From the NCBI GenBank assembly GCA_031082125.1, contig JAVHLM010000004.1, forward strand, positions 249,042 through 291,813: DNA of 42,772 nucleotides, given 5' to 3'. The stretch comes from Candidatus Eremiobacterota bacterium (GTDB lineage: Bacteria; Vulcanimicrobiota; CADAWZ01; Ess09-12). The position numbers were made by a program, and so were the translations under genes. Below, in pieces: positions 1 through 42,772 of the stretch (position 1 is the first letter of the stretch; every line of letters starts with the position of its first letter). Below the pieces are notes generated by a model. It did no database searches and was not told where the DNA came from. It saw nothing but the letters and a program-made list of their open reading frames with translations.

Positions 1-1
1 G

Positions 2-655
2 CAGGGCGGCCAGCAGGGCGGTATGATGCAGGGCGGCCAGCAGGGCGGCATGATGGGCCCCGGCGGACAGCAGGGCGGCATGATGCAGGGCGGACAGCAG
101 GGCGGCATGATGCAGGGCGGACAGCAGGGTAACAGGTCCCAGGGCGGACAGAAGAGCGGTGGATACCCGACATACCAGGGCGGCAAGACGGGGAAAAAGA
201 AGACGAACACCCAGCAGGGCGGCGGATATCCTCAATATCAGGGTGGACAGCAGGGCGGCATGATGGGCCCCGGCGGGCAGCAGGGCGGCATGATGGGCCC
301 CGGCGGACAGCAGGGCGGCATGATGGGCCCCGGCGGACAGCAGGGCGGCATGATGCAGGGCGGACAGCAGGGCGGCATGATGGGGCCCGGCGGACAACAG
401 GGCGGCATGATGCAGGGCGGACAGCAGGGCCAGGGCGGACCCGGAATGGGCCCCGGCGGACAGCAGGGCGGCATGATGCAGGGCGGACAGCAGGGCCAGG
501 GCGGGCCCGGAATGGGTCCCGGCGGACAACAGGGCGGCATGATGGGCCCCGGCGGACAGCAGGGCGGCATGCAGGACCCCGGCGGCCAGCAGGGCGGCAT
601 GATGGGTCCGGGCGGGCAACAGGGCGGCATGCAGGGCGGCCAGCAGGGGTACGGG
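2..655 (+). repeat. Coding tandem repeat, 27-30 bp units
   Basis: Near-identical units beginning GGCGGACAGCAGGGCGGC are repeated in register with the reading frame. Two unit types alternate, one ending in ATGATGGGCCCC and one in ATGATGCAG. A longer double unit containing CAGGGCCAGGGCGG occurs twice, near 421-500. Variation is mostly silent, or changes GGA to GGC or GGG, which suggests recent expansion under protein-level constraint. The array is interrupted once, near 131-240. Confidence 0.85.
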
Positions 656-712
656 CAGGGCCAGAGGCCGGGCCAGTACACGCAAGGAATGAATCCTGGA
701 GGAAACCGTTAA
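2..712 (+). CDS. Gly/Gln/Met-rich tandem-repeat protein, 5'-truncated by window edge
   Basis: The frame is open from the first bases of the window, so the true start lies upstream; the first internal ATG is at 23. The product is almost wholly built of GGQQGGMM units followed by GP or Q, giving 9-10-residue repeats. One island near 131-240 differs: it is Lys/Tyr-rich, with YPTYQGG and GYPQYQGG around a KTGKKKTN stretch. There are no Cys residues, acidic residues are nearly absent, and no membrane segment is visible in this part. The composition suggests an intrinsically disordered, possibly secreted or surface protein. Met and Gln clusters could bind metal or make the protein sticky, but this is speculation. 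The next gene encodes a secreted protein and starts 18 bp downstream. I recognise no family. Confidence 0.75.
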   Translation, partial: QGGQQGGMMQGGQQGGMMGPGGQQGGMMQGGQQGGMMQGGQQGNRSQGGQKSGGYPTYQGGKTGKKKTNTQQGGGYPQYQGGQQGGMMGPGGQQGGMMGPGGQQGGMMGPGGQQGGMMQGGQQGGMMGPGGQQGGMMQGGQQGQGGPGMGPGGQQGGMMQGGQQGQGGPGMGPGGQQGGMMGPGGQQGGMQDPGGQQGGMMGPGGQQGGMQGGQQGYGQGQRPGQYTQGMNPGGNR

Positions 713-730
713 GGATAAATCAGTCACAAG

Positions 731-1753
731 ATGAAATACAGGCTGTTTATCGCGGCGCTGATACTGCTCTCGTGGATAACCTTTCCTTCCCCTGCGGAAG
801 GTCATGATTACCTTTTATCCCTCACGACTGACCAGGTCTATTTCAGCGCCGACGGAGGCGCTTCCTGGGACTGCCTTTACATAGAGAGCGATTTCCCTCT
901 CCATTATAACGATATAGCCATTGACGCAAGGAACCGCGTCATGTATGTCGCCTCAGGGAATGCCCTCATGAAGAGCGCCGATTCAGGAATCAACTGGGAG
1001 AGGCTCCACCCCTCGGGGAAGCCCGCTTCCGTCAATCTTATTACCGTAAGCAACGATGACAGCTCCTCAATCTATGCGGTAGAGCCCCGCGGCCTCTACT
1101 ACTCGCCCAACAGGGGCAGATCCTGGAAATCCCTGGCTCTCCCGGCGAAAGGAATCTGCTGTATCGCGGCATTCAGCGCCAGGAACAAGATTTATCTCTG
1201 CAACAACAGCAAGATTTACAGGAGCCTGGACAACGGCCTCACCTGGCAGTCCATCACTTCCGGCCTCCCGCGGGCCATCAACATAAGGGATATGGCAGTG
1301 AGCCCGTCCAGGAGCGATGAGATCTTTCTCTCTACATCCGAAGGCCTCTACAGGAGCAATGACGGGGGAAGAACCTGGTGGGAGAAAAAAATTACGAAAA
1401 AAGACTGGATCAAGTCTGAAAAAATACTTTACTGCCAGGGCAACCCTGACGTGGCTTACATGCTGTCAGTGGACGAGAAGGAGGGCGGCTTCGGCTTCCT
1501 GAGAAGGAGCAGCAATGGCGGCGACTCCTGGACCACCATCGCCCACAAGGAAGAAATACGGGCTTTTGCAGTCAATCCCGCAAACTCAAGTAAAGTCTAT
1601 TACCTGGGGCACAGCACCATGGAGATGTCGGGCACGGAGACTCTTTTCAGGAACATCTATGTGTCAGGTGACAGCGGAAAAAACTGGAAACAGCTTGAAG
1701 GCATGCTTCCCGGCTCGGAGAATATCACAAAAATCGTGGTCCGCCCCTGGTAA
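731..1753 (+). CDS. Secreted Asp-box (BNR/YCF48-like) beta-propeller protein
   Basis: The 340-residue product begins with a classic signal peptide: a Lys/Arg start, a hydrophobic stretch to about residue 18, then PSPAEG. The mature part contains seven Asp-box motifs of the S-x-D/N-x-G-x-x-W type, such as SADGGASW, SADSGINW, SPNRGRSW, SLDNGLTW, SNDGGRTW, SSNGGDSW and SGDSGKNW, spaced about 40-50 residues apart. This is the signature of sialidase/sortilin/YCF48-type propellers, where the box stabilises each blade. No sialidase arginine triad is evident, so an enzymatic role is unsupported; binding or scaffolding outside the cell is more likely. The gene follows the repeat protein by 18 bp and may be co-transcribed with it. 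The Shine-Dalgarno is weak (AAGGA well upstream). Confidence 0.8.
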   Translation: MKYRLFIAALILLSWITFPSPAEGHDYLLSLTTDQVYFSADGGASWDCLYIESDFPLHYNDIAIDARNRVMYVASGNALMKSADSGINWERLHPSGKPASVNLITVSNDDSSSIYAVEPRGLYYSPNRGRSWKSLALPAKGICCIAAFSARNKIYLCNNSKIYRSLDNGLTWQSITSGLPRAINIRDMAVSPSRSDEIFLSTSEGLYRSNDGGRTWWEKKITKKDWIKSEKILYCQGNPDVAYMLSVDEKEGGFGFLRRSSNGGDSWTTIAHKEEIRAFAVNPANSSKVYYLGHSTMEMSGTETLFRNIYVSGDSGKNWKQLEGMLPGSENITKIVVRPW

Positions 1754-1761
1754 CCGCACCG

Positions 1762-2073
1762 TTAACGGTTCTGCTGAGGTTTTGGCATCCCTTCCGGCAA
1801 GTCCTCATGGGGAGGCTTGCAGTACTTGCAAGGCTTGAATCCTGCCTGTGTCGCTGAAAGTGGGGAATCCAGGGGGACTATCTGGCTCTCATGGGGACAT
1901 TTTTTGCATTTCGGCATGTGATAAATCCGAGTGCTGCTGTCACCGACAAAATTTATCTGCTGGGCGATGGGGGCGTTGGGCTTGGACTGGGCTGTTTCCT
2001 CGCACCCGCTCAGCCATACCAGGAAAAATCCAAAGACTATCATTACCGCTATCACAAGAAGAACTTTCCTCAT
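1762..2073 (-). CDS. Small lipoprotein with Ada-like Cys4 zinc-binding motif
   Basis: The 103-residue product starts with a hydrophobic signal and the lipobox WLSGC, so it is probably lipid-anchored at the cell surface or periplasm. After a short linker it carries a pattern resembling the Ada-type metal-binding fold often found at the end of secreted nucleases: FVGDSSTRIYHMPKC, then CKKC spacing, then AGFKPCKYCKP. Four cysteines in two C-x2-C pairs could hold one zinc. In Ada that domain senses methyl phosphotriesters; in small secreted proteins its role is unknown. A good SD (AGAGGAGGAGAC) precedes the ATG. It converges with the propeller gene, 8 bp from that gene's stop. Confidence 0.75.
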   Translation of the reverse strand: MRKVLLVIAVMIVFGFFLVWLSGCEETAQSKPNAPIAQQINFVGDSSTRIYHMPKCKKCPHESQIVPLDSPLSATQAGFKPCKYCKPPHEDLPEGMPKPQQNR

Positions 2074-2112
2074 GTCTCCTCCTCTTTGACTTCCTGCCAG
2101 AGATCAGTTCAC

Positions 2113-2127
2113 GGGGGGCATCCCCCC
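2113..2127. repeat. GC hairpin in divergent leader
   Basis: Six G residues (2113-2118) and six C residues (2122-2127) flank the loop CAT. The hairpin lies about 40 bases before the ATG of the minus-strand lipoprotein, in its probable 5' leader, and upstream of csaB on the other strand. No T-run follows on either strand, so it is not a standard terminator. Confidence 0.5.
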
Positions 2128-2196
2128 ATAAAATATTACTTATTCTTAACTCATTTGATAATTCCTTTTTCGCCATGAATTCCGGGAGGAAAAAAC

Positions 2197-2208
2197 ATGA
2201 TGACGTAA
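2197..2208 (+). other. Leader mini-ORF (Met-Met-Thr-stop) before csaB
   Basis: The only strong Shine-Dalgarno upstream of csaB, GGGAGG at 2184-2189, is spaced correctly for the ATG at 2197 and not for csaB at 2222. Translation from 2197 gives ATG ATG ACG TAA and stops 13 bases before the csaB ATG. The frame differs from csaB, and an in-frame TGA at 2201 prevents extending csaB upstream. Reinitiation or coupling is plausible. A sequencing indel in the A-run is the alternative. Confidence 0.4.
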
Positions 2209-2221
2209 AATAACCTTTTCT

Positions 2222-3352
2222 ATGGGCAGACAGGGCAAGAGCGTTCTTATATCGGGCTATTACGGCTTCGGCAATATGGGAGATGAGGCAATTCTCTCAT
2301 CAATGATAAAAGCGCTCAACAGGTTTGTGCCCGAGCTCTCGATAAAAGTTATTGTGCAGAAGATGCCTGCCACCCCTTCCAGCTTCACTGTAATCCCCGT
2401 GCTGAGAAAGGATTATCTCCACCTCCTCAGGGCGATGCTGGGATGCGATCTTTTCATCAGCGGCGGAGGCGGACTCATACAGGATGTGACAGGGGTGAGC
2501 ACCATTCAGTATTACCTGGGAATGGTGATGCTTGCCAAGCTCATGGGCAAGAAGGTGATGTACTATGCCCAGGGCATCGGGCCGGTGAACACCGACAGGG
2601 GAAAATGGTACACCCGCTGGATCTCCGACAAGGCAGATCTCATCACCGTGCGGGACCGCGAGTCCAAAGAGGAGCTCATCAGGATGGGGGTGAAAAAGCC
2701 TCCCATCGTGGTCACCGCGGACCCGGTACTTGCCCTTGAGCCGTCGCCTCAGGCCAGGATAGATGAAATTACCAGGGAGGAAAGCCTTCCCGTGGGATCG
2801 TCGATGAAAATCGCCATTTCAATAAGACCCTGGAAGTCTGCCGTGGACTACACCGCCATAATGGCCGAGCTTGCAGACAGGCTTATCGAGCTGTACAATG
2901 CCGAGATAGTCTTCATACCCTTCCAGATATCACAGGATATGGAAGTCTGTGAGAAGGCAAGGGGGGCAATGAAGAGAAAAGCCCACCTTGTAAGGGGGAG
3001 TTATACCCCGGAAGAGCTCCTGGGTCTTATGGGCACCATGGACCTAATCATCGGGATGCGTCTTCACTCGCTGATCTTCGGCTGCACGCAGAACATACCG
3101 ATGATCGGCATAGTCTATGACCCGAAAGTGAAGATTTTTTCCGAGCTGATTGAGATTCCCTGCATTCCTCTCGATGAGGTAAACGCAGAAGGTATTATCG
3201 AGCTTGTAGGTGAACTTAATGAAGGGAGGGAAGTGCTCAGGAAAAAGCTCGGTCTCTCAAGCGGGCTGCTTCGGGAGAAAGCGCTCAAGACTGCCGAGCT
3301 TGCAGGGAAACTGATCGAAGGCTTTCCCGCGAGGGCTTTGGAGGAAGCATAG
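2222..3352 (+). CDS. csaB: CsaB-family polysaccharide pyruvyl transferase
   Basis: The 376-residue protein opens with the family hallmark VLISGYYGFGNMGDEAIL. It continues with GGGGLIQDVTG near residue 80, YAQGIGPVN near 115 and IGMRLHSLIFG near 277, all typical of the pyruvyl-transferase/WcaK superfamily. CsaB adds a ketal pyruvate from phosphoenolpyruvate to secondary cell-wall polysaccharide, which is then bound by SLH domains of S-layer proteins. The length fits the family. This start leaves almost no extension before the conserved motif, although it has no SD of its own. It heads a plus-strand cluster of envelope genes. No SLH protein is in the window, so the acceptor polymer is unknown. 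Confidence 0.9.
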   Translation: MGRQGKSVLISGYYGFGNMGDEAILSSMIKALNRFVPELSIKVIVQKMPATPSSFTVIPVLRKDYLHLLRAMLGCDLFISGGGGLIQDVTGVSTIQYYLGMVMLAKLMGKKVMYYAQGIGPVNTDRGKWYTRWISDKADLITVRDRESKEELIRMGVKKPPIVVTADPVLALEPSPQARIDEITREESLPVGSSMKIAISIRPWKSAVDYTAIMAELADRLIELYNAEIVFIPFQISQDMEVCEKARGAMKRKAHLVRGSYTPEELLGLMGTMDLIIGMRLHSLIFGCTQNIPMIGIVYDPKVKIFSELIEIPCIPLDEVNAEGIIELVGELNEGREVLRKKLGLSSGLLREKALKTAELAGKLIEGFPARALEEA

Positions 3353-3423
3353 CGGGGAACCTGTCTCTCATGAATCGTGATCTGCAGTTTAAAAATCAGT
3401 GGAGTCGATGGAGGGTTATTCTT

Positions 3424-4101
3424 ATGGTTCTTACCAAGAAGAGCATTATGGGTGACGTTGCCAGGAAAGCAGCGGAGATCACCAAGAAAATGGAATACTG
3501 TTTTCCTGATTACAGGAGACTGGCTGATTCCGGATCCATCAATCTCTTCACGCTTCTTTATTATCATGAGCTTCAGCACAGGCCCTTTGACTCCCGCTGG
3601 GAGGGAAGGGACCGGGTGGTCACCACAAAAGGCCCGCAGACAGCAAGTCAGTGCGCCGTTCTTGCCGAGATGGAATATTTTGGATGGAACCAGGCAAATA
3701 CTCTGCTGTCGCGCATATATGGAGGTGATCAGAACCTTATTGTCGATACGCCGGGCGCCGACATCATCGCCTCTTCGCCTGACATGGCGATGACAATAGC
3801 CAACGGGATAGCCCTCTGGGCAAGAACCATCCAGGCGGAGTTCAAGGTCTATGCCGTCCTTGACAGCCTCTCTGAGGCAAGGTTCCTGGAAATAATATAT
3901 TCCACGGCGCTCGCCCAGCTTCAGAACATTGTCACCGTCCTCAGAATACCGCAGGGACATTACAGGGGAGATATCATCCACAACTGGTTCACCCTGGGAT
4001 GGCACATCGAGGAGGCTGACTTCCAGGATATGGAATCAATATTTCATGCATTTTCCGGAGCCTCCAAGATGAGAGGGAAGCCCACGGTCCTGATCGGCTG
4101 A
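3424..4101 (+). CDS. Degenerate transketolase N-terminal-domain protein (predicted pseudoenzyme)
   Basis: The product, 225 residues from this start, aligns by eye along its length with the thiamine-diphosphate-binding half of transketolase. SRWEGRDRVVTTKG matches the conserved PxWxxRDRFVLSKGH block. TPGADIIASSPDMAM matches TPGxExxTGSLGQG. KVYAVLDSLSEA matches the YxxxGDGE block. LGWHIEEADFQDMESI matches FGWHVIEVDGHDxxxI. The key residues are gone: the His after SKG is Pro, GLGQG is SPDMA, the cofactor GDG is LDS, and GHD is FQD. Cofactor binding and catalysis are therefore very unlikely. I chose ATG 3424 because GGAGGG lies 8 bases upstream; ATG 3370 is in frame but lacks an SD. No C-terminal transketolase subunit follows; the next gene is ftsE. 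Its role is unknown, perhaps a scaffold or a sugar-phosphate sensor for the envelope cluster. Confidence 0.7.
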   Translation: MVLTKKSIMGDVARKAAEITKKMEYCFPDYRRLADSGSINLFTLLYYHELQHRPFDSRWEGRDRVVTTKGPQTASQCAVLAEMEYFGWNQANTLLSRIYGGDQNLIVDTPGADIIASSPDMAMTIANGIALWARTIQAEFKVYAVLDSLSEARFLEIIYSTALAQLQNIVTVLRIPQGHYRGDIIHNWFTLGWHIEEADFQDMESIFHAFSGASKMRGKPTVLIG

Positions 4102-4168
4102 GGGCACCGCCCCCGCGGTGGAGAGCCTGGATTCTCTCACTGTCAACTCCCTGGAGCGATCATTCTCA

Positions 4169-4876
4169 ATGATAGAAATGCACAACATCAACCTTGTTTA
4201 CCGCAACGGGGTCCAGGCACTTTCAGATATCAACCTTTACGTGGAAAAGGGCGAGTTCATCTTCCTCGTGGGGTCCACCGGCTCAGGGAAATCAAGCCTC
4301 CTGAAGCTCATTTACCGCGAAGTGGTGCCGTCCTCGGGGGACATCTATGTCAATGACAGGGACATCACCGACATGAAGAGGCGTGAAGTGCCTTACCTGC
4401 GGAGAATGCTTGGAGTGGTCTTTCAGGATTTCAAGCTCATCCCCCAGAAGACAGTGTATGAGAATGTGGCCTATGCCCTTGAAGTGACGGGAACAAAGGG
4501 CAAAGAGATAGCGCCAAGGGTCCACAAGGTGCTCGAGCTTGTAAACCTTGAAGGGAAGGCAAAAAGGTTCCCCGGCGAGCTCTCGGGAGGCGAACAGCAG
4601 CGCACGTCCCTTGCAAGGGCTCTTGTGAACTCCCCCCTCATCCTTCTTGCCGATGAACCCACGGGAAACCTGGATCCCGAGTCTTCATGGGAAATCATGC
4701 AGCTCCTGCACAGGATCAACCAGCAGGCAACGACGGTCCTCATGGCGACCCATAACCGCGAGGTAGTTGACTTGATGAAAAAAAGAGTAGTGGTTCTCTC
4801 AAAGGGCAGGATCTCCGTGGACCAGGAGAGGGGCTCTTACTTTCCCATCGTGGGTGAAGCGCAACAGGAGAAGTGA
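4169..4876 (+). CDS. ftsE: Cell-division ABC transporter ATP-binding protein FtsE
   Basis: The product has every ABC ATPase motif: Walker A GSTGSGKSS, Q-loop VFQDFKLIP, signature LSGGEQQRTS, Walker B ILLADEPTGNLDP and the H-loop ATHN. FtsE drives FtsX to activate peptidoglycan hydrolases at the division septum or cell wall. I place the start at ATG 4169 (MIEMHNINLVYRNG), which matches the family N-terminus, with GGAG 12 bases upstream. A GTG at 4118 would add 17 residues unlike other FtsE proteins. The protein is 235 residues, slightly longer than typical. Three bases separate it from ftsX, so the pair is almost certainly translated together. Confidence 0.95.
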   Translation: MIEMHNINLVYRNGVQALSDINLYVEKGEFIFLVGSTGSGKSSLLKLIYREVVPSSGDIYVNDRDITDMKRREVPYLRRMLGVVFQDFKLIPQKTVYENVAYALEVTGTKGKEIAPRVHKVLELVNLEGKAKRFPGELSGGEQQRTSLARALVNSPLILLADEPTGNLDPESSWEIMQLLHRINQQATTVLMATHNREVVDLMKKRVVVLSKGRISVDQERGSYFPIVGEAQQEK

Positions 4877-4879
4877 CCG

Positions 4880-5758
4880 ATGTCCAATTTCTCTTACTTC
4901 TTCAGGGAAGTATATATCAATATGAAAAGAAACGTGCTGATGAGCGCGGCTTCCATATCCACTGTACTGATTCTCTCGCTGATGCTCGGCTTTTTTATAA
5001 TAATAGTGATGAACCTGAACTATTGGAGCGAAAACCTGGTAAAACAGCTCCAGATCGTGGTCTATATCTCCGACGACTTCAACGAGAGGCAGATCAAGGT
5101 TCTCAAGAGCTCCCTCGAGACGACGGCCGGTGTCTCCACCATCACCTATATTCCCAAGGACGAGGCCCTGAAAAAACTCAGGGAGAAGCTTAAAAACCAG
5201 CTTGAGCTCTCCGAGATAGGCAAGAATCCTCTTCCCAACTCTTTCGAGATCACTGTCAGTGAGCCCGGCAAGATCCCCCACGTGGCATCGCTTATCCGGC
5301 ATTACCCCGGAATAGAGAAGGTAAGATATGGTGAAAACATCACCAGCAAGCTCATATCAATCAACAAGGCCGTTCACTGGGTGGGCATCATCATTGTGAG
5401 CGCCCTGCTCATATCCACCATCTTCATCGTGAGCAACACCATAAGAATAACAGTCTTTGCTCGGCGCAAGGAGATATCCATCATGCAGCTTGTGGGCGCA
5501 GCGAACTGGTTTATCCGCTGGCCTTTCATCCTGGAAGGGGTGCTCCAGGGAGTCATAGGCTCTCTTATCTCCGTCATCCTCCTCAAGGTGGCATACGGGT
5601 ATCTGATCCCCAAAGTGCATATGGCACTTCCTTTCCTTATCATGGTCCCTGCCCACTCCCTCATTGCCCTGGTCACCCTCACGCTGCTGGGAACGGGCTT
5701 CATTGTGGGAGCCGCAGGGAGCCTCATCTCGGTGAACAAGTTCCTCAGGTTGCAATAA
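4880..5758 (+). CDS. ftsX: Cell-division protein FtsX
   Basis: The 292-residue permease has one N-terminal membrane helix (about residues 20-43) and a soluble extracytoplasmic domain (about 45-165, with ELSEIGKNPLPNSFEITV). Three more helices follow near 168-190, 213-235 and 258-285. This is the FtsX topology: the outer domain contacts a hydrolase activator. RIRITVFARRKEISIMQLVGA-type residues after helix 2 form the usual cytoplasmic coupling segment to FtsE. The TAA stop overlaps the ATG of the M23 gene by one base, which supports a direct FtsEX-hydrolase partnership. Confidence 0.93.
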   Translation: MSNFSYFFREVYINMKRNVLMSAASISTVLILSLMLGFFIIIVMNLNYWSENLVKQLQIVVYISDDFNERQIKVLKSSLETTAGVSTITYIPKDEALKKLREKLKNQLELSEIGKNPLPNSFEITVSEPGKIPHVASLIRHYPGIEKVRYGENITSKLISINKAVHWVGIIIVSALLISTIFIVSNTIRITVFARRKEISIMQLVGAANWFIRWPFILEGVLQGVIGSLISVILLKVAYGYLIPKVHMALPFLIMVPAHSLIALVTLTLLGTGFIVGAAGSLISVNKFLRLQ

Positions 5759-6987
5759 TGGCAGGCTTCATGAACCATCTCGCCCAAAAACTGAAGCGCC
5801 CCTGTCACGTCACCGTGGCGGCGGCCCTGCTGTTCCTGCTTGCCACTTCGGCCTCTCATGGCGAGGGAGAGGTAAAGAATAAAGGGGAGCACCTGAGGAC
5901 CCTCAGAATGAAGATGGATGTGAAGAAAAAGCTCATCCAGCAGAGCCAGGGCCGCCTCCACTATGAAAAATTCCGCCTTTCGGTGATGAATGGAAGGGAA
6001 AGAGACCTGTCGGCGCAGCTCCAGACAACGGAGACCAACCTATGGAGCGTTGAAGAGGCCATAAGGAACTTGAATGACCGGAGGGTGAGAGTCACCGATG
6101 AGATTGCAGTGCTCCGGGCCAGGATCAAAGTGCTCCGGGACCGCCTCGATTCAAAACAGAAGCATCTCCTGCTCCGGCTCAGGGATATCTATACCAACAG
6201 GGAGATAAACTATTTCTCGGTGATCCTGGAATCTGAAAATTTCAGCGACTTCATCAACAGGGTCGAGTTTTTCCAGAGGATTGTAAAGGCAGACACGGAG
6301 ATGATTGCCGAATTCAAGGCCGAAAAGAAAAAGCTCAGCAATGAACAGGCCCGGCTCGAGGAGCTCGAGAGCGAGCTCGTGGCAATGGAGAAGGAGCAGC
6401 GAAAAAAACAATATTCCCTCCAGGGCCTCAGGAACACAAGAAGCGGGATCCTGGCCGAGGTCAGTCTACAGCGCAACCAGATTGCAAACAATGTCTATGA
6501 AATGGAGCTGCTCACCAAGGAGCTTGAATCCCAGCTTGAAGGCCTCATAAGAGAAGAGCAGGCCATGAACCAGAACAACACGAAGGAGGGGCCCATCAGA
6601 AGCGAGGCGAGGTACATCTGGCCTGCGAAAGGCTTTCTCACCTCGGCTTTCGGGTACAGGATGCATCCAATCCGTGGAATTGTCATCTTTCATTCCGGGA
6701 TAGATATCGGCGCTCTCTACGGAACCCCTGTTGTCTCCGCAGCCAGCGGGATAGTCATATATTCAGGCTGGTACGGCGGTTATGGGAACGCCGTTATCAT
6801 CGACCACGGAGGAGGCTACTCGTCACTCTACGCCCACTGCTCCACTCTTTACGTGGTGAAGAGGCAGAAAGTCTCACAGGGCTCTCTTATCGCTTCGGTG
6901 GGGAGCACGGGGATGAGCACGGGACCGCACCTCCATTTTGAGATAAGGCAGAACGGCGTGCCCATAGACCCGAGAGGAAAACTTTGA
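5758..6987 (+). CDS. EnvC-like coiled-coil M23 metallopeptidase
   Basis: The 409-residue protein has a signal sequence around residues 17-36, a long charged coiled coil (about 40-265) and a C-terminal M23/LytM domain (about 286-409). The zinc and catalytic residues look intact: H312 and D316 in HSGID, H360 in YAH, and H391/H393 in HLHF. So unlike E. coli EnvC, which has lost these residues and only activates amidases, this protein may cut peptidoglycan itself. Such coiled-coil/M23 proteins dock onto the FtsX outer domain, and the one-base overlap with ftsX fits that. The name EnvC reflects architecture only. Confidence 0.9.
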   Translation: MAGFMNHLAQKLKRPCHVTVAAALLFLLATSASHGEGEVKNKGEHLRTLRMKMDVKKKLIQQSQGRLHYEKFRLSVMNGRERDLSAQLQTTETNLWSVEEAIRNLNDRRVRVTDEIAVLRARIKVLRDRLDSKQKHLLLRLRDIYTNREINYFSVILESENFSDFINRVEFFQRIVKADTEMIAEFKAEKKKLSNEQARLEELESELVAMEKEQRKKQYSLQGLRNTRSGILAEVSLQRNQIANNVYEMELLTKELESQLEGLIREEQAMNQNNTKEGPIRSEARYIWPAKGFLTSAFGYRMHPIRGIVIFHSGIDIGALYGTPVVSAASGIVIYSGWYGGYGNAVIIDHGGGYSSLYAHCSTLYVVKRQKVSQGSLIASVGSTGMSTGPHLHFEIRQNGVPIDPRGKL

Positions 6988-6994
6988 AAACATC

Positions 6995-7024
6995 TTGAAA
7001 TGATGCGGCCTCTTCTGTTACAAT
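6995..7024 (+). promoter_or_regulatory. Sigma70-like promoter for the S41 protease pair
   Basis: TTGAAA (6995-7000) and TACAAT (7019-7024) are separated by 18 bases, just after the M23 gene stop. The first protease gene begins at 7103 behind the SD GGAGG. The promoter would let the proteases be expressed separately from ftsEX. Confidence 0.5.
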
Positions 7025-7102
7025 AGTAGAGCGTGAAGTGCAGAAAACAGATAAATCCCGGGGAGCCCTGAAGCCCCTGGCTTACAAGATATGGAGGTTT
7101 AA

Positions 7103-8668
7103 ATGAAGAAGAGATCTGGAATTCGCTTAGTTCTGCTTTCCCTGGTCCTGGCAGCTATTCTGCTCCACAGCAGCGCCGCTGCAAAGGAAGTGATCGGCGC
7201 CATCAAAGAAGAGAAGGGAGTGAGCCTCGAGTCAATCGATGAGATCTTCACGCTTGTGAACAACGAGTATGTGAAGCACATCAAGCAGATTGACCTGATA
7301 AACGGCGGACTTGAAGGCATAAGGGCCTACTTCAAGAAACAGAAAAAGGACAGTGCCTTCGTCAAGGACATTCCGGGGAACCTTCCCTATAAGCAGGCAG
7401 TGGCAAAATTCAACGAGATCTACAGGAAAGCTCTCACCAAGGCCGCGCCGGGAGCAAAGGAGCAGCTTTCATATTATACCATAAAGGGGATGCTCAAAAC
7501 CCTCAACGATCCCTACTCGGTCTTTCTTGATCCCAAGGAATACGCAAGCCTGATGGAGCAGATGAAGGGCGGGAGCTTCGGGGGAATAGGGATCTATATA
7601 GAAATGGACAAGGATAAAGGGAACCAGCTCACCGTGGTCGAGACTATCGAAGGCACACCGGGGCACAAGGCAGGCCTCAAGTCGGGGGACCTCATCCTCA
7701 AGGTGAACGGAAAATCCACCAAGGGCTTGAAGATTGAGGATGCACAGAAACTGCTGAGGGGCGATGTGGGATCAAAAGCGGTGCTCACCGTGCAGAGGAG
7801 CGGCGTGAAGGAGCCTTTTGATATCGAGGTGGTCCGCGATACCATAAGGGTGCGCTCCCTCAGCTCCAAGATGCTGGACAACAATGTCGGCTATATCAAG
7901 CTGATGATTTTCGGCGACAACACGAGTCACGAGATGAAAGCCGCCCTTGAGGACCTTGAGAAGAAGGGGGCCAGGGCCTATATCCTGGACCTGAGGAATA
8001 ATGGAGGGGGCTATGTCAATGCCGCTCTCAACGTGTGCAGCGAGTTCCTCTCCACGGGCAGCAACGTCGTCACCATTATCAAGAAGGGAGTGCCCGATAT
8101 CCCCTACCAGAGCATACCGAACATAAGGACCAAGGCGCCGCTGGTGAACCTGGTCAACAAGTACAGCGCCAGCGCATCGGAGATCACTGCGGGAGCCCTC
8201 CAGGATCACCATGCCGGCGTCGTGATGGGGACAAAGACTTTCGGCAAGGCCAGCGTCCAGAAGATATACCCCATGCCGAACGGCTCGGCCATCAAGCTCA
8301 CGACGGCCCACTACGTGACGCCGAACAAGAGGAACATCAACAAGATTGGCATATCTCCCGACAGGCTCATCGAAGAGAAGACCGCAACCAGTGAGAAGGA
8401 TCCGCAGCTTGAAGCGGCTAAAGCCTTCCTTCTCGAGGAGATGAAAAAGAAGGAGCTTGAGCGCCTCGACAGGAGCGTCTACAAGGACTCCATCCATGTG
8501 AGAAACCTTGAGGAGCAGTATTCCTACCTCAGGAAAGTATACGGCGAGAAGGCCAGGATAAAAAAGAACGTGCTTGTCTTTGAAAAGGGGCAGTTCTATG
8601 ACAGGGTAACCATTGACAGCGGTGATGGCGAAAAGACCGTCATATTTGACCTACATGACCTGCTCTGA
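7103..8668 (+). CDS. S41 C-terminal processing peptidase with PDZ domain (paralogue 1)
   Basis: The 521-residue protein starts with a signal peptide (hydrophobic core LVLLSLVLAAILL, then SSAAA). A family N-terminal region with DPYSVFLDPKEY near residue 136 is followed by a PDZ domain (about 155-235) and the S41 core (about 250-435). The nucleophile motif SASASEITAG and the general-base lysine in TFGKAS are both present, so it should be an active serine protease that trims extracytoplasmic proteins from their C-termini. A tail of about 85 residues rich in Lys/Glu follows the core. The start is set by TATGGAGG seven bases upstream. It has a close paralogue 40 bp downstream. Confidence 0.93.
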   Translation: MKKRSGIRLVLLSLVLAAILLHSSAAAKEVIGAIKEEKGVSLESIDEIFTLVNNEYVKHIKQIDLINGGLEGIRAYFKKQKKDSAFVKDIPGNLPYKQAVAKFNEIYRKALTKAAPGAKEQLSYYTIKGMLKTLNDPYSVFLDPKEYASLMEQMKGGSFGGIGIYIEMDKDKGNQLTVVETIEGTPGHKAGLKSGDLILKVNGKSTKGLKIEDAQKLLRGDVGSKAVLTVQRSGVKEPFDIEVVRDTIRVRSLSSKMLDNNVGYIKLMIFGDNTSHEMKAALEDLEKKGARAYILDLRNNGGGYVNAALNVCSEFLSTGSNVVTIIKKGVPDIPYQSIPNIRTKAPLVNLVNKYSASASEITAGALQDHHAGVVMGTKTFGKASVQKIYPMPNGSAIKLTTAHYVTPNKRNINKIGISPDRLIEEKTATSEKDPQLEAAKAFLLEEMKKKELERLDRSVYKDSIHVRNLEEQYSYLRKVYGEKARIKKNVLVFEKGQFYDRVTIDSGDGEKTVIFDLHDLL

Positions 8669-8708
8669 CGGCCAGCCCGGCCGGGAGCAGAAGGAGGCCT
8701 GACAGCCC

Positions 8709-10157
8709 GTGAAACGAAAGCTCATGTTTTTTCTCCTGTGGCTCCTCGTGGGAGTCACAGGATTTCTCGTGGGGACAAGGCTCAGCTCGCCCGGCGACAC
8801 CAAAGGGGTGGCGCCCTCAAAACCACTGGTGAATGCCGCCAGCACCCAGGCATCGAAGATCACTGTCTCCATGGGAGAAAATGACCTGGAATCGGTATTC
8901 CAGGTAGATATCACCGTGGTGGACAAGGCCCTCCAGATGCTCAAGGAAGAGTACATCGATGACATCAATTCACGGAAGCTGTTAAGCGGTGCACTTGAAG
9001 GCCTCAGGAAGAGGGTGGCCTCGCACAAGCTCAAGACCGATATGATAAAGCCCCTCCCCCAGGGAACAAATGAAAAGGAGCAGCTCAATACACTGAAAAA
9101 GACTTACTCACAGCTTCTTGCACTCTACGGGGGAAAGGTCAAGGAGGCTGACCTGGCTTACGGGGCCCTCATCGGGATGATGGATGCCCTGGGTGATCCT
9201 TACTCGGTGGCCCTCGAACCGAAGGAGTACAGCCTGCTGAACGAGCAGATGAGCGGCGGGAATTATGGCGGCGCCGGCGTTTACATAGAGCTCTCCAAGA
9301 AGAGCGGGAACCAGCTCACGGTGGTGGAGCCCATCGAGGGGAGCCCTGCAGAGAAGGCAGGTTTGAAACCCGGTGACATCATAAAGAAAATCAACGGCCT
9401 CTCCACAAAGGGCATTGATCTCGAGGTGGCAGCCCAGAGAATCAGGGGGGAAGTGGGATCGACCCTTGTTCTCACCATAGAGCGGAAAGGCGGCGCCCTC
9501 AAAGACTACCGCATGAAGCGCGACTTTATCCATGTGTCGAGCGTCACTTCGGAAATGAAGCCTGGGAATATCGGGTATGTAAGAATAAGGTTTTTTGGCA
9601 ATGAGACTGACGGTGAGTTCGCCAAGGCCCTGGAGCAGGTCAGGACCCAGGGGGGCAAGGGACTCATACTCGATCTGAGAAACAACGGGGGCGGGTATAT
9701 ATCGGCGGCCATTGATGTATGCAGCAAGATACTTCAGAGCGGAACCCTTGTCGTGTCAGTGGTGAACCACAGGACAGGCCGCTCCGAAGTCCATAAGGCC
9801 TATGGCTACGAGCAGATCACGATGCCTATGGTGGTCCTGGTAAATGACCTCTCGGCAAGCGCCGCGGAGATCACGGCGGGGGCCATCAAGGACACCAACA
9901 CAGGGATACTTGTGGGAGTGAGGACCTTCGGCAAGGGAAGCGTGCAGTCCATTCATGAGCTCCGTGACGGCGGCGCCCTCAAGTACACCATTGCAAAGTA
10001 CCTCACGCCTAAAGGCACCGATATCAACAAGAAGGGGATAATACCTGATGTGCAGGTGGAAATGAATCCCGACAAGGTGGGAGGCACAGGCGATCTGCAG
10101 CTGCAGAAAGCCCTTACCATCATCAAGGCGAAGCTCAAAGAAACCTGCAGATCCTGA
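8709..10157 (+). CDS. S41 C-terminal processing peptidase with PDZ domain (paralogue 2)
   Basis: The 482-residue protein shares the layout and many exact blocks with the preceding gene, for example DPYSVALEPKEY, GNQLTVVEPIEGSPAEKAGL, and the catalytic SASAAEITAGA and TFGKGSVQ. It differs at the ends: a membrane-anchoring N-terminus (FFLLWLLVGVTGFLVGT) with no clear cleavage site, and no long basic tail. It may therefore stay membrane-bound while paralogue 1 is released. The GTG start is supported by AAGGAGG upstream. The two probably arose by tandem duplication and form one operon, with uvrC 8 bp downstream. Confidence 0.93.
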   Translation: MKRKLMFFLLWLLVGVTGFLVGTRLSSPGDTKGVAPSKPLVNAASTQASKITVSMGENDLESVFQVDITVVDKALQMLKEEYIDDINSRKLLSGALEGLRKRVASHKLKTDMIKPLPQGTNEKEQLNTLKKTYSQLLALYGGKVKEADLAYGALIGMMDALGDPYSVALEPKEYSLLNEQMSGGNYGGAGVYIELSKKSGNQLTVVEPIEGSPAEKAGLKPGDIIKKINGLSTKGIDLEVAAQRIRGEVGSTLVLTIERKGGALKDYRMKRDFIHVSSVTSEMKPGNIGYVRIRFFGNETDGEFAKALEQVRTQGGKGLILDLRNNGGGYISAAIDVCSKILQSGTLVVSVVNHRTGRSEVHKAYGYEQITMPMVVLVNDLSASAAEITAGAIKDTNTGILVGVRTFGKGSVQSIHELRDGGALKYTIAKYLTPKGTDINKKGIIPDVQVEMNPDKVGGTGDLQLQKALTIIKAKLKETCRS

Positions 10158-10165
10158 GACGTGCC

Positions 10166-11863
10166 ATGGAAGAGATCTCCGACGCCTTGACGCTGAAGCT
10201 CAGTAATCTGCCCGATTCGAGCGGCGTGTATCTGATGAAAGACAAGGACAGCGCCGTCATCTACGTGGGCAAGGCAAAATCACTGAAAAACCGCGTATCC
10301 TCTTATTTTCAGGAGTCAAGGGATCATGCTCCCCGGATCTCCTATCTGGTGAGGCAGATAAGAGACCTGGACTTCATTGTCACCAGAAATGAGCTTGAGG
10401 CCCTCATACTGGAATACACCCTGATAAAGAAATACAGGCCCCATTTCAACGTGAGGCTCAAGGACGACAAGCGTTATCCCCTCATCGAGGTGACCTTCGA
10501 TGATGACTTCCCGCGGGTGCACCTCGTAAGGAAAAAGACGGGGAAAAGAAACAGGGTCTTCGGCCCTTACACCGATTCAGGGGCAGTGCGGAAAGTCCTC
10601 ACGGTGCTGAGGAAAAATTTCCTTATACGCTCCTGCAAGGACCACAGTCCGAAGAGGCAGAGGCCCTGTCTCAACTACCAGATCCACCAGTGCAGCGGTC
10701 CCTGTGCCGGCCTGATAAGCGCCGGAGCTTACGGCAGGCAGGTGGAAAAAGCCATGATGTTTCTCTCAGGCCATTCCTCCAGGCTGCTCAGGAGCCTGTA
10801 CCGCCAGATGGACGAGGAGTCAAGGCTGCTCCACTATGAAAAATGCACCCTCATCCTGTCCCACATCCGCTCAATTGAAAAAGTGGAAGCAAACCGCAAG
10901 GTCCTGTTTGCAAAAACCCTGGATCGCGACTATATCGCCTTCAGCTCCATGGGGAAAAATGTCTGCGCCGAGGTGCTCCTCGTGCGGGAGGGACGGCTGA
11001 TGGACGAGCATTATTTCATCTTCTCAGCCCCGGAGGACTCACCCGACGAAGAGTTGGCCAGGATCTTCATCCTCCATTATTATGGCCGTGGCACTTCTCC
11101 GGCGCCGGAAATCCACATGGATACCGCTGTGACGGAGCATGACCTTCTTGAGGAGTGGCTCACCGCCGGCGCGGGAAGAAAAGTCCGCATTGTTCAGGCT
11201 CCCGGCGGAAAAAGCGCGGAAATCCTGGCGATGGCACGCGAGAATGCCGTGGAGCACCTGCAGATGGAGAAGGCGACAGCCCTGAAAAAGAGCAGTGAGC
11301 GGCTCGCGCTCCTGGAGGAGCTCAAGGAGCTTCTGGGGCTCCCGTCCCTGCCACTGCGTATTGAGACCTATGACATATCCAACATTTCGGGCAAATTCGC
11401 CACAGGCTCAATGGTGGTCTTCACCAGAGGGGGCCCTGACAAGGCCTCTTACAGGCATTTCAGGATACGATGCAAGGAGACTCCCGATGACGTGGCCATG
11501 ATGAGGGAGCTGCTCGAGAGGCGCTTCACCGTCAAAGACGGGGCTGACGGCAAGGAAGCCTGGAAAGCGAGCCTCCCCGACCTGGTGCTCCTTGACGGCG
11601 GAAAGGGCCAGCTCTCAATGGGAATGTCGCTTTTTGAGGAGATGGCCCTGGAGATACCCCTGGTGTCCCTTGCAAAAAAAAACGAGGAGCTTTACCGCTC
11701 CCCCGGAGATACGCCCCTTATCCTTCCAAAAGACTCCCGGCTCCTGCACCTCATGCAGCACATGCGCGATGAATCGCACCGCTTCGCCGTTACCTACCAC
11801 AGAAAGCTCCGGTCCAGGGAATTGCACGCTCTCTTCAGGAAAACTGCCGTCAGGCCTTCGTGA
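10166..11863 (+). CDS. uvrC: Excinuclease ABC subunit UvrC lacking the HhH tail
   Basis: The GIY-YIG nuclease domain is at the N-terminus (GVYLMKDKDSAVIYVGKA, about residues 20-37). It is followed by the Cys-rich region with RPCLNYQIHQCSGPC, the UVR helix pair (about 205-240) and the RNase H-like C-terminal nuclease with YDISNISG, LLDGGKGQ and DESHRFAVTYHRKLR. UvrC makes both incisions in nucleotide excision repair after recruitment by UvrB. Normal UvrC proteins continue with a double helix-hairpin-helix of 50-60 residues; this one stops about 15 residues after YHRKLR. Both nuclease sites look intact. Its end overlaps the convergent gene by 14 bp. It sits 8 bp behind the protease gene. Confidence 0.93.
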   Translation: MEEISDALTLKLSNLPDSSGVYLMKDKDSAVIYVGKAKSLKNRVSSYFQESRDHAPRISYLVRQIRDLDFIVTRNELEALILEYTLIKKYRPHFNVRLKDDKRYPLIEVTFDDDFPRVHLVRKKTGKRNRVFGPYTDSGAVRKVLTVLRKNFLIRSCKDHSPKRQRPCLNYQIHQCSGPCAGLISAGAYGRQVEKAMMFLSGHSSRLLRSLYRQMDEESRLLHYEKCTLILSHIRSIEKVEANRKVLFAKTLDRDYIAFSSMGKNVCAEVLLVREGRLMDEHYFIFSAPEDSPDEELARIFILHYYGRGTSPAPEIHMDTAVTEHDLLEEWLTAGAGRKVRIVQAPGGKSAEILAMARENAVEHLQMEKATALKKSSERLALLEELKELLGLPSLPLRIETYDISNISGKFATGSMVVFTRGGPDKASYRHFRIRCKETPDDVAMMRELLERRFTVKDGADGKEAWKASLPDLVLLDGGKGQLSMGMSLFEEMALEIPLVSLAKKNEELYRSPGDTPLILPKDSRLLHLMQHMRDESHRFAVTYHRKLRSRELHALFRKTAVRPS

Positions 11864-12677
11864 TGCTGTACCCCACGCGGGAGGTGTCAAAGCCGCCGGC
11901 CACGTGGATGATGACTTCTTCCAGAGTTACCGTGAGATGCCCCTTCACGCCCCTGAAAGCGCCCGTAATCCTCACTTCGTTATTCTCTCCCATGATCTGG
12001 AACTCTGTTCTCAGTGAGCACTGCGGCCCTGAGACATTGATGATCGACGGTGTCTCCTGCTCCACGACAATATCGTGGGAGGCGCCTTCGACAGTGCCCT
12101 GGTAATGGTATTTCCCTTCTTCCTCGAAGAGGGAGAGATCGATCTTCTTGCTCTCCAGGAGGCCCCTGACGGCATAGCCCTTGCCTTCAGGAGTGATGAG
12201 CACCTTGGAATTATACTGTCCCGTGTCGCCTTCCAGGTCAAAGCCTTCCTCCATGGAAGTTATCCGGTAATTCGTGCGGAATTTGCCTGTATCGCCCACT
12301 ACCGCGAAGGAACGGCCCTCCTTCCTGATCGAGTAATCTGCCGTCTCACCGAGGAGGATCCCTTTGAAGAAATATCCTTCGGCATCCTTTCTTATGGCGA
12401 GGTTCGTGTTGAAGGGTGCGGTCTGCCCCTTTAACTGATAAGCCTCGCCTTCAACAGCGGGGAGGCGCAGGACCATGCCCTTTGTGCAGAAAAGGAGGGG
12501 TATCTCACCGAAAGCGATGAATGACACGGTAATGTGGCCTGGCACCTCGGGGAAAAGAGGGTAGGTAAGCCATTGCAGAATATTTTCCGGGGACAGGAAA
12601 TTTGCCGCAAGGGTAAGTGTCGCTCCCGCTCCTTCGCTCTCCCTGGGGATTTCATCGGTTCCTTTTACTTCATCCAT
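11850..12677 (-). CDS. Orphan protein with nine 22-residue beta repeats
   Basis: No known family is recognised. After about 64 residues, the 275-residue protein is a regular array of about 22-residue units: roughly 65-84, 85-106, 107-128, 129-150, 151-172, 173-194, 195-217, 218-239 and 240-261. Each unit has two stretches of alternating polar and hydrophobic residues and ends in G, as in GYFFKG, SFAVVG, GFDLEG, GYAVRG, YHYQG and EVRITG. This suggests a repeated beta-hairpin sheet or solenoid. There is no signal peptide or membrane helix, so it is probably cytoplasmic. The SD AGAGGAGG sits 8 bases before the ATG. It is divergent from the Ser/Thr kinase gene and may share its control region. 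Confidence 0.8.
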   Translation of the reverse strand: MDEVKGTDEIPRESEGAGATLTLAANFLSPENILQWLTYPLFPEVPGHITVSFIAFGEIPLLFCTKGMVLRLPAVEGEAYQLKGQTAPFNTNLAIRKDAEGYFFKGILLGETADYSIRKEGRSFAVVGDTGKFRTNYRITSMEEGFDLEGDTGQYNSKVLITPEGKGYAVRGLLESKKIDLSLFEEEGKYHYQGTVEGASHDIVVEQETPSIINVSGPQCSLRTEFQIMGENNEVRITGAFRGVKGHLTVTLEEVIIHVAGGFDTSRVGYSITKA

Positions 12678-12848
12678 TCCGTGTTCCTCCTCTTTGGGAG
12701 CCTCTCGCTATCGTCGGCCTGAGGTCAGTCGCTCAGGGTACCCGCTCCCCTGTTTTCTCTATTTGACAGGGGAAGGGTCATTCCCTTCACAGGCGTCACA
12801 GGAGAAGGAATTTTGCCACCCGGGGGGAGAATGGGGAAGGAAGGCGGT

Positions 12849-14651
12849 ATGATGAAACTGGTAAAAGGCTCTCTTGTGAACGAGCGGTACGAGGTCGATT
12901 CCCCCATCAAGTCAGGGGGGATGGGCGCTGTGTACAAGGCATTTGACACGCATTTCCGGCGCCGCGAGGTGGCACTCAAGGAGATGCTCCAGGAGTTTTC
13001 CTCCCAGGAGACCTTTGAGCTGGTGAAAAAGAAATTCGAGGAAGAGGCCAACATCCTTGTGATACTGAATCACCGTGGTATCCCAAGGGTGATAGATTAT
13101 TTCACCGTGAGCGGCGTATGCTATATCGTGATGGATTTCATCGAGGGAACAAACCTGGAAAAGCTTGTCGATGAATACCTCAGCCTCACTGGAAAGCCTG
13201 TGCCCGAATACCTTGCAGCTGAATACGCCGTGCAGATATGCGAGGTCCTTCACTACCTCCACAGCCACAAGCCCAATCCCATCATCCACAGGGATGTCAA
13301 GCCCGGAAACATCATACTCCACAAGAAGTCCAGGGAGGTGTTCCTGGTGGATTTCGGCCTCGCAAGGGGTATTGACAGCCAGTCCCTGAGCACCAAGACG
13401 CTTGTGGGCACCGTGGGCTATGCCCCCCTGGAGCAGTTCAAGGGAAAGCCCGATACAAGATCCGATATTTACGGCCTGGGCGCAACGATGCACCATCTTA
13501 TTTCAGGGAAACGGCCGGCGCCTTTGGCCATTGAGCCTCTTGAATCGGTTTATCCCCAGGCCAACAGCAGGCTCGCAGCGATAGTGGACAGGGCCATCGC
13601 GGAAAATCCCGACGACCGCTTCCAGACAGTGCTCGACTTCAAGGATGCCCTCGTGGAGGTGCTGCCGGCCCTCAGGAAGATGGAAGCCGATGACGCGGAA
13701 AAGGCGCCCCGAAATGAGGAAAACGGGGTTCCCACAAAGGTCGCCGCCGAAAAGAGAATGGAGCCTGCCCTCCGCCATGATGGCAGGACTTACGCCGATG
13801 ATTCTATTGATGAGCGCGTCCGGCCTGCCGGGAGTAAGGAAGCTGCGGTTGGAACGTCGGGATGGTGGACTGCCAGGAATTATCTCGCGGCCGGCGCTCT
13901 GCTGCTTGTGCTTCTCCTGGCGGCGTTCCTGGTGAAATTGACGGCGGGGCATGGGGGAGTGGCCGGGAAAAAGGATCGCGCCATGTACACCCTCTTCGAT
14001 GCCCTTGATAGAGAGATGGCAGCAGACCTCTGGGATTTTCTCGGCGAATACGGTGAAGTGCAGAATGACGAGAGGGGCTTGGTGCTCCTGGTCCCGAAAA
14101 GCGAGGGGGCGGGGATGGGCTATCACCGCTCAGCCTTTGTCTTTGCCGCTTCCCGGGAAGCTCTCACTCCCGGAGAAATCACCTTCAAACTGCGGTTTAG
14201 CGAGCAGAAGGCCGGCACCTTCATCTTTTTCTGGGGCTCCGAAGAGGGCCCCTCTCTGGGCGTTGAGCTCATCGATACCAGGGGCATTGAGGAAGCGGGG
14301 AAATACTCCGCCAGGTTTGTGCACTATGAAAAGGGCCTCTCCTTTGAAGAGCTCCGCAAAGCCGCGAAGGATCAGCTCCTCACCGGAATGGGCTTCAACC
14401 CGGCGGAAGGTCCTGACAGCAAAGGATCCTATCCCTCTGATAAGGTTCTCAAAGATGCCATGAGGTGGAAAATCAGCTTCCGCGGCGAAAGACCCGAAGC
14501 GGTATTTCTCCTGAACGATGACCGGCTGTGCGCCCTTGATCTCCCGCCGGGTCTTGAAAAAATACGCTATTTCGGCATGATGCTCGATAGAGACGAGGCC
14601 TTTCCCTCATCGCGGGCGGAAGCGCGGGAACTCAGGATATCGCCGAGGTGA
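12849..14651 (+). CDS. Transmembrane Ser/Thr protein kinase with extracytoplasmic beta-rich domain
   Basis: An N-terminal Hanks kinase domain (about residues 14-275) has the glycine loop SGGMGAVYK, K44, the HRDVKPGN loop with D149, and DFG with D168, so it should be active. A charged linker leads to a single membrane helix near residues 345-367. The outer domain of about 230 residues contains patterns such as ITFKLRFSEQKAGTFIFFW and RWKISFRGERPEAVFLLND, which resemble a concanavalin/LamG-type sandwich; that assignment is inference. ATG 12849 follows GGAAGG. ATG 12831 and a TTG at 12813 with a good SD are in-frame alternatives. The probable job is to pass an outside signal to cytoplasmic phosphorylation. 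Confidence 0.9.
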   Translation: MMKLVKGSLVNERYEVDSPIKSGGMGAVYKAFDTHFRRREVALKEMLQEFSSQETFELVKKKFEEEANILVILNHRGIPRVIDYFTVSGVCYIVMDFIEGTNLEKLVDEYLSLTGKPVPEYLAAEYAVQICEVLHYLHSHKPNPIIHRDVKPGNIILHKKSREVFLVDFGLARGIDSQSLSTKTLVGTVGYAPLEQFKGKPDTRSDIYGLGATMHHLISGKRPAPLAIEPLESVYPQANSRLAAIVDRAIAENPDDRFQTVLDFKDALVEVLPALRKMEADDAEKAPRNEENGVPTKVAAEKRMEPALRHDGRTYADDSIDERVRPAGSKEAAVGTSGWWTARNYLAAGALLLVLLLAAFLVKLTAGHGGVAGKKDRAMYTLFDALDREMAADLWDFLGEYGEVQNDERGLVLLVPKSEGAGMGYHRSAFVFAASREALTPGEITFKLRFSEQKAGTFIFFWGSEEGPSLGVELIDTRGIEEAGKYSARFVHYEKGLSFEELRKAAKDQLLTGMGFNPAEGPDSKGSYPSDKVLKDAMRWKISFRGERPEAVFLLNDDRLCALDLPPGLEKIRYFGMMLDRDEAFPSSRAEARELRISPR

Positions 14652-14658
14652 CAGCCTC

Positions 14659-15153
14659 TCAGTCGAAGGATATCTGCCCCCGGCTGAGGGAAAACTTCAC
14701 CCTGTAAGTCTTGTCTGTCTCGGCGCTTGAAAAGATCAGGATGCCGGGGTCGGGTACCTTCACCTCCTGCCCGAATTCGTCGATGAGATCCCCTGACTCG
14801 GAAACCCTTATTACATCAGCTCTCGCTATGTTGTTGGAGTCGGTGATCCTGACGCCTGCAGGAAGCTTGAAAAGCCTGGGAGGCTGAATGTCGGAGGAGA
14901 TGGTATAGGACGTGTAGGGGCCTTTTGCGGGCCGGAAAATCACTCCTGCCCTCTTCTTGGGCGACATGAGGGCAATTTTCTTGCAGGCATTCACGTTCTC
15001 TATGAACACCACGACGGCTGCCTTTACCACCGTCCTGTGGCGCATCTCAAGAAAAGTGAGAAAGATAGTGACAAGCATCACGATGATGACCATCACCATG
15101 AGAAGCTCGATGAGGGAGAATCCTTTTCTTTTTTTCATTGATGTCATTGCCAT
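14659..15153 (-). CDS. Type II pseudopilin-like protein (GspH-like)
   Basis: The prepilin signature KKRKGFSLIELLMVMVIIV marks cleavage and methylation after the Gly, by a prepilin peptidase that is not in this window. A membrane helix continues to about residue 37, and the rest is a small beta-rich domain ending QISFD. This is the layout of minor pseudopilins. ATG codons at 15153, 15147 and 15138 are all in frame; the last gives the shortest leader (MKKRKG), but none has a clear SD. It follows the radical SAM gene by 12 bp on the minus strand, so the two may be co-transcribed. No other secretion or pilus gene is adjacent. Confidence 0.85.
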   Translation of the reverse strand: MAMTSMKKRKGFSLIELLMVMVIIVMLVTIFLTFLEMRHRTVVKAAVVVFIENVNACKKIALMSPKKRAGVIFRPAKGPYTSYTISSDIQPPRLFKLPAGVRITDSNNIARADVIRVSESGDLIDEFGQEVKVPDPGILIFSSAETDKTYRVKFSLSRGQISFD

Positions 15154-15165
15154 CAGAATATCCGT

Positions 15166-16236
15166 TCAGAGAGCTCCGGGGCCTGGATCATTATTTTCTC
15201 CCTCAGCGGGGAGATTATCCTTCTTCTCCGGCCCCATGTCCCTTTTCTTCAGGCACCAGGGATCGCTTGCCATGTAATCCCCGCCCGCCGCGAAATATGC
15301 CCTTGCCCTGCAGCCTCCGCAGAGCTCCTTTGATGAACACGAGCCGCACCGCCCTTTGTATTCCTCCATGCGAAGGGTTCTCATCACTTCCGAGCTGTTC
15401 CATATCTCGGAAAGTGTGCGCTCCCTCACGTTTCCCGCCGAGAGGGGGAGATAGGGGCAGGGATGCACGTCCCCCTCGGGAAGGATCACGCAGTAAGACA
15501 GCCCTGCCAGGCAGCCCCTTGTGAACCTGGTGGCGAGGCCTTTCTCCTTTGCTATCCTCATGAAAGTGGGGGCACAGGTGGGCTTGAGCTCGATGGGGCA
15601 TTCCTTCGCCTTGTCCACGATTGCGGAGAGAAGCTTCTCATGGTCTCGCACCTTGAGCTGCTCTTCCTCCATTGATGCCGCCCGCCCCACAGGGACAAGG
15701 AAGAAAATATGGTGGGCTTTTGCCCCGAGGCTCACTGCCATATCGGTCAGGCCGCCTGCCTCCCGGCGGTTCTCATCTCTCACCGTGGTGTGAATCTGAA
15801 AGGGGAGGCCCGCTGCGCGGCAGCTCTCAATTCCGGCAAGTGCCTCCCGAAAGGCGCCCTCATGCTGCCTGAATGCATCGTGATCCCTTTCATTGCAGCT
15901 GTCAATACTGATACCTACCCTGGAAAGGCCCGCCGCCCTGAGGTGCCTCGCCGTGTCTTCCGTAATGAGGGTGCCGTTAGTCCCCAGCACGGTCCTGAGG
16001 CCGAGCCCCGCGGCATGGCTCACCAGCTCGAAAATATCTTCTCGCATCAGAGGCTCGCCTCCGCTCAGGATCATGAGCCTGAACCCCAGGGCGGCGATCT
16101 GGTCAAGAAGCTTGAATCCCTCTCCGGTAGTGAGCTCCCGGGAGCCCTTGCTGCCTGCATCACGGTAACAGTGGCGGCACGAGAGGTTGCAGGCCGCCGT
16201 AGTGTTCCAGGAGATCATAAAAGGCTTTGATTCCAT
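15166..16236 (-). CDS. Radical SAM/SPASM protein, NirJ/AhbD-like
   Basis: From ATG 16236 the product has 356 residues and begins MESKPFMISWNTTAACNLSC, with the [4Fe-4S] cluster cysteines in C-x3-C-x2-C (C16, C20, C23). Conserved radical SAM features include LSGGEPLMRED and GTNGTLIT. The C-terminal SPASM region has GRCGSCSSKELCGGCRARA and a final SDPWC for auxiliary clusters. The WNTTxACNLxCxHCYRDA start and the RARAYFAAGGDYMASDPWC-type end resemble NirJ, AhbC and AhbD of heme or heme d1 synthesis. No other heme gene is nearby, so another peptide or cofactor substrate is possible. A longer frame to 16494 would add 86 atypical residues and overlap the divergent M50 gene. Confidence 0.8.
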   Translation of the reverse strand: MESKPFMISWNTTAACNLSCRHCYRDAGSKGSRELTTGEGFKLLDQIAALGFRLMILSGGEPLMREDIFELVSHAAGLGLRTVLGTNGTLITEDTARHLRAAGLSRVGISIDSCNERDHDAFRQHEGAFREALAGIESCRAAGLPFQIHTTVRDENRREAGGLTDMAVSLGAKAHHIFFLVPVGRAASMEEEQLKVRDHEKLLSAIVDKAKECPIELKPTCAPTFMRIAKEKGLATRFTRGCLAGLSYCVILPEGDVHPCPYLPLSAGNVRERTLSEIWNSSEVMRTLRMEEYKGRCGSCSSKELCGGCRARAYFAAGGDYMASDPWCLKKRDMGPEKKDNLPAEGENNDPGPGAL

Positions 16237-16341
16237 AGCGTGTATTTTCACCGCAGACGGCTGATTTCCTCTGCAGGCTGGGGAAGGAGAAGTCAGGCTT
16301 GCTGGAGAATGATTGTGAGGCCCGGAAAAGGAGGGAAACAA

Positions 16342-16965
16342 GTGGAGGAGAGGCTTTTTCGCATCATCTTCGGAATCCCCTCCATTATCATTGCCATTAC
16401 GGTCCACGAGTTCTTCCATGCCTGGACCGCCTTCCGGTGCGGCGATCCCACGTCCAAGTACGAAAACAGGGTAACCCTCAACCCCCTGGCGCACTTCGAT
16501 CCCATCGGCGGAGGCCTTCTTCTGCTCACCCTTATCGTGATGCCTTTCACCTTCGGGTGGGGAAAGCCTCCCAACGTGAAACCGGAATACATGAAGAACC
16601 CCAGGACCGACGTGGTTCTTGTGGCGCTGGCAGGACCTCTCGCAAGCTTTGCCCTTGCAGGGGGCTCAGGCTTTCTGCTCAAAGCGGGGATTGTGGGTTA
16701 CGGCACCCTGCCCGGCCTTTTTCTCTCCTATTTCACCATGGTGAACCTGGGGCTGGGGCTCTTCAACCTTCTCCCCGTGCCGCCCCTTGACGGCTGGAAG
16801 ATACTGCAGGGCATCCTTCCTTATTCGCTGACGCGGCATATGGATGCCGTAGAGAGAAATGATCCCCGTGTGCTTATGGTGGTCCTCGTGATAGTGGCTT
16901 TTGCCGCGGGACCTCTCATTCAGGTGCCATACAATCTCCTTTACAGCCTTTTCACAGGCCAGTAA
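16342..16965 (+). CDS. M50 site-2-protease-family membrane metallopeptidase
   Basis: The 207-residue protein has HEFFH (H22, E23, H26) in its first helix, NPLAHFDPIG after it, and FNLLPVPPLDGWKI near residue 145, which supplies the third zinc ligand. There are about five membrane segments. Such compact members of the family lack PDZ and CBS domains, and their substrates are mostly unknown. I use the GTG at 16342 because AAGGAGGG sits six bases upstream; ATG 16309 and the open frame from 16240 lack good spacing. The gene starts a long plus-strand run. Confidence 0.88.
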   Translation: MEERLFRIIFGIPSIIIAITVHEFFHAWTAFRCGDPTSKYENRVTLNPLAHFDPIGGGLLLLTLIVMPFTFGWGKPPNVKPEYMKNPRTDVVLVALAGPLASFALAGGSGFLLKAGIVGYGTLPGLFLSYFTMVNLGLGLFNLLPVPPLDGWKILQGILPYSLTRHMDAVERNDPRVLMVVLVIVAFAAGPLIQVPYNLLYSLFTGQ

Positions 16966-16989
16966 AGCCCCCAGAACAAGGAGGAACAG

Positions 16990-17631
16990 ATGAAGCGATT
17001 TTTACTCATACTGCCAGCCCTCATAGGCGCCGCATTTCTCATCGCGGGCTGCCCGAAGGCGAGAAAAGACAACGAATACTTCCCAATGAAGGTAGGCTAT
17101 CAGTGGCTCTACGAGACAAAAGTGGAGGGCCTCCAGCAGCCCATCAAGCTTGAAGTGAAGATCAACAGGACTGAAAAGGTTGACAATGACGAGTGCTTTG
17201 TCCTGGAGAGCTTCGTGAACTCAAGCGGGGAAAGTCTTCAAAAGGAATACTATGCCCAGACCAGTGAAGGAGTGACGCTTTTCAAGATATGCTGGCCCGA
17301 TCAGGAAGTGATGCGCGAGCCTCCCGAGCTCGTGCTCAAGACGCCGGTCACCGTGGGGCAGGAATGGAAATGGCAGGGAAAAGTGCTCGACGAGAAGGCC
17401 TCTTACCAGTTCAAGGTCGAGAAGACCGAGAGGATAAAGGCCCTGGACAGGGAACTTGACTGCTTCAAGATCATCATCAGGGGAAAACACGACAGGGGGC
17501 TCGAGTACGAGATAAACCGCTGGTTCGCCCCGGGCATAGGGATGGTGAAAGAGGAGTCAACGCGGAGAGAAGGCACCAAGGAGGCAAAGATGACGGCCCT
17601 CCTGAAAAGCTTCAAAGGGGAAGGGAAATAG
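16990..17631 (+). CDS. Putative lipoprotein, conserved hypothetical
   Basis: The 213-residue product has a signal peptide ending in the lipobox LIAGC (C21), so it should be lipid-modified and exported. The mature part begins NEYFPMKVGYQWLYE and ends with RWFAPGIGMVKEES. This pattern is seen in small bacterial lipoproteins that appear to form a single beta-rich domain of unknown function. The start has the SD AAGGAGG. It lies 24 bp after the M50 protease gene and 25 bp before rimO, so it is probably in the same transcript. Confidence 0.8.
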   Translation: MKRFLLILPALIGAAFLIAGCPKARKDNEYFPMKVGYQWLYETKVEGLQQPIKLEVKINRTEKVDNDECFVLESFVNSSGESLQKEYYAQTSEGVTLFKICWPDQEVMREPPELVLKTPVTVGQEWKWQGKVLDEKASYQFKVEKTERIKALDRELDCFKIIIRGKHDRGLEYEINRWFAPGIGMVKEESTRREGTKEAKMTALLKSFKGEGK

Positions 17632-17656
17632 GAGGGGCCCCTATGGAAGGGCTGTT

Positions 17657-19063
17657 ATGAAATTCTACCTCGTAAGCCTTGGATGCGCCAAGAACCTTGT
17701 GGATTCCGAGGTCATCATACACCACCTCGAGAAGGCCGGCCACGAGTGGGTCACAGGCGAAGACCTTGCTGATGCCGTGATCATCACCACCTGCTGCTTC
17801 ATAGAATCGGCAAAGACAGAGTCGGTAGAGACCATCCTTGAATTCACAAGGAAGAAGAAGCGCTATTCCTACAGGGTTTTCGTGGGGGGGTGCCTCCCCT
17901 CCCGCTACGGCAGAGATCTCCTCTCCCTTATCCCCGAAGTTGACGGATGGTTCGGCATTGAGGAGGTCACCAGGGTAAGCGAGCTCATTGAAAAGCCCAT
18001 TGAAGAGGGGCCTGCAATCCTCGTGAGCCCTCCCGGCAGCACCTTTACTCCCTACCAGGGAAGGAGGCAGGTGACGCCCTCTCACTGGGCGTACCTCAAG
18101 ATTGCCGATGGCTGCGATCACCAGTGCTCCTTCTGCGTGATCCCCTCCATAAGGGGGCCCTACCGGAGCAGGCACATTGAAGCCCTTGCTGCTGAGGCAT
18201 CGGTGCTTGCGGCCGCCGGGGTAAGGGAGCTCGTGCTTGTGGCACAGGATACAGGGCTCTATGGCAAGGACCTTTACGGGAGGCAGAGGCTCCCGGAGCT
18301 TCTTGTACGCCTTGAGGAAATAGAGGGTCTCCGGTGGATAAGGCTTCTCTATATCAACCCTCATTCCCTCGGCGATGAGCTCATCTGCTTCATGGAATCC
18401 TCGGTGAAAATGGTAAGATACCTCGACATCCCCTTCCAGCACGCGAGCAGGGAGGTCCTGAAAAGGATGAGAAGACCCGGGGGAAGGGATGAGTTCCTTG
18501 CCCTGATAGAAGGCCTGCGGGGCAGGGTGCCGGGCCTGGCCCTCCGCTCCACGTTCATCACCGGCTTTCCCGGCGAGACTCAGCAGGACTTCCAGGAGCT
18601 CCTGGATTTCCTGAGAGATGCCCGTCTTGCCAGGGCGGGCTTTTTTTCTTACTCCCGGGAGGAGGGCTCCCGCGCTTACTCCTATGAGGACAATGTCCCC
18701 GGCAGGGAAAAGGAGAGGCGCCACGATGCGGCGATGAGGCTTCAAAGGAAGATTGCAGGGGAAGTGAACTATGAGAGGCTTGGCAAAACGGTGGCCGTGA
18801 TGATCGAAAAAAAGAGGGAACAGCAAGACACGGCATTTTTAAAAGGAATTACGGCAGAATTGGGGAATCCTAATAGGGGAAAACTCATGCTCCATGACAT
18901 AGCCTTTATCGGCAGGTCAGAGTGGGACAGCCCCGACGTCGATGGCGTGGTGCTCCTGAAAACGAAGGAGCACAGCGAAGGCCCGGTGCCGTCTCCGGGA
19001 GACATAGTGGAGGCAGGAATAGAGGCCGTGTCGGCCTATGACGCCCTGGGGACTATAAAGTGA
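17657..19063 (+). CDS. rimO: Ribosomal protein S12 methylthiotransferase RimO
   Basis: The 468-residue protein begins with the family motif SLGCAKNLVDSE. The N-terminal UPF0004 cluster cysteines are in SLGCAKN, TCCFIE and GGCLPSR. The radical SAM core has DGCDHQCSFCVIPSIRG with C-x3-C-x2-C. A TRAM-like tail near residues 375-465 probably binds the substrate. RimO adds a methylthio group to an aspartate of ribosomal protein S12. The pairing of SLGC-K-N-VDSE with FIE is closer to RimO than to MiaB. The tail is a little longer and more divergent than usual. The next gene starts 10 bp downstream. Confidence 0.95.
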   Translation: MKFYLVSLGCAKNLVDSEVIIHHLEKAGHEWVTGEDLADAVIITTCCFIESAKTESVETILEFTRKKKRYSYRVFVGGCLPSRYGRDLLSLIPEVDGWFGIEEVTRVSELIEKPIEEGPAILVSPPGSTFTPYQGRRQVTPSHWAYLKIADGCDHQCSFCVIPSIRGPYRSRHIEALAAEASVLAAAGVRELVLVAQDTGLYGKDLYGRQRLPELLVRLEEIEGLRWIRLLYINPHSLGDELICFMESSVKMVRYLDIPFQHASREVLKRMRRPGGRDEFLALIEGLRGRVPGLALRSTFITGFPGETQQDFQELLDFLRDARLARAGFFSYSREEGSRAYSYEDNVPGREKERRHDAAMRLQRKIAGEVNYERLGKTVAVMIEKKREQQDTAFLKGITAELGNPNRGKLMLHDIAFIGRSEWDSPDVDGVVLLKTKEHSEGPVPSPGDIVEAGIEAVSAYDALGTIK

Positions 19064-19073
19064 AGCCATTCCT

Positions 19074-20303
19074 ATGAAAAACACTTTTATCAAGGAATCT
19101 CCGAAAATCATAAGGATCTTCCCCCAGCTGAAAGAGCGGAGGCTGGAGAATCATCTTGCCAGGGGACGGCAGCTCCAGGAAAAGGGGATGCTCGACGAAG
19201 CCATGAAAGAGTGGCAGAGCGCCGTATCCATTGACAGGCAGAACGTGGAAGGGCACCTTGAGCTGGGCATTGCCTACATAGACAAGGGAAAATACGAGAA
19301 AGCCCGCAAGCACCTGCAGAATGTCATAAAGCACGATCCCCTCTCTCTGGAGGTTTACTATTACCTGGGCCTCTCGCACTTCCAGCAGGAGGAGTATGAA
19401 AAAGCCCTCCAGACCTGGAAAAAAGCCCTGAGCCTCTCGCCCGACGACCTGGAGCTGAACCTGAGCCTTGCCGAGGCTTATGTCGAAATGGAAAAATACG
19501 GGGAAGCCCTCAGGCAGCTCGACAGGATTCTGAAGCTGAGACCCCACCATGTGGAAGCCCTCAACCTGCGGGCCCTCATCTTCTTTTACCTTGGCGAGTT
19601 CCACCAGGCTGTGGAAGTCCTCAAGTGGTGCCTGAAAATCAACCCGACCTATGCCCGGACCCATATCAACCTGGGGCTTGTTTACATGTACCAGGGCTGG
19701 CTTGACATTGCCATCACCGAGCTGAGAAAGGCCATCAGGATCTCGCCGACCTCTCCCGAGGCCCTCTTCAACCTGGGATATGCCCTGGCCAGGCGGGGCG
19801 AAAGGCAGCAGGCCGTCACCATACTCAGAAGCGCTTTCTCGCTTGAGCCCAGGATGGAGGAGACTCCCATACTTCTCGCCAACATCCTGATGGAGTGCGG
19901 GGAATTGAAGGAGGCCGAGCAGCTGCTTTCCCATGCCCTCTCGGTCAATTCCAAGTCCGTTGAAGCCCTCGTGAGCCTGGGAAACCTCCACCTCAGGAAA
20001 AGGGAGACAGCCCAGGCCATAAAGAGGTTCCGTGAGGCCCTCAAGATCGATCCCGACTCGCTTTACATAAGGCTCAACATCGGCAACACCTATTTCCAGG
20101 CAGGGCAGTATGTACGGGCTCTCCGCGAAGTTTACAGGGTCCTGGAGATCGACTCCCTCAATGCCGATGCCTATATCATCCTGGGAGACATCTACTATGC
20201 AAGAGGGATGCGTGAGAAGGCCGAGGAAGCCTGGAAAAAGGCCCTGGACATCTGCCCCAACGAGCTCGAAGCAAGAAGGCGCTTGCACAGCAACTCTCCG
20301 TAA
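19074..20303 (+). CDS. TPR-repeat protein
   Basis: From about residue 25 to the end, the 409-residue protein is about eleven 34-residue tetratricopeptide repeats. Their signature positions are clear, for example A/G-x-A...Y-x-x-A in YEKARKHLQNVIKHDPLS, YEKALQTWKKALSLSPDD and YGEALRQLDRILKLRPHH. No catalytic domain, signal peptide or membrane helix is seen. TPR arrays act as protein-binding scaffolds. It lies between rimO and asnS on the same strand. The SD is weak, so it may depend on coupling to rimO. Confidence 0.92.
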   Translation: MKNTFIKESPKIIRIFPQLKERRLENHLARGRQLQEKGMLDEAMKEWQSAVSIDRQNVEGHLELGIAYIDKGKYEKARKHLQNVIKHDPLSLEVYYYLGLSHFQQEEYEKALQTWKKALSLSPDDLELNLSLAEAYVEMEKYGEALRQLDRILKLRPHHVEALNLRALIFFYLGEFHQAVEVLKWCLKINPTYARTHINLGLVYMYQGWLDIAITELRKAIRISPTSPEALFNLGYALARRGERQQAVTILRSAFSLEPRMEETPILLANILMECGELKEAEQLLSHALSVNSKSVEALVSLGNLHLRKRETAQAIKRFREALKIDPDSLYIRLNIGNTYFQAGQYVRALREVYRVLEIDSLNADAYIILGDIYYARGMREKAEEAWKKALDICPNELEARRRLHSNSP

Positions 20304-20353
20304 GACGGAACCCCGGCAGCAGCCTATTATCATCATAGTTCAGGAGGTGTGCC

Positions 20354-21664
20354 TTGTCAGATACCCTCGCTCCCCCCGTGGTAAGGATCAGCGCCATAGG
20401 TGCCCATGAGGGCGCTGTGGTGACCATCAAGGGCTGGCTTTACAAGAAACGCTCAAGTGGAAAGATCGTGTTTCTCCAGATCCGCGACGGCTCCGGGACC
20501 ATCCAGGCCGTGGCGGTGAAATCAGAGCTCCCCGGTGAGGCCTTTGAGAAGGCATTGAAAGCCACGCAGGAGAGCTCCCTGGTGGTCACGGGCAGCGTGC
20601 GGCAGGATGCCCGAGCCCCCGGCGGCTACGAGATGACAGTCACCGACGTGGAACTCATCCAGGTGGCGGAAGATTACCCTATTACCCCCAAGGAGCATGG
20701 CGTTGACTTCCTCATGGACAACCGCCACCTTTGGCTCCGATCCTCGAAACAGCAGGCCATCATGCGGATCCGCAACGAGATCGTGAGAGCGTGCGAAGAC
20801 TACCTCCAGGGCGACGGCTTCATCAGGATTGACACCCCCATCCTCACCCCTGCCGCCTGCGAGGGCACCACAACACTCTTTGAGACCGATTACTTTGACA
20901 AGAAAGCTTACCTCTCGCAGAGCGGCCAGCTTTACAATGAAGCCAACTGCATGGCCTTCGGAAAGGTCTATTGTTACGGCCCCACCTTCAGGGCTGAAAA
21001 GTCCAAGACCAGAAGGCATCTGATGGAGTTCTGGATGCTCGAGCCGGAGATGGCCTACGCTGATCTCGACGAGGACATGAGGGTCGAGGAGGAGATGCTC
21101 TCCTACGTCGTCGCCAGGGTTCTGGAGCGGCGCAGGCAGGACCTGGAAACCCTTGAGCGGAACACCTCGGCGCTTGAGAACGTGAAGGCTCCCTTCCCGA
21201 GGGTTCACTACGAGGAAGCCATAAAACTGCTGAAGTCCGAAGGCGTAGAGCTGCCCTGGGGCGAGGACCTGGGCGCCGAGCATGAGACAGTCCTCTCAAA
21301 GAAGTTTGACAGGCCCTTCTTCGTCCACCGCTACCCCGTGAAGTGCAAGGCCTTTTACATGAAGCCCGATCCCGGGCGGCCCGATCTCGCCCTCTGCGTT
21401 GACATGCTCGCGCCCGAGGGATATGGCGAGATCACAGGCGGGGGACAGCGAATTGATGATTACGGCCTTCTCAGGCAGAGAATCGAGGAGCACGGCCTCC
21501 CGATAGAAGCATACCAGTGGTACCTGGACCTTCGGAAATACGGGTCGGTGCCCCACAGCGGATTTGGTATCGGGATAGAGCGGACCATCACATGGATCTG
21601 CGGGCTGGAGCACCTCAGGGAGAGCATTCCCTATCCTAGAATGCTCTCCCGTCTTTATCCATAG
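20354..21664 (+). CDS. asnS: Asparaginyl-tRNA synthetase
   Basis: The 436-residue class II synthetase has an N-terminal OB-fold anticodon domain ([11 protein letters not shown], about residues 22-115) and a catalytic core. Motif 2 reads [20 protein letters not shown] and motif 3 [25 protein letters not shown] with IPYPRM at the end marks AsnRS rather than AspRS. It charges tRNA-Asn directly. It starts with TTG: AGGAGG is six bases upstream and no ATG or GTG fits that spacing, while the next residues match the family N-terminus. The unusual start codon may lower its translation rate. Confidence 0.94.
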
Positions 21665-21691
21665 CGCCAGACGGCGGGAAAGAACCATCAG

Positions 21692-22393
21692 ATGAGCGAT
21701 CGGGCCTTTACAGGAGAGGAGTATTTTCTCAGGCTTGCCAGGAAGGCATACCAGATTACCGTGGTGAGAGTCCATGTCCATGAGCTCAACAATTATCTGA
21801 CAGGCATCATGGGCTATTCCCAGCTTGCCCTGGAAGCCCAGGAGCTTGATGACACTCTTATGGAAGAGCTGAAGGAGATCGAGGGCAATTCCAGGCGCTC
21901 ACGGGATACCATCAGAAAGATGGGATTCCTCTGGAAGGCCTGCGACGCGGCACTGAAACCTGTCGATTTTACCGGGCTTCTGAAGGAAGCGATATTGTAC
22001 ACTGTTTATTATGCCGAAAGGCGCGGTATGAACGTTGAACAGGACTATCCTCCCTCGTGCTCCGAGGTCACGGCATTCGAGGAAGATGCCCGTGACGCTC
22101 TTTACTGCCTTGTCACCTATCTTTTCACCAGGCTCCCCGAGGGCACCGACCTCTCAATTTCGCTTGAAGACGGGGTGGAAGAGCTCACCCTTGCCATAGA
22201 GACGCCCCATTATAAAGATCTTGCCTCTCATTTCGAGAGGGCAGCACGGGAGACCTGGCCCGGCGATGAGAAGAGCATGGATGCTCATATCCTTTTATGG
22301 AGCTTCCTGAAGCTTCTGGAAAGGCTCAAGGGGCACATGGCCCCGGGAAGTGCAGGGAGCAGAAAGGTGCAGATCGCTTTTCCCCGGGGATAA
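21692..22393 (+). CDS. Histidine-kinase-like protein with H-box and degenerate ATPase domain
   Basis: Residues about 25-65 match a HisKA dimerisation and phospho-acceptor box, HELNNYLTGIMGYSQLALE, with H30 as the candidate phospho-site. The rest (about 95-233) is the size of an HATPase domain, but no clear N-box, G1 (DxGxG) or G2 motif is visible. The region that should carry the N-box reads DALYCLVTYLFTRLPEG. It may therefore bind no ATP and act as a phosphotransfer or dimerisation partner, like Spo0B or ChpT, which also combine a four-helix bundle with a dead ATPase fold. No response regulator is in the window. It has 233 residues, and its ATG has only a weak SD. Confidence 0.65.
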   Translation: MSDRAFTGEEYFLRLARKAYQITVVRVHVHELNNYLTGIMGYSQLALEAQELDDTLMEELKEIEGNSRRSRDTIRKMGFLWKACDAALKPVDFTGLLKEAILYTVYYAERRGMNVEQDYPPSCSEVTAFEEDARDALYCLVTYLFTRLPEGTDLSISLEDGVEELTLAIETPHYKDLASHFERAARETWPGDEKSMDAHILLWSFLKLLERLKGHMAPGSAGSRKVQIAFPRG

Positions 22394-22426
22394 GGGAGAT
22401 AATGTTCTACTAAAGGGAGGTTTCCA

Positions 22427-23173
22427 ATGTCGGGTCATTCAAAATGGCACAATATCAAGATAAAGAAGGGGAAGATGGATTCACTCCGCGGAAAGCTTTT
22501 CACCAAGGTCTCCAAGGAGATCCATATGGCCGTGAGAGAAGGAGGCCCCGATCCCGATAACAATTTCCGCCTCAAGGTGGCAATCGGCAGGGCCAGGGAC
22601 GTGAACATGCCCGCCGACAGCATCAAGCGCACCATAGAGAAAGCCTCAGGGTCAGGCTCAACGGACTACGAGGAGTTCATTTACGAGGGCTACGGCCCTG
22701 CAGGCGTGGCCCTCATCATGGAGATCGCCACCGACAACAGGAACAGGTCGGCGGCCGAAGTGAGGCGTATCTTTACAAAGAACGGCGGCAGCCTTGGCGA
22801 GACAGGGTGCGTGGCCTGGATGTTCCTGAAGAAGGGCCTTATTGTCATAAGCGGCGGAGCCGTTGACGAGGACACGCTTATGACCGTAGCTCTTGAAGCC
22901 GGCGCCGAAGACCTCCAGAATACCGACGACGGCTTCGAGATAGTGACGGAACTGGCCGCTCTGAGCGCAGTCCGCGCTGCCCTCGACGATAAGAAGATTG
23001 CCTACGAGTCGGCGGAAATCACGTGGATCCCTCAGAACACCGTGCAGGTGAAGGAAGATGATGCCGCGAATGTGCTGAGGCTCATGGAGGAGCTCGAAGA
23101 GCTCGATGATGTGCAGCAGGTGTATGCGAATTTTGACATCCCCAGAGAAATAATGGATAAGCTTGGAGCCTGA
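22427..23173 (+). CDS. yebC: YebC/PmpR-family regulator or translation factor
   Basis: The 248-residue protein starts with the family hallmark MSGHSKWHNIKIKKGKMD and continues with the conserved RAxDxNMPxDxIxRxIxKA block. YebC-like proteins bind DNA as regulators or, as shown more recently, help ribosomes through proline-rich stretches. The length is normal. It has a strong SD (AAAGGGAGG). It lies 3 bp upstream of ruvC, the classic yebC-ruvCAB arrangement, so the four genes are very likely one operon. Confidence 0.96.
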   Translation: MSGHSKWHNIKIKKGKMDSLRGKLFTKVSKEIHMAVREGGPDPDNNFRLKVAIGRARDVNMPADSIKRTIEKASGSGSTDYEEFIYEGYGPAGVALIMEIATDNRNRSAAEVRRIFTKNGGSLGETGCVAWMFLKKGLIVISGGAVDEDTLMTVALEAGAEDLQNTDDGFEIVTELAALSAVRAALDDKKIAYESAEITWIPQNTVQVKEDDAANVLRLMEELEELDDVQQVYANFDIPREIMDKLGA

Positions 23174-23176
23174 CCT

Positions 23177-23662
23177 ATGGTGATTCTCGGCATTGATCCC
23201 GGCACAGCCCGTACGGGCTACGGTGTCATTTCATCAAAGAATGGCACTATCGAGGCAGTCGCGTACGGATGCATCAAGACCGACAAGGACACCCCGAGGG
23301 AGCAGCGCCTTGCCATTCTCCACCGCGCTCTCCTCGAGGTTATCGAGGAGCAGAGGCCCGACGTGATGGCCCAGGAGCTCCTTTTCTTCAATAAGAATAC
23401 GAAAACCGCCCTCCTGGTAGGCGAAGCCCGGGGAGTGATCCTCCTTGCGGCGGCCCAGAGCTCGCTCCCCGTAAAGGAATATACTCCTCTCCAGGTAAAG
23501 GGCAGCCTCGCGGGCTATGGAAGGGCTTCGAAGAGCGACGTGAAGGAAGTCGTGAAACTTCACCTCGGCCTGGAGAAAATCAAGGGCTCCGACGACGTGG
23601 CCGATGCCCTTGCCACGGCGCTCTGCCATCTTTTCCATCTCGAGACGGGAGATATCAGATGA
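23177..23662 (+). CDS. ruvC: Holliday junction resolvase RuvC
   Basis: The 161-residue endonuclease has the acidic active-site residues in GIDPGTARTGYG (D6), QELLFFNKNTKTAL (E67 region), and SDDVADALATALCH near the C-terminus. RuvC cuts Holliday junctions symmetrically within the RuvABC complex. Its stop overlaps the ruvA start in ATGA, indicating translational coupling. Confidence 0.97.
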   Translation: MVILGIDPGTARTGYGVISSKNGTIEAVAYGCIKTDKDTPREQRLAILHRALLEVIEEQRPDVMAQELLFFNKNTKTALLVGEARGVILLAAAQSSLPVKEYTPLQVKGSLAGYGRASKSDVKEVVKLHLGLEKIKGSDDVADALATALCHLFHLETGDIR

Positions 23663-24258
23663 TAGCTCATCTCAACGGTATCATTGATTCCATAAAAAAC
23701 GGCACCGTCGTCATGGATGTGAGCGGCGTGGGCTTCGCGGTGACAGTGCCCGTGAGGCCCCTTGGGCTCCCCGTTGCCGCGGGGCAGAAGGCCAGGATCT
23801 TTACGTGGCTCCATTCTTCAGAGGAGCGGCTTGAGCTCTTCGGCTTCTTTACAGAGGATGAACGGGAGCTCTTCCTGCTGCTCCTCGCGGTGAAAAATAT
23901 CGGCCCCCGGATGGCTATGGCGATGCTCTCCTCGGTGGAGGCCCCCGAACTGGCCCACGCCATCCTCAGCGGTGACCTGGCACTCCTTAAGAAGATTCCC
24001 AAGGTGGGACCCAAGATTGCCGAGCGCGTCATCTTTGAGCTGAAAGACAAGGGGGAGCTCATTGCCCTGGCAGGTATCGGGAAGCCCCGCGGGGGGGGAG
24101 GCGCCGAAGACGTCGTGGCGGCCCTGGTGGACCTGGGCCTCACAGGCGCCGAGGCGAGGAAGGCCGTCGGCAAGGTCCTGAAAAAGGCGGGGAAGAAATC
24201 CATGGACTCTGAGGAGCTCCTGGCCCGGTCACTCGAAATCCTCGGGAGGAATGAATGA
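23659..24258 (+). CDS. ruvA: Holliday junction DNA helicase subunit RuvA
   Basis: The 199-residue protein has the N-terminal OB fold ([20 protein letters not shown]), the tandem HhH domain II with [12 protein letters not shown] and [20 protein letters not shown], and the small domain III that contacts RuvB (about 150-199). A Gly-rich linker (PRGGGG) separates the domains. RuvA binds the four-way junction and loads RuvB. It overlaps its neighbours at both ends by 4 bp. Confidence 0.97.
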
Positions 24259-25271
24259 AGGATGAGCGCCGCAATACGGGGGGCCTCCTCTCAACAAAGC
24301 CCCTCGATGACGAGCTGGCCTATGACGAGTCCATAAGGCCCAGGACCCTTGAAGAGTACATCGGCCAGGAATCCATAAAGAAAAACCTGAAAGTATTCCT
24401 GGAGGCGGCCCTGAAAAGGGGAGAGGCCCTCGATCACGTGCTCCTTTACGGCGCACCGGGCCTGGGAAAGACGACGCTCGCCGCCATCATTGCCCGCGAG
24501 CTCGGCAGGAACCTCCGCTCCACGTCGGGCCCCGCCATCGAGCGCCCCATAGACCTCATCATCACCCTGAAATCCCTGAAAGAGGGCGATGTCCTCTTTA
24601 TTGACGAGATTCACCGCCTCAGGAGGCCCATCGAGGAGATTCTCTATCCCGCCATGGAGGACTTCACCCTTGACCGCGTGATGAGCAAGGGAGTAGCTGC
24701 CCGGCCCATCAAGATCGACATCCCCCGCTTCACGCTCATAGGCGCCACCACCAGGGGAGGCGCCATATCGTCGCCTCTCAGGGCGCGCTTCGGCATCATC
24801 TTTTCCATGGGATTCTACGAGGCGGCCCACCTGAGGCAGATTGTTTCGAGGGCCTCCAGGATACTCCGCGTCTCACTGGAGGATGAGTCGGCCGTCGAGA
24901 TTGCAGGCCGCTCCCGGGGGACGCCCCGCATCGCCAACAGGCTTCTCCGGCGTCTCCGCGATTTCGCCGAGGTGAAAGGCGGCGGCACAATCACCATCAC
25001 GCTTGCCCGCCATGCTCTAGAGCAGCTCGGGATTGACAGGCATGGCCTTGATTCCGTTGACAGGAAGCTCCTGGAGATCCTGGTGGTGAAGTTCAGGGGC
25101 AAGCCCGTGGGAATTGAAACCATCGCCGCATCGCTGGGCGAAGAGCCGGAGAACATAGAGGAAGTGTACGAGCCTTACCTGCTGCAGCTCGGCTTTATCG
25201 ACAAGACCAACAGGGGAAGGGTGGCAACGGCTCCCGCCTTCGAGTACCTGGGAGTGCCGATGCCTCTCTGA
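24255..25271 (+). CDS. ruvB: Holliday junction branch-migration ATPase RuvB
   Basis: The 338-residue AAA+ motor has Walker [10 protein letters not shown], Walker [10 protein letters not shown], sensor 1 GATTRGG and the arginine-rich [15 protein letters not shown]-terminal winged helix (about 260-330) includes [20 protein letters not shown]. It pumps DNA through the RuvA-bound junction. Its SD, GGGAGG, lies inside the end of ruvA. It is the last gene of the operon and converges with the Nudix gene 29 bp away; no clear terminator is visible between them. Confidence 0.97.
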
Positions 25272-25300
25272 GCATAGAGCTTCACCGGAAAGCCGCTGGC

Positions 25301-25972
25301 TCAGTCCAGGTCGGCCTCCGGGTTGAAAGTGAAGAGCTGGGCGGGCCTGTGGCGCCCCTCGAGCTTCTTCTCCTCAGTCTCTTTTATCACGCCAAGGGAG
25401 AGGACTTTTCTCCTGAAATTCCGCTTGTCGAGCGGCCTCCCCAGCACAGTCTCATAGACTTTCTGGAGCTCCGTGAGGGTGAAATGCTCAGGCAGGAGCT
25501 GGAAGGAGATGTTGGACGTGAGTATCTTGGAGCGGAGGCGCCTGAGGGCAAAGCTGACAATCTTCTCATGGTCGAAGGCGAGCTTCGGGAGCTTTGCCGT
25601 CGAGTGCCATTTCACATCTTTCACGTCGGTATCGGCGAGTATCGTGAGATCCTCTGATTTCACGAGGGCATAGTAAGCGATGGTGATGACCCTTGTCCTG
25701 GGGTCGCGCTTCGGATCACCGAAGGCATAGAGCTGCTCGAGGTAGACATCCTTCACGTGGGTCTCCTCGTAAAGCTCGCGCTTTGCGGCGTCATCAAGGG
25801 ACTCCTTCATTCTTACGAAGCCGCCGGGAATGGCCCAGCGGTCCTTGTAGGGCCAGTTCTTTCTCTTCGCAAGGAGCACTTTCAGCTCGTCGTCCTGGAT
25901 GGTGAATATCACCATGTCAACGGTGACGGAGGGATGCTCATAATGCGAGGCGTCGTATTCTTTCTTGGTCAT
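25301..25972 (-). CDS. NrtR-like Nudix regulator or hydrolase with winged-helix tail
   Basis: The 223-residue protein has an N-terminal Nudix fold. Its box, GGFVRMKESLDDAAKRELYE followed by ETHV, keeps the catalytic REL-x-EE glutamates but has His where the motif normally has Gly. The C-terminal part (about 155-220: FTLTELQKVYETVLGRPLDK, then RNFRRKVL) is the winged helix of NrtR-type proteins. NrtR represses NAD synthesis genes and responds to ADP-ribose. No NAD gene is adjacent, so it may act elsewhere or be an ADP-ribose or sugar-nucleotide hydrolase. The SD AAGGAG is five bases before the ATG. Confidence 0.88.
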   Translation of the reverse strand: MTKKEYDASHYEHPSVTVDMVIFTIQDDELKVLLAKRKNWPYKDRWAIPGGFVRMKESLDDAAKRELYEETHVKDVYLEQLYAFGDPKRDPRTRVITIAYYALVKSEDLTILADTDVKDVKWHSTAKLPKLAFDHEKIVSFALRRLRSKILTSNISFQLLPEHFTLTELQKVYETVLGRPLDKRNFRRKVLSLGVIKETEEKKLEGRHRPAQLFTFNPEADLD

Positions 25973-26073
25973 GGCGGCTCCTTGGTATTTGGTACATTGT
26001 GATGCTGGATCAGGAGAATGATAGTGTTATCACCACACAATAGTAGCACAGAGAGAGGGCCGTGTCAAGAAAT

Positions 26074-26106
26074 CCATGCCAGGACCTTGTAATGGTCCTG
26101 GCATGG
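26074..26106. repeat. Perfect 13-bp inverted repeat
   Basis: CCATGCCAGGACC (26074-26086) and its exact complement (26094-26106) flank a 7-base loop. On the minus strand the stem is followed by ATTTCTT, a poor T-tract. It lies downstream of the SUMF1-type gene and of the stronger terminator at 26121-26153, so it may be a second terminator or an RNA 3'-end stabiliser. Confidence 0.75.
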
Positions 26107-26120
26107 GGAGAACTGCCGGG

Positions 26121-26153
26121 AAAAAAACGGGGGCAGAGAGCTTGAGCCCCCGG
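26121..26153 (-). terminator. Rho-independent terminator of the SUMF1-type gene
   Basis: Read on the minus strand, CGGGGGC (26152-26146) and GCCCCCG (26134-26128) form a strong GC stem around an 11-base loop. It is followed directly by seven T residues (26127-26121). It sits 8 bases after the stop codon of the minus-strand gene. Confidence 0.88.
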
Positions 26154-26159
26154 GTATCA

Positions 26160-26987
26160 TCACATCGAAGCCGCCACGCGGAAGCCCACGTCGCCGCAGC
26201 GGTTCTTTTTTGGCCCCCAGTCGCGGCCGGCGGAACGGCAGCCTTCGCCGTGGCTGTTATTGCAGCCGCCACGCATCATGCGGCATTCACCTGATGGGGT
26301 TATTTTGTGATTGGCCTCCCAGGAGCTCCCGTCGGTGGGCGCTCCTTCATAGGTATAGTGAAGCCCATCCTGCATCCACTCCACCACGTTGCCGTGCATG
26401 TCATATATTCCCCAATCATTGGGCTTCTTCTGGCCCACGGGATAGGTGTAATCATTACTGTTGGCGGTGAACCAGGCGTATTCGGTGAGTTCTTTGCACG
26501 CGGGATCGTCGCCGAAGCAGAAGCGGGCTGTCGAACCGGCGCGGCAGGCATATTCCCACTCCGCCTCGCTGGGCAGGTGAACCTTCTTGCCCGTCAGGGC
26601 GCTCACCCTTTTGCAGAACTCCTGGGCGTCCTTCCAGCTCACGCTGTCCACGGGCTGGGTGGGCTTGCCGGGGAACTGGCTCGGATCGCCTTCCACCATT
26701 TTGCCCAGGTGCTCAGGCTGGAGGAAACGGGCCTTGTGGTGCTTCGATCCTTCGCTGGGGTCGCCTCCCATTACCTGGACCCACTGCTCTCTCGTCACGG
26801 GATAGATTCCCATATAGAAGGGCTCGGTAAAATTCACCTCGTGGCGGGGCCCTTCATAAACACTGTGGCCGTTTTCCGTTTCAGGAGAGCCCATCATGAA
26901 CTTTCCCGCAGGGCACTTCACCAGTTCCAGCTTCACCCCGCTGCCCAGGTCAAGGGACAGTTTCTCTAGTTGAGCGGCTTGCGTCAT
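26160..26987 (-). CDS. SUMF1/formylglycine-generating-enzyme-like domain protein
   Basis: The 275-residue protein is essentially one FGE-sulfatase (SUMF1) domain. Typical motifs are AGKFMMGSPE, YPVTREQW, PVDSVSWKDAQEFC, LPSEAEWEYACRAG, NDWGIYDMHGNVVEW and a final CRSAGRDW...VGFRVA. Real FGE uses a pair of close cysteines near the C-terminus to oxidise a sulfatase Cys. Here only the Cys of CRSAGR and a nearby GGC are present, and no sulfatase is nearby, so conversion activity is doubtful. Many bacterial SUMF1 proteins are binding modules, often linked to Ser/Thr kinases. It has no signal peptide. SD-like AAAGGCGG precedes the ATG, and a strong terminator follows. Confidence 0.92.
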   Translation of the reverse strand: MTQAAQLEKLSLDLGSGVKLELVKCPAGKFMMGSPETENGHSVYEGPRHEVNFTEPFYMGIYPVTREQWVQVMGGDPSEGSKHHKARFLQPEHLGKMVEGDPSQFPGKPTQPVDSVSWKDAQEFCKRVSALTGKKVHLPSEAEWEYACRAGSTARFCFGDDPACKELTEYAWFTANSNDYTYPVGQKKPNDWGIYDMHGNVVEWMQDGLHYTYEGAPTDGSSWEANHKITPSGECRMMRGGCNNSHGEGCRSAGRDWGPKKNRCGDVGFRVAASM

Positions 26988-27347
26988 TTTATTCCGCCTT
27001 TCCTGTTTATTTAATCCTATGTATCATTCCTTCCCGAAGCATTGATAATTGCTTATGAGGGGCACCTCCTTTCATTATCTCACGCTGCCTGCAAGAGGCG
27101 GAAGACCGCCAGAAGCTTTTAAGAGCCTTATCCCCATGGTTCCCCCTCATGCTGAAGACTTTTCAATTTCAGAAGCGCTTTGAGAGTCTGTGTCAAATAA
27201 AGGGCAGTTCCAGGTAAGTAAAAGGGAGAGAACCTTTTTCTCTGTATTATGGAGAACTGTGAATAGTTTCTTCAGAACGGTACCATGCTCCTCCAGACGA
27301 GGAAATATTACGCGCCATCGGTCACTGCCGCGGGTCATTTCCCTCTA
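26988..27347. other. Gene-free stretch upstream of the SUMF1-type gene
   Basis: This 360-bp stretch is visibly richer in A and T than its surroundings. It holds the leader of the SUMF1-type gene on the minus strand, with a weak candidate promoter (TTATCA near 27046, TACATA near 27020). The only longer frame, 63 codons at 27147-27338 on the minus strand, has no SD and no recognisable domain. I see no RNA gene. Confidence 0.5.
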
Positions 27348-27524
27348 TCAGCCCTGGACGGAATCATAGCTGCACCAATAATTACCGGTCGCCATGAGGG
27401 GGAGATCGCAGGTAACCGTGAAGACCTTCGCATCGGCGCTCACCTTGTAGCCATATTCGATAGCCGGCACGGCAGGTGCCATGAACAGAGCTGATATAGC
27501 AAGTATTAATGAGGTTTCCTTCAT
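27348..27524 (-). CDS. Small putative exported protein, 58 residues
   Basis: From ATG 27524 the product starts METSLILA-like with a Lys, a hydrophobic core LILAISALFMAPAVPA and a probable cleavage after AVPA. About 37 mature residues containing two cysteines follow. SD-like AAGAAGGA lies four bases upstream of the start. An in-frame ATG at 27551 would overlap the kinase remnant. The short tail (YWCSYDSVQG) may mean the gene is truncated. No family is recognised; it could be a decayed secreted protein. Confidence 0.45.
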   Translation of the reverse strand: MKETSLILAISALFMAPAVPAIEYGYKVSADAKVFTVTCDLPLMATGNYWCSYDSVQG

Positions 27525-27540
27525 AATATCCTTCTTGAGC

Positions 27541-27959
27541 TCAGTGAGCAATGGCTCTCTTACTCAACAGGCCGGAAAGAACCACCGAAAGAATAGCTCC
27601 AATTGCTATTACCGCAGTGACCTTGACCGCCATGGCTGGTAAGAAAATAAGCGGTGAGAATAAAAATACAAGCACCCCGATAACAATCATCACGAGGGAG
27701 GGCGGATCACCTCCCGAGCCGCCGTCAACGGCTTGCATGCTCAGCCTCAGCGCCTCAATGTCGTCCTTGAGGCACGCCATCTCCTGGTAGCGGTCATCAG
27801 GGTTTCTCATGAAACACCTGGCGATTATGGATTCAAGCAAAGGGGGCACATTGCCGCTGAATTTCCTGACAGGGGGAAAGGAAAAACCGAAGCTCCCGGG
27901 ATCTTCATGGGTGAGAAGGTAGAAGAGCGTGAGAAGAGCGTGATGTTGCCAGAGCCTTC
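27541..27959 (-). pseudogene. Remnant of a membrane Ser/Thr kinase: C-lobe end plus membrane tail
   Basis: In the minus frame upstream of 27849 one reads HEDPGSFGFSFPPVRKFSGN, then PPLLESIIARCFMRNPDDRY. This is the end of a Hanks kinase domain, closest to the kinase at 40605-42671 (DPGEAPFSFPPVRSLNPSV). Two membrane helices and a basic end follow. The kinase N-lobe, HRD and DFG are absent. An exact 11-bp tandem duplication (27921-27931 and 27932-27942) shifts the frame; with one copy removed, the text reads GSGNITLFYLLTHEDPG, the expected GATLYYLLT-like helix. The remnant begins 9 bp beyond the stop of the protease gene, whose insertion or rearrangement may have removed the 5' part. Confidence 0.8.
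27921..27942. repeat. Exact 11-bp tandem duplication
   Basis: AGAAGAGCGTG occurs twice in direct succession. Because 11 is not a multiple of three, it breaks the reading frame of the kinase remnant. Strand slippage is the likely cause. Confidence 0.85.
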
Positions 27960-27968
27960 ACCACCTGT

Positions 27969-29336
27969 TCAGAGGCCGTATTTTCTTATCACCTTGCCCC
28001 AGCCGGTGTCCTGGCCGAGGGAGATCTTCCCGGAATAGTAATCGGCGTATTTCTCAGCCTCGCCGGCAGGGGCGTAAAGGGACATCCCCGACGACTCGCC
28101 AAGGCCGGAGTTCTTTCTGTGCATCTCAAAGATCACCACCTTGTCGGCGATGAACTTCGCGAGGTCCCGCGCCGAGCTCTTGAGGGGGCCATCGTCTATC
28201 TCCCCTCTTTTCATCACGGAAAGTGCCAGGGAGATGACGTCGCGCATCTGATCCATGGGCTTTGTGTTGATATCGCCATTGGCCGCCTGGGCCAGTATGG
28301 CAGGCTGGCAGTAGTGCTGGGCCTCCCTGAAGGCGCGCCTCACGGCTGAGGGAGAGGCGGGCGTGGCAAGGAGCTTCTCGGAAAAATCCTTGAGCTTTCC
28401 GGCAAATCCCGGCATCTGGCGGCAGTCTATGATCGATGAGGTAAGAAGGGTGCCGTTGTACTGCGATTTCACCATGGCCTCCAGGGCTTCGCCTACGGTA
28501 AGGCCGTCGCCGCTGGCCTCTTCCTTCATCTTTTCCGCAAAGGCGCGGTAGTCCCAGTTCCCGCTCACGAGGACCTCCTCGGAGCCTACGAGGAAATCGG
28601 CGGCATCCCTGGCCGCGTAAGCAGTCTCGGCGTTGGCCATCAGGCAGGAGTCAAAGCCCAGGATGTCAATCCTGCGGCCGCTCTCCTTCACTGCCGTGTC
28701 CAGGGCTGATTTGAGCTCGGGGGTGAGAAGAATGTCATCATGGACCTCGTCGGGCATGGAGCCTATGAAGCCCATCCCATGGCCGCTGAGAATCACGGCA
28801 TAGTGCTCGGCGGGAAAGCGCTTCATGCCCCAGCTGATGAAATCCTTGAGGACCTGCGGGTGGGCCATGTTGGTGCTCCCCAGGTTTTCCAGGACCTCGG
28901 AGTTTTTCTTCATTCCCATCCACGTGGGCTTTTTAAGAAGAATCCTCTCGGTGGTGCCTCCCTGGTCGCCATGGGCCACCTGGGCGGCAAAGGCGATCCT
29001 GTCGTCACTCCCCATCGATTCGAGATTTTTCACGCTTTCCTCGATGTCTTGCTGGAGGTCGCAGTTCCCGTTGGCATAGTAAAGGACGGTCCACTGGCGG
29101 TGAGACCGGGCAATGCCGCCGGTACCGGGGGGTAGGGAAGACGACGGCGCTTCACTGGTGAAGATGCTCTTCGCTGATGCCTTTGTTGTGCAGGAGTTTT
29201 CCGCCCCTTGTTCAAAGATCTCGCAGGGTGAGGCAGTGTCGGGCGCTTCCGAAGCCCTCTCAAAAGCCTCCCTGTTGAGGGGCTGGAACCTCGGGCCTTC
29301 CGACGGTTTCATCGCAGTGCTGCCGGTTATCTCCAT
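27969..29336 (-). CDS. Clostripain-family (C11) cysteine peptidase
   Basis: The 455-residue protein has the catalytic His in VILSGHGMGF (H186) and the catalytic Cys in ILGFDSCLMANAE (C231), both typical of the C11 family and clan CD. The first 75 residues are low-complexity Ser/Pro/Glu without a signal peptide. Known clostripains are secreted and self-processed, so this one may be cytoplasmic or exported by an unusual route. The preference of the family is cleavage after Arg or Lys. It has an AAAGGAG start signal. A decayed kinase gene follows on the same strand. Confidence 0.9.
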   Translation of the reverse strand: MEITGSTAMKPSEGPRFQPLNREAFERASEAPDTASPCEIFEQGAENSCTTKASAKSIFTSEAPSSSLPPGTGGIARSHRQWTVLYYANGNCDLQQDIEESVKNLESMGSDDRIAFAAQVAHGDQGGTTERILLKKPTWMGMKKNSEVLENLGSTNMAHPQVLKDFISWGMKRFPAEHYAVILSGHGMGFIGSMPDEVHDDILLTPELKSALDTAVKESGRRIDILGFDSCLMANAETAYAARDAADFLVGSEEVLVSGNWDYRAFAEKMKEEASGDGLTVGEALEAMVKSQYNGTLLTSSIIDCRQMPGFAGKLKDFSEKLLATPASPSAVRRAFREAQHYCQPAILAQAANGDINTKPMDQMRDVISLALSVMKRGEIDDGPLKSSARDLAKFIADKVVIFEMHRKNSGLGESSGMSLYAPAGEAEKYADYYSGKISLGQDTGWGKVIRKYGL

Positions 29337-29522
29337 CGCGGGGGGCTCCTTTCTGAAATCACCTTTATAGTATCATGAAAAGACCAAAAAGAAAATGGGC
29401 AGCTTTCATTGTGTTCAGCAAAAAATCTTGCATTGATGGCCTCTTTCTGCTACACTTGTGGGCAGGCAGAAAAGCAAAGTCTTTCTCTTTTTCCTTCAGG
29501 GATAGCCACGTTGGAAGAGTCA

Positions 29523-29552
29523 TTGAGAGTGAGCTGAGCTGAGAATTATAAA
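29523..29552 (+). promoter_or_regulatory. Candidate promoter for the PilB/HEAT chimera
   Basis: TTGAGA (29523-29528) and TATAAA (29547-29552) are 18 bases apart, ending 36 bases before the ATG at 29589. The 237-bp divergent spacer also contains the leader of the protease gene. No strong SD precedes 29589. Confidence 0.35.
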
Positions 29553-29588
29553 TTCTTTCTTTTCTTATAGGCTGTGGGTAACAGATCA

Positions 29589-31256
29589 ATGAAGAAGGAA
29601 ATCGGGGCGCTTCTAGTGGAGCATAGCCTTGTCACAGAGCAGCAGTTTCAAGAAGCGTCTGATCTGGCCGCAAAGGTCAATGAGCCTGTCCGGAAGATTC
29701 TCGTCAGCATGGGATTTGTCACGGAGAATGATATCACAGAGGTTATAGGAAAGCATATGGGAGTCCATTTTGTTGACCTCGACAACTTCGAGCTTGACAG
29801 TGCGATCTCCCGCTCGATTCCAGAGCATCTTGCTCATCGATATAAAGTGATTCCAATCGCACAGAAGAATAACAGGTTAACACTGGCGATGGCTGATCCC
29901 CTGAACGTCAAGGCGGTCGATGATATAGGGCTCATTACGGGCTTTGACATTGAACCGGTCATAGCTGCTGAAGAGGCGATTGAAAAGGCGATACACAGGC
30001 AATTTGGAGTCACTGACATCAGTGCAATGGATTTCAGTCCTGCTGAGGTTGAAGATGCCGCTGAAGAGGAGATTGCGCTCGACAAACTTAAGGAGCTCAT
30101 GGATGAGGCACCAATCGTCCGTGTGGTGAACCTCATCATCTCTCAGGCGATCAACGATAAAACTACCGATATTCACATAGAGCCGGAGCAGAAGAGAGTG
30201 CGTGTGATGTACCGTGTGGACGGCGTGCTCCACGATGTAATAGAACCTCCAAAGCACATTCAGATACCGATGGTTGCACGTATCAAGATTATTGCTGATA
30301 TGGACATCGCAGAGAGGAGAGTCCCTCAAGACGGCCTGATCCATCTTCGCCACGACAGCAAGGAGTTCTACCTGCATATCTCTACGGTTCCCTGTGTCCA
30401 CGGGGAGAAGGTTCTTATGAGAATCATCGATGAAACCTCCGTCATGCGTGCTTTGGATAAAGGATCTCAGGTGCGTTTCAGCCGGCAAGGAGAGCGCCGC
30501 CGGCCAGAGAAAGTGATGTACAAGACATTTCATCCGGATCAGGCACTGAAGAACCTGCTGCAAATTTATGAGACCGGATGGTCCGGGGATAATTCGCCAA
30601 TAGAATTTGTGGAGAGCGGAAGCGGCCCCCTGATATGGGCAGGCTTCAAGGTCAATCCCGAGCTTGATCACATAGCCTTTGCATGCCTTTATCTCGTCAC
30701 CCGCTACTGGAGCATTCTCTCTGAACAGCAGGCATGCTCCGCCCTGAGGCGGGCCTGGAAGTCTGCCGACCAGGCTGAGAAGGCTTATAATGCGCTTCAA
30801 CAAGACCTGCCGTTGCGTTATCAGGGTTCTTTTCGAGCGTTTCCCCTGCTGGCCTGCCTGGAGATTCTCCAGGGCCGGGAGGAGCTCGACGCAACTGAAA
30901 AGGTCCCCTATGATATGCTTGGACATTCACGCTCGGATGTGCGTCTTTACGCTTATAAGTCCCTGTGGCTCTACCGGAGCCACTGTGATGTGGAAAGAGC
31001 CTTGCCCATCCTGTTTAAAAACATTGATCATACGCTCGGATATGTGGAAGAAGCCATAGGACTGGCACGATCTCTGCTCGACAGCGATGCTGAGTTCTTT
31101 CGGCGTGCCGCGGAGATTGAGCCCGGTATGTCCTCTCAGTTCTCGCGACGCATTGAAGAAACGAGACGGCGGGGCTTCCTGCCCCAATGTGTAAGTTTTT
31201 TCGTGGATTTCGACAGGATGATTCAGAAAGTCGCCGAAGAGGTGCCGCAAGGCTAA
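29589..31256 (+). CDS. Chimera: PilB/GspE N-terminus without Walker A, fused to HEAT-like domain
   Basis: Residues 1-140 are the MshEN domain (ALLVEHSLVTEQQFQEA, then KYKVIP-like and LTLAMADPLNVKAVDDI). Residues 165-290 are the GspE/PilB N2 region (APIVRVVNLIISQAINDKTT, DIHIEPE, RVDGVLHDV, HGEKVLMRIID). Homology ends near residue 291, before the Walker A, Asp-box, Walker B and tetracysteine motifs, so no ATPase activity is possible. The remaining 265 residues are unrelated: helical, with HEAT-like LGHSRSDVRLYAYKSLWLYR. The single frame is open throughout. GTG 29574 is an alternative start. It could be a decayed fusion or a real c-di-GMP-sensing (MshEN) regulator. Its base composition looks less GC-rich than its neighbours. 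Confidence 0.75.
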   Translation: MKKEIGALLVEHSLVTEQQFQEASDLAAKVNEPVRKILVSMGFVTENDITEVIGKHMGVHFVDLDNFELDSAISRSIPEHLAHRYKVIPIAQKNNRLTLAMADPLNVKAVDDIGLITGFDIEPVIAAEEAIEKAIHRQFGVTDISAMDFSPAEVEDAAEEEIALDKLKELMDEAPIVRVVNLIISQAINDKTTDIHIEPEQKRVRVMYRVDGVLHDVIEPPKHIQIPMVARIKIIADMDIAERRVPQDGLIHLRHDSKEFYLHISTVPCVHGEKVLMRIIDETSVMRALDKGSQVRFSRQGERRRPEKVMYKTFHPDQALKNLLQIYETGWSGDNSPIEFVESGSGPLIWAGFKVNPELDHIAFACLYLVTRYWSILSEQQACSALRRAWKSADQAEKAYNALQQDLPLRYQGSFRAFPLLACLEILQGREELDATEKVPYDMLGHSRSDVRLYAYKSLWLYRSHCDVERALPILFKNIDHTLGYVEEAIGLARSLLDSDAEFFRRAAEIEPGMSSQFSRRIEETRRRGFLPQCVSFFVDFDRMIQKVAEEVPQG

Positions 31257-31497
31257 ATGCCTTGGCCCCTCGTTTCAGCAACGACCGGCACTTGATTAAG
31301 ATGCTCCTTACTAATGGCGGTCCCCAAAAGGTCCTCTACCTCACCGAAGGGGAACCCAACGGGCTGGCGATGACCAGCAGGCAGTTTACTTTCCAGGAGA
31401 CTCCGGGTATAATACAGGAGGCCTCACAGATCACCCCGCGGCACATCTCCCGGGAGCTCGCCGGGAATGGACGAATAACAGGAAATGAGGTGCGGCC

Positions 31498-33549
31498 GTG
31501 TATTCTTTCACAATTGACGGGCAGGAAGCGCAGGCGTCAGTCACCAAGGTGGGAAGCTCCTTTGACCGGCCTGAGCCCGGCGACATGCTCCAGATGGGAG
31601 GCTTCTTCATGACCCTCGGCGAGCCCGGCGAGTACCGCTTCATTTTCCGCAGGGAAGAGGGTATACTCTACCGGGAGCTTCCTGGAGGGCAGGTCGTTCC
31701 GGCAGTGATTACGGCAGGCCTGGGGCCCCAGCGCGACCGGGTCCGGGAGCTTGTGACCCGGTTTCCCCGCGGCACGGGAAGGCCCCTCGCCGGCATCATG
31801 TTCAGCAGCTGGGAGCCCTGCCTGGAGGAACTTTTCAGGCTTGCAGACCCGAATCATACCTTGCTTGCTTTCAATGTGCTTGAGCCTCCTCTGCGGCTCC
31901 TTCCTTTTCCCTCCCTTCCCGTGCCGCTCCGCTCGCTTTTCTTAAGTCACAGCTCCTGCCGGGCCTTCATGGACTTCCATGCCCTCGGGGACCTCAGGGA
32001 TCTCCTTTATTTCCATATCGACAACTATGCCGGCGCCGACTTTGATCTGGCCTACCTGCAGGGCTGCTGCAATCTCAGGCATCTGGAGGCATACGGAAAC
32101 CTGAAAGGTTTCGAGGCGATGAGGCATTTCACGCGGCTCCTGATTCTCAGCATCGGGGAATGCAGGGGGCTCGTCGATATACCATGGGCCGCCCATCTTG
32201 ATAATCTCGAGGAATGTGACCTGTGGGCCGACAGTATTTCAGATATTTCAGCACTTTCCGGCCACAGGAAACTGAAGGGTCTCACCGTAACAAACAAGGG
32301 CAGCCTGAAGCTCCCCTTGAACAGCATTCCCTCGCTCAGGGAGATCCGCATAAGAGAAAATCCCCTTTCTTCCAGGGATGAGTCCACTTTCCGCCGCCTC
32401 AACCCGCACTGCAGGATTGTCTATTCATGGGGAAGCCTTCTCAAGAGCGCGATCAGGGACGCCACGCAGATCATCATTTCTGAATCATTCAATGAAGGCC
32501 CGCCGGTCGCGGTGAATGACCCCTTCCAGGTGAGTGAGGCGATTGCCATGATAGAGATTGACGAGCAGAGGAGCAACTTCCACTGCATGTGCATGGGCAC
32601 ATGCCAGATTCAATTTCTCAGGGAAGGCCGGTGCCTGGCAAGCGTCACCATGCATCATGGGCAGAGCCTGAGGTGGGATGGCTGGGAAGGCGACGGCATG
32701 CTCACGGCGGAAAGCGGACTTGCATTGAGCCGCTGGCTTGCAGGCCATGGGCACCGCCAGGCCCTGGAGGAGCTTGAGCTCTCGATGGCCCAGGAGCGGG
32801 CCAGGATTTTCATCCTGAAAAGCCAGTATGAGCTCATGCCCCCCGGGGTTGAAGGAGCCCTCTCCTGCGCAGCCTCCGAGGAGCAGGCGGCAGCAGTCCT
32901 CGGCTCCATTCCCGGTGATCTCCTTTCAAGAGCATTGCTTTTTTTCAAGCTCCTCGGCGTTCATGAGAACTCGTGGAACCTTACCTTCGGCTTTGAGGGC
33001 ATTATCCTGGAAAAGCTGCTCCCCTCAATTGACAGGGCATCGCTCTCCGGGGCCGTGGCTGAGGCTGCCGGTGATCCCCTGGCGTTGAAAGGGGCGGCAC
33101 GGTGGATTCTTGGCGATCAGCAGTACGGGAAGAGATGGGAGTCCATTGATGAAGCCGCGCTCACAGCGGTGATCCCCGGGCTTGCCATGAGCGCGCTTTC
33201 CCACCCCAGAAAGGTGAGCCGCTATATAGCTTTTCTAAATCTCGAGGCTTTAGGCAGCGGCCAGGCCATCAACGCGATTCGCCAGGTCCTCAGGGACGAG
33301 GTTCCCCTCAGGCACATCAGGAAAGAAGAAGAGACTGAGCCGGGGGGAATGGCAGCGTTCCACACTGAGCACCGGGAGATGGATCTGAACTGCTCGGACC
33401 GAGCCTACGCCGCCCTCGTGCTGGCAAGGCTCGGCGACCGGGCCAGCCTCCCCCTGATCAGGCACCATGCAGGCCGGGAGCAAGGGAATGATTTCAAGGT
33501 GCTCATGGAAGCCCTTGTGCTTCTTGAAGGAAGGGCGCCCGGGCGATGA
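31498..33549 (+). CDS. Large LRR/HEAT-repeat protein of unknown function
   Basis: The 683-residue protein has no signal peptide. Residues about 125-310 are irregular leucine-rich repeats (LRSLFLSHSSC, NLRHLEAYGNLKG, LLILSIGECRGL, NLEECDLWADSIS, KLKGLTVTNKG, SLREIRIRENPLSS). Residues about 450-683 are helical with HEAT-like segments, such as SDRAYAALVLARLGDRASLP. A middle region of about 340-430 contains a Cys/Met cluster (FHCMCMGTCQI). Such proteins usually bind other proteins; no enzyme motif is seen. It begins with GTG behind GAGGTG. The preceding chimera also ends in HEAT-like repeats. A 241-bp gap without a credible gene separates them. Confidence 0.75.
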   Translation: MYSFTIDGQEAQASVTKVGSSFDRPEPGDMLQMGGFFMTLGEPGEYRFIFRREEGILYRELPGGQVVPAVITAGLGPQRDRVRELVTRFPRGTGRPLAGIMFSSWEPCLEELFRLADPNHTLLAFNVLEPPLRLLPFPSLPVPLRSLFLSHSSCRAFMDFHALGDLRDLLYFHIDNYAGADFDLAYLQGCCNLRHLEAYGNLKGFEAMRHFTRLLILSIGECRGLVDIPWAAHLDNLEECDLWADSISDISALSGHRKLKGLTVTNKGSLKLPLNSIPSLREIRIRENPLSSRDESTFRRLNPHCRIVYSWGSLLKSAIRDATQIIISESFNEGPPVAVNDPFQVSEAIAMIEIDEQRSNFHCMCMGTCQIQFLREGRCLASVTMHHGQSLRWDGWEGDGMLTAESGLALSRWLAGHGHRQALEELELSMAQERARIFILKSQYELMPPGVEGALSCAASEEQAAAVLGSIPGDLLSRALLFFKLLGVHENSWNLTFGFEGIILEKLLPSIDRASLSGAVAEAAGDPLALKGAARWILGDQQYGKRWESIDEAALTAVIPGLAMSALSHPRKVSRYIAFLNLEALGSGQAINAIRQVLRDEVPLRHIRKEEETEPGGMAAFHTEHREMDLNCSDRAYAALVLARLGDRASLPLIRHHAGREQGNDFKVLMEALVLLEGRAPGR

Positions 33550-33724
33550 GAAGTCCCCTGGCCGGCAGATCGTATGCCTCTTTCACACCTTATGGGTTTC
33601 TGCCAATCTGCCCCTGAGACTCACGAGACTCCCGCTCTCCCCGCAGGCAAGTATCTCCAGCACTCGCATCAGCAGGAGGAAGAGCGATCAGGTGCCCTGC
33701 AGCACATACGGAAAGCGCCATCAC

Positions 33725-33733
33725 TGCTATAAT
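33725..33733 (+). promoter_or_regulatory. Extended -10 promoter (TGC-TATAAT)
   Basis: TGCTATAAT is an exact extended -10 element, 29 bases before the start of the small membrane protein gene. There is no good -35 (CATACG at the 17-bp position), as is usual for extended -10 promoters. The SD AAAGGAGG follows. Confidence 0.55.
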
Positions 33734-33762
33734 GGAGACAGGTCAAGAAAGGAGGCGCGAAC

Positions 33763-34086
33763 ATGGAAAACTCACAGATCGGCAAGGAGATCAACAAGGA
33801 GATCGCCGGCATATGGAGATCGCTCGGCAAAACCTTTGCAGGCGTCATGGCTTTCCTGTTGATCAGCCTGGTATTGTATTTGGCTTTCTTTTCCGGGTAC
33901 GAGGAAATCTGCAATGTGATCCCGGGCTTCATAGTTCTTGGCATCCTCATTGCTGCAGTGTTGCCTGTCATTTTTCCCTGTCCGGTACCCCGGAGCTCCT
34001 CATCGGGCGATGAGGGGAGCTTCTGCGACGGCGGCCTTGAGAGCAGCTATGACGATTATTACTGCGATGCCGGAATAGGATACTAG
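33763..34086 (+). CDS. Small two-helix membrane protein with Cys/Tyr/Asp tail
   Basis: The 107-residue protein has an amphipathic start (NKEIAGIWRSLGKTFAG), two membrane helices (about 28-46 and 54-74) and a hydrophilic tail. The tail is rich in Ser, Asp, Cys and Tyr (GSFCDGGLESSYDDYYCDAG). A perfect SD (AAAGGAGG) and its own extended -10 promoter support it as real. I recognise no family. The tail composition hints at a protein or metal contact. It stands alone, between the LRR protein and a charged orphan. Confidence 0.75.
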   Translation: MENSQIGKEINKEIAGIWRSLGKTFAGVMAFLLISLVLYLAFFSGYEEICNVIPGFIVLGILIAAVLPVIFPCPVPRSSSSGDEGSFCDGGLESSYDDYYCDAGIGY

Positions 34087-34154
34087 AAGAAAAAAGCCTC
34101 TTCAATCTTTTTACAAAGTGAAGCAATAGTTTTACATTGTTAAAATAATCAGGC

Positions 34155-34183
34155 TGTAAAGCTCTCCTGCCAGATGGTATAAT
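34155..34183 (+). promoter_or_regulatory. Promoter for the charged orphan gene
   Basis: TGTAAA (34155-34160) and a perfect TATAAT (34178-34183) are 17 bases apart. The gene starts at 34221. The 11-base word TAATGAGGTGA occurs at 34180-34190, overlapping the -10, and again at 34206-34216, where it contains the SD. Confidence 0.55.
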
Positions 34184-34220
34184 GAGGTGAAGAGCAATTT
34201 CCCCGTAATGAGGTGAGCTT

Positions 34221-34892
34221 ATGGCACAGGATGACAGCAGCACGGTGAAAGAAATCAGCGCCGCCCCGGCCCGCACGCAGGAGGCGCCGCAGAGAGCAGA
34301 AATGGCGGACTCAATAAAGCCCGTCACTGAGTCACCATCGGAGAAAAAGAAGACACCGGGCAAAGATGCTCCCGCTTCTCCCCGTGATGCCGTGAGCCTC
34401 TCGAGGGAGACCACGGGGAAAGAAGAGCCGGGGAATAAGAAAAAGCCAGGCGGCGACCTGGGCCTGGGCTGGCTCAGACCGAAGGATGACAAGGCTTCAG
34501 GAGATGCGGCGAAAAAAGCTCCTGAGAACGGGAAGCCCGGTTCATCAGAGGCAGAGCGGGGAGAGGCCGGCGGAGAAAAGCCCGGTGCCGGCGAAGCAAA
34601 GGCGGCCGATGAGAAAAAGCAGGCTGATGAGGCAAAGGACAAGAAGGAGCCCTCGAAAAAGCTCCAGGATATCAGATACAAGCTGGACAACTGCATAAAG
34701 CACCGTGACAAAGGCTACAGCGAGGCCCTGATGAAGCTCGCCGAGAAAAGCCGTTGGGGCACGAAAGAGCAGAAAGCCGAGAGGGTAAACCAGATGAAGC
34801 AGTGGAACGCCATGTCGCTCCCGCAGCGCGATGCGGCCATAATGGGCATGAAGGCCATGGAGAAGATGCTCTCCCTCTACGAGGGACTGTAG
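34221..34892 (+). CDS. Lys/Glu/Ala/Pro-rich disordered protein with helical C-terminus
   Basis: About the first 145 of 223 residues are low-complexity and highly charged (Lys, Glu, Ala, Pro, Gly), clearly disordered. The last 70 (KKLQDIRYKLDNCIKHRDKG, then YSEALMKLAEKSRWGTKEQK) look like a compact helical domain, with one Cys. There is no signal peptide or membrane helix. A good promoter and the SD GAGGTGAG support expression. No family is recognised. It could be a nucleic-acid or protein-binding protein, but nothing in the sequence decides this. Confidence 0.75.
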   Translation: MAQDDSSTVKEISAAPARTQEAPQRAEMADSIKPVTESPSEKKKTPGKDAPASPRDAVSLSRETTGKEEPGNKKKPGGDLGLGWLRPKDDKASGDAAKKAPENGKPGSSEAERGEAGGEKPGAGEAKAADEKKQADEAKDKKEPSKKLQDIRYKLDNCIKHRDKGYSEALMKLAEKSRWGTKEQKAERVNQMKQWNAMSLPQRDAAIMGMKAMEKMLSLYEGL

Positions 34893-35207
34893 ACGCTCAC
34901 TTCACATGACCGTTTTCCGCTTAAAAATTTAAGGGCAATGTTACCGCGAGCGCTTTGAATGCTGCCTCATAAATCTTTTCAACCCAAAAAACATTCCGCC
35001 CGGCGGCAGACAGGATCTGAACCCCATGGGAAGGGGCCTGGTTCTTCGCTGGCCGACGATTGATGGCTCTCGGAGTCATTTTTGACCTCTTCGCCCCTTT
35101 CAGGCCCTCTGGAGGGCATCCAGCAATGGCCTTTTATCGTTGCAGTGATAAGGTTTTTAAAGGGTGCCTTATTTGATATTTCATCATCGTTATGATATCA
35201 TATAATC
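34893..35207. other. Gene-free stretch before the HNH gene
   Basis: I see no gene in these 315 bp. They contain a perfect small hairpin, GCCCTC-TG-GAGGGC (35104-35117), with no T-run, and at the end an AT-rich promoter region. The first part may hold debris of an older gene, but no homology is recognisable. Confidence 0.5.
35173..35201 (+). promoter_or_regulatory. Promoter placing transcription start at the HNH ATG
   Basis: TTGATA (35173-35178) and TATCAT (35196-35201) are 17 bases apart. The expected transcription start, about seven bases later, coincides with the ATG at 35208. There is no SD, so the mRNA may be leaderless. A second TATAAT (35201-35206) overlaps and has no matching -35. Confidence 0.4.
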
Positions 35208-37565
35208 ATGGATACACATGAGACCCATTCTATCTCCAATATGTTCCTCCCTGATGAAGAAGAGCTTCTTCACCTCGGTGATTCGCTTTCTTCACAGGAC
35301 TGCGAGGATATGCTCCTCCTCCCGGAGCCTTATGAGCTTCCCGCGGAGGGGCCCTGCAGGCCTGAGCACCTCGTCAAAATCACCAGGGAAGGCCTCATCC
35401 CCGAAGCGGAAAGGCTCACCGGGGACATCACCTTCGGCTCAATCGACAGGGATGAGCGGGCATCACGGATCGATTTCACCCTCTGTGAGGCAGTCCGCGG
35501 CCGCCAGGCGCTGGACATTGTGCTTGGGGGCCTTCTTGTCACTCTTAAAACGAAAGGGGTTGATCAGTTAGGATACCGCTCCATGGGAGTCTTCGCCACG
35601 GAGCATCTCTCGTTCTCGGGGCGCACCGCGTCGGAGCTGATGCACAATTTCCGGCTCCTCAAGGTGCTCCCCCTCACCCGGGAGGCTTATCTTGAGGGAA
35701 AAATCGCGAAGAGCGCCCTGAGATCTCTCTCGAGGGTCATCACGCCTCAGAACGAGTCCTGGTGGCTCGCCGTTGCAGAGGTGCGATCCCTGTGCGGTCT
35801 TGAGCGGGAAGTGAAAAGGGCCCTCGCCTCTGGGAGTGCCGCATTGGCGGCCCCTTCCGCCGATGCTTCCGAAGACGGTGACGGGGGCACGATGATGTAT
35901 TTCAGCGTGGCGCCCTCACTTGCCCTCACCTGGGATTTCGCCCTGTCCCTCTTCAGGGACAGGGAGCATTATGACGGGCCGCTCTCAGGCTTTGTGGAGG
36001 CGCTCCTTGCAAACTTCCTGGCCTCGGGGGAAGCCGCTCCGGAGCTTCCGGCGCTAGATGCCGAGGGGAACCGCCCCCTCTTCTCCCGGGTGCCTCTTTT
36101 AAAGAGGAGGATGGGAAACCGTCGCATCAGCGATCCCGACGAGGCCGGCGGGGAGCAGACCGGCGGCTCTCCCTGGGAGCTGCCCTGGAGCATCCATTTC
36201 CCATCGTGGCTGGAAGAGGTCCGGACGGAAAGAGAGGCCGGGGGCTCCGCCAGGGCGATTGCGAATCGCCTCATCAGGGCCGCTTCAATCCGACAGAGGC
36301 TCGACGTGGCGACAGGGATGCTCCTGCGGGCAATGGACGAGAGGCGGCTCCATTGCCTTCTCGGCTATCAGTTCATCGAGGACTACGCCGGGGAGCGCTG
36401 CGGCTTCTCGATGGCCCAGACCCGCCAGCTCATAAGGCTCGCCGAGGGCTTCCACCGCCACTCCCTCACCGATAAGGCCTTTAAAGAGGGCACCATCACC
36501 AGGGAGCAGGCCCGCCTCATTCTGCCTCTTGTTGACTCCAGGAATGAATCGCAATGGATCGCCTATGCGGCAAGCGTGCCCACTGTTGACCTCAGGGAAG
36601 AAGCCCGGCGCATCGGGAGAATCCTGGAATATGACTGCCTTGCTTCACACAATTTTATGATTCTTCCCGGCTTCCGCTATGTCACTGACGAGAGGTTTCA
36701 CGACCTGCCGGAGGAGGTGCAGGTCCTCATAAGGAGCGGGTCCTGGTATACAGGCCCTTCCCTCAATCCTTCGTGGCCTCTTGAGTCAGATGACGAGGAG
36801 CTCGTCGCTTCCCGCGACAGGCGCTTTGATGCGCCCTGGAAGTATTTCAACGATGTTGATGAGATGAGGGCCTCCGAGGCTTCCCATGAAATTGAAAGAA
36901 ATTCGCGCCTGTGTGCGGGGCTCGCAGCACCTCAGAACCAGGGGCAGGATTCTGAGTCAGCCCTCTGTGCAGCTGAAAAGGCCCGGGAGCTCTGCACCAT
37001 GCCCCGGGGCGAGGGCCCCGAGGAGACTTTCCTTGTGGATATCCTCTCGGCGGGAAATCCCTCGCAGGCGGCAGGGGGCTCCATGATGATAAAATTCTTT
37101 CTCCCCCGGGAGCTTGAGAGGGTCTGGAACCTGGCAGCCCATGCCTTTCTCGCTCGTCTTGCCCTGGCGGAAGGCGCCGAGAGCCTCAAGAGCCCTGAAG
37201 AAAATTTCCTTGCGGCGCTCCTTGCCGACTATCTCAAGACCGAGGGAACCTTGAAAAAAGCGGCCCATCATCACAAAATCCTGAAAAGGGACCGGTTCCG
37301 CTGCCAGATCCCGGGCTGCCGCTGCAGGCGGGGCCTCCACGTTCATCATATCATCAGGCGCTCCCAGGGCGGCACCGATGACGAGTGGAACCTCATCGTG
37401 CTCTGTGAAGCCTGCCATCTGCACCTCCTCCACGGACTTCGGACCCTCACCGTGAAGGGCAGGGCGCCCGACTGCCTCACCTTCACCTTCGGCTCTCTCT
37501 CGGAAGGCACCCCTTTCCTGGTCTATGAAAAGGGGCTCCTGACGCGGATTCCGGCGATTCCATAA
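35208..37565 (+). CDS. HNH endonuclease protein with duplicated DUF222-like body
   Basis: The 785-residue protein ends with an HNH nuclease domain (about 690-745). LHVHHIIRR supplies the His pair, EWNLIVLCEACHLHLLHG the Asn and final His, and CQIPGC with CEAC a probable structural zinc site. The body is duplicated. Residues about 93-275 and 358-678 share a helical module (KSALRSLSRVITPQNESWWL versus EQARLILPLVDSRNESQWI) and then a GG-T/S-MM...W...FL-ALLA-x-L module. This resembles the DUF222/13E12 HNH family of multicopy genes thought to be mobile or selfish. The substrate is unknown. Start ATG 35208 has no SD; ATG 35244 is an alternative. Confidence 0.88.
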   Translation: MDTHETHSISNMFLPDEEELLHLGDSLSSQDCEDMLLLPEPYELPAEGPCRPEHLVKITREGLIPEAERLTGDITFGSIDRDERASRIDFTLCEAVRGRQALDIVLGGLLVTLKTKGVDQLGYRSMGVFATEHLSFSGRTASELMHNFRLLKVLPLTREAYLEGKIAKSALRSLSRVITPQNESWWLAVAEVRSLCGLEREVKRALASGSAALAAPSADASEDGDGGTMMYFSVAPSLALTWDFALSLFRDREHYDGPLSGFVEALLANFLASGEAAPELPALDAEGNRPLFSRVPLLKRRMGNRRISDPDEAGGEQTGGSPWELPWSIHFPSWLEEVRTEREAGGSARAIANRLIRAASIRQRLDVATGMLLRAMDERRLHCLLGYQFIEDYAGERCGFSMAQTRQLIRLAEGFHRHSLTDKAFKEGTITREQARLILPLVDSRNESQWIAYAASVPTVDLREEARRIGRILEYDCLASHNFMILPGFRYVTDERFHDLPEEVQVLIRSGSWYTGPSLNPSWPLESDDEELVASRDRRFDAPWKYFNDVDEMRASEASHEIERNSRLCAGLAAPQNQGQDSESALCAAEKARELCTMPRGEGPEETFLVDILSAGNPSQAAGGSMMIKFFLPRELERVWNLAAHAFLARLALAEGAESLKSPEENFLAALLADYLKTEGTLKKAAHHHKILKRDRFRCQIPGCRCRRGLHVHHIIRRSQGGTDDEWNLIVLCEACHLHLLHGLRTLTVKGRAPDCLTFTFGSLSEGTPFLVYEKGLLTRIPAIP

Positions 37566-38076
37566 GCTCCCGGTGATAAAGGTCAGAGACAGGGACACCG
37601 ATCCTGAGCCGATAACGGCCAGATATGGCGAGCGTCAACAGGGATTCACGCAGTAAGCCTCTTTTGGACAGGGATATTCTGGACTGAGTGCCATCCCGCA
37701 GGAGCGGCATACACAGGGCAAAGCCGCCGTTCTCCCAGACCTGCGTGGTCCAGCCCCCACCCTCAGGGGCCTAGGCAGGCCTTATGATGCTCTGGGCAAA
37801 TACCGGCCGGGGAAGCGCAGCGTTTGTAACTATTCAGATTACCAATTTTATTATATGCGACGGAGTGTGGGAAACTCCTTTCTGCGCCTTTCAGGGAAAA
37901 TCTCTATTCCCTCTGTGCTCCCCGGCACAGAACAACGGGCCGGGATGAGGTATAATAAAACCAGAGAAAGGGAATGAGAAGGGTAACAAAAAAGTCGAGA
38001 TATGGTCCTCCGAACCTGCACGCAAACGCGTTGCCCCCACCCGGAGGACCTACATGGAAAACAAGCAGCCTCATCA
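37566..38076. other. Long intergenic region with promoter-like and hairpin elements
   Basis: No convincing gene occupies this stretch. A perfect TATAAT lies at 37951-37956 without a clear -35. It is followed by a purine-rich segment and the hairpin at 38004-38050. Open frames on either strand (37974-38204 plus, 37904-38158 minus) show no domain. A short transcript or regulatory RNA is possible. Confidence 0.45.
38004..38050. repeat. 9-bp inverted repeat enclosing a second palindromic core
   Basis: GGTCCTCCG (38004-38012) and CGGAGGACC (38042-38050) pair perfectly around a 29-base loop. The loop itself contains GCAAACGCGTTGC, a near-palindrome. There is no T-run close enough for termination on either strand. 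The function is unknown. Confidence 0.6.
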
Positions 38077-38113
38077 TAAAAGCCTGCCGTGAGTGCAAGA
38101 ACTCAGGCAGGCT
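38076..38113 (-). terminator. Rho-independent terminator of the kinase/bioY operon
   Basis: On the minus strand AGCCTGCC (38113-38106) pairs with GGCAGGCT (38088-38081). TGAGT/ACTCA extends the stem past one bulge, with a six-base loop. The stem is followed by TTTTAT. It lies just after the stop of the last minus-strand gene at 38122. Confidence 0.75.
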
Positions 38114-38121
38114 CCCTGCCG

Positions 38122-38643
38122 TCAGCCGATCTCCTGAAGCGATATGCTCTCCTCGCAATATGGTGCATAGGGCCTTATGGCCTCGTAATTCCTGTCAAAC
38201 CTGAGCCTTGGGTCAACTTTTGAGAGGAAGGCCTGGACCGGCCGGTGATAAACTTTCCTGCAGATCTCCCTTGTATCAAGGCCCAGGGCTATACAGGCCT
38301 CGAGGGTGGGGCAGCGGTTCCGCCACCGCGAGCAGAGCCTCGCAGCCGTCATTTCCACAACCTCACCTTCCTCGCTGAGAGAGGCGCCCAGGTATGACTC
38401 GTAAAAGATCCTGAAGCCGTCACCGAGAGGATCCCCTGTTCTTTCAAGGTGGGGCAGATTCTTTTCCAGCCATGAGAGCCTCTTCTCTGTCACGCACTCC
38501 TCAAGATACATGAGCGCGCTGTCCAGCCCCTTTTTTTCCGCCGCGGAGAGGACGGCCTGAAAAAGCGGGATATGATCCGGGCCCGCTTCAAAATAACTTT
38601 TCCTTATCAGATCAAAGTCCCTGTCGCTCACAATCCGATCCAT
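38122..38643 (-). CDS. ATC-hydrolase-like conserved protein
   Basis: From ATG 38643 the product has 173 residues and no signal or membrane helix. The C-terminal half contains RNRCPTLEACIALGLDTREI, CRKVYHRP, VDPRLRFDRNYEAIRP and YAPYCEESI. This resembles proteins annotated as L-2-amino-thiazoline-4-carboxylic acid (ATC) hydrolase, which convert ATC toward L-cysteine; many such proteins are uncharacterised. Conserved Cys and His residues may form a metal or catalytic site. AGGA seven bases upstream favours 38643; ATG 38706 is in frame but would overlap the bioY stop region closely and lacks an SD. It is the last gene before a terminator. Confidence 0.65.
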   Translation of the reverse strand: MDRIVSDRDFDLIRKSYFEAGPDHIPLFQAVLSAAEKKGLDSALMYLEECVTEKRLSWLEKNLPHLERTGDPLGDGFRIFYESYLGASLSEEGEVVEMTAARLCSRWRNRCPTLEACIALGLDTREICRKVYHRPVQAFLSKVDPRLRFDRNYEAIRPYAPYCEESISLQEIG

Positions 38644-38709
38644 CACTTTTCCTGTCTCTGCATGCAGACGGAGTATCCTGATTCTCCGGCCAGGGGGTAA
38701 AACCATTTA

Positions 38710-39237
38710 TTACCGCCTGAGATTCTCCGGGATGCGGCGCACCACCACGAGGGCCAGGGCAATCTTCACTGCATCGCCGGGGAGAAAGGGCACAAGGCCC
38801 GTCATCAGCGCCGCAGAGAAGCTCATGTGGGTCACGAAGGCGAGCTGCGCCACACCGCATGCATAGATTGCCGCAGTGCCCGCAATGAGTGCCGCTAAAA
38901 GCCGTGGAATGTCATTTTTGCTGCCGGCGATGACTCCTATGATAAGGCTCCCCGCAATGAAGCCCCAGAGATAGCCGCCTGTAGGGCCGAAGAGCACTGC
39001 AAGCCCCGCGGCGCCCCCCGAGAAAACAGGGAAATTGAAGGCGCCCATCACCACGTAGAGAGCCTGCGAGAGCGGCCCCAGAAAAGGCCCCAGCAGGAGG
39101 CCCGACAGCATCGTGAAGAGGGACTGGAGGGTGAGGGGCACCAGGCCGAAGGGGAGAGGGACCGAAAGAAATCCCCCGAGCGCCGTGAGGCTCGCAAAAA
39201 GTGCCGTGCGGATGATATCTCTTGCGGAAAGCTTCAT
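38710..39237 (-). CDS. bioY: Biotin transporter S component BioY
   Basis: The 175-residue membrane protein has about six helices and the BioY motifs SVPLPFGLVPLTLQSLF, GPFLGPLSQALYVVMGAFN, FPVFSGGAAG and FGPTGGYLWGF. BioY binds biotin and works alone or with the shared ECF module (EcfT and two ATPases), which is not in this window. ATG 39237 has the SD TTGAGG at the right spacing and gives the normal family length; an open frame to 39507 overlaps the kinase gene and is not used. Lying 17 bp after a kinase gene is unusual for BioY. Confidence 0.95.
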   Translation of the reverse strand: MKLSARDIIRTALFASLTALGGFLSVPLPFGLVPLTLQSLFTMLSGLLLGPFLGPLSQALYVVMGAFNFPVFSGGAAGLAVLFGPTGGYLWGFIAGSLIIGVIAGSKNDIPRLLAALIAGTAAIYACGVAQLAFVTHMSFSAALMTGLVPFLPGDAVKIALALVVVRRIPENLRR

Positions 39238-39254
39238 TTGTGCCTCAAGGAACG

Positions 39255-40604
39255 CTACAGGAAAAACCACGTGAGGAGGCTCGAGACGACACCCAGGCCC
39301 ACCGAGGCCGCCAGGGAATTTTTCTGCTCGTGGCGCTCGTCGTCGGAAAGCAGGAAATAGGTGACGAGCGTGCCCGGTATGCCCACAAAGGGGATGACGC
39401 CGATGGATACCATGGAATAGGCCATGGCATCCCGGGGAAGGGCAAACTCCCACCATTTCCTCTCCACCCTCACCCTGAGGGGCACCTGCACCGTATCGCC
39501 CTCCCACTCAAGGAAGATATCGCCAAGGTAGCTGAAGGCCTTTTTCTGGCCACCCACGTCCACTGTTATCTCTATTACCTGGTGATTGCTGGTGAAGTGG
39601 GCCGGCAGCAGCTTCACCCAGTCCCTGTTCGAAGAGAGGGACGCCGCCAATGTCCCGCCGCCCCTGTTTTCCACCTTGAATAGTATTGTCACGGGATCGC
39701 GCACCGCATTGAGGGCCAGATCTATCCTGTCAGGCGTGACGACGGGATTGGCAGTCACCGTCGAGGGCACTGACTCGTGGGAGAGGAGGGCCGTCGCCCC
39801 TGACTGGAGAGCTTTCCTCAAATCCAGGGTGCTCTGGAACCTTTTTTCAGGATCGAGCGAGAGGGCCTTGAGGACCACCGAGTCCCACAGCGGCGGGAGC
39901 GCATGGTTTATGCTTGACGGCATCCTGAAGGAGAGGGGCGTCATCGAGGGGTCATCCTTCGTGACAAGATAATAGATGGTGGCTCCCAGGCTGTAGATAT
40001 CAGACCGCATGTCCGTCTGGCCCCTGCCGTACTGCTCAGGCGGCGCGAAGCCCGGCGTGCCGAGGATCAGGGTGTCCTTCTGCTTGCCCTGGGTGAAGAG
40101 GCGCGCTATCCCGAAATCTATGAGCTTCAGGTGCCCTCCCGCCGTGACGATGATGTTGCCCGGCTTGAGATCCCTGAATATGATGGGAGGGTTCTGGCTG
40201 TGAAGGTAATGGAGGCAGTCGCAGAGGGCAAAGACCCAGCCCTTCACCTTTTCAAGGTCCAGAAATCCGGGGCTCTTCCCGATGGCCTCGTCAAGGGTAT
40301 CGCCTTCGATAAGCTCCATCACGAGGTAGTAGCGTCCCTTCTCTTCGAAAAAGTCGGCCACCCTGGGGAGGTTGGCATGGGAGAGCCTGGTGAGAAGGCT
40401 CGCCTCGAACCTGAACTGCTCCACTGCCCTCTCCAGGTCTTCACGGTCAGTGAAATAACAGTTCATCTCCTTGAGGGCCCAGGTGGTGCCCTCGAGGCGC
40501 CGGTCTTTCACGCGGTACACCGAGGCCATGCCGCCCTGGCCCAGGGTTGAGACCACCTCGTATCTTTCCTGCAGGAGCGCTCCTGCATCAAGGGGCGACG
40601 TCAT
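39255..40604 (-). CDS. Ser/Thr kinase with BACON-like domain and two membrane helices
   Basis: Residues about 15-275 are a Hanks kinase: glycine loop GQGGMASVY, K45, catalytic loop IIFRDLKPGN (D145, K147, N150) and DFG (D163). The His of HRD is Phe143. Residues about 310-405 form a BACON-like or Ig-like beta domain (VTILFKVENRGGGTLAASLS, then DWVKLLPAHFTS). Two membrane helices close the protein (about 400-450). No helix lies between the kinase and the beta domain, so both should be cytoplasmic. The ATG is 1 bp past the upstream kinase stop, with AAGGAG inside that gene, indicating coupled translation. It should be active, since the Asp, Lys and Asn are kept. Confidence 0.92.
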   Translation of the reverse strand: MTSPLDAGALLQERYEVVSTLGQGGMASVYRVKDRRLEGTTWALKEMNCYFTDREDLERAVEQFRFEASLLTRLSHANLPRVADFFEEKGRYYLVMELIEGDTLDEAIGKSPGFLDLEKVKGWVFALCDCLHYLHSQNPPIIFRDLKPGNIIVTAGGHLKLIDFGIARLFTQGKQKDTLILGTPGFAPPEQYGRGQTDMRSDIYSLGATIYYLVTKDDPSMTPLSFRMPSSINHALPPLWDSVVLKALSLDPEKRFQSTLDLRKALQSGATALLSHESVPSTVTANPVVTPDRIDLALNAVRDPVTILFKVENRGGGTLAASLSSNRDWVKLLPAHFTSNHQVIEITVDVGGQKKAFSYLGDIFLEWEGDTVQVPLRVRVERKWWEFALPRDAMAYSMVSIGVIPFVGIPGTLVTYFLLSDDERHEQKNSLAASVGLGVVSSLLTWFFL

Positions 40605-42671
40605 TTAGGCAGGCTCCTTGTTCCGGCTTTTTGCCGCGAGGAGCAGCAGTTTGTCCTTGATCAGGGAGAGAGGCGCCAGGGCGATAAGAAAGGAGAAGAG
40701 CGCAAGCATGACGACCACCTTGAGGCAGGCAGAATAATCCTCGGGAAGCATGGTAACCATGCTCCACGAGGGATACTGGTTTGTGCACGGCAGGGAGCGC
40801 GTGAGAAAAAAGTCGGCGCATCCCTCTGAGAGAAGGCTATAAAGTGTGAAGATCAGAAAGCCGCCTTTGAGATCGCTCTGCGTCTCGGCAAGACGGGGAA
40901 GCATGCAGGTCACAAGAAAGTGAAACACGAGAAAGAGCAGGGGCAGGGCAAAATATGCAGGCAGATTCACCGCTACCTGGTACACCTTGTGCTGAGGCGG
41001 CAAATACATCGTATCAGGAGAGCGTATAGCTCCAAGAAAAGCCGGGAGAATTGCAAGCATCAGCAGCCCTACAAGGAGAAAGCCATAGCGCCTCTGGGAG
41101 GGGAGGAAAAGCCTGCCGTAAAGAAGGGCGAGTATCAGGGGGAAGGCCATTTTTCCCACCATGAAGACGGCACCCGACACCATGAAATTGGGTCCCCAGA
41201 CTGCAGGCCCGCTCAGGTAGCCGTTCAGGATGATAGGCCAGAAGACGGCCATTATGATGGCGAAGAGAAAGAAAGAGACGTGGGGTATGAGGAAAAGGGT
41301 TTTCTTCTGCCGCCCCGGGAGGTCCGTGAAGAAGTTGAGCATGGTCTGGTAAAGCAGAAAGGGAATAAACATCGTGGGAAAGATCGAGAGATCCAGGAGC
41401 TGCATGAAGGTGCTGTATCCAAGGCCCGCTGTCTGGTTGAAAAAGCTGAAGAATACGATGTTGAGCCCCAGGATCGCAAGGGGGAGAGCCAGGATGATTG
41501 ATGCCACCGCCCCGTCGGAGATGCGGTGATACCAGGGAAGGGTGAGCCGTGCCCTTACGGGAATTGAGCGCTTTTCCCGGTCAGTGGTGACGGTGACTGC
41601 CGCCTCCTCCTCTTTGGACTGGACCAGGGCGGCAAGATCAATCACAAGCGAGAGGGCCGTGTCATTACCCTCTACCTCCCCGGGCGAGACAGAAAGCCAC
41701 GGCGCCGATGAATGGACCCTGGCCTTGAGGGTCCCGCCTCCGGCGTTGTAAAGGCGCAATGCCGCTTCTTTCTTTCCGCTGCGGGGAAGATCGGAGAGCT
41801 CGATCTCCTTGAGATCGGTGGCAGGGCGGGGGAGAGCCTCTCCTGCGTCTTCCAGGGAGATCTCCCCCAGCAGAACCTTCATGACTGTCGAGGCATTGTG
41901 GAACCTGGCCTGCGGCGAGAGCTCCACGCATTTCGCGATGAGGGCCTCGAGTTTCTCTGATACGGAGGGATTGAGGGATCTCACGGGCGGGAATGAGAAG
42001 GGCGCCTCGCCCGGGTCACGGGCGGTGAGAAGGCAGTGGAGGGTGGCGCCGAAGGCGTAAATATCGGTGCGCTCGTCAGACTGGGCGCTTCCGTACTGCT
42101 CGGGAGCGGCAAAGCCCGGTGTGCCCATCATGAGAGTGTCGCGGCCCTTGCCCATCACGAATTTCCTCGCGATTCCCACGTCTATGATCCGCAATGAGCC
42201 GTTCTGGGTCATCAGCAGGTTTCCCGGCTTGATGTCGCGGACTATAAGGGAGCCGTGCTCCTGGCCATGAAGAAACACAAGCAGCTCCAGGAGCTGCAGG
42301 GCGCACTCCCTCACGAATGCCTCATCAAGAGGGCCGCCCTTCCTTCTCATGAGCTCATCGAGGGTCTCGCCCTCGAGATAGTCCCTCACGAGGTAATGAA
42401 CGGGGCCTTCGGTGAAATGGTCATAAATGCGGGGCAGGCGCTGATGGGTAATCTTCGAGAGGATCTCCACTTCATTGGAGAGCTGGGAGAGGAGCGCCTC
42501 ATGGTCCCCCGGCGGCGCCTGGGCGAAAGAGACTTCCTTCACGGCCCTATTTGCCCCGCCAAGGTTGAGATCCTCTGCCAGGTAAACCTTTGACCACCCG
42601 CCTTTGCCGAGAACTCTGGCAAGGCGGTAGCGGTTCCTCAATAGTGCGCCATCCTGTTCCGGTTCTGCCAT
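40605..42671 (-). CDS. Ser/Thr kinase with BACON-like domain and polytopic membrane region
   Basis: From ATG 42671 the protein has 688 residues. The kinase domain has GKGGWSKVY, K45, IVRDIKPGN (D146, K148, N151) and DVG (D164). Here the HRD His is Val144, and DFG is DVG. A BACON-like domain (about 310-405: LRLYNAGGGTLKARVHSSAP, then WLSVSP) is followed by seven or eight membrane helices to the C-terminus. A kinase fused to such a large membrane region is unusual; the membrane part could be a sensor or transporter-like. I chose 42671 because GGGGGAGGG lies five bases upstream; ATGs at 42743 and 42704 are in frame without an SD. It heads the minus-strand operon. Confidence 0.9.
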   Translation of the reverse strand: MAEPEQDGALLRNRYRLARVLGKGGWSKVYLAEDLNLGGANRAVKEVSFAQAPPGDHEALLSQLSNEVEILSKITHQRLPRIYDHFTEGPVHYLVRDYLEGETLDELMRRKGGPLDEAFVRECALQLLELLVFLHGQEHGSLIVRDIKPGNLLMTQNGSLRIIDVGIARKFVMGKGRDTLMMGTPGFAAPEQYGSAQSDERTDIYAFGATLHCLLTARDPGEAPFSFPPVRSLNPSVSEKLEALIAKCVELSPQARFHNASTVMKVLLGEISLEDAGEALPRPATDLKEIELSDLPRSGKKEAALRLYNAGGGTLKARVHSSAPWLSVSPGEVEGNDTALSLVIDLAALVQSKEEEAAVTVTTDREKRSIPVRARLTLPWYHRISDGAVASIILALPLAILGLNIVFFSFFNQTAGLGYSTFMQLLDLSIFPTMFIPFLLYQTMLNFFTDLPGRQKKTLFLIPHVSFFLFAIIMAVFWPIILNGYLSGPAVWGPNFMVSGAVFMVGKMAFPLILALLYGRLFLPSQRRYGFLLVGLLMLAILPAFLGAIRSPDTMYLPPQHKVYQVAVNLPAYFALPLLFLVFHFLVTCMLPRLAETQSDLKGGFLIFTLYSLLSEGCADFFLTRSLPCTNQYPSWSMVTMLPEDYSACLKVVVMLALFSFLIALAPLSLIKDKLLLLAAKSRNKEPA

Positions 42672-42772
42672 AGGACCCTCCCCCGATACATTACATTTTG
42701 CCATGCTCCATTCCTTCAGAGACCCCTGCACAATGAAATGCAATCTGTCAGCTTTGCTCCAAGCGCCTACTT
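42672..42772 (-). promoter_or_regulatory. Upstream region of the kinase operon
   Basis: The last 101 bases of the window precede the first gene of the operon. Apart from the strong SD, I find no convincing -35/-10 pair; the promoter may be here or beyond the window edge. Confidence 0.3.

Follow-up and report, generated by a model that had tools for sequence, protein, structure and literature searches.

The closest described systems are the PASTA kinases PknB, PrkC and Stk1, in which an N-terminal Hanks-type kinase domain is combined with a membrane anchor, and the PrkC-PrpC and Stk1-Stp1 operons, in which a kinase gene is accompanied by the gene of a PP2C phosphatase. The accessible text of PMC12599244 also describes bacterial pseudokinase families of membrane-linked kinase-fold proteins with regulatory roles, and defines a pseudokinase by the loss of the beta3 Lys, the HRD Asp or the DFG Asp. 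Here, we compare with these systems a pair of kinase genes, K1 and K2, in a window of 42,772 nucleotides from a Candidatus Eremiobacterota bacterium (contig C4, 249042-291813; genome G000). Encoded on the minus strand, the pair closes the window, whose last base is also that of the contig. K1 and K2 resemble the PASTA kinases in the N-terminal Hanks-type kinase domain and the membrane anchor; the best Foldseek matches of the K2 model are Stk1 of S. aureus and PknI, PknA and PknB of M. tuberculosis, and within NCBIfam the PknB model scores best. However, they differ in carrying a beta domain on the kinase side, before the membrane part, and no PASTA domain by Pfam, and their scores against the PknB/PASTA model NF033483 (197 and 151 bits; cut-off 450) place them outside this class. 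The window pair differs from the kinase-phosphatase operons in that the partner is a second kinase; no PP2C was found beside it by Pfam or by a PP2C profile, which among the fetched loci matched only G000:C7.

K1 (40605..42671, minus strand; 688 aa) consists of a kinase domain, an Ig-like domain and eight membrane helices, and K2 (39255..40604, minus strand; 449 aa) of a kinase domain, an Ig-like domain and two membrane helices. The order of kinase, BACON-like domain and membrane helices given in the earlier note holds in both proteins. In the following, alpha denotes the K2 architecture (kinase-Ig-2TM) and beta that of K1 (kinase-Ig with eight to nine helices). Both genes are real, as shown by their matches to the Pfam Pkinase family (PF00069; 1.9e-33 for K1, 1.2e-41 for K2). 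The K1 frame is open upstream to the contig end for about 100 bases, and the ATG at 42671 appears to be the best start, based on the Shine-Dalgarno sequence GGGGGAGGG and the alignment with the K2 start. At the junction (GCC TAA ATG) the K1 stop codon abuts the K2 start codon; the two genes are adjacent, as had been noted, with an intergenic gap of zero bases instead of the one base claimed. Because of this zero-gap junction and because a Shine-Dalgarno sequence, AAGGAG, lies within K1 nine bases ahead of the K2 ATG (coupling site 40602..40619, minus strand), translation of K2 is probably coupled to that of K1. We also considered that stop-codon read-through fuses K1 and K2, which lie in one frame, and rejected this: a paralogous pair on contig C25 is likewise in one frame, yet has 18 bases between its genes and a Shine-Dalgarno sequence of its own, so that the frame shared by K1 and K2 looks like chance.

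Downstream, 17 bases past K2, lies bioY (38710..39237, minus strand; PF02632, 5.1e-43), which encodes a biotin ECF S-component, and a 194-aa gene without a Pfam match begins 3 bases after bioY; BioY is probably on the K1-K2 transcript. This close succession of genes, and the fact that it is the sole BioY of the genome, would fit a pair that controls biotin uptake. However, G015, a genome with a related pair, has no BioY, only G000 and G030 among eight genomes searched have one, and the association of kinase and BioY is not conserved, making such a function very improbable. Apart from the pair, the window holds a third kinase gene (12813-14651, plus strand; 612 aa; PF00069, 4.7e-35), a 785-aa protein with a C-terminal HNH domain (35208-37565, plus strand) that is internally repeated by appearance and matches an IscB model weakly and in the HNH part only (43.8 of 175 bits), and, at 1-712, a low-complexity open frame that is mostly a Gly-Gln-Met repeat.

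The kinase domains of K1 (41871..42650, minus strand; model pLDDT mostly >90) and K2 (39804..40583, minus strand) both keep the Gly loop, the beta3 Lys, the alphaC Glu, the HRD Asp with the following Lys and Asn, and the DFG Asp in the alignment, and their APE regions read APPEQYG and AAPEQYG, respectively. With every motif from the Gly loop to APE present and Pfam in agreement, K1 and K2 are, by sequence, Hanks-type Ser/Thr kinases. K2 has FRD in place of HRD (40170..40178, minus strand) and an ordinary DFG, while K1 has VRD (42234..42242, minus strand) and DVG (42174..42182, minus strand). These replacements, with Lys, Asp and Asn retained, had been described in the earlier note and are all seen in the alignment. 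The importance that it attached to the loss of the His does not stand up to the survey of HRD variants for which it had called. A contig scan with kinase-motif patterns, which returned mostly plain kinases, provided the rows for a motif census and for structure prediction. In this genome, YRD (36), FRD (35) and HRD (33) are found in similar numbers in an alignment of 138 rows from 137 ORFs, and among 108 kinase domains in loci of other organisms, a set that leans to the K2 subfamily because the loci were chosen by likeness to the K2 family, FRD (44) and YRD (40) outnumber HRD (15). Phe or Tyr is accordingly the majority state in the genome and in relatives, and the two censuses rule out the altered HRD as a novelty. 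The His occupies a regulatory-spine position at which human catalytic kinases can have Tyr (AGC kinases, e.g. AKT1) or Phe (LRRK1) (PMC10401967). Because Phe and Tyr are common at this position in both censuses and occur in human catalytic kinases, K2 is ordinary. K1 is unusual: it has Val at two regulatory-spine positions with every catalytic residue kept, and as read from the alignment neither VRD nor DVG recurs in any other of the 138 rows of the genome.

Between the kinase domain and the membrane part, the AlphaFold models place Ig-like strands at residues 293-381 of K2 and about 300-375 of K1 (pLDDT mostly 75-94), which in both models form, with good confidence, a predicted beta sandwich of about seven strands and about 90 residues. 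We delimit this BACON/ASH-type domain to 41541..41810 in K1 and to 39462..39728 in K2 (minus strand in both; pLDDT about 71-92 in K2) by these strands and by our own HMM, a profile grown from the K1 and K2 copies. K1 matches the Pfam BACON model below threshold (11.5 bits, cut-off 25; E=0.31) and K2 has no BACON match in Pfam. At the level of the family, matches to DUF5717_N (up to 3.7e-14), HYDIN-Ig (4.3e-8) and BACON_2 (2.6e-6) were obtained, as well as to HYDIN/CFA65 Ig, Cep192 and ASH models and, with the profile, to a domain of PDB 4zmh (1e-4); copies of relatives pass the DUF5717_N and HYDIN-Ig cut-offs, whereas those of K1 and K2 themselves remain below every curated cut-off. Given the weak match of K1, the lack of one in K2 and the restriction of the better matches to the family level, BACON-like is a fair description, and membership in BACON is not established.

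The position of this domain relative to the membrane was predicted from hydropathy and charge. Between the kinase domain and the membrane part, 19-residue hydropathy peaks at 0.96 in K1 and 0.77 in K2, far below the threshold of 1.6 for a helix, and the earlier claim that no helix separates kinase and beta domain is borne out. In K1, eight membrane helices (40677..41516, minus strand) are supported by relaxed hydropathy, model helices and the positive-inside count, the last of which also fits a cytoplasmic Ig-like domain and a C-terminus on the inside; in K2 there are two hydrophobic helices (39258..39434, minus strand). The membrane parts are unlike, as the earlier note had proposed with two versus seven or eight helices, and both lie in low-confidence parts of the models (pLDDT <70 in K1). 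In K2 relatives, positive charges are conserved in the loop joining the two helices, which fits poorly with an outside loop. A search of PDB sequences with the Ig-like domain and membrane part of K1 gave a single, useless match (E=2.1), and we found no convincing homologue of the eight-helix part. BACON domains of secreted proteins are extracytoplasmic, whereas by topology prediction the Ig-like domains of K1 and K2 are on the cytoplasmic side, together with the kinase. This cytoplasmic side had been proposed before, in line with the prediction; the oddity ascribed to it disappears within the genome, in which eight kinase-fold proteins carry the domain by profile search, always between kinase and membrane part and in no case with a helix between kinase and Ig-like domain. 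HYDIN, Cep192 and ASH domains are domains of intracellular proteins, and a cytoplasmic site is therefore not strange for this Ig-like fold.

A search of the phylum with K2, in draft assemblies and without selection on the partner, found full-length alpha proteins at 14 loci: three in this genome (the window, C7 and C25), two in G015, and one each in G006, G012, G018, G024, G028, G030, G032, G034 and G036. At all 14 loci, which share descent and do not represent independent events, a second kinase-domain gene adjoins alpha on the same strand, with one small ORF in between in G024. The partner is downstream of alpha at 13 loci and upstream only in the window, where beta comes first. At three loci (the window, the paralogous C25 and, in another family, G015:C273) the partner is a beta protein with eight to nine helices, and at the other 11 it is a protein with a zinc ribbon, a pseudokinase and a PP2C domain. 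Thus, K1-K2 is, judged by gene neighbourhood, a variant of a two-gene kinase unit that recurs throughout the phylum, and the idea of a paired unit in the earlier note gains support from the 14 loci and from the three at which the K1 and K2 lineages are paired. Solitary beta-type proteins exist as well, in most cases pseudokinases (C15, C23, L164-L168) and in one case intact (C44); contig C38 begins with a K2-clade kinase that lacks the Ig domain and, on the visible side, is not flanked by another kinase, and an alpha-like kinase outside the phylum (L174, Deltaproteobacteria bin23) has no kinase neighbour. In this last locus (L174:5620-9260), the alpha-like kinase-Ig gene and the end of an open frame of 788 aa with six helices overlap.

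Several related architectures were also seen. Stand-alone pseudokinase-Ig-multi-helix proteins that have lost HRD are kept across families of the phylum (L142:2428-4272, L084:1646-4636, L164:8872-10575, L165:7808-9583, L166:300-2195, L167:6814-8655, L168:7702-9438). Two kinase-Ig-9TM proteins of about 1330 aa (L089:783-4763, L111:1015-5019) have about 600 C-terminal residues that match no Pfam family. G000 contains five more tandem kinase pairs with overlapping frames (C33, C36, C4:54457-57446, C8:89541-92883, C7:145579-149044).

The 11 PP2C-type partners have a kinase fold and a C-terminal PP2C domain by our PP2C profile. A zinc ribbon was present in 4/4 scanned against Pfam, at least one catalytic motif of the kinase domain was lost in 9/9 checked, and the phosphatase motifs were intact in 7/7 checked. 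Searching with such a partner returned 22 proteins of this type, at least 17 of them with an adjoining alpha; others are at truncated loci, and in G007 alpha was not seen. Loci that were reached by way of the partner, in G026, G143-G146 and G148, are outside the count of 14. The unit of an active kinase-Ig-2TM protein and a zinc-ribbon-pseudokinase-PP2C protein is thereby recorded at at least 17 loci (L123:3347-6621, i.e. G000:C7:108346-111620; L156-L163, L277, L278, L287-L306). These sister loci resemble the PrkC-PrpC and Stk1-Stp1 operons in combining an alpha kinase with a PP2C gene and differ from them in the fusion of a zinc ribbon and a pseudokinase to the phosphatase; in being pseudokinases, the partners are like the families of PMC12599244, although in its accessible text the zinc-ribbon-pseudokinase-PP2C family was not found. 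A literature search on BACON with kinase and on bacterial pseudokinase-PP2C fusions returned nothing on point. The unit is seemingly undescribed, and it is perhaps more interesting than the window pair.

K1 and K2 are 33% identical. In an IQ-TREE phylogeny built on kinase and Ig columns, K2 clades with the paired alpha proteins from C25 and G015:C273 (99/99), the partners of PP2C type form a single clade (100/99), and K1 groups with beta proteins (89/84), which places it in the beta lineage with moderate confidence; a FastTree of all kinases, in which K1 joins three intact beta proteins (0.87), suggests the same lineage, within which its exact position is unsure. On these phylogenies, K1 and K2 belong to distinct kinase lineages and did not arise by a recent local duplication. 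The beta proteins with K1 are sister, weakly (83/76), to a pseudokinase-Ig-multiTM group. This placement, the loss of catalytic motifs in the proteins closest to K1 in architecture (kinase fold, Ig, 3-6 helices: C15, C23, L164-L168) and the uniqueness of the two spine Val residues would be expected if K1 were catalytically dead and exerted only allosteric control over K2, as would the plain pseudokinase partners in sister loci. By the residues that define a pseudokinase in the accessible text of PMC12599244, K1 was rejected as one and K1 and K2 both differ from those families, as beta3 Lys, HRD Asp and DFG Asp are all kept; with the Asn and the Gly loop present as well, we consider an effectively dead K1 improbable.

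We prefer to read the pair as a heteromeric membrane kinase with K2 as the catalytic chain and K1 as an eight-helix sensor or regulator; contact, sensing and division of labour are given an even chance. The TAA-ATG coupling, the internal Shine-Dalgarno sequence, the pairing at every alpha locus in contrast to only eight tandem pairs among the 137 kinases of this genome, the recurrence of alpha with beta, the lineage trees, the PP2C-type partners, the absence of a helix ahead of the Ig-like domain, the complete catalytic residues of K2 and the two Val residues of K1 speak for this reading; the reversed gene order in the window, the solitary beta proteins, the moderate grouping of K1, the lack of a convincing homologue of its helices, the charged loop of K2 relatives and the unpaired C38 and L174 kinases speak against it. 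In the main competing account, each of K1 and K2 acts independently as a homodimer like PknB or PrkC; the two membrane kinases came to share an operon after shuffling, and their adjacency only balances expression. PknB-type kinases homodimerise, both proteins have full catalytic residues, solitary beta-type kinases exist, and this genome encodes about 137 kinases and has eight tandem pairs, all of which such an arrangement would accommodate. By contrast, the different lineages of K1 and K2 and the pairing of alpha with partners of different kinds at 14/14 loci argue against it, and we hold independent kinases to be rather unlikely.

If K1 and K2 form a heteromer, two membrane Hanks-type Ser/Thr kinases from separate lineages, kept and translated as a unit, would assemble into a hetero-oligomer in the membrane. 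Signal sensing, within the membrane or across it, would fall to the eight-helix part of K1, and the Ig-like domains would be cytoplasmic docking or dimerisation modules beside the membrane, the likely contacts at its inner face. K2, with complete motifs, would carry out most of the phosphorylation, whereas K1, with Val at two spine positions, may act mainly as an activator or regulator. Because the partner at sister loci is a pseudokinase fused to an intact PP2C domain, the general scheme may be that of a catalytic membrane kinase with a regulatory kinase-fold partner. More tentatively, and with less confidence than for the window pair, we suggest a two-chain bacterial receptor Ser/Thr kinase family in which alpha is obligatorily paired with an eight- or nine-helix sensor kinase or with a zinc-ribbon-pseudokinase-PP2C protein, such that the kinase or pseudokinase partner gates the kinase, or a kinase-phosphatase switch, throughout the phylum.

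In bacteria, a Ser/Thr kinase is usually examined as a single receptor alongside a free-standing phosphatase. In the loci described here, a second kinase fold, often dead and fused to a phosphatase, consistently accompanies a kinase, and this pairing appears to be undescribed. The analysis also corrects a likely misreading, in that Phe or Tyr commonly replaces the His of HRD in this kinase group and should not be read as altered function; the consistent pairing, rather than the altered HRD, is the interesting part. Pseudokinase regulation of active kinases in bacteria thereby becomes directly testable with small gene pairs that can be co-expressed.
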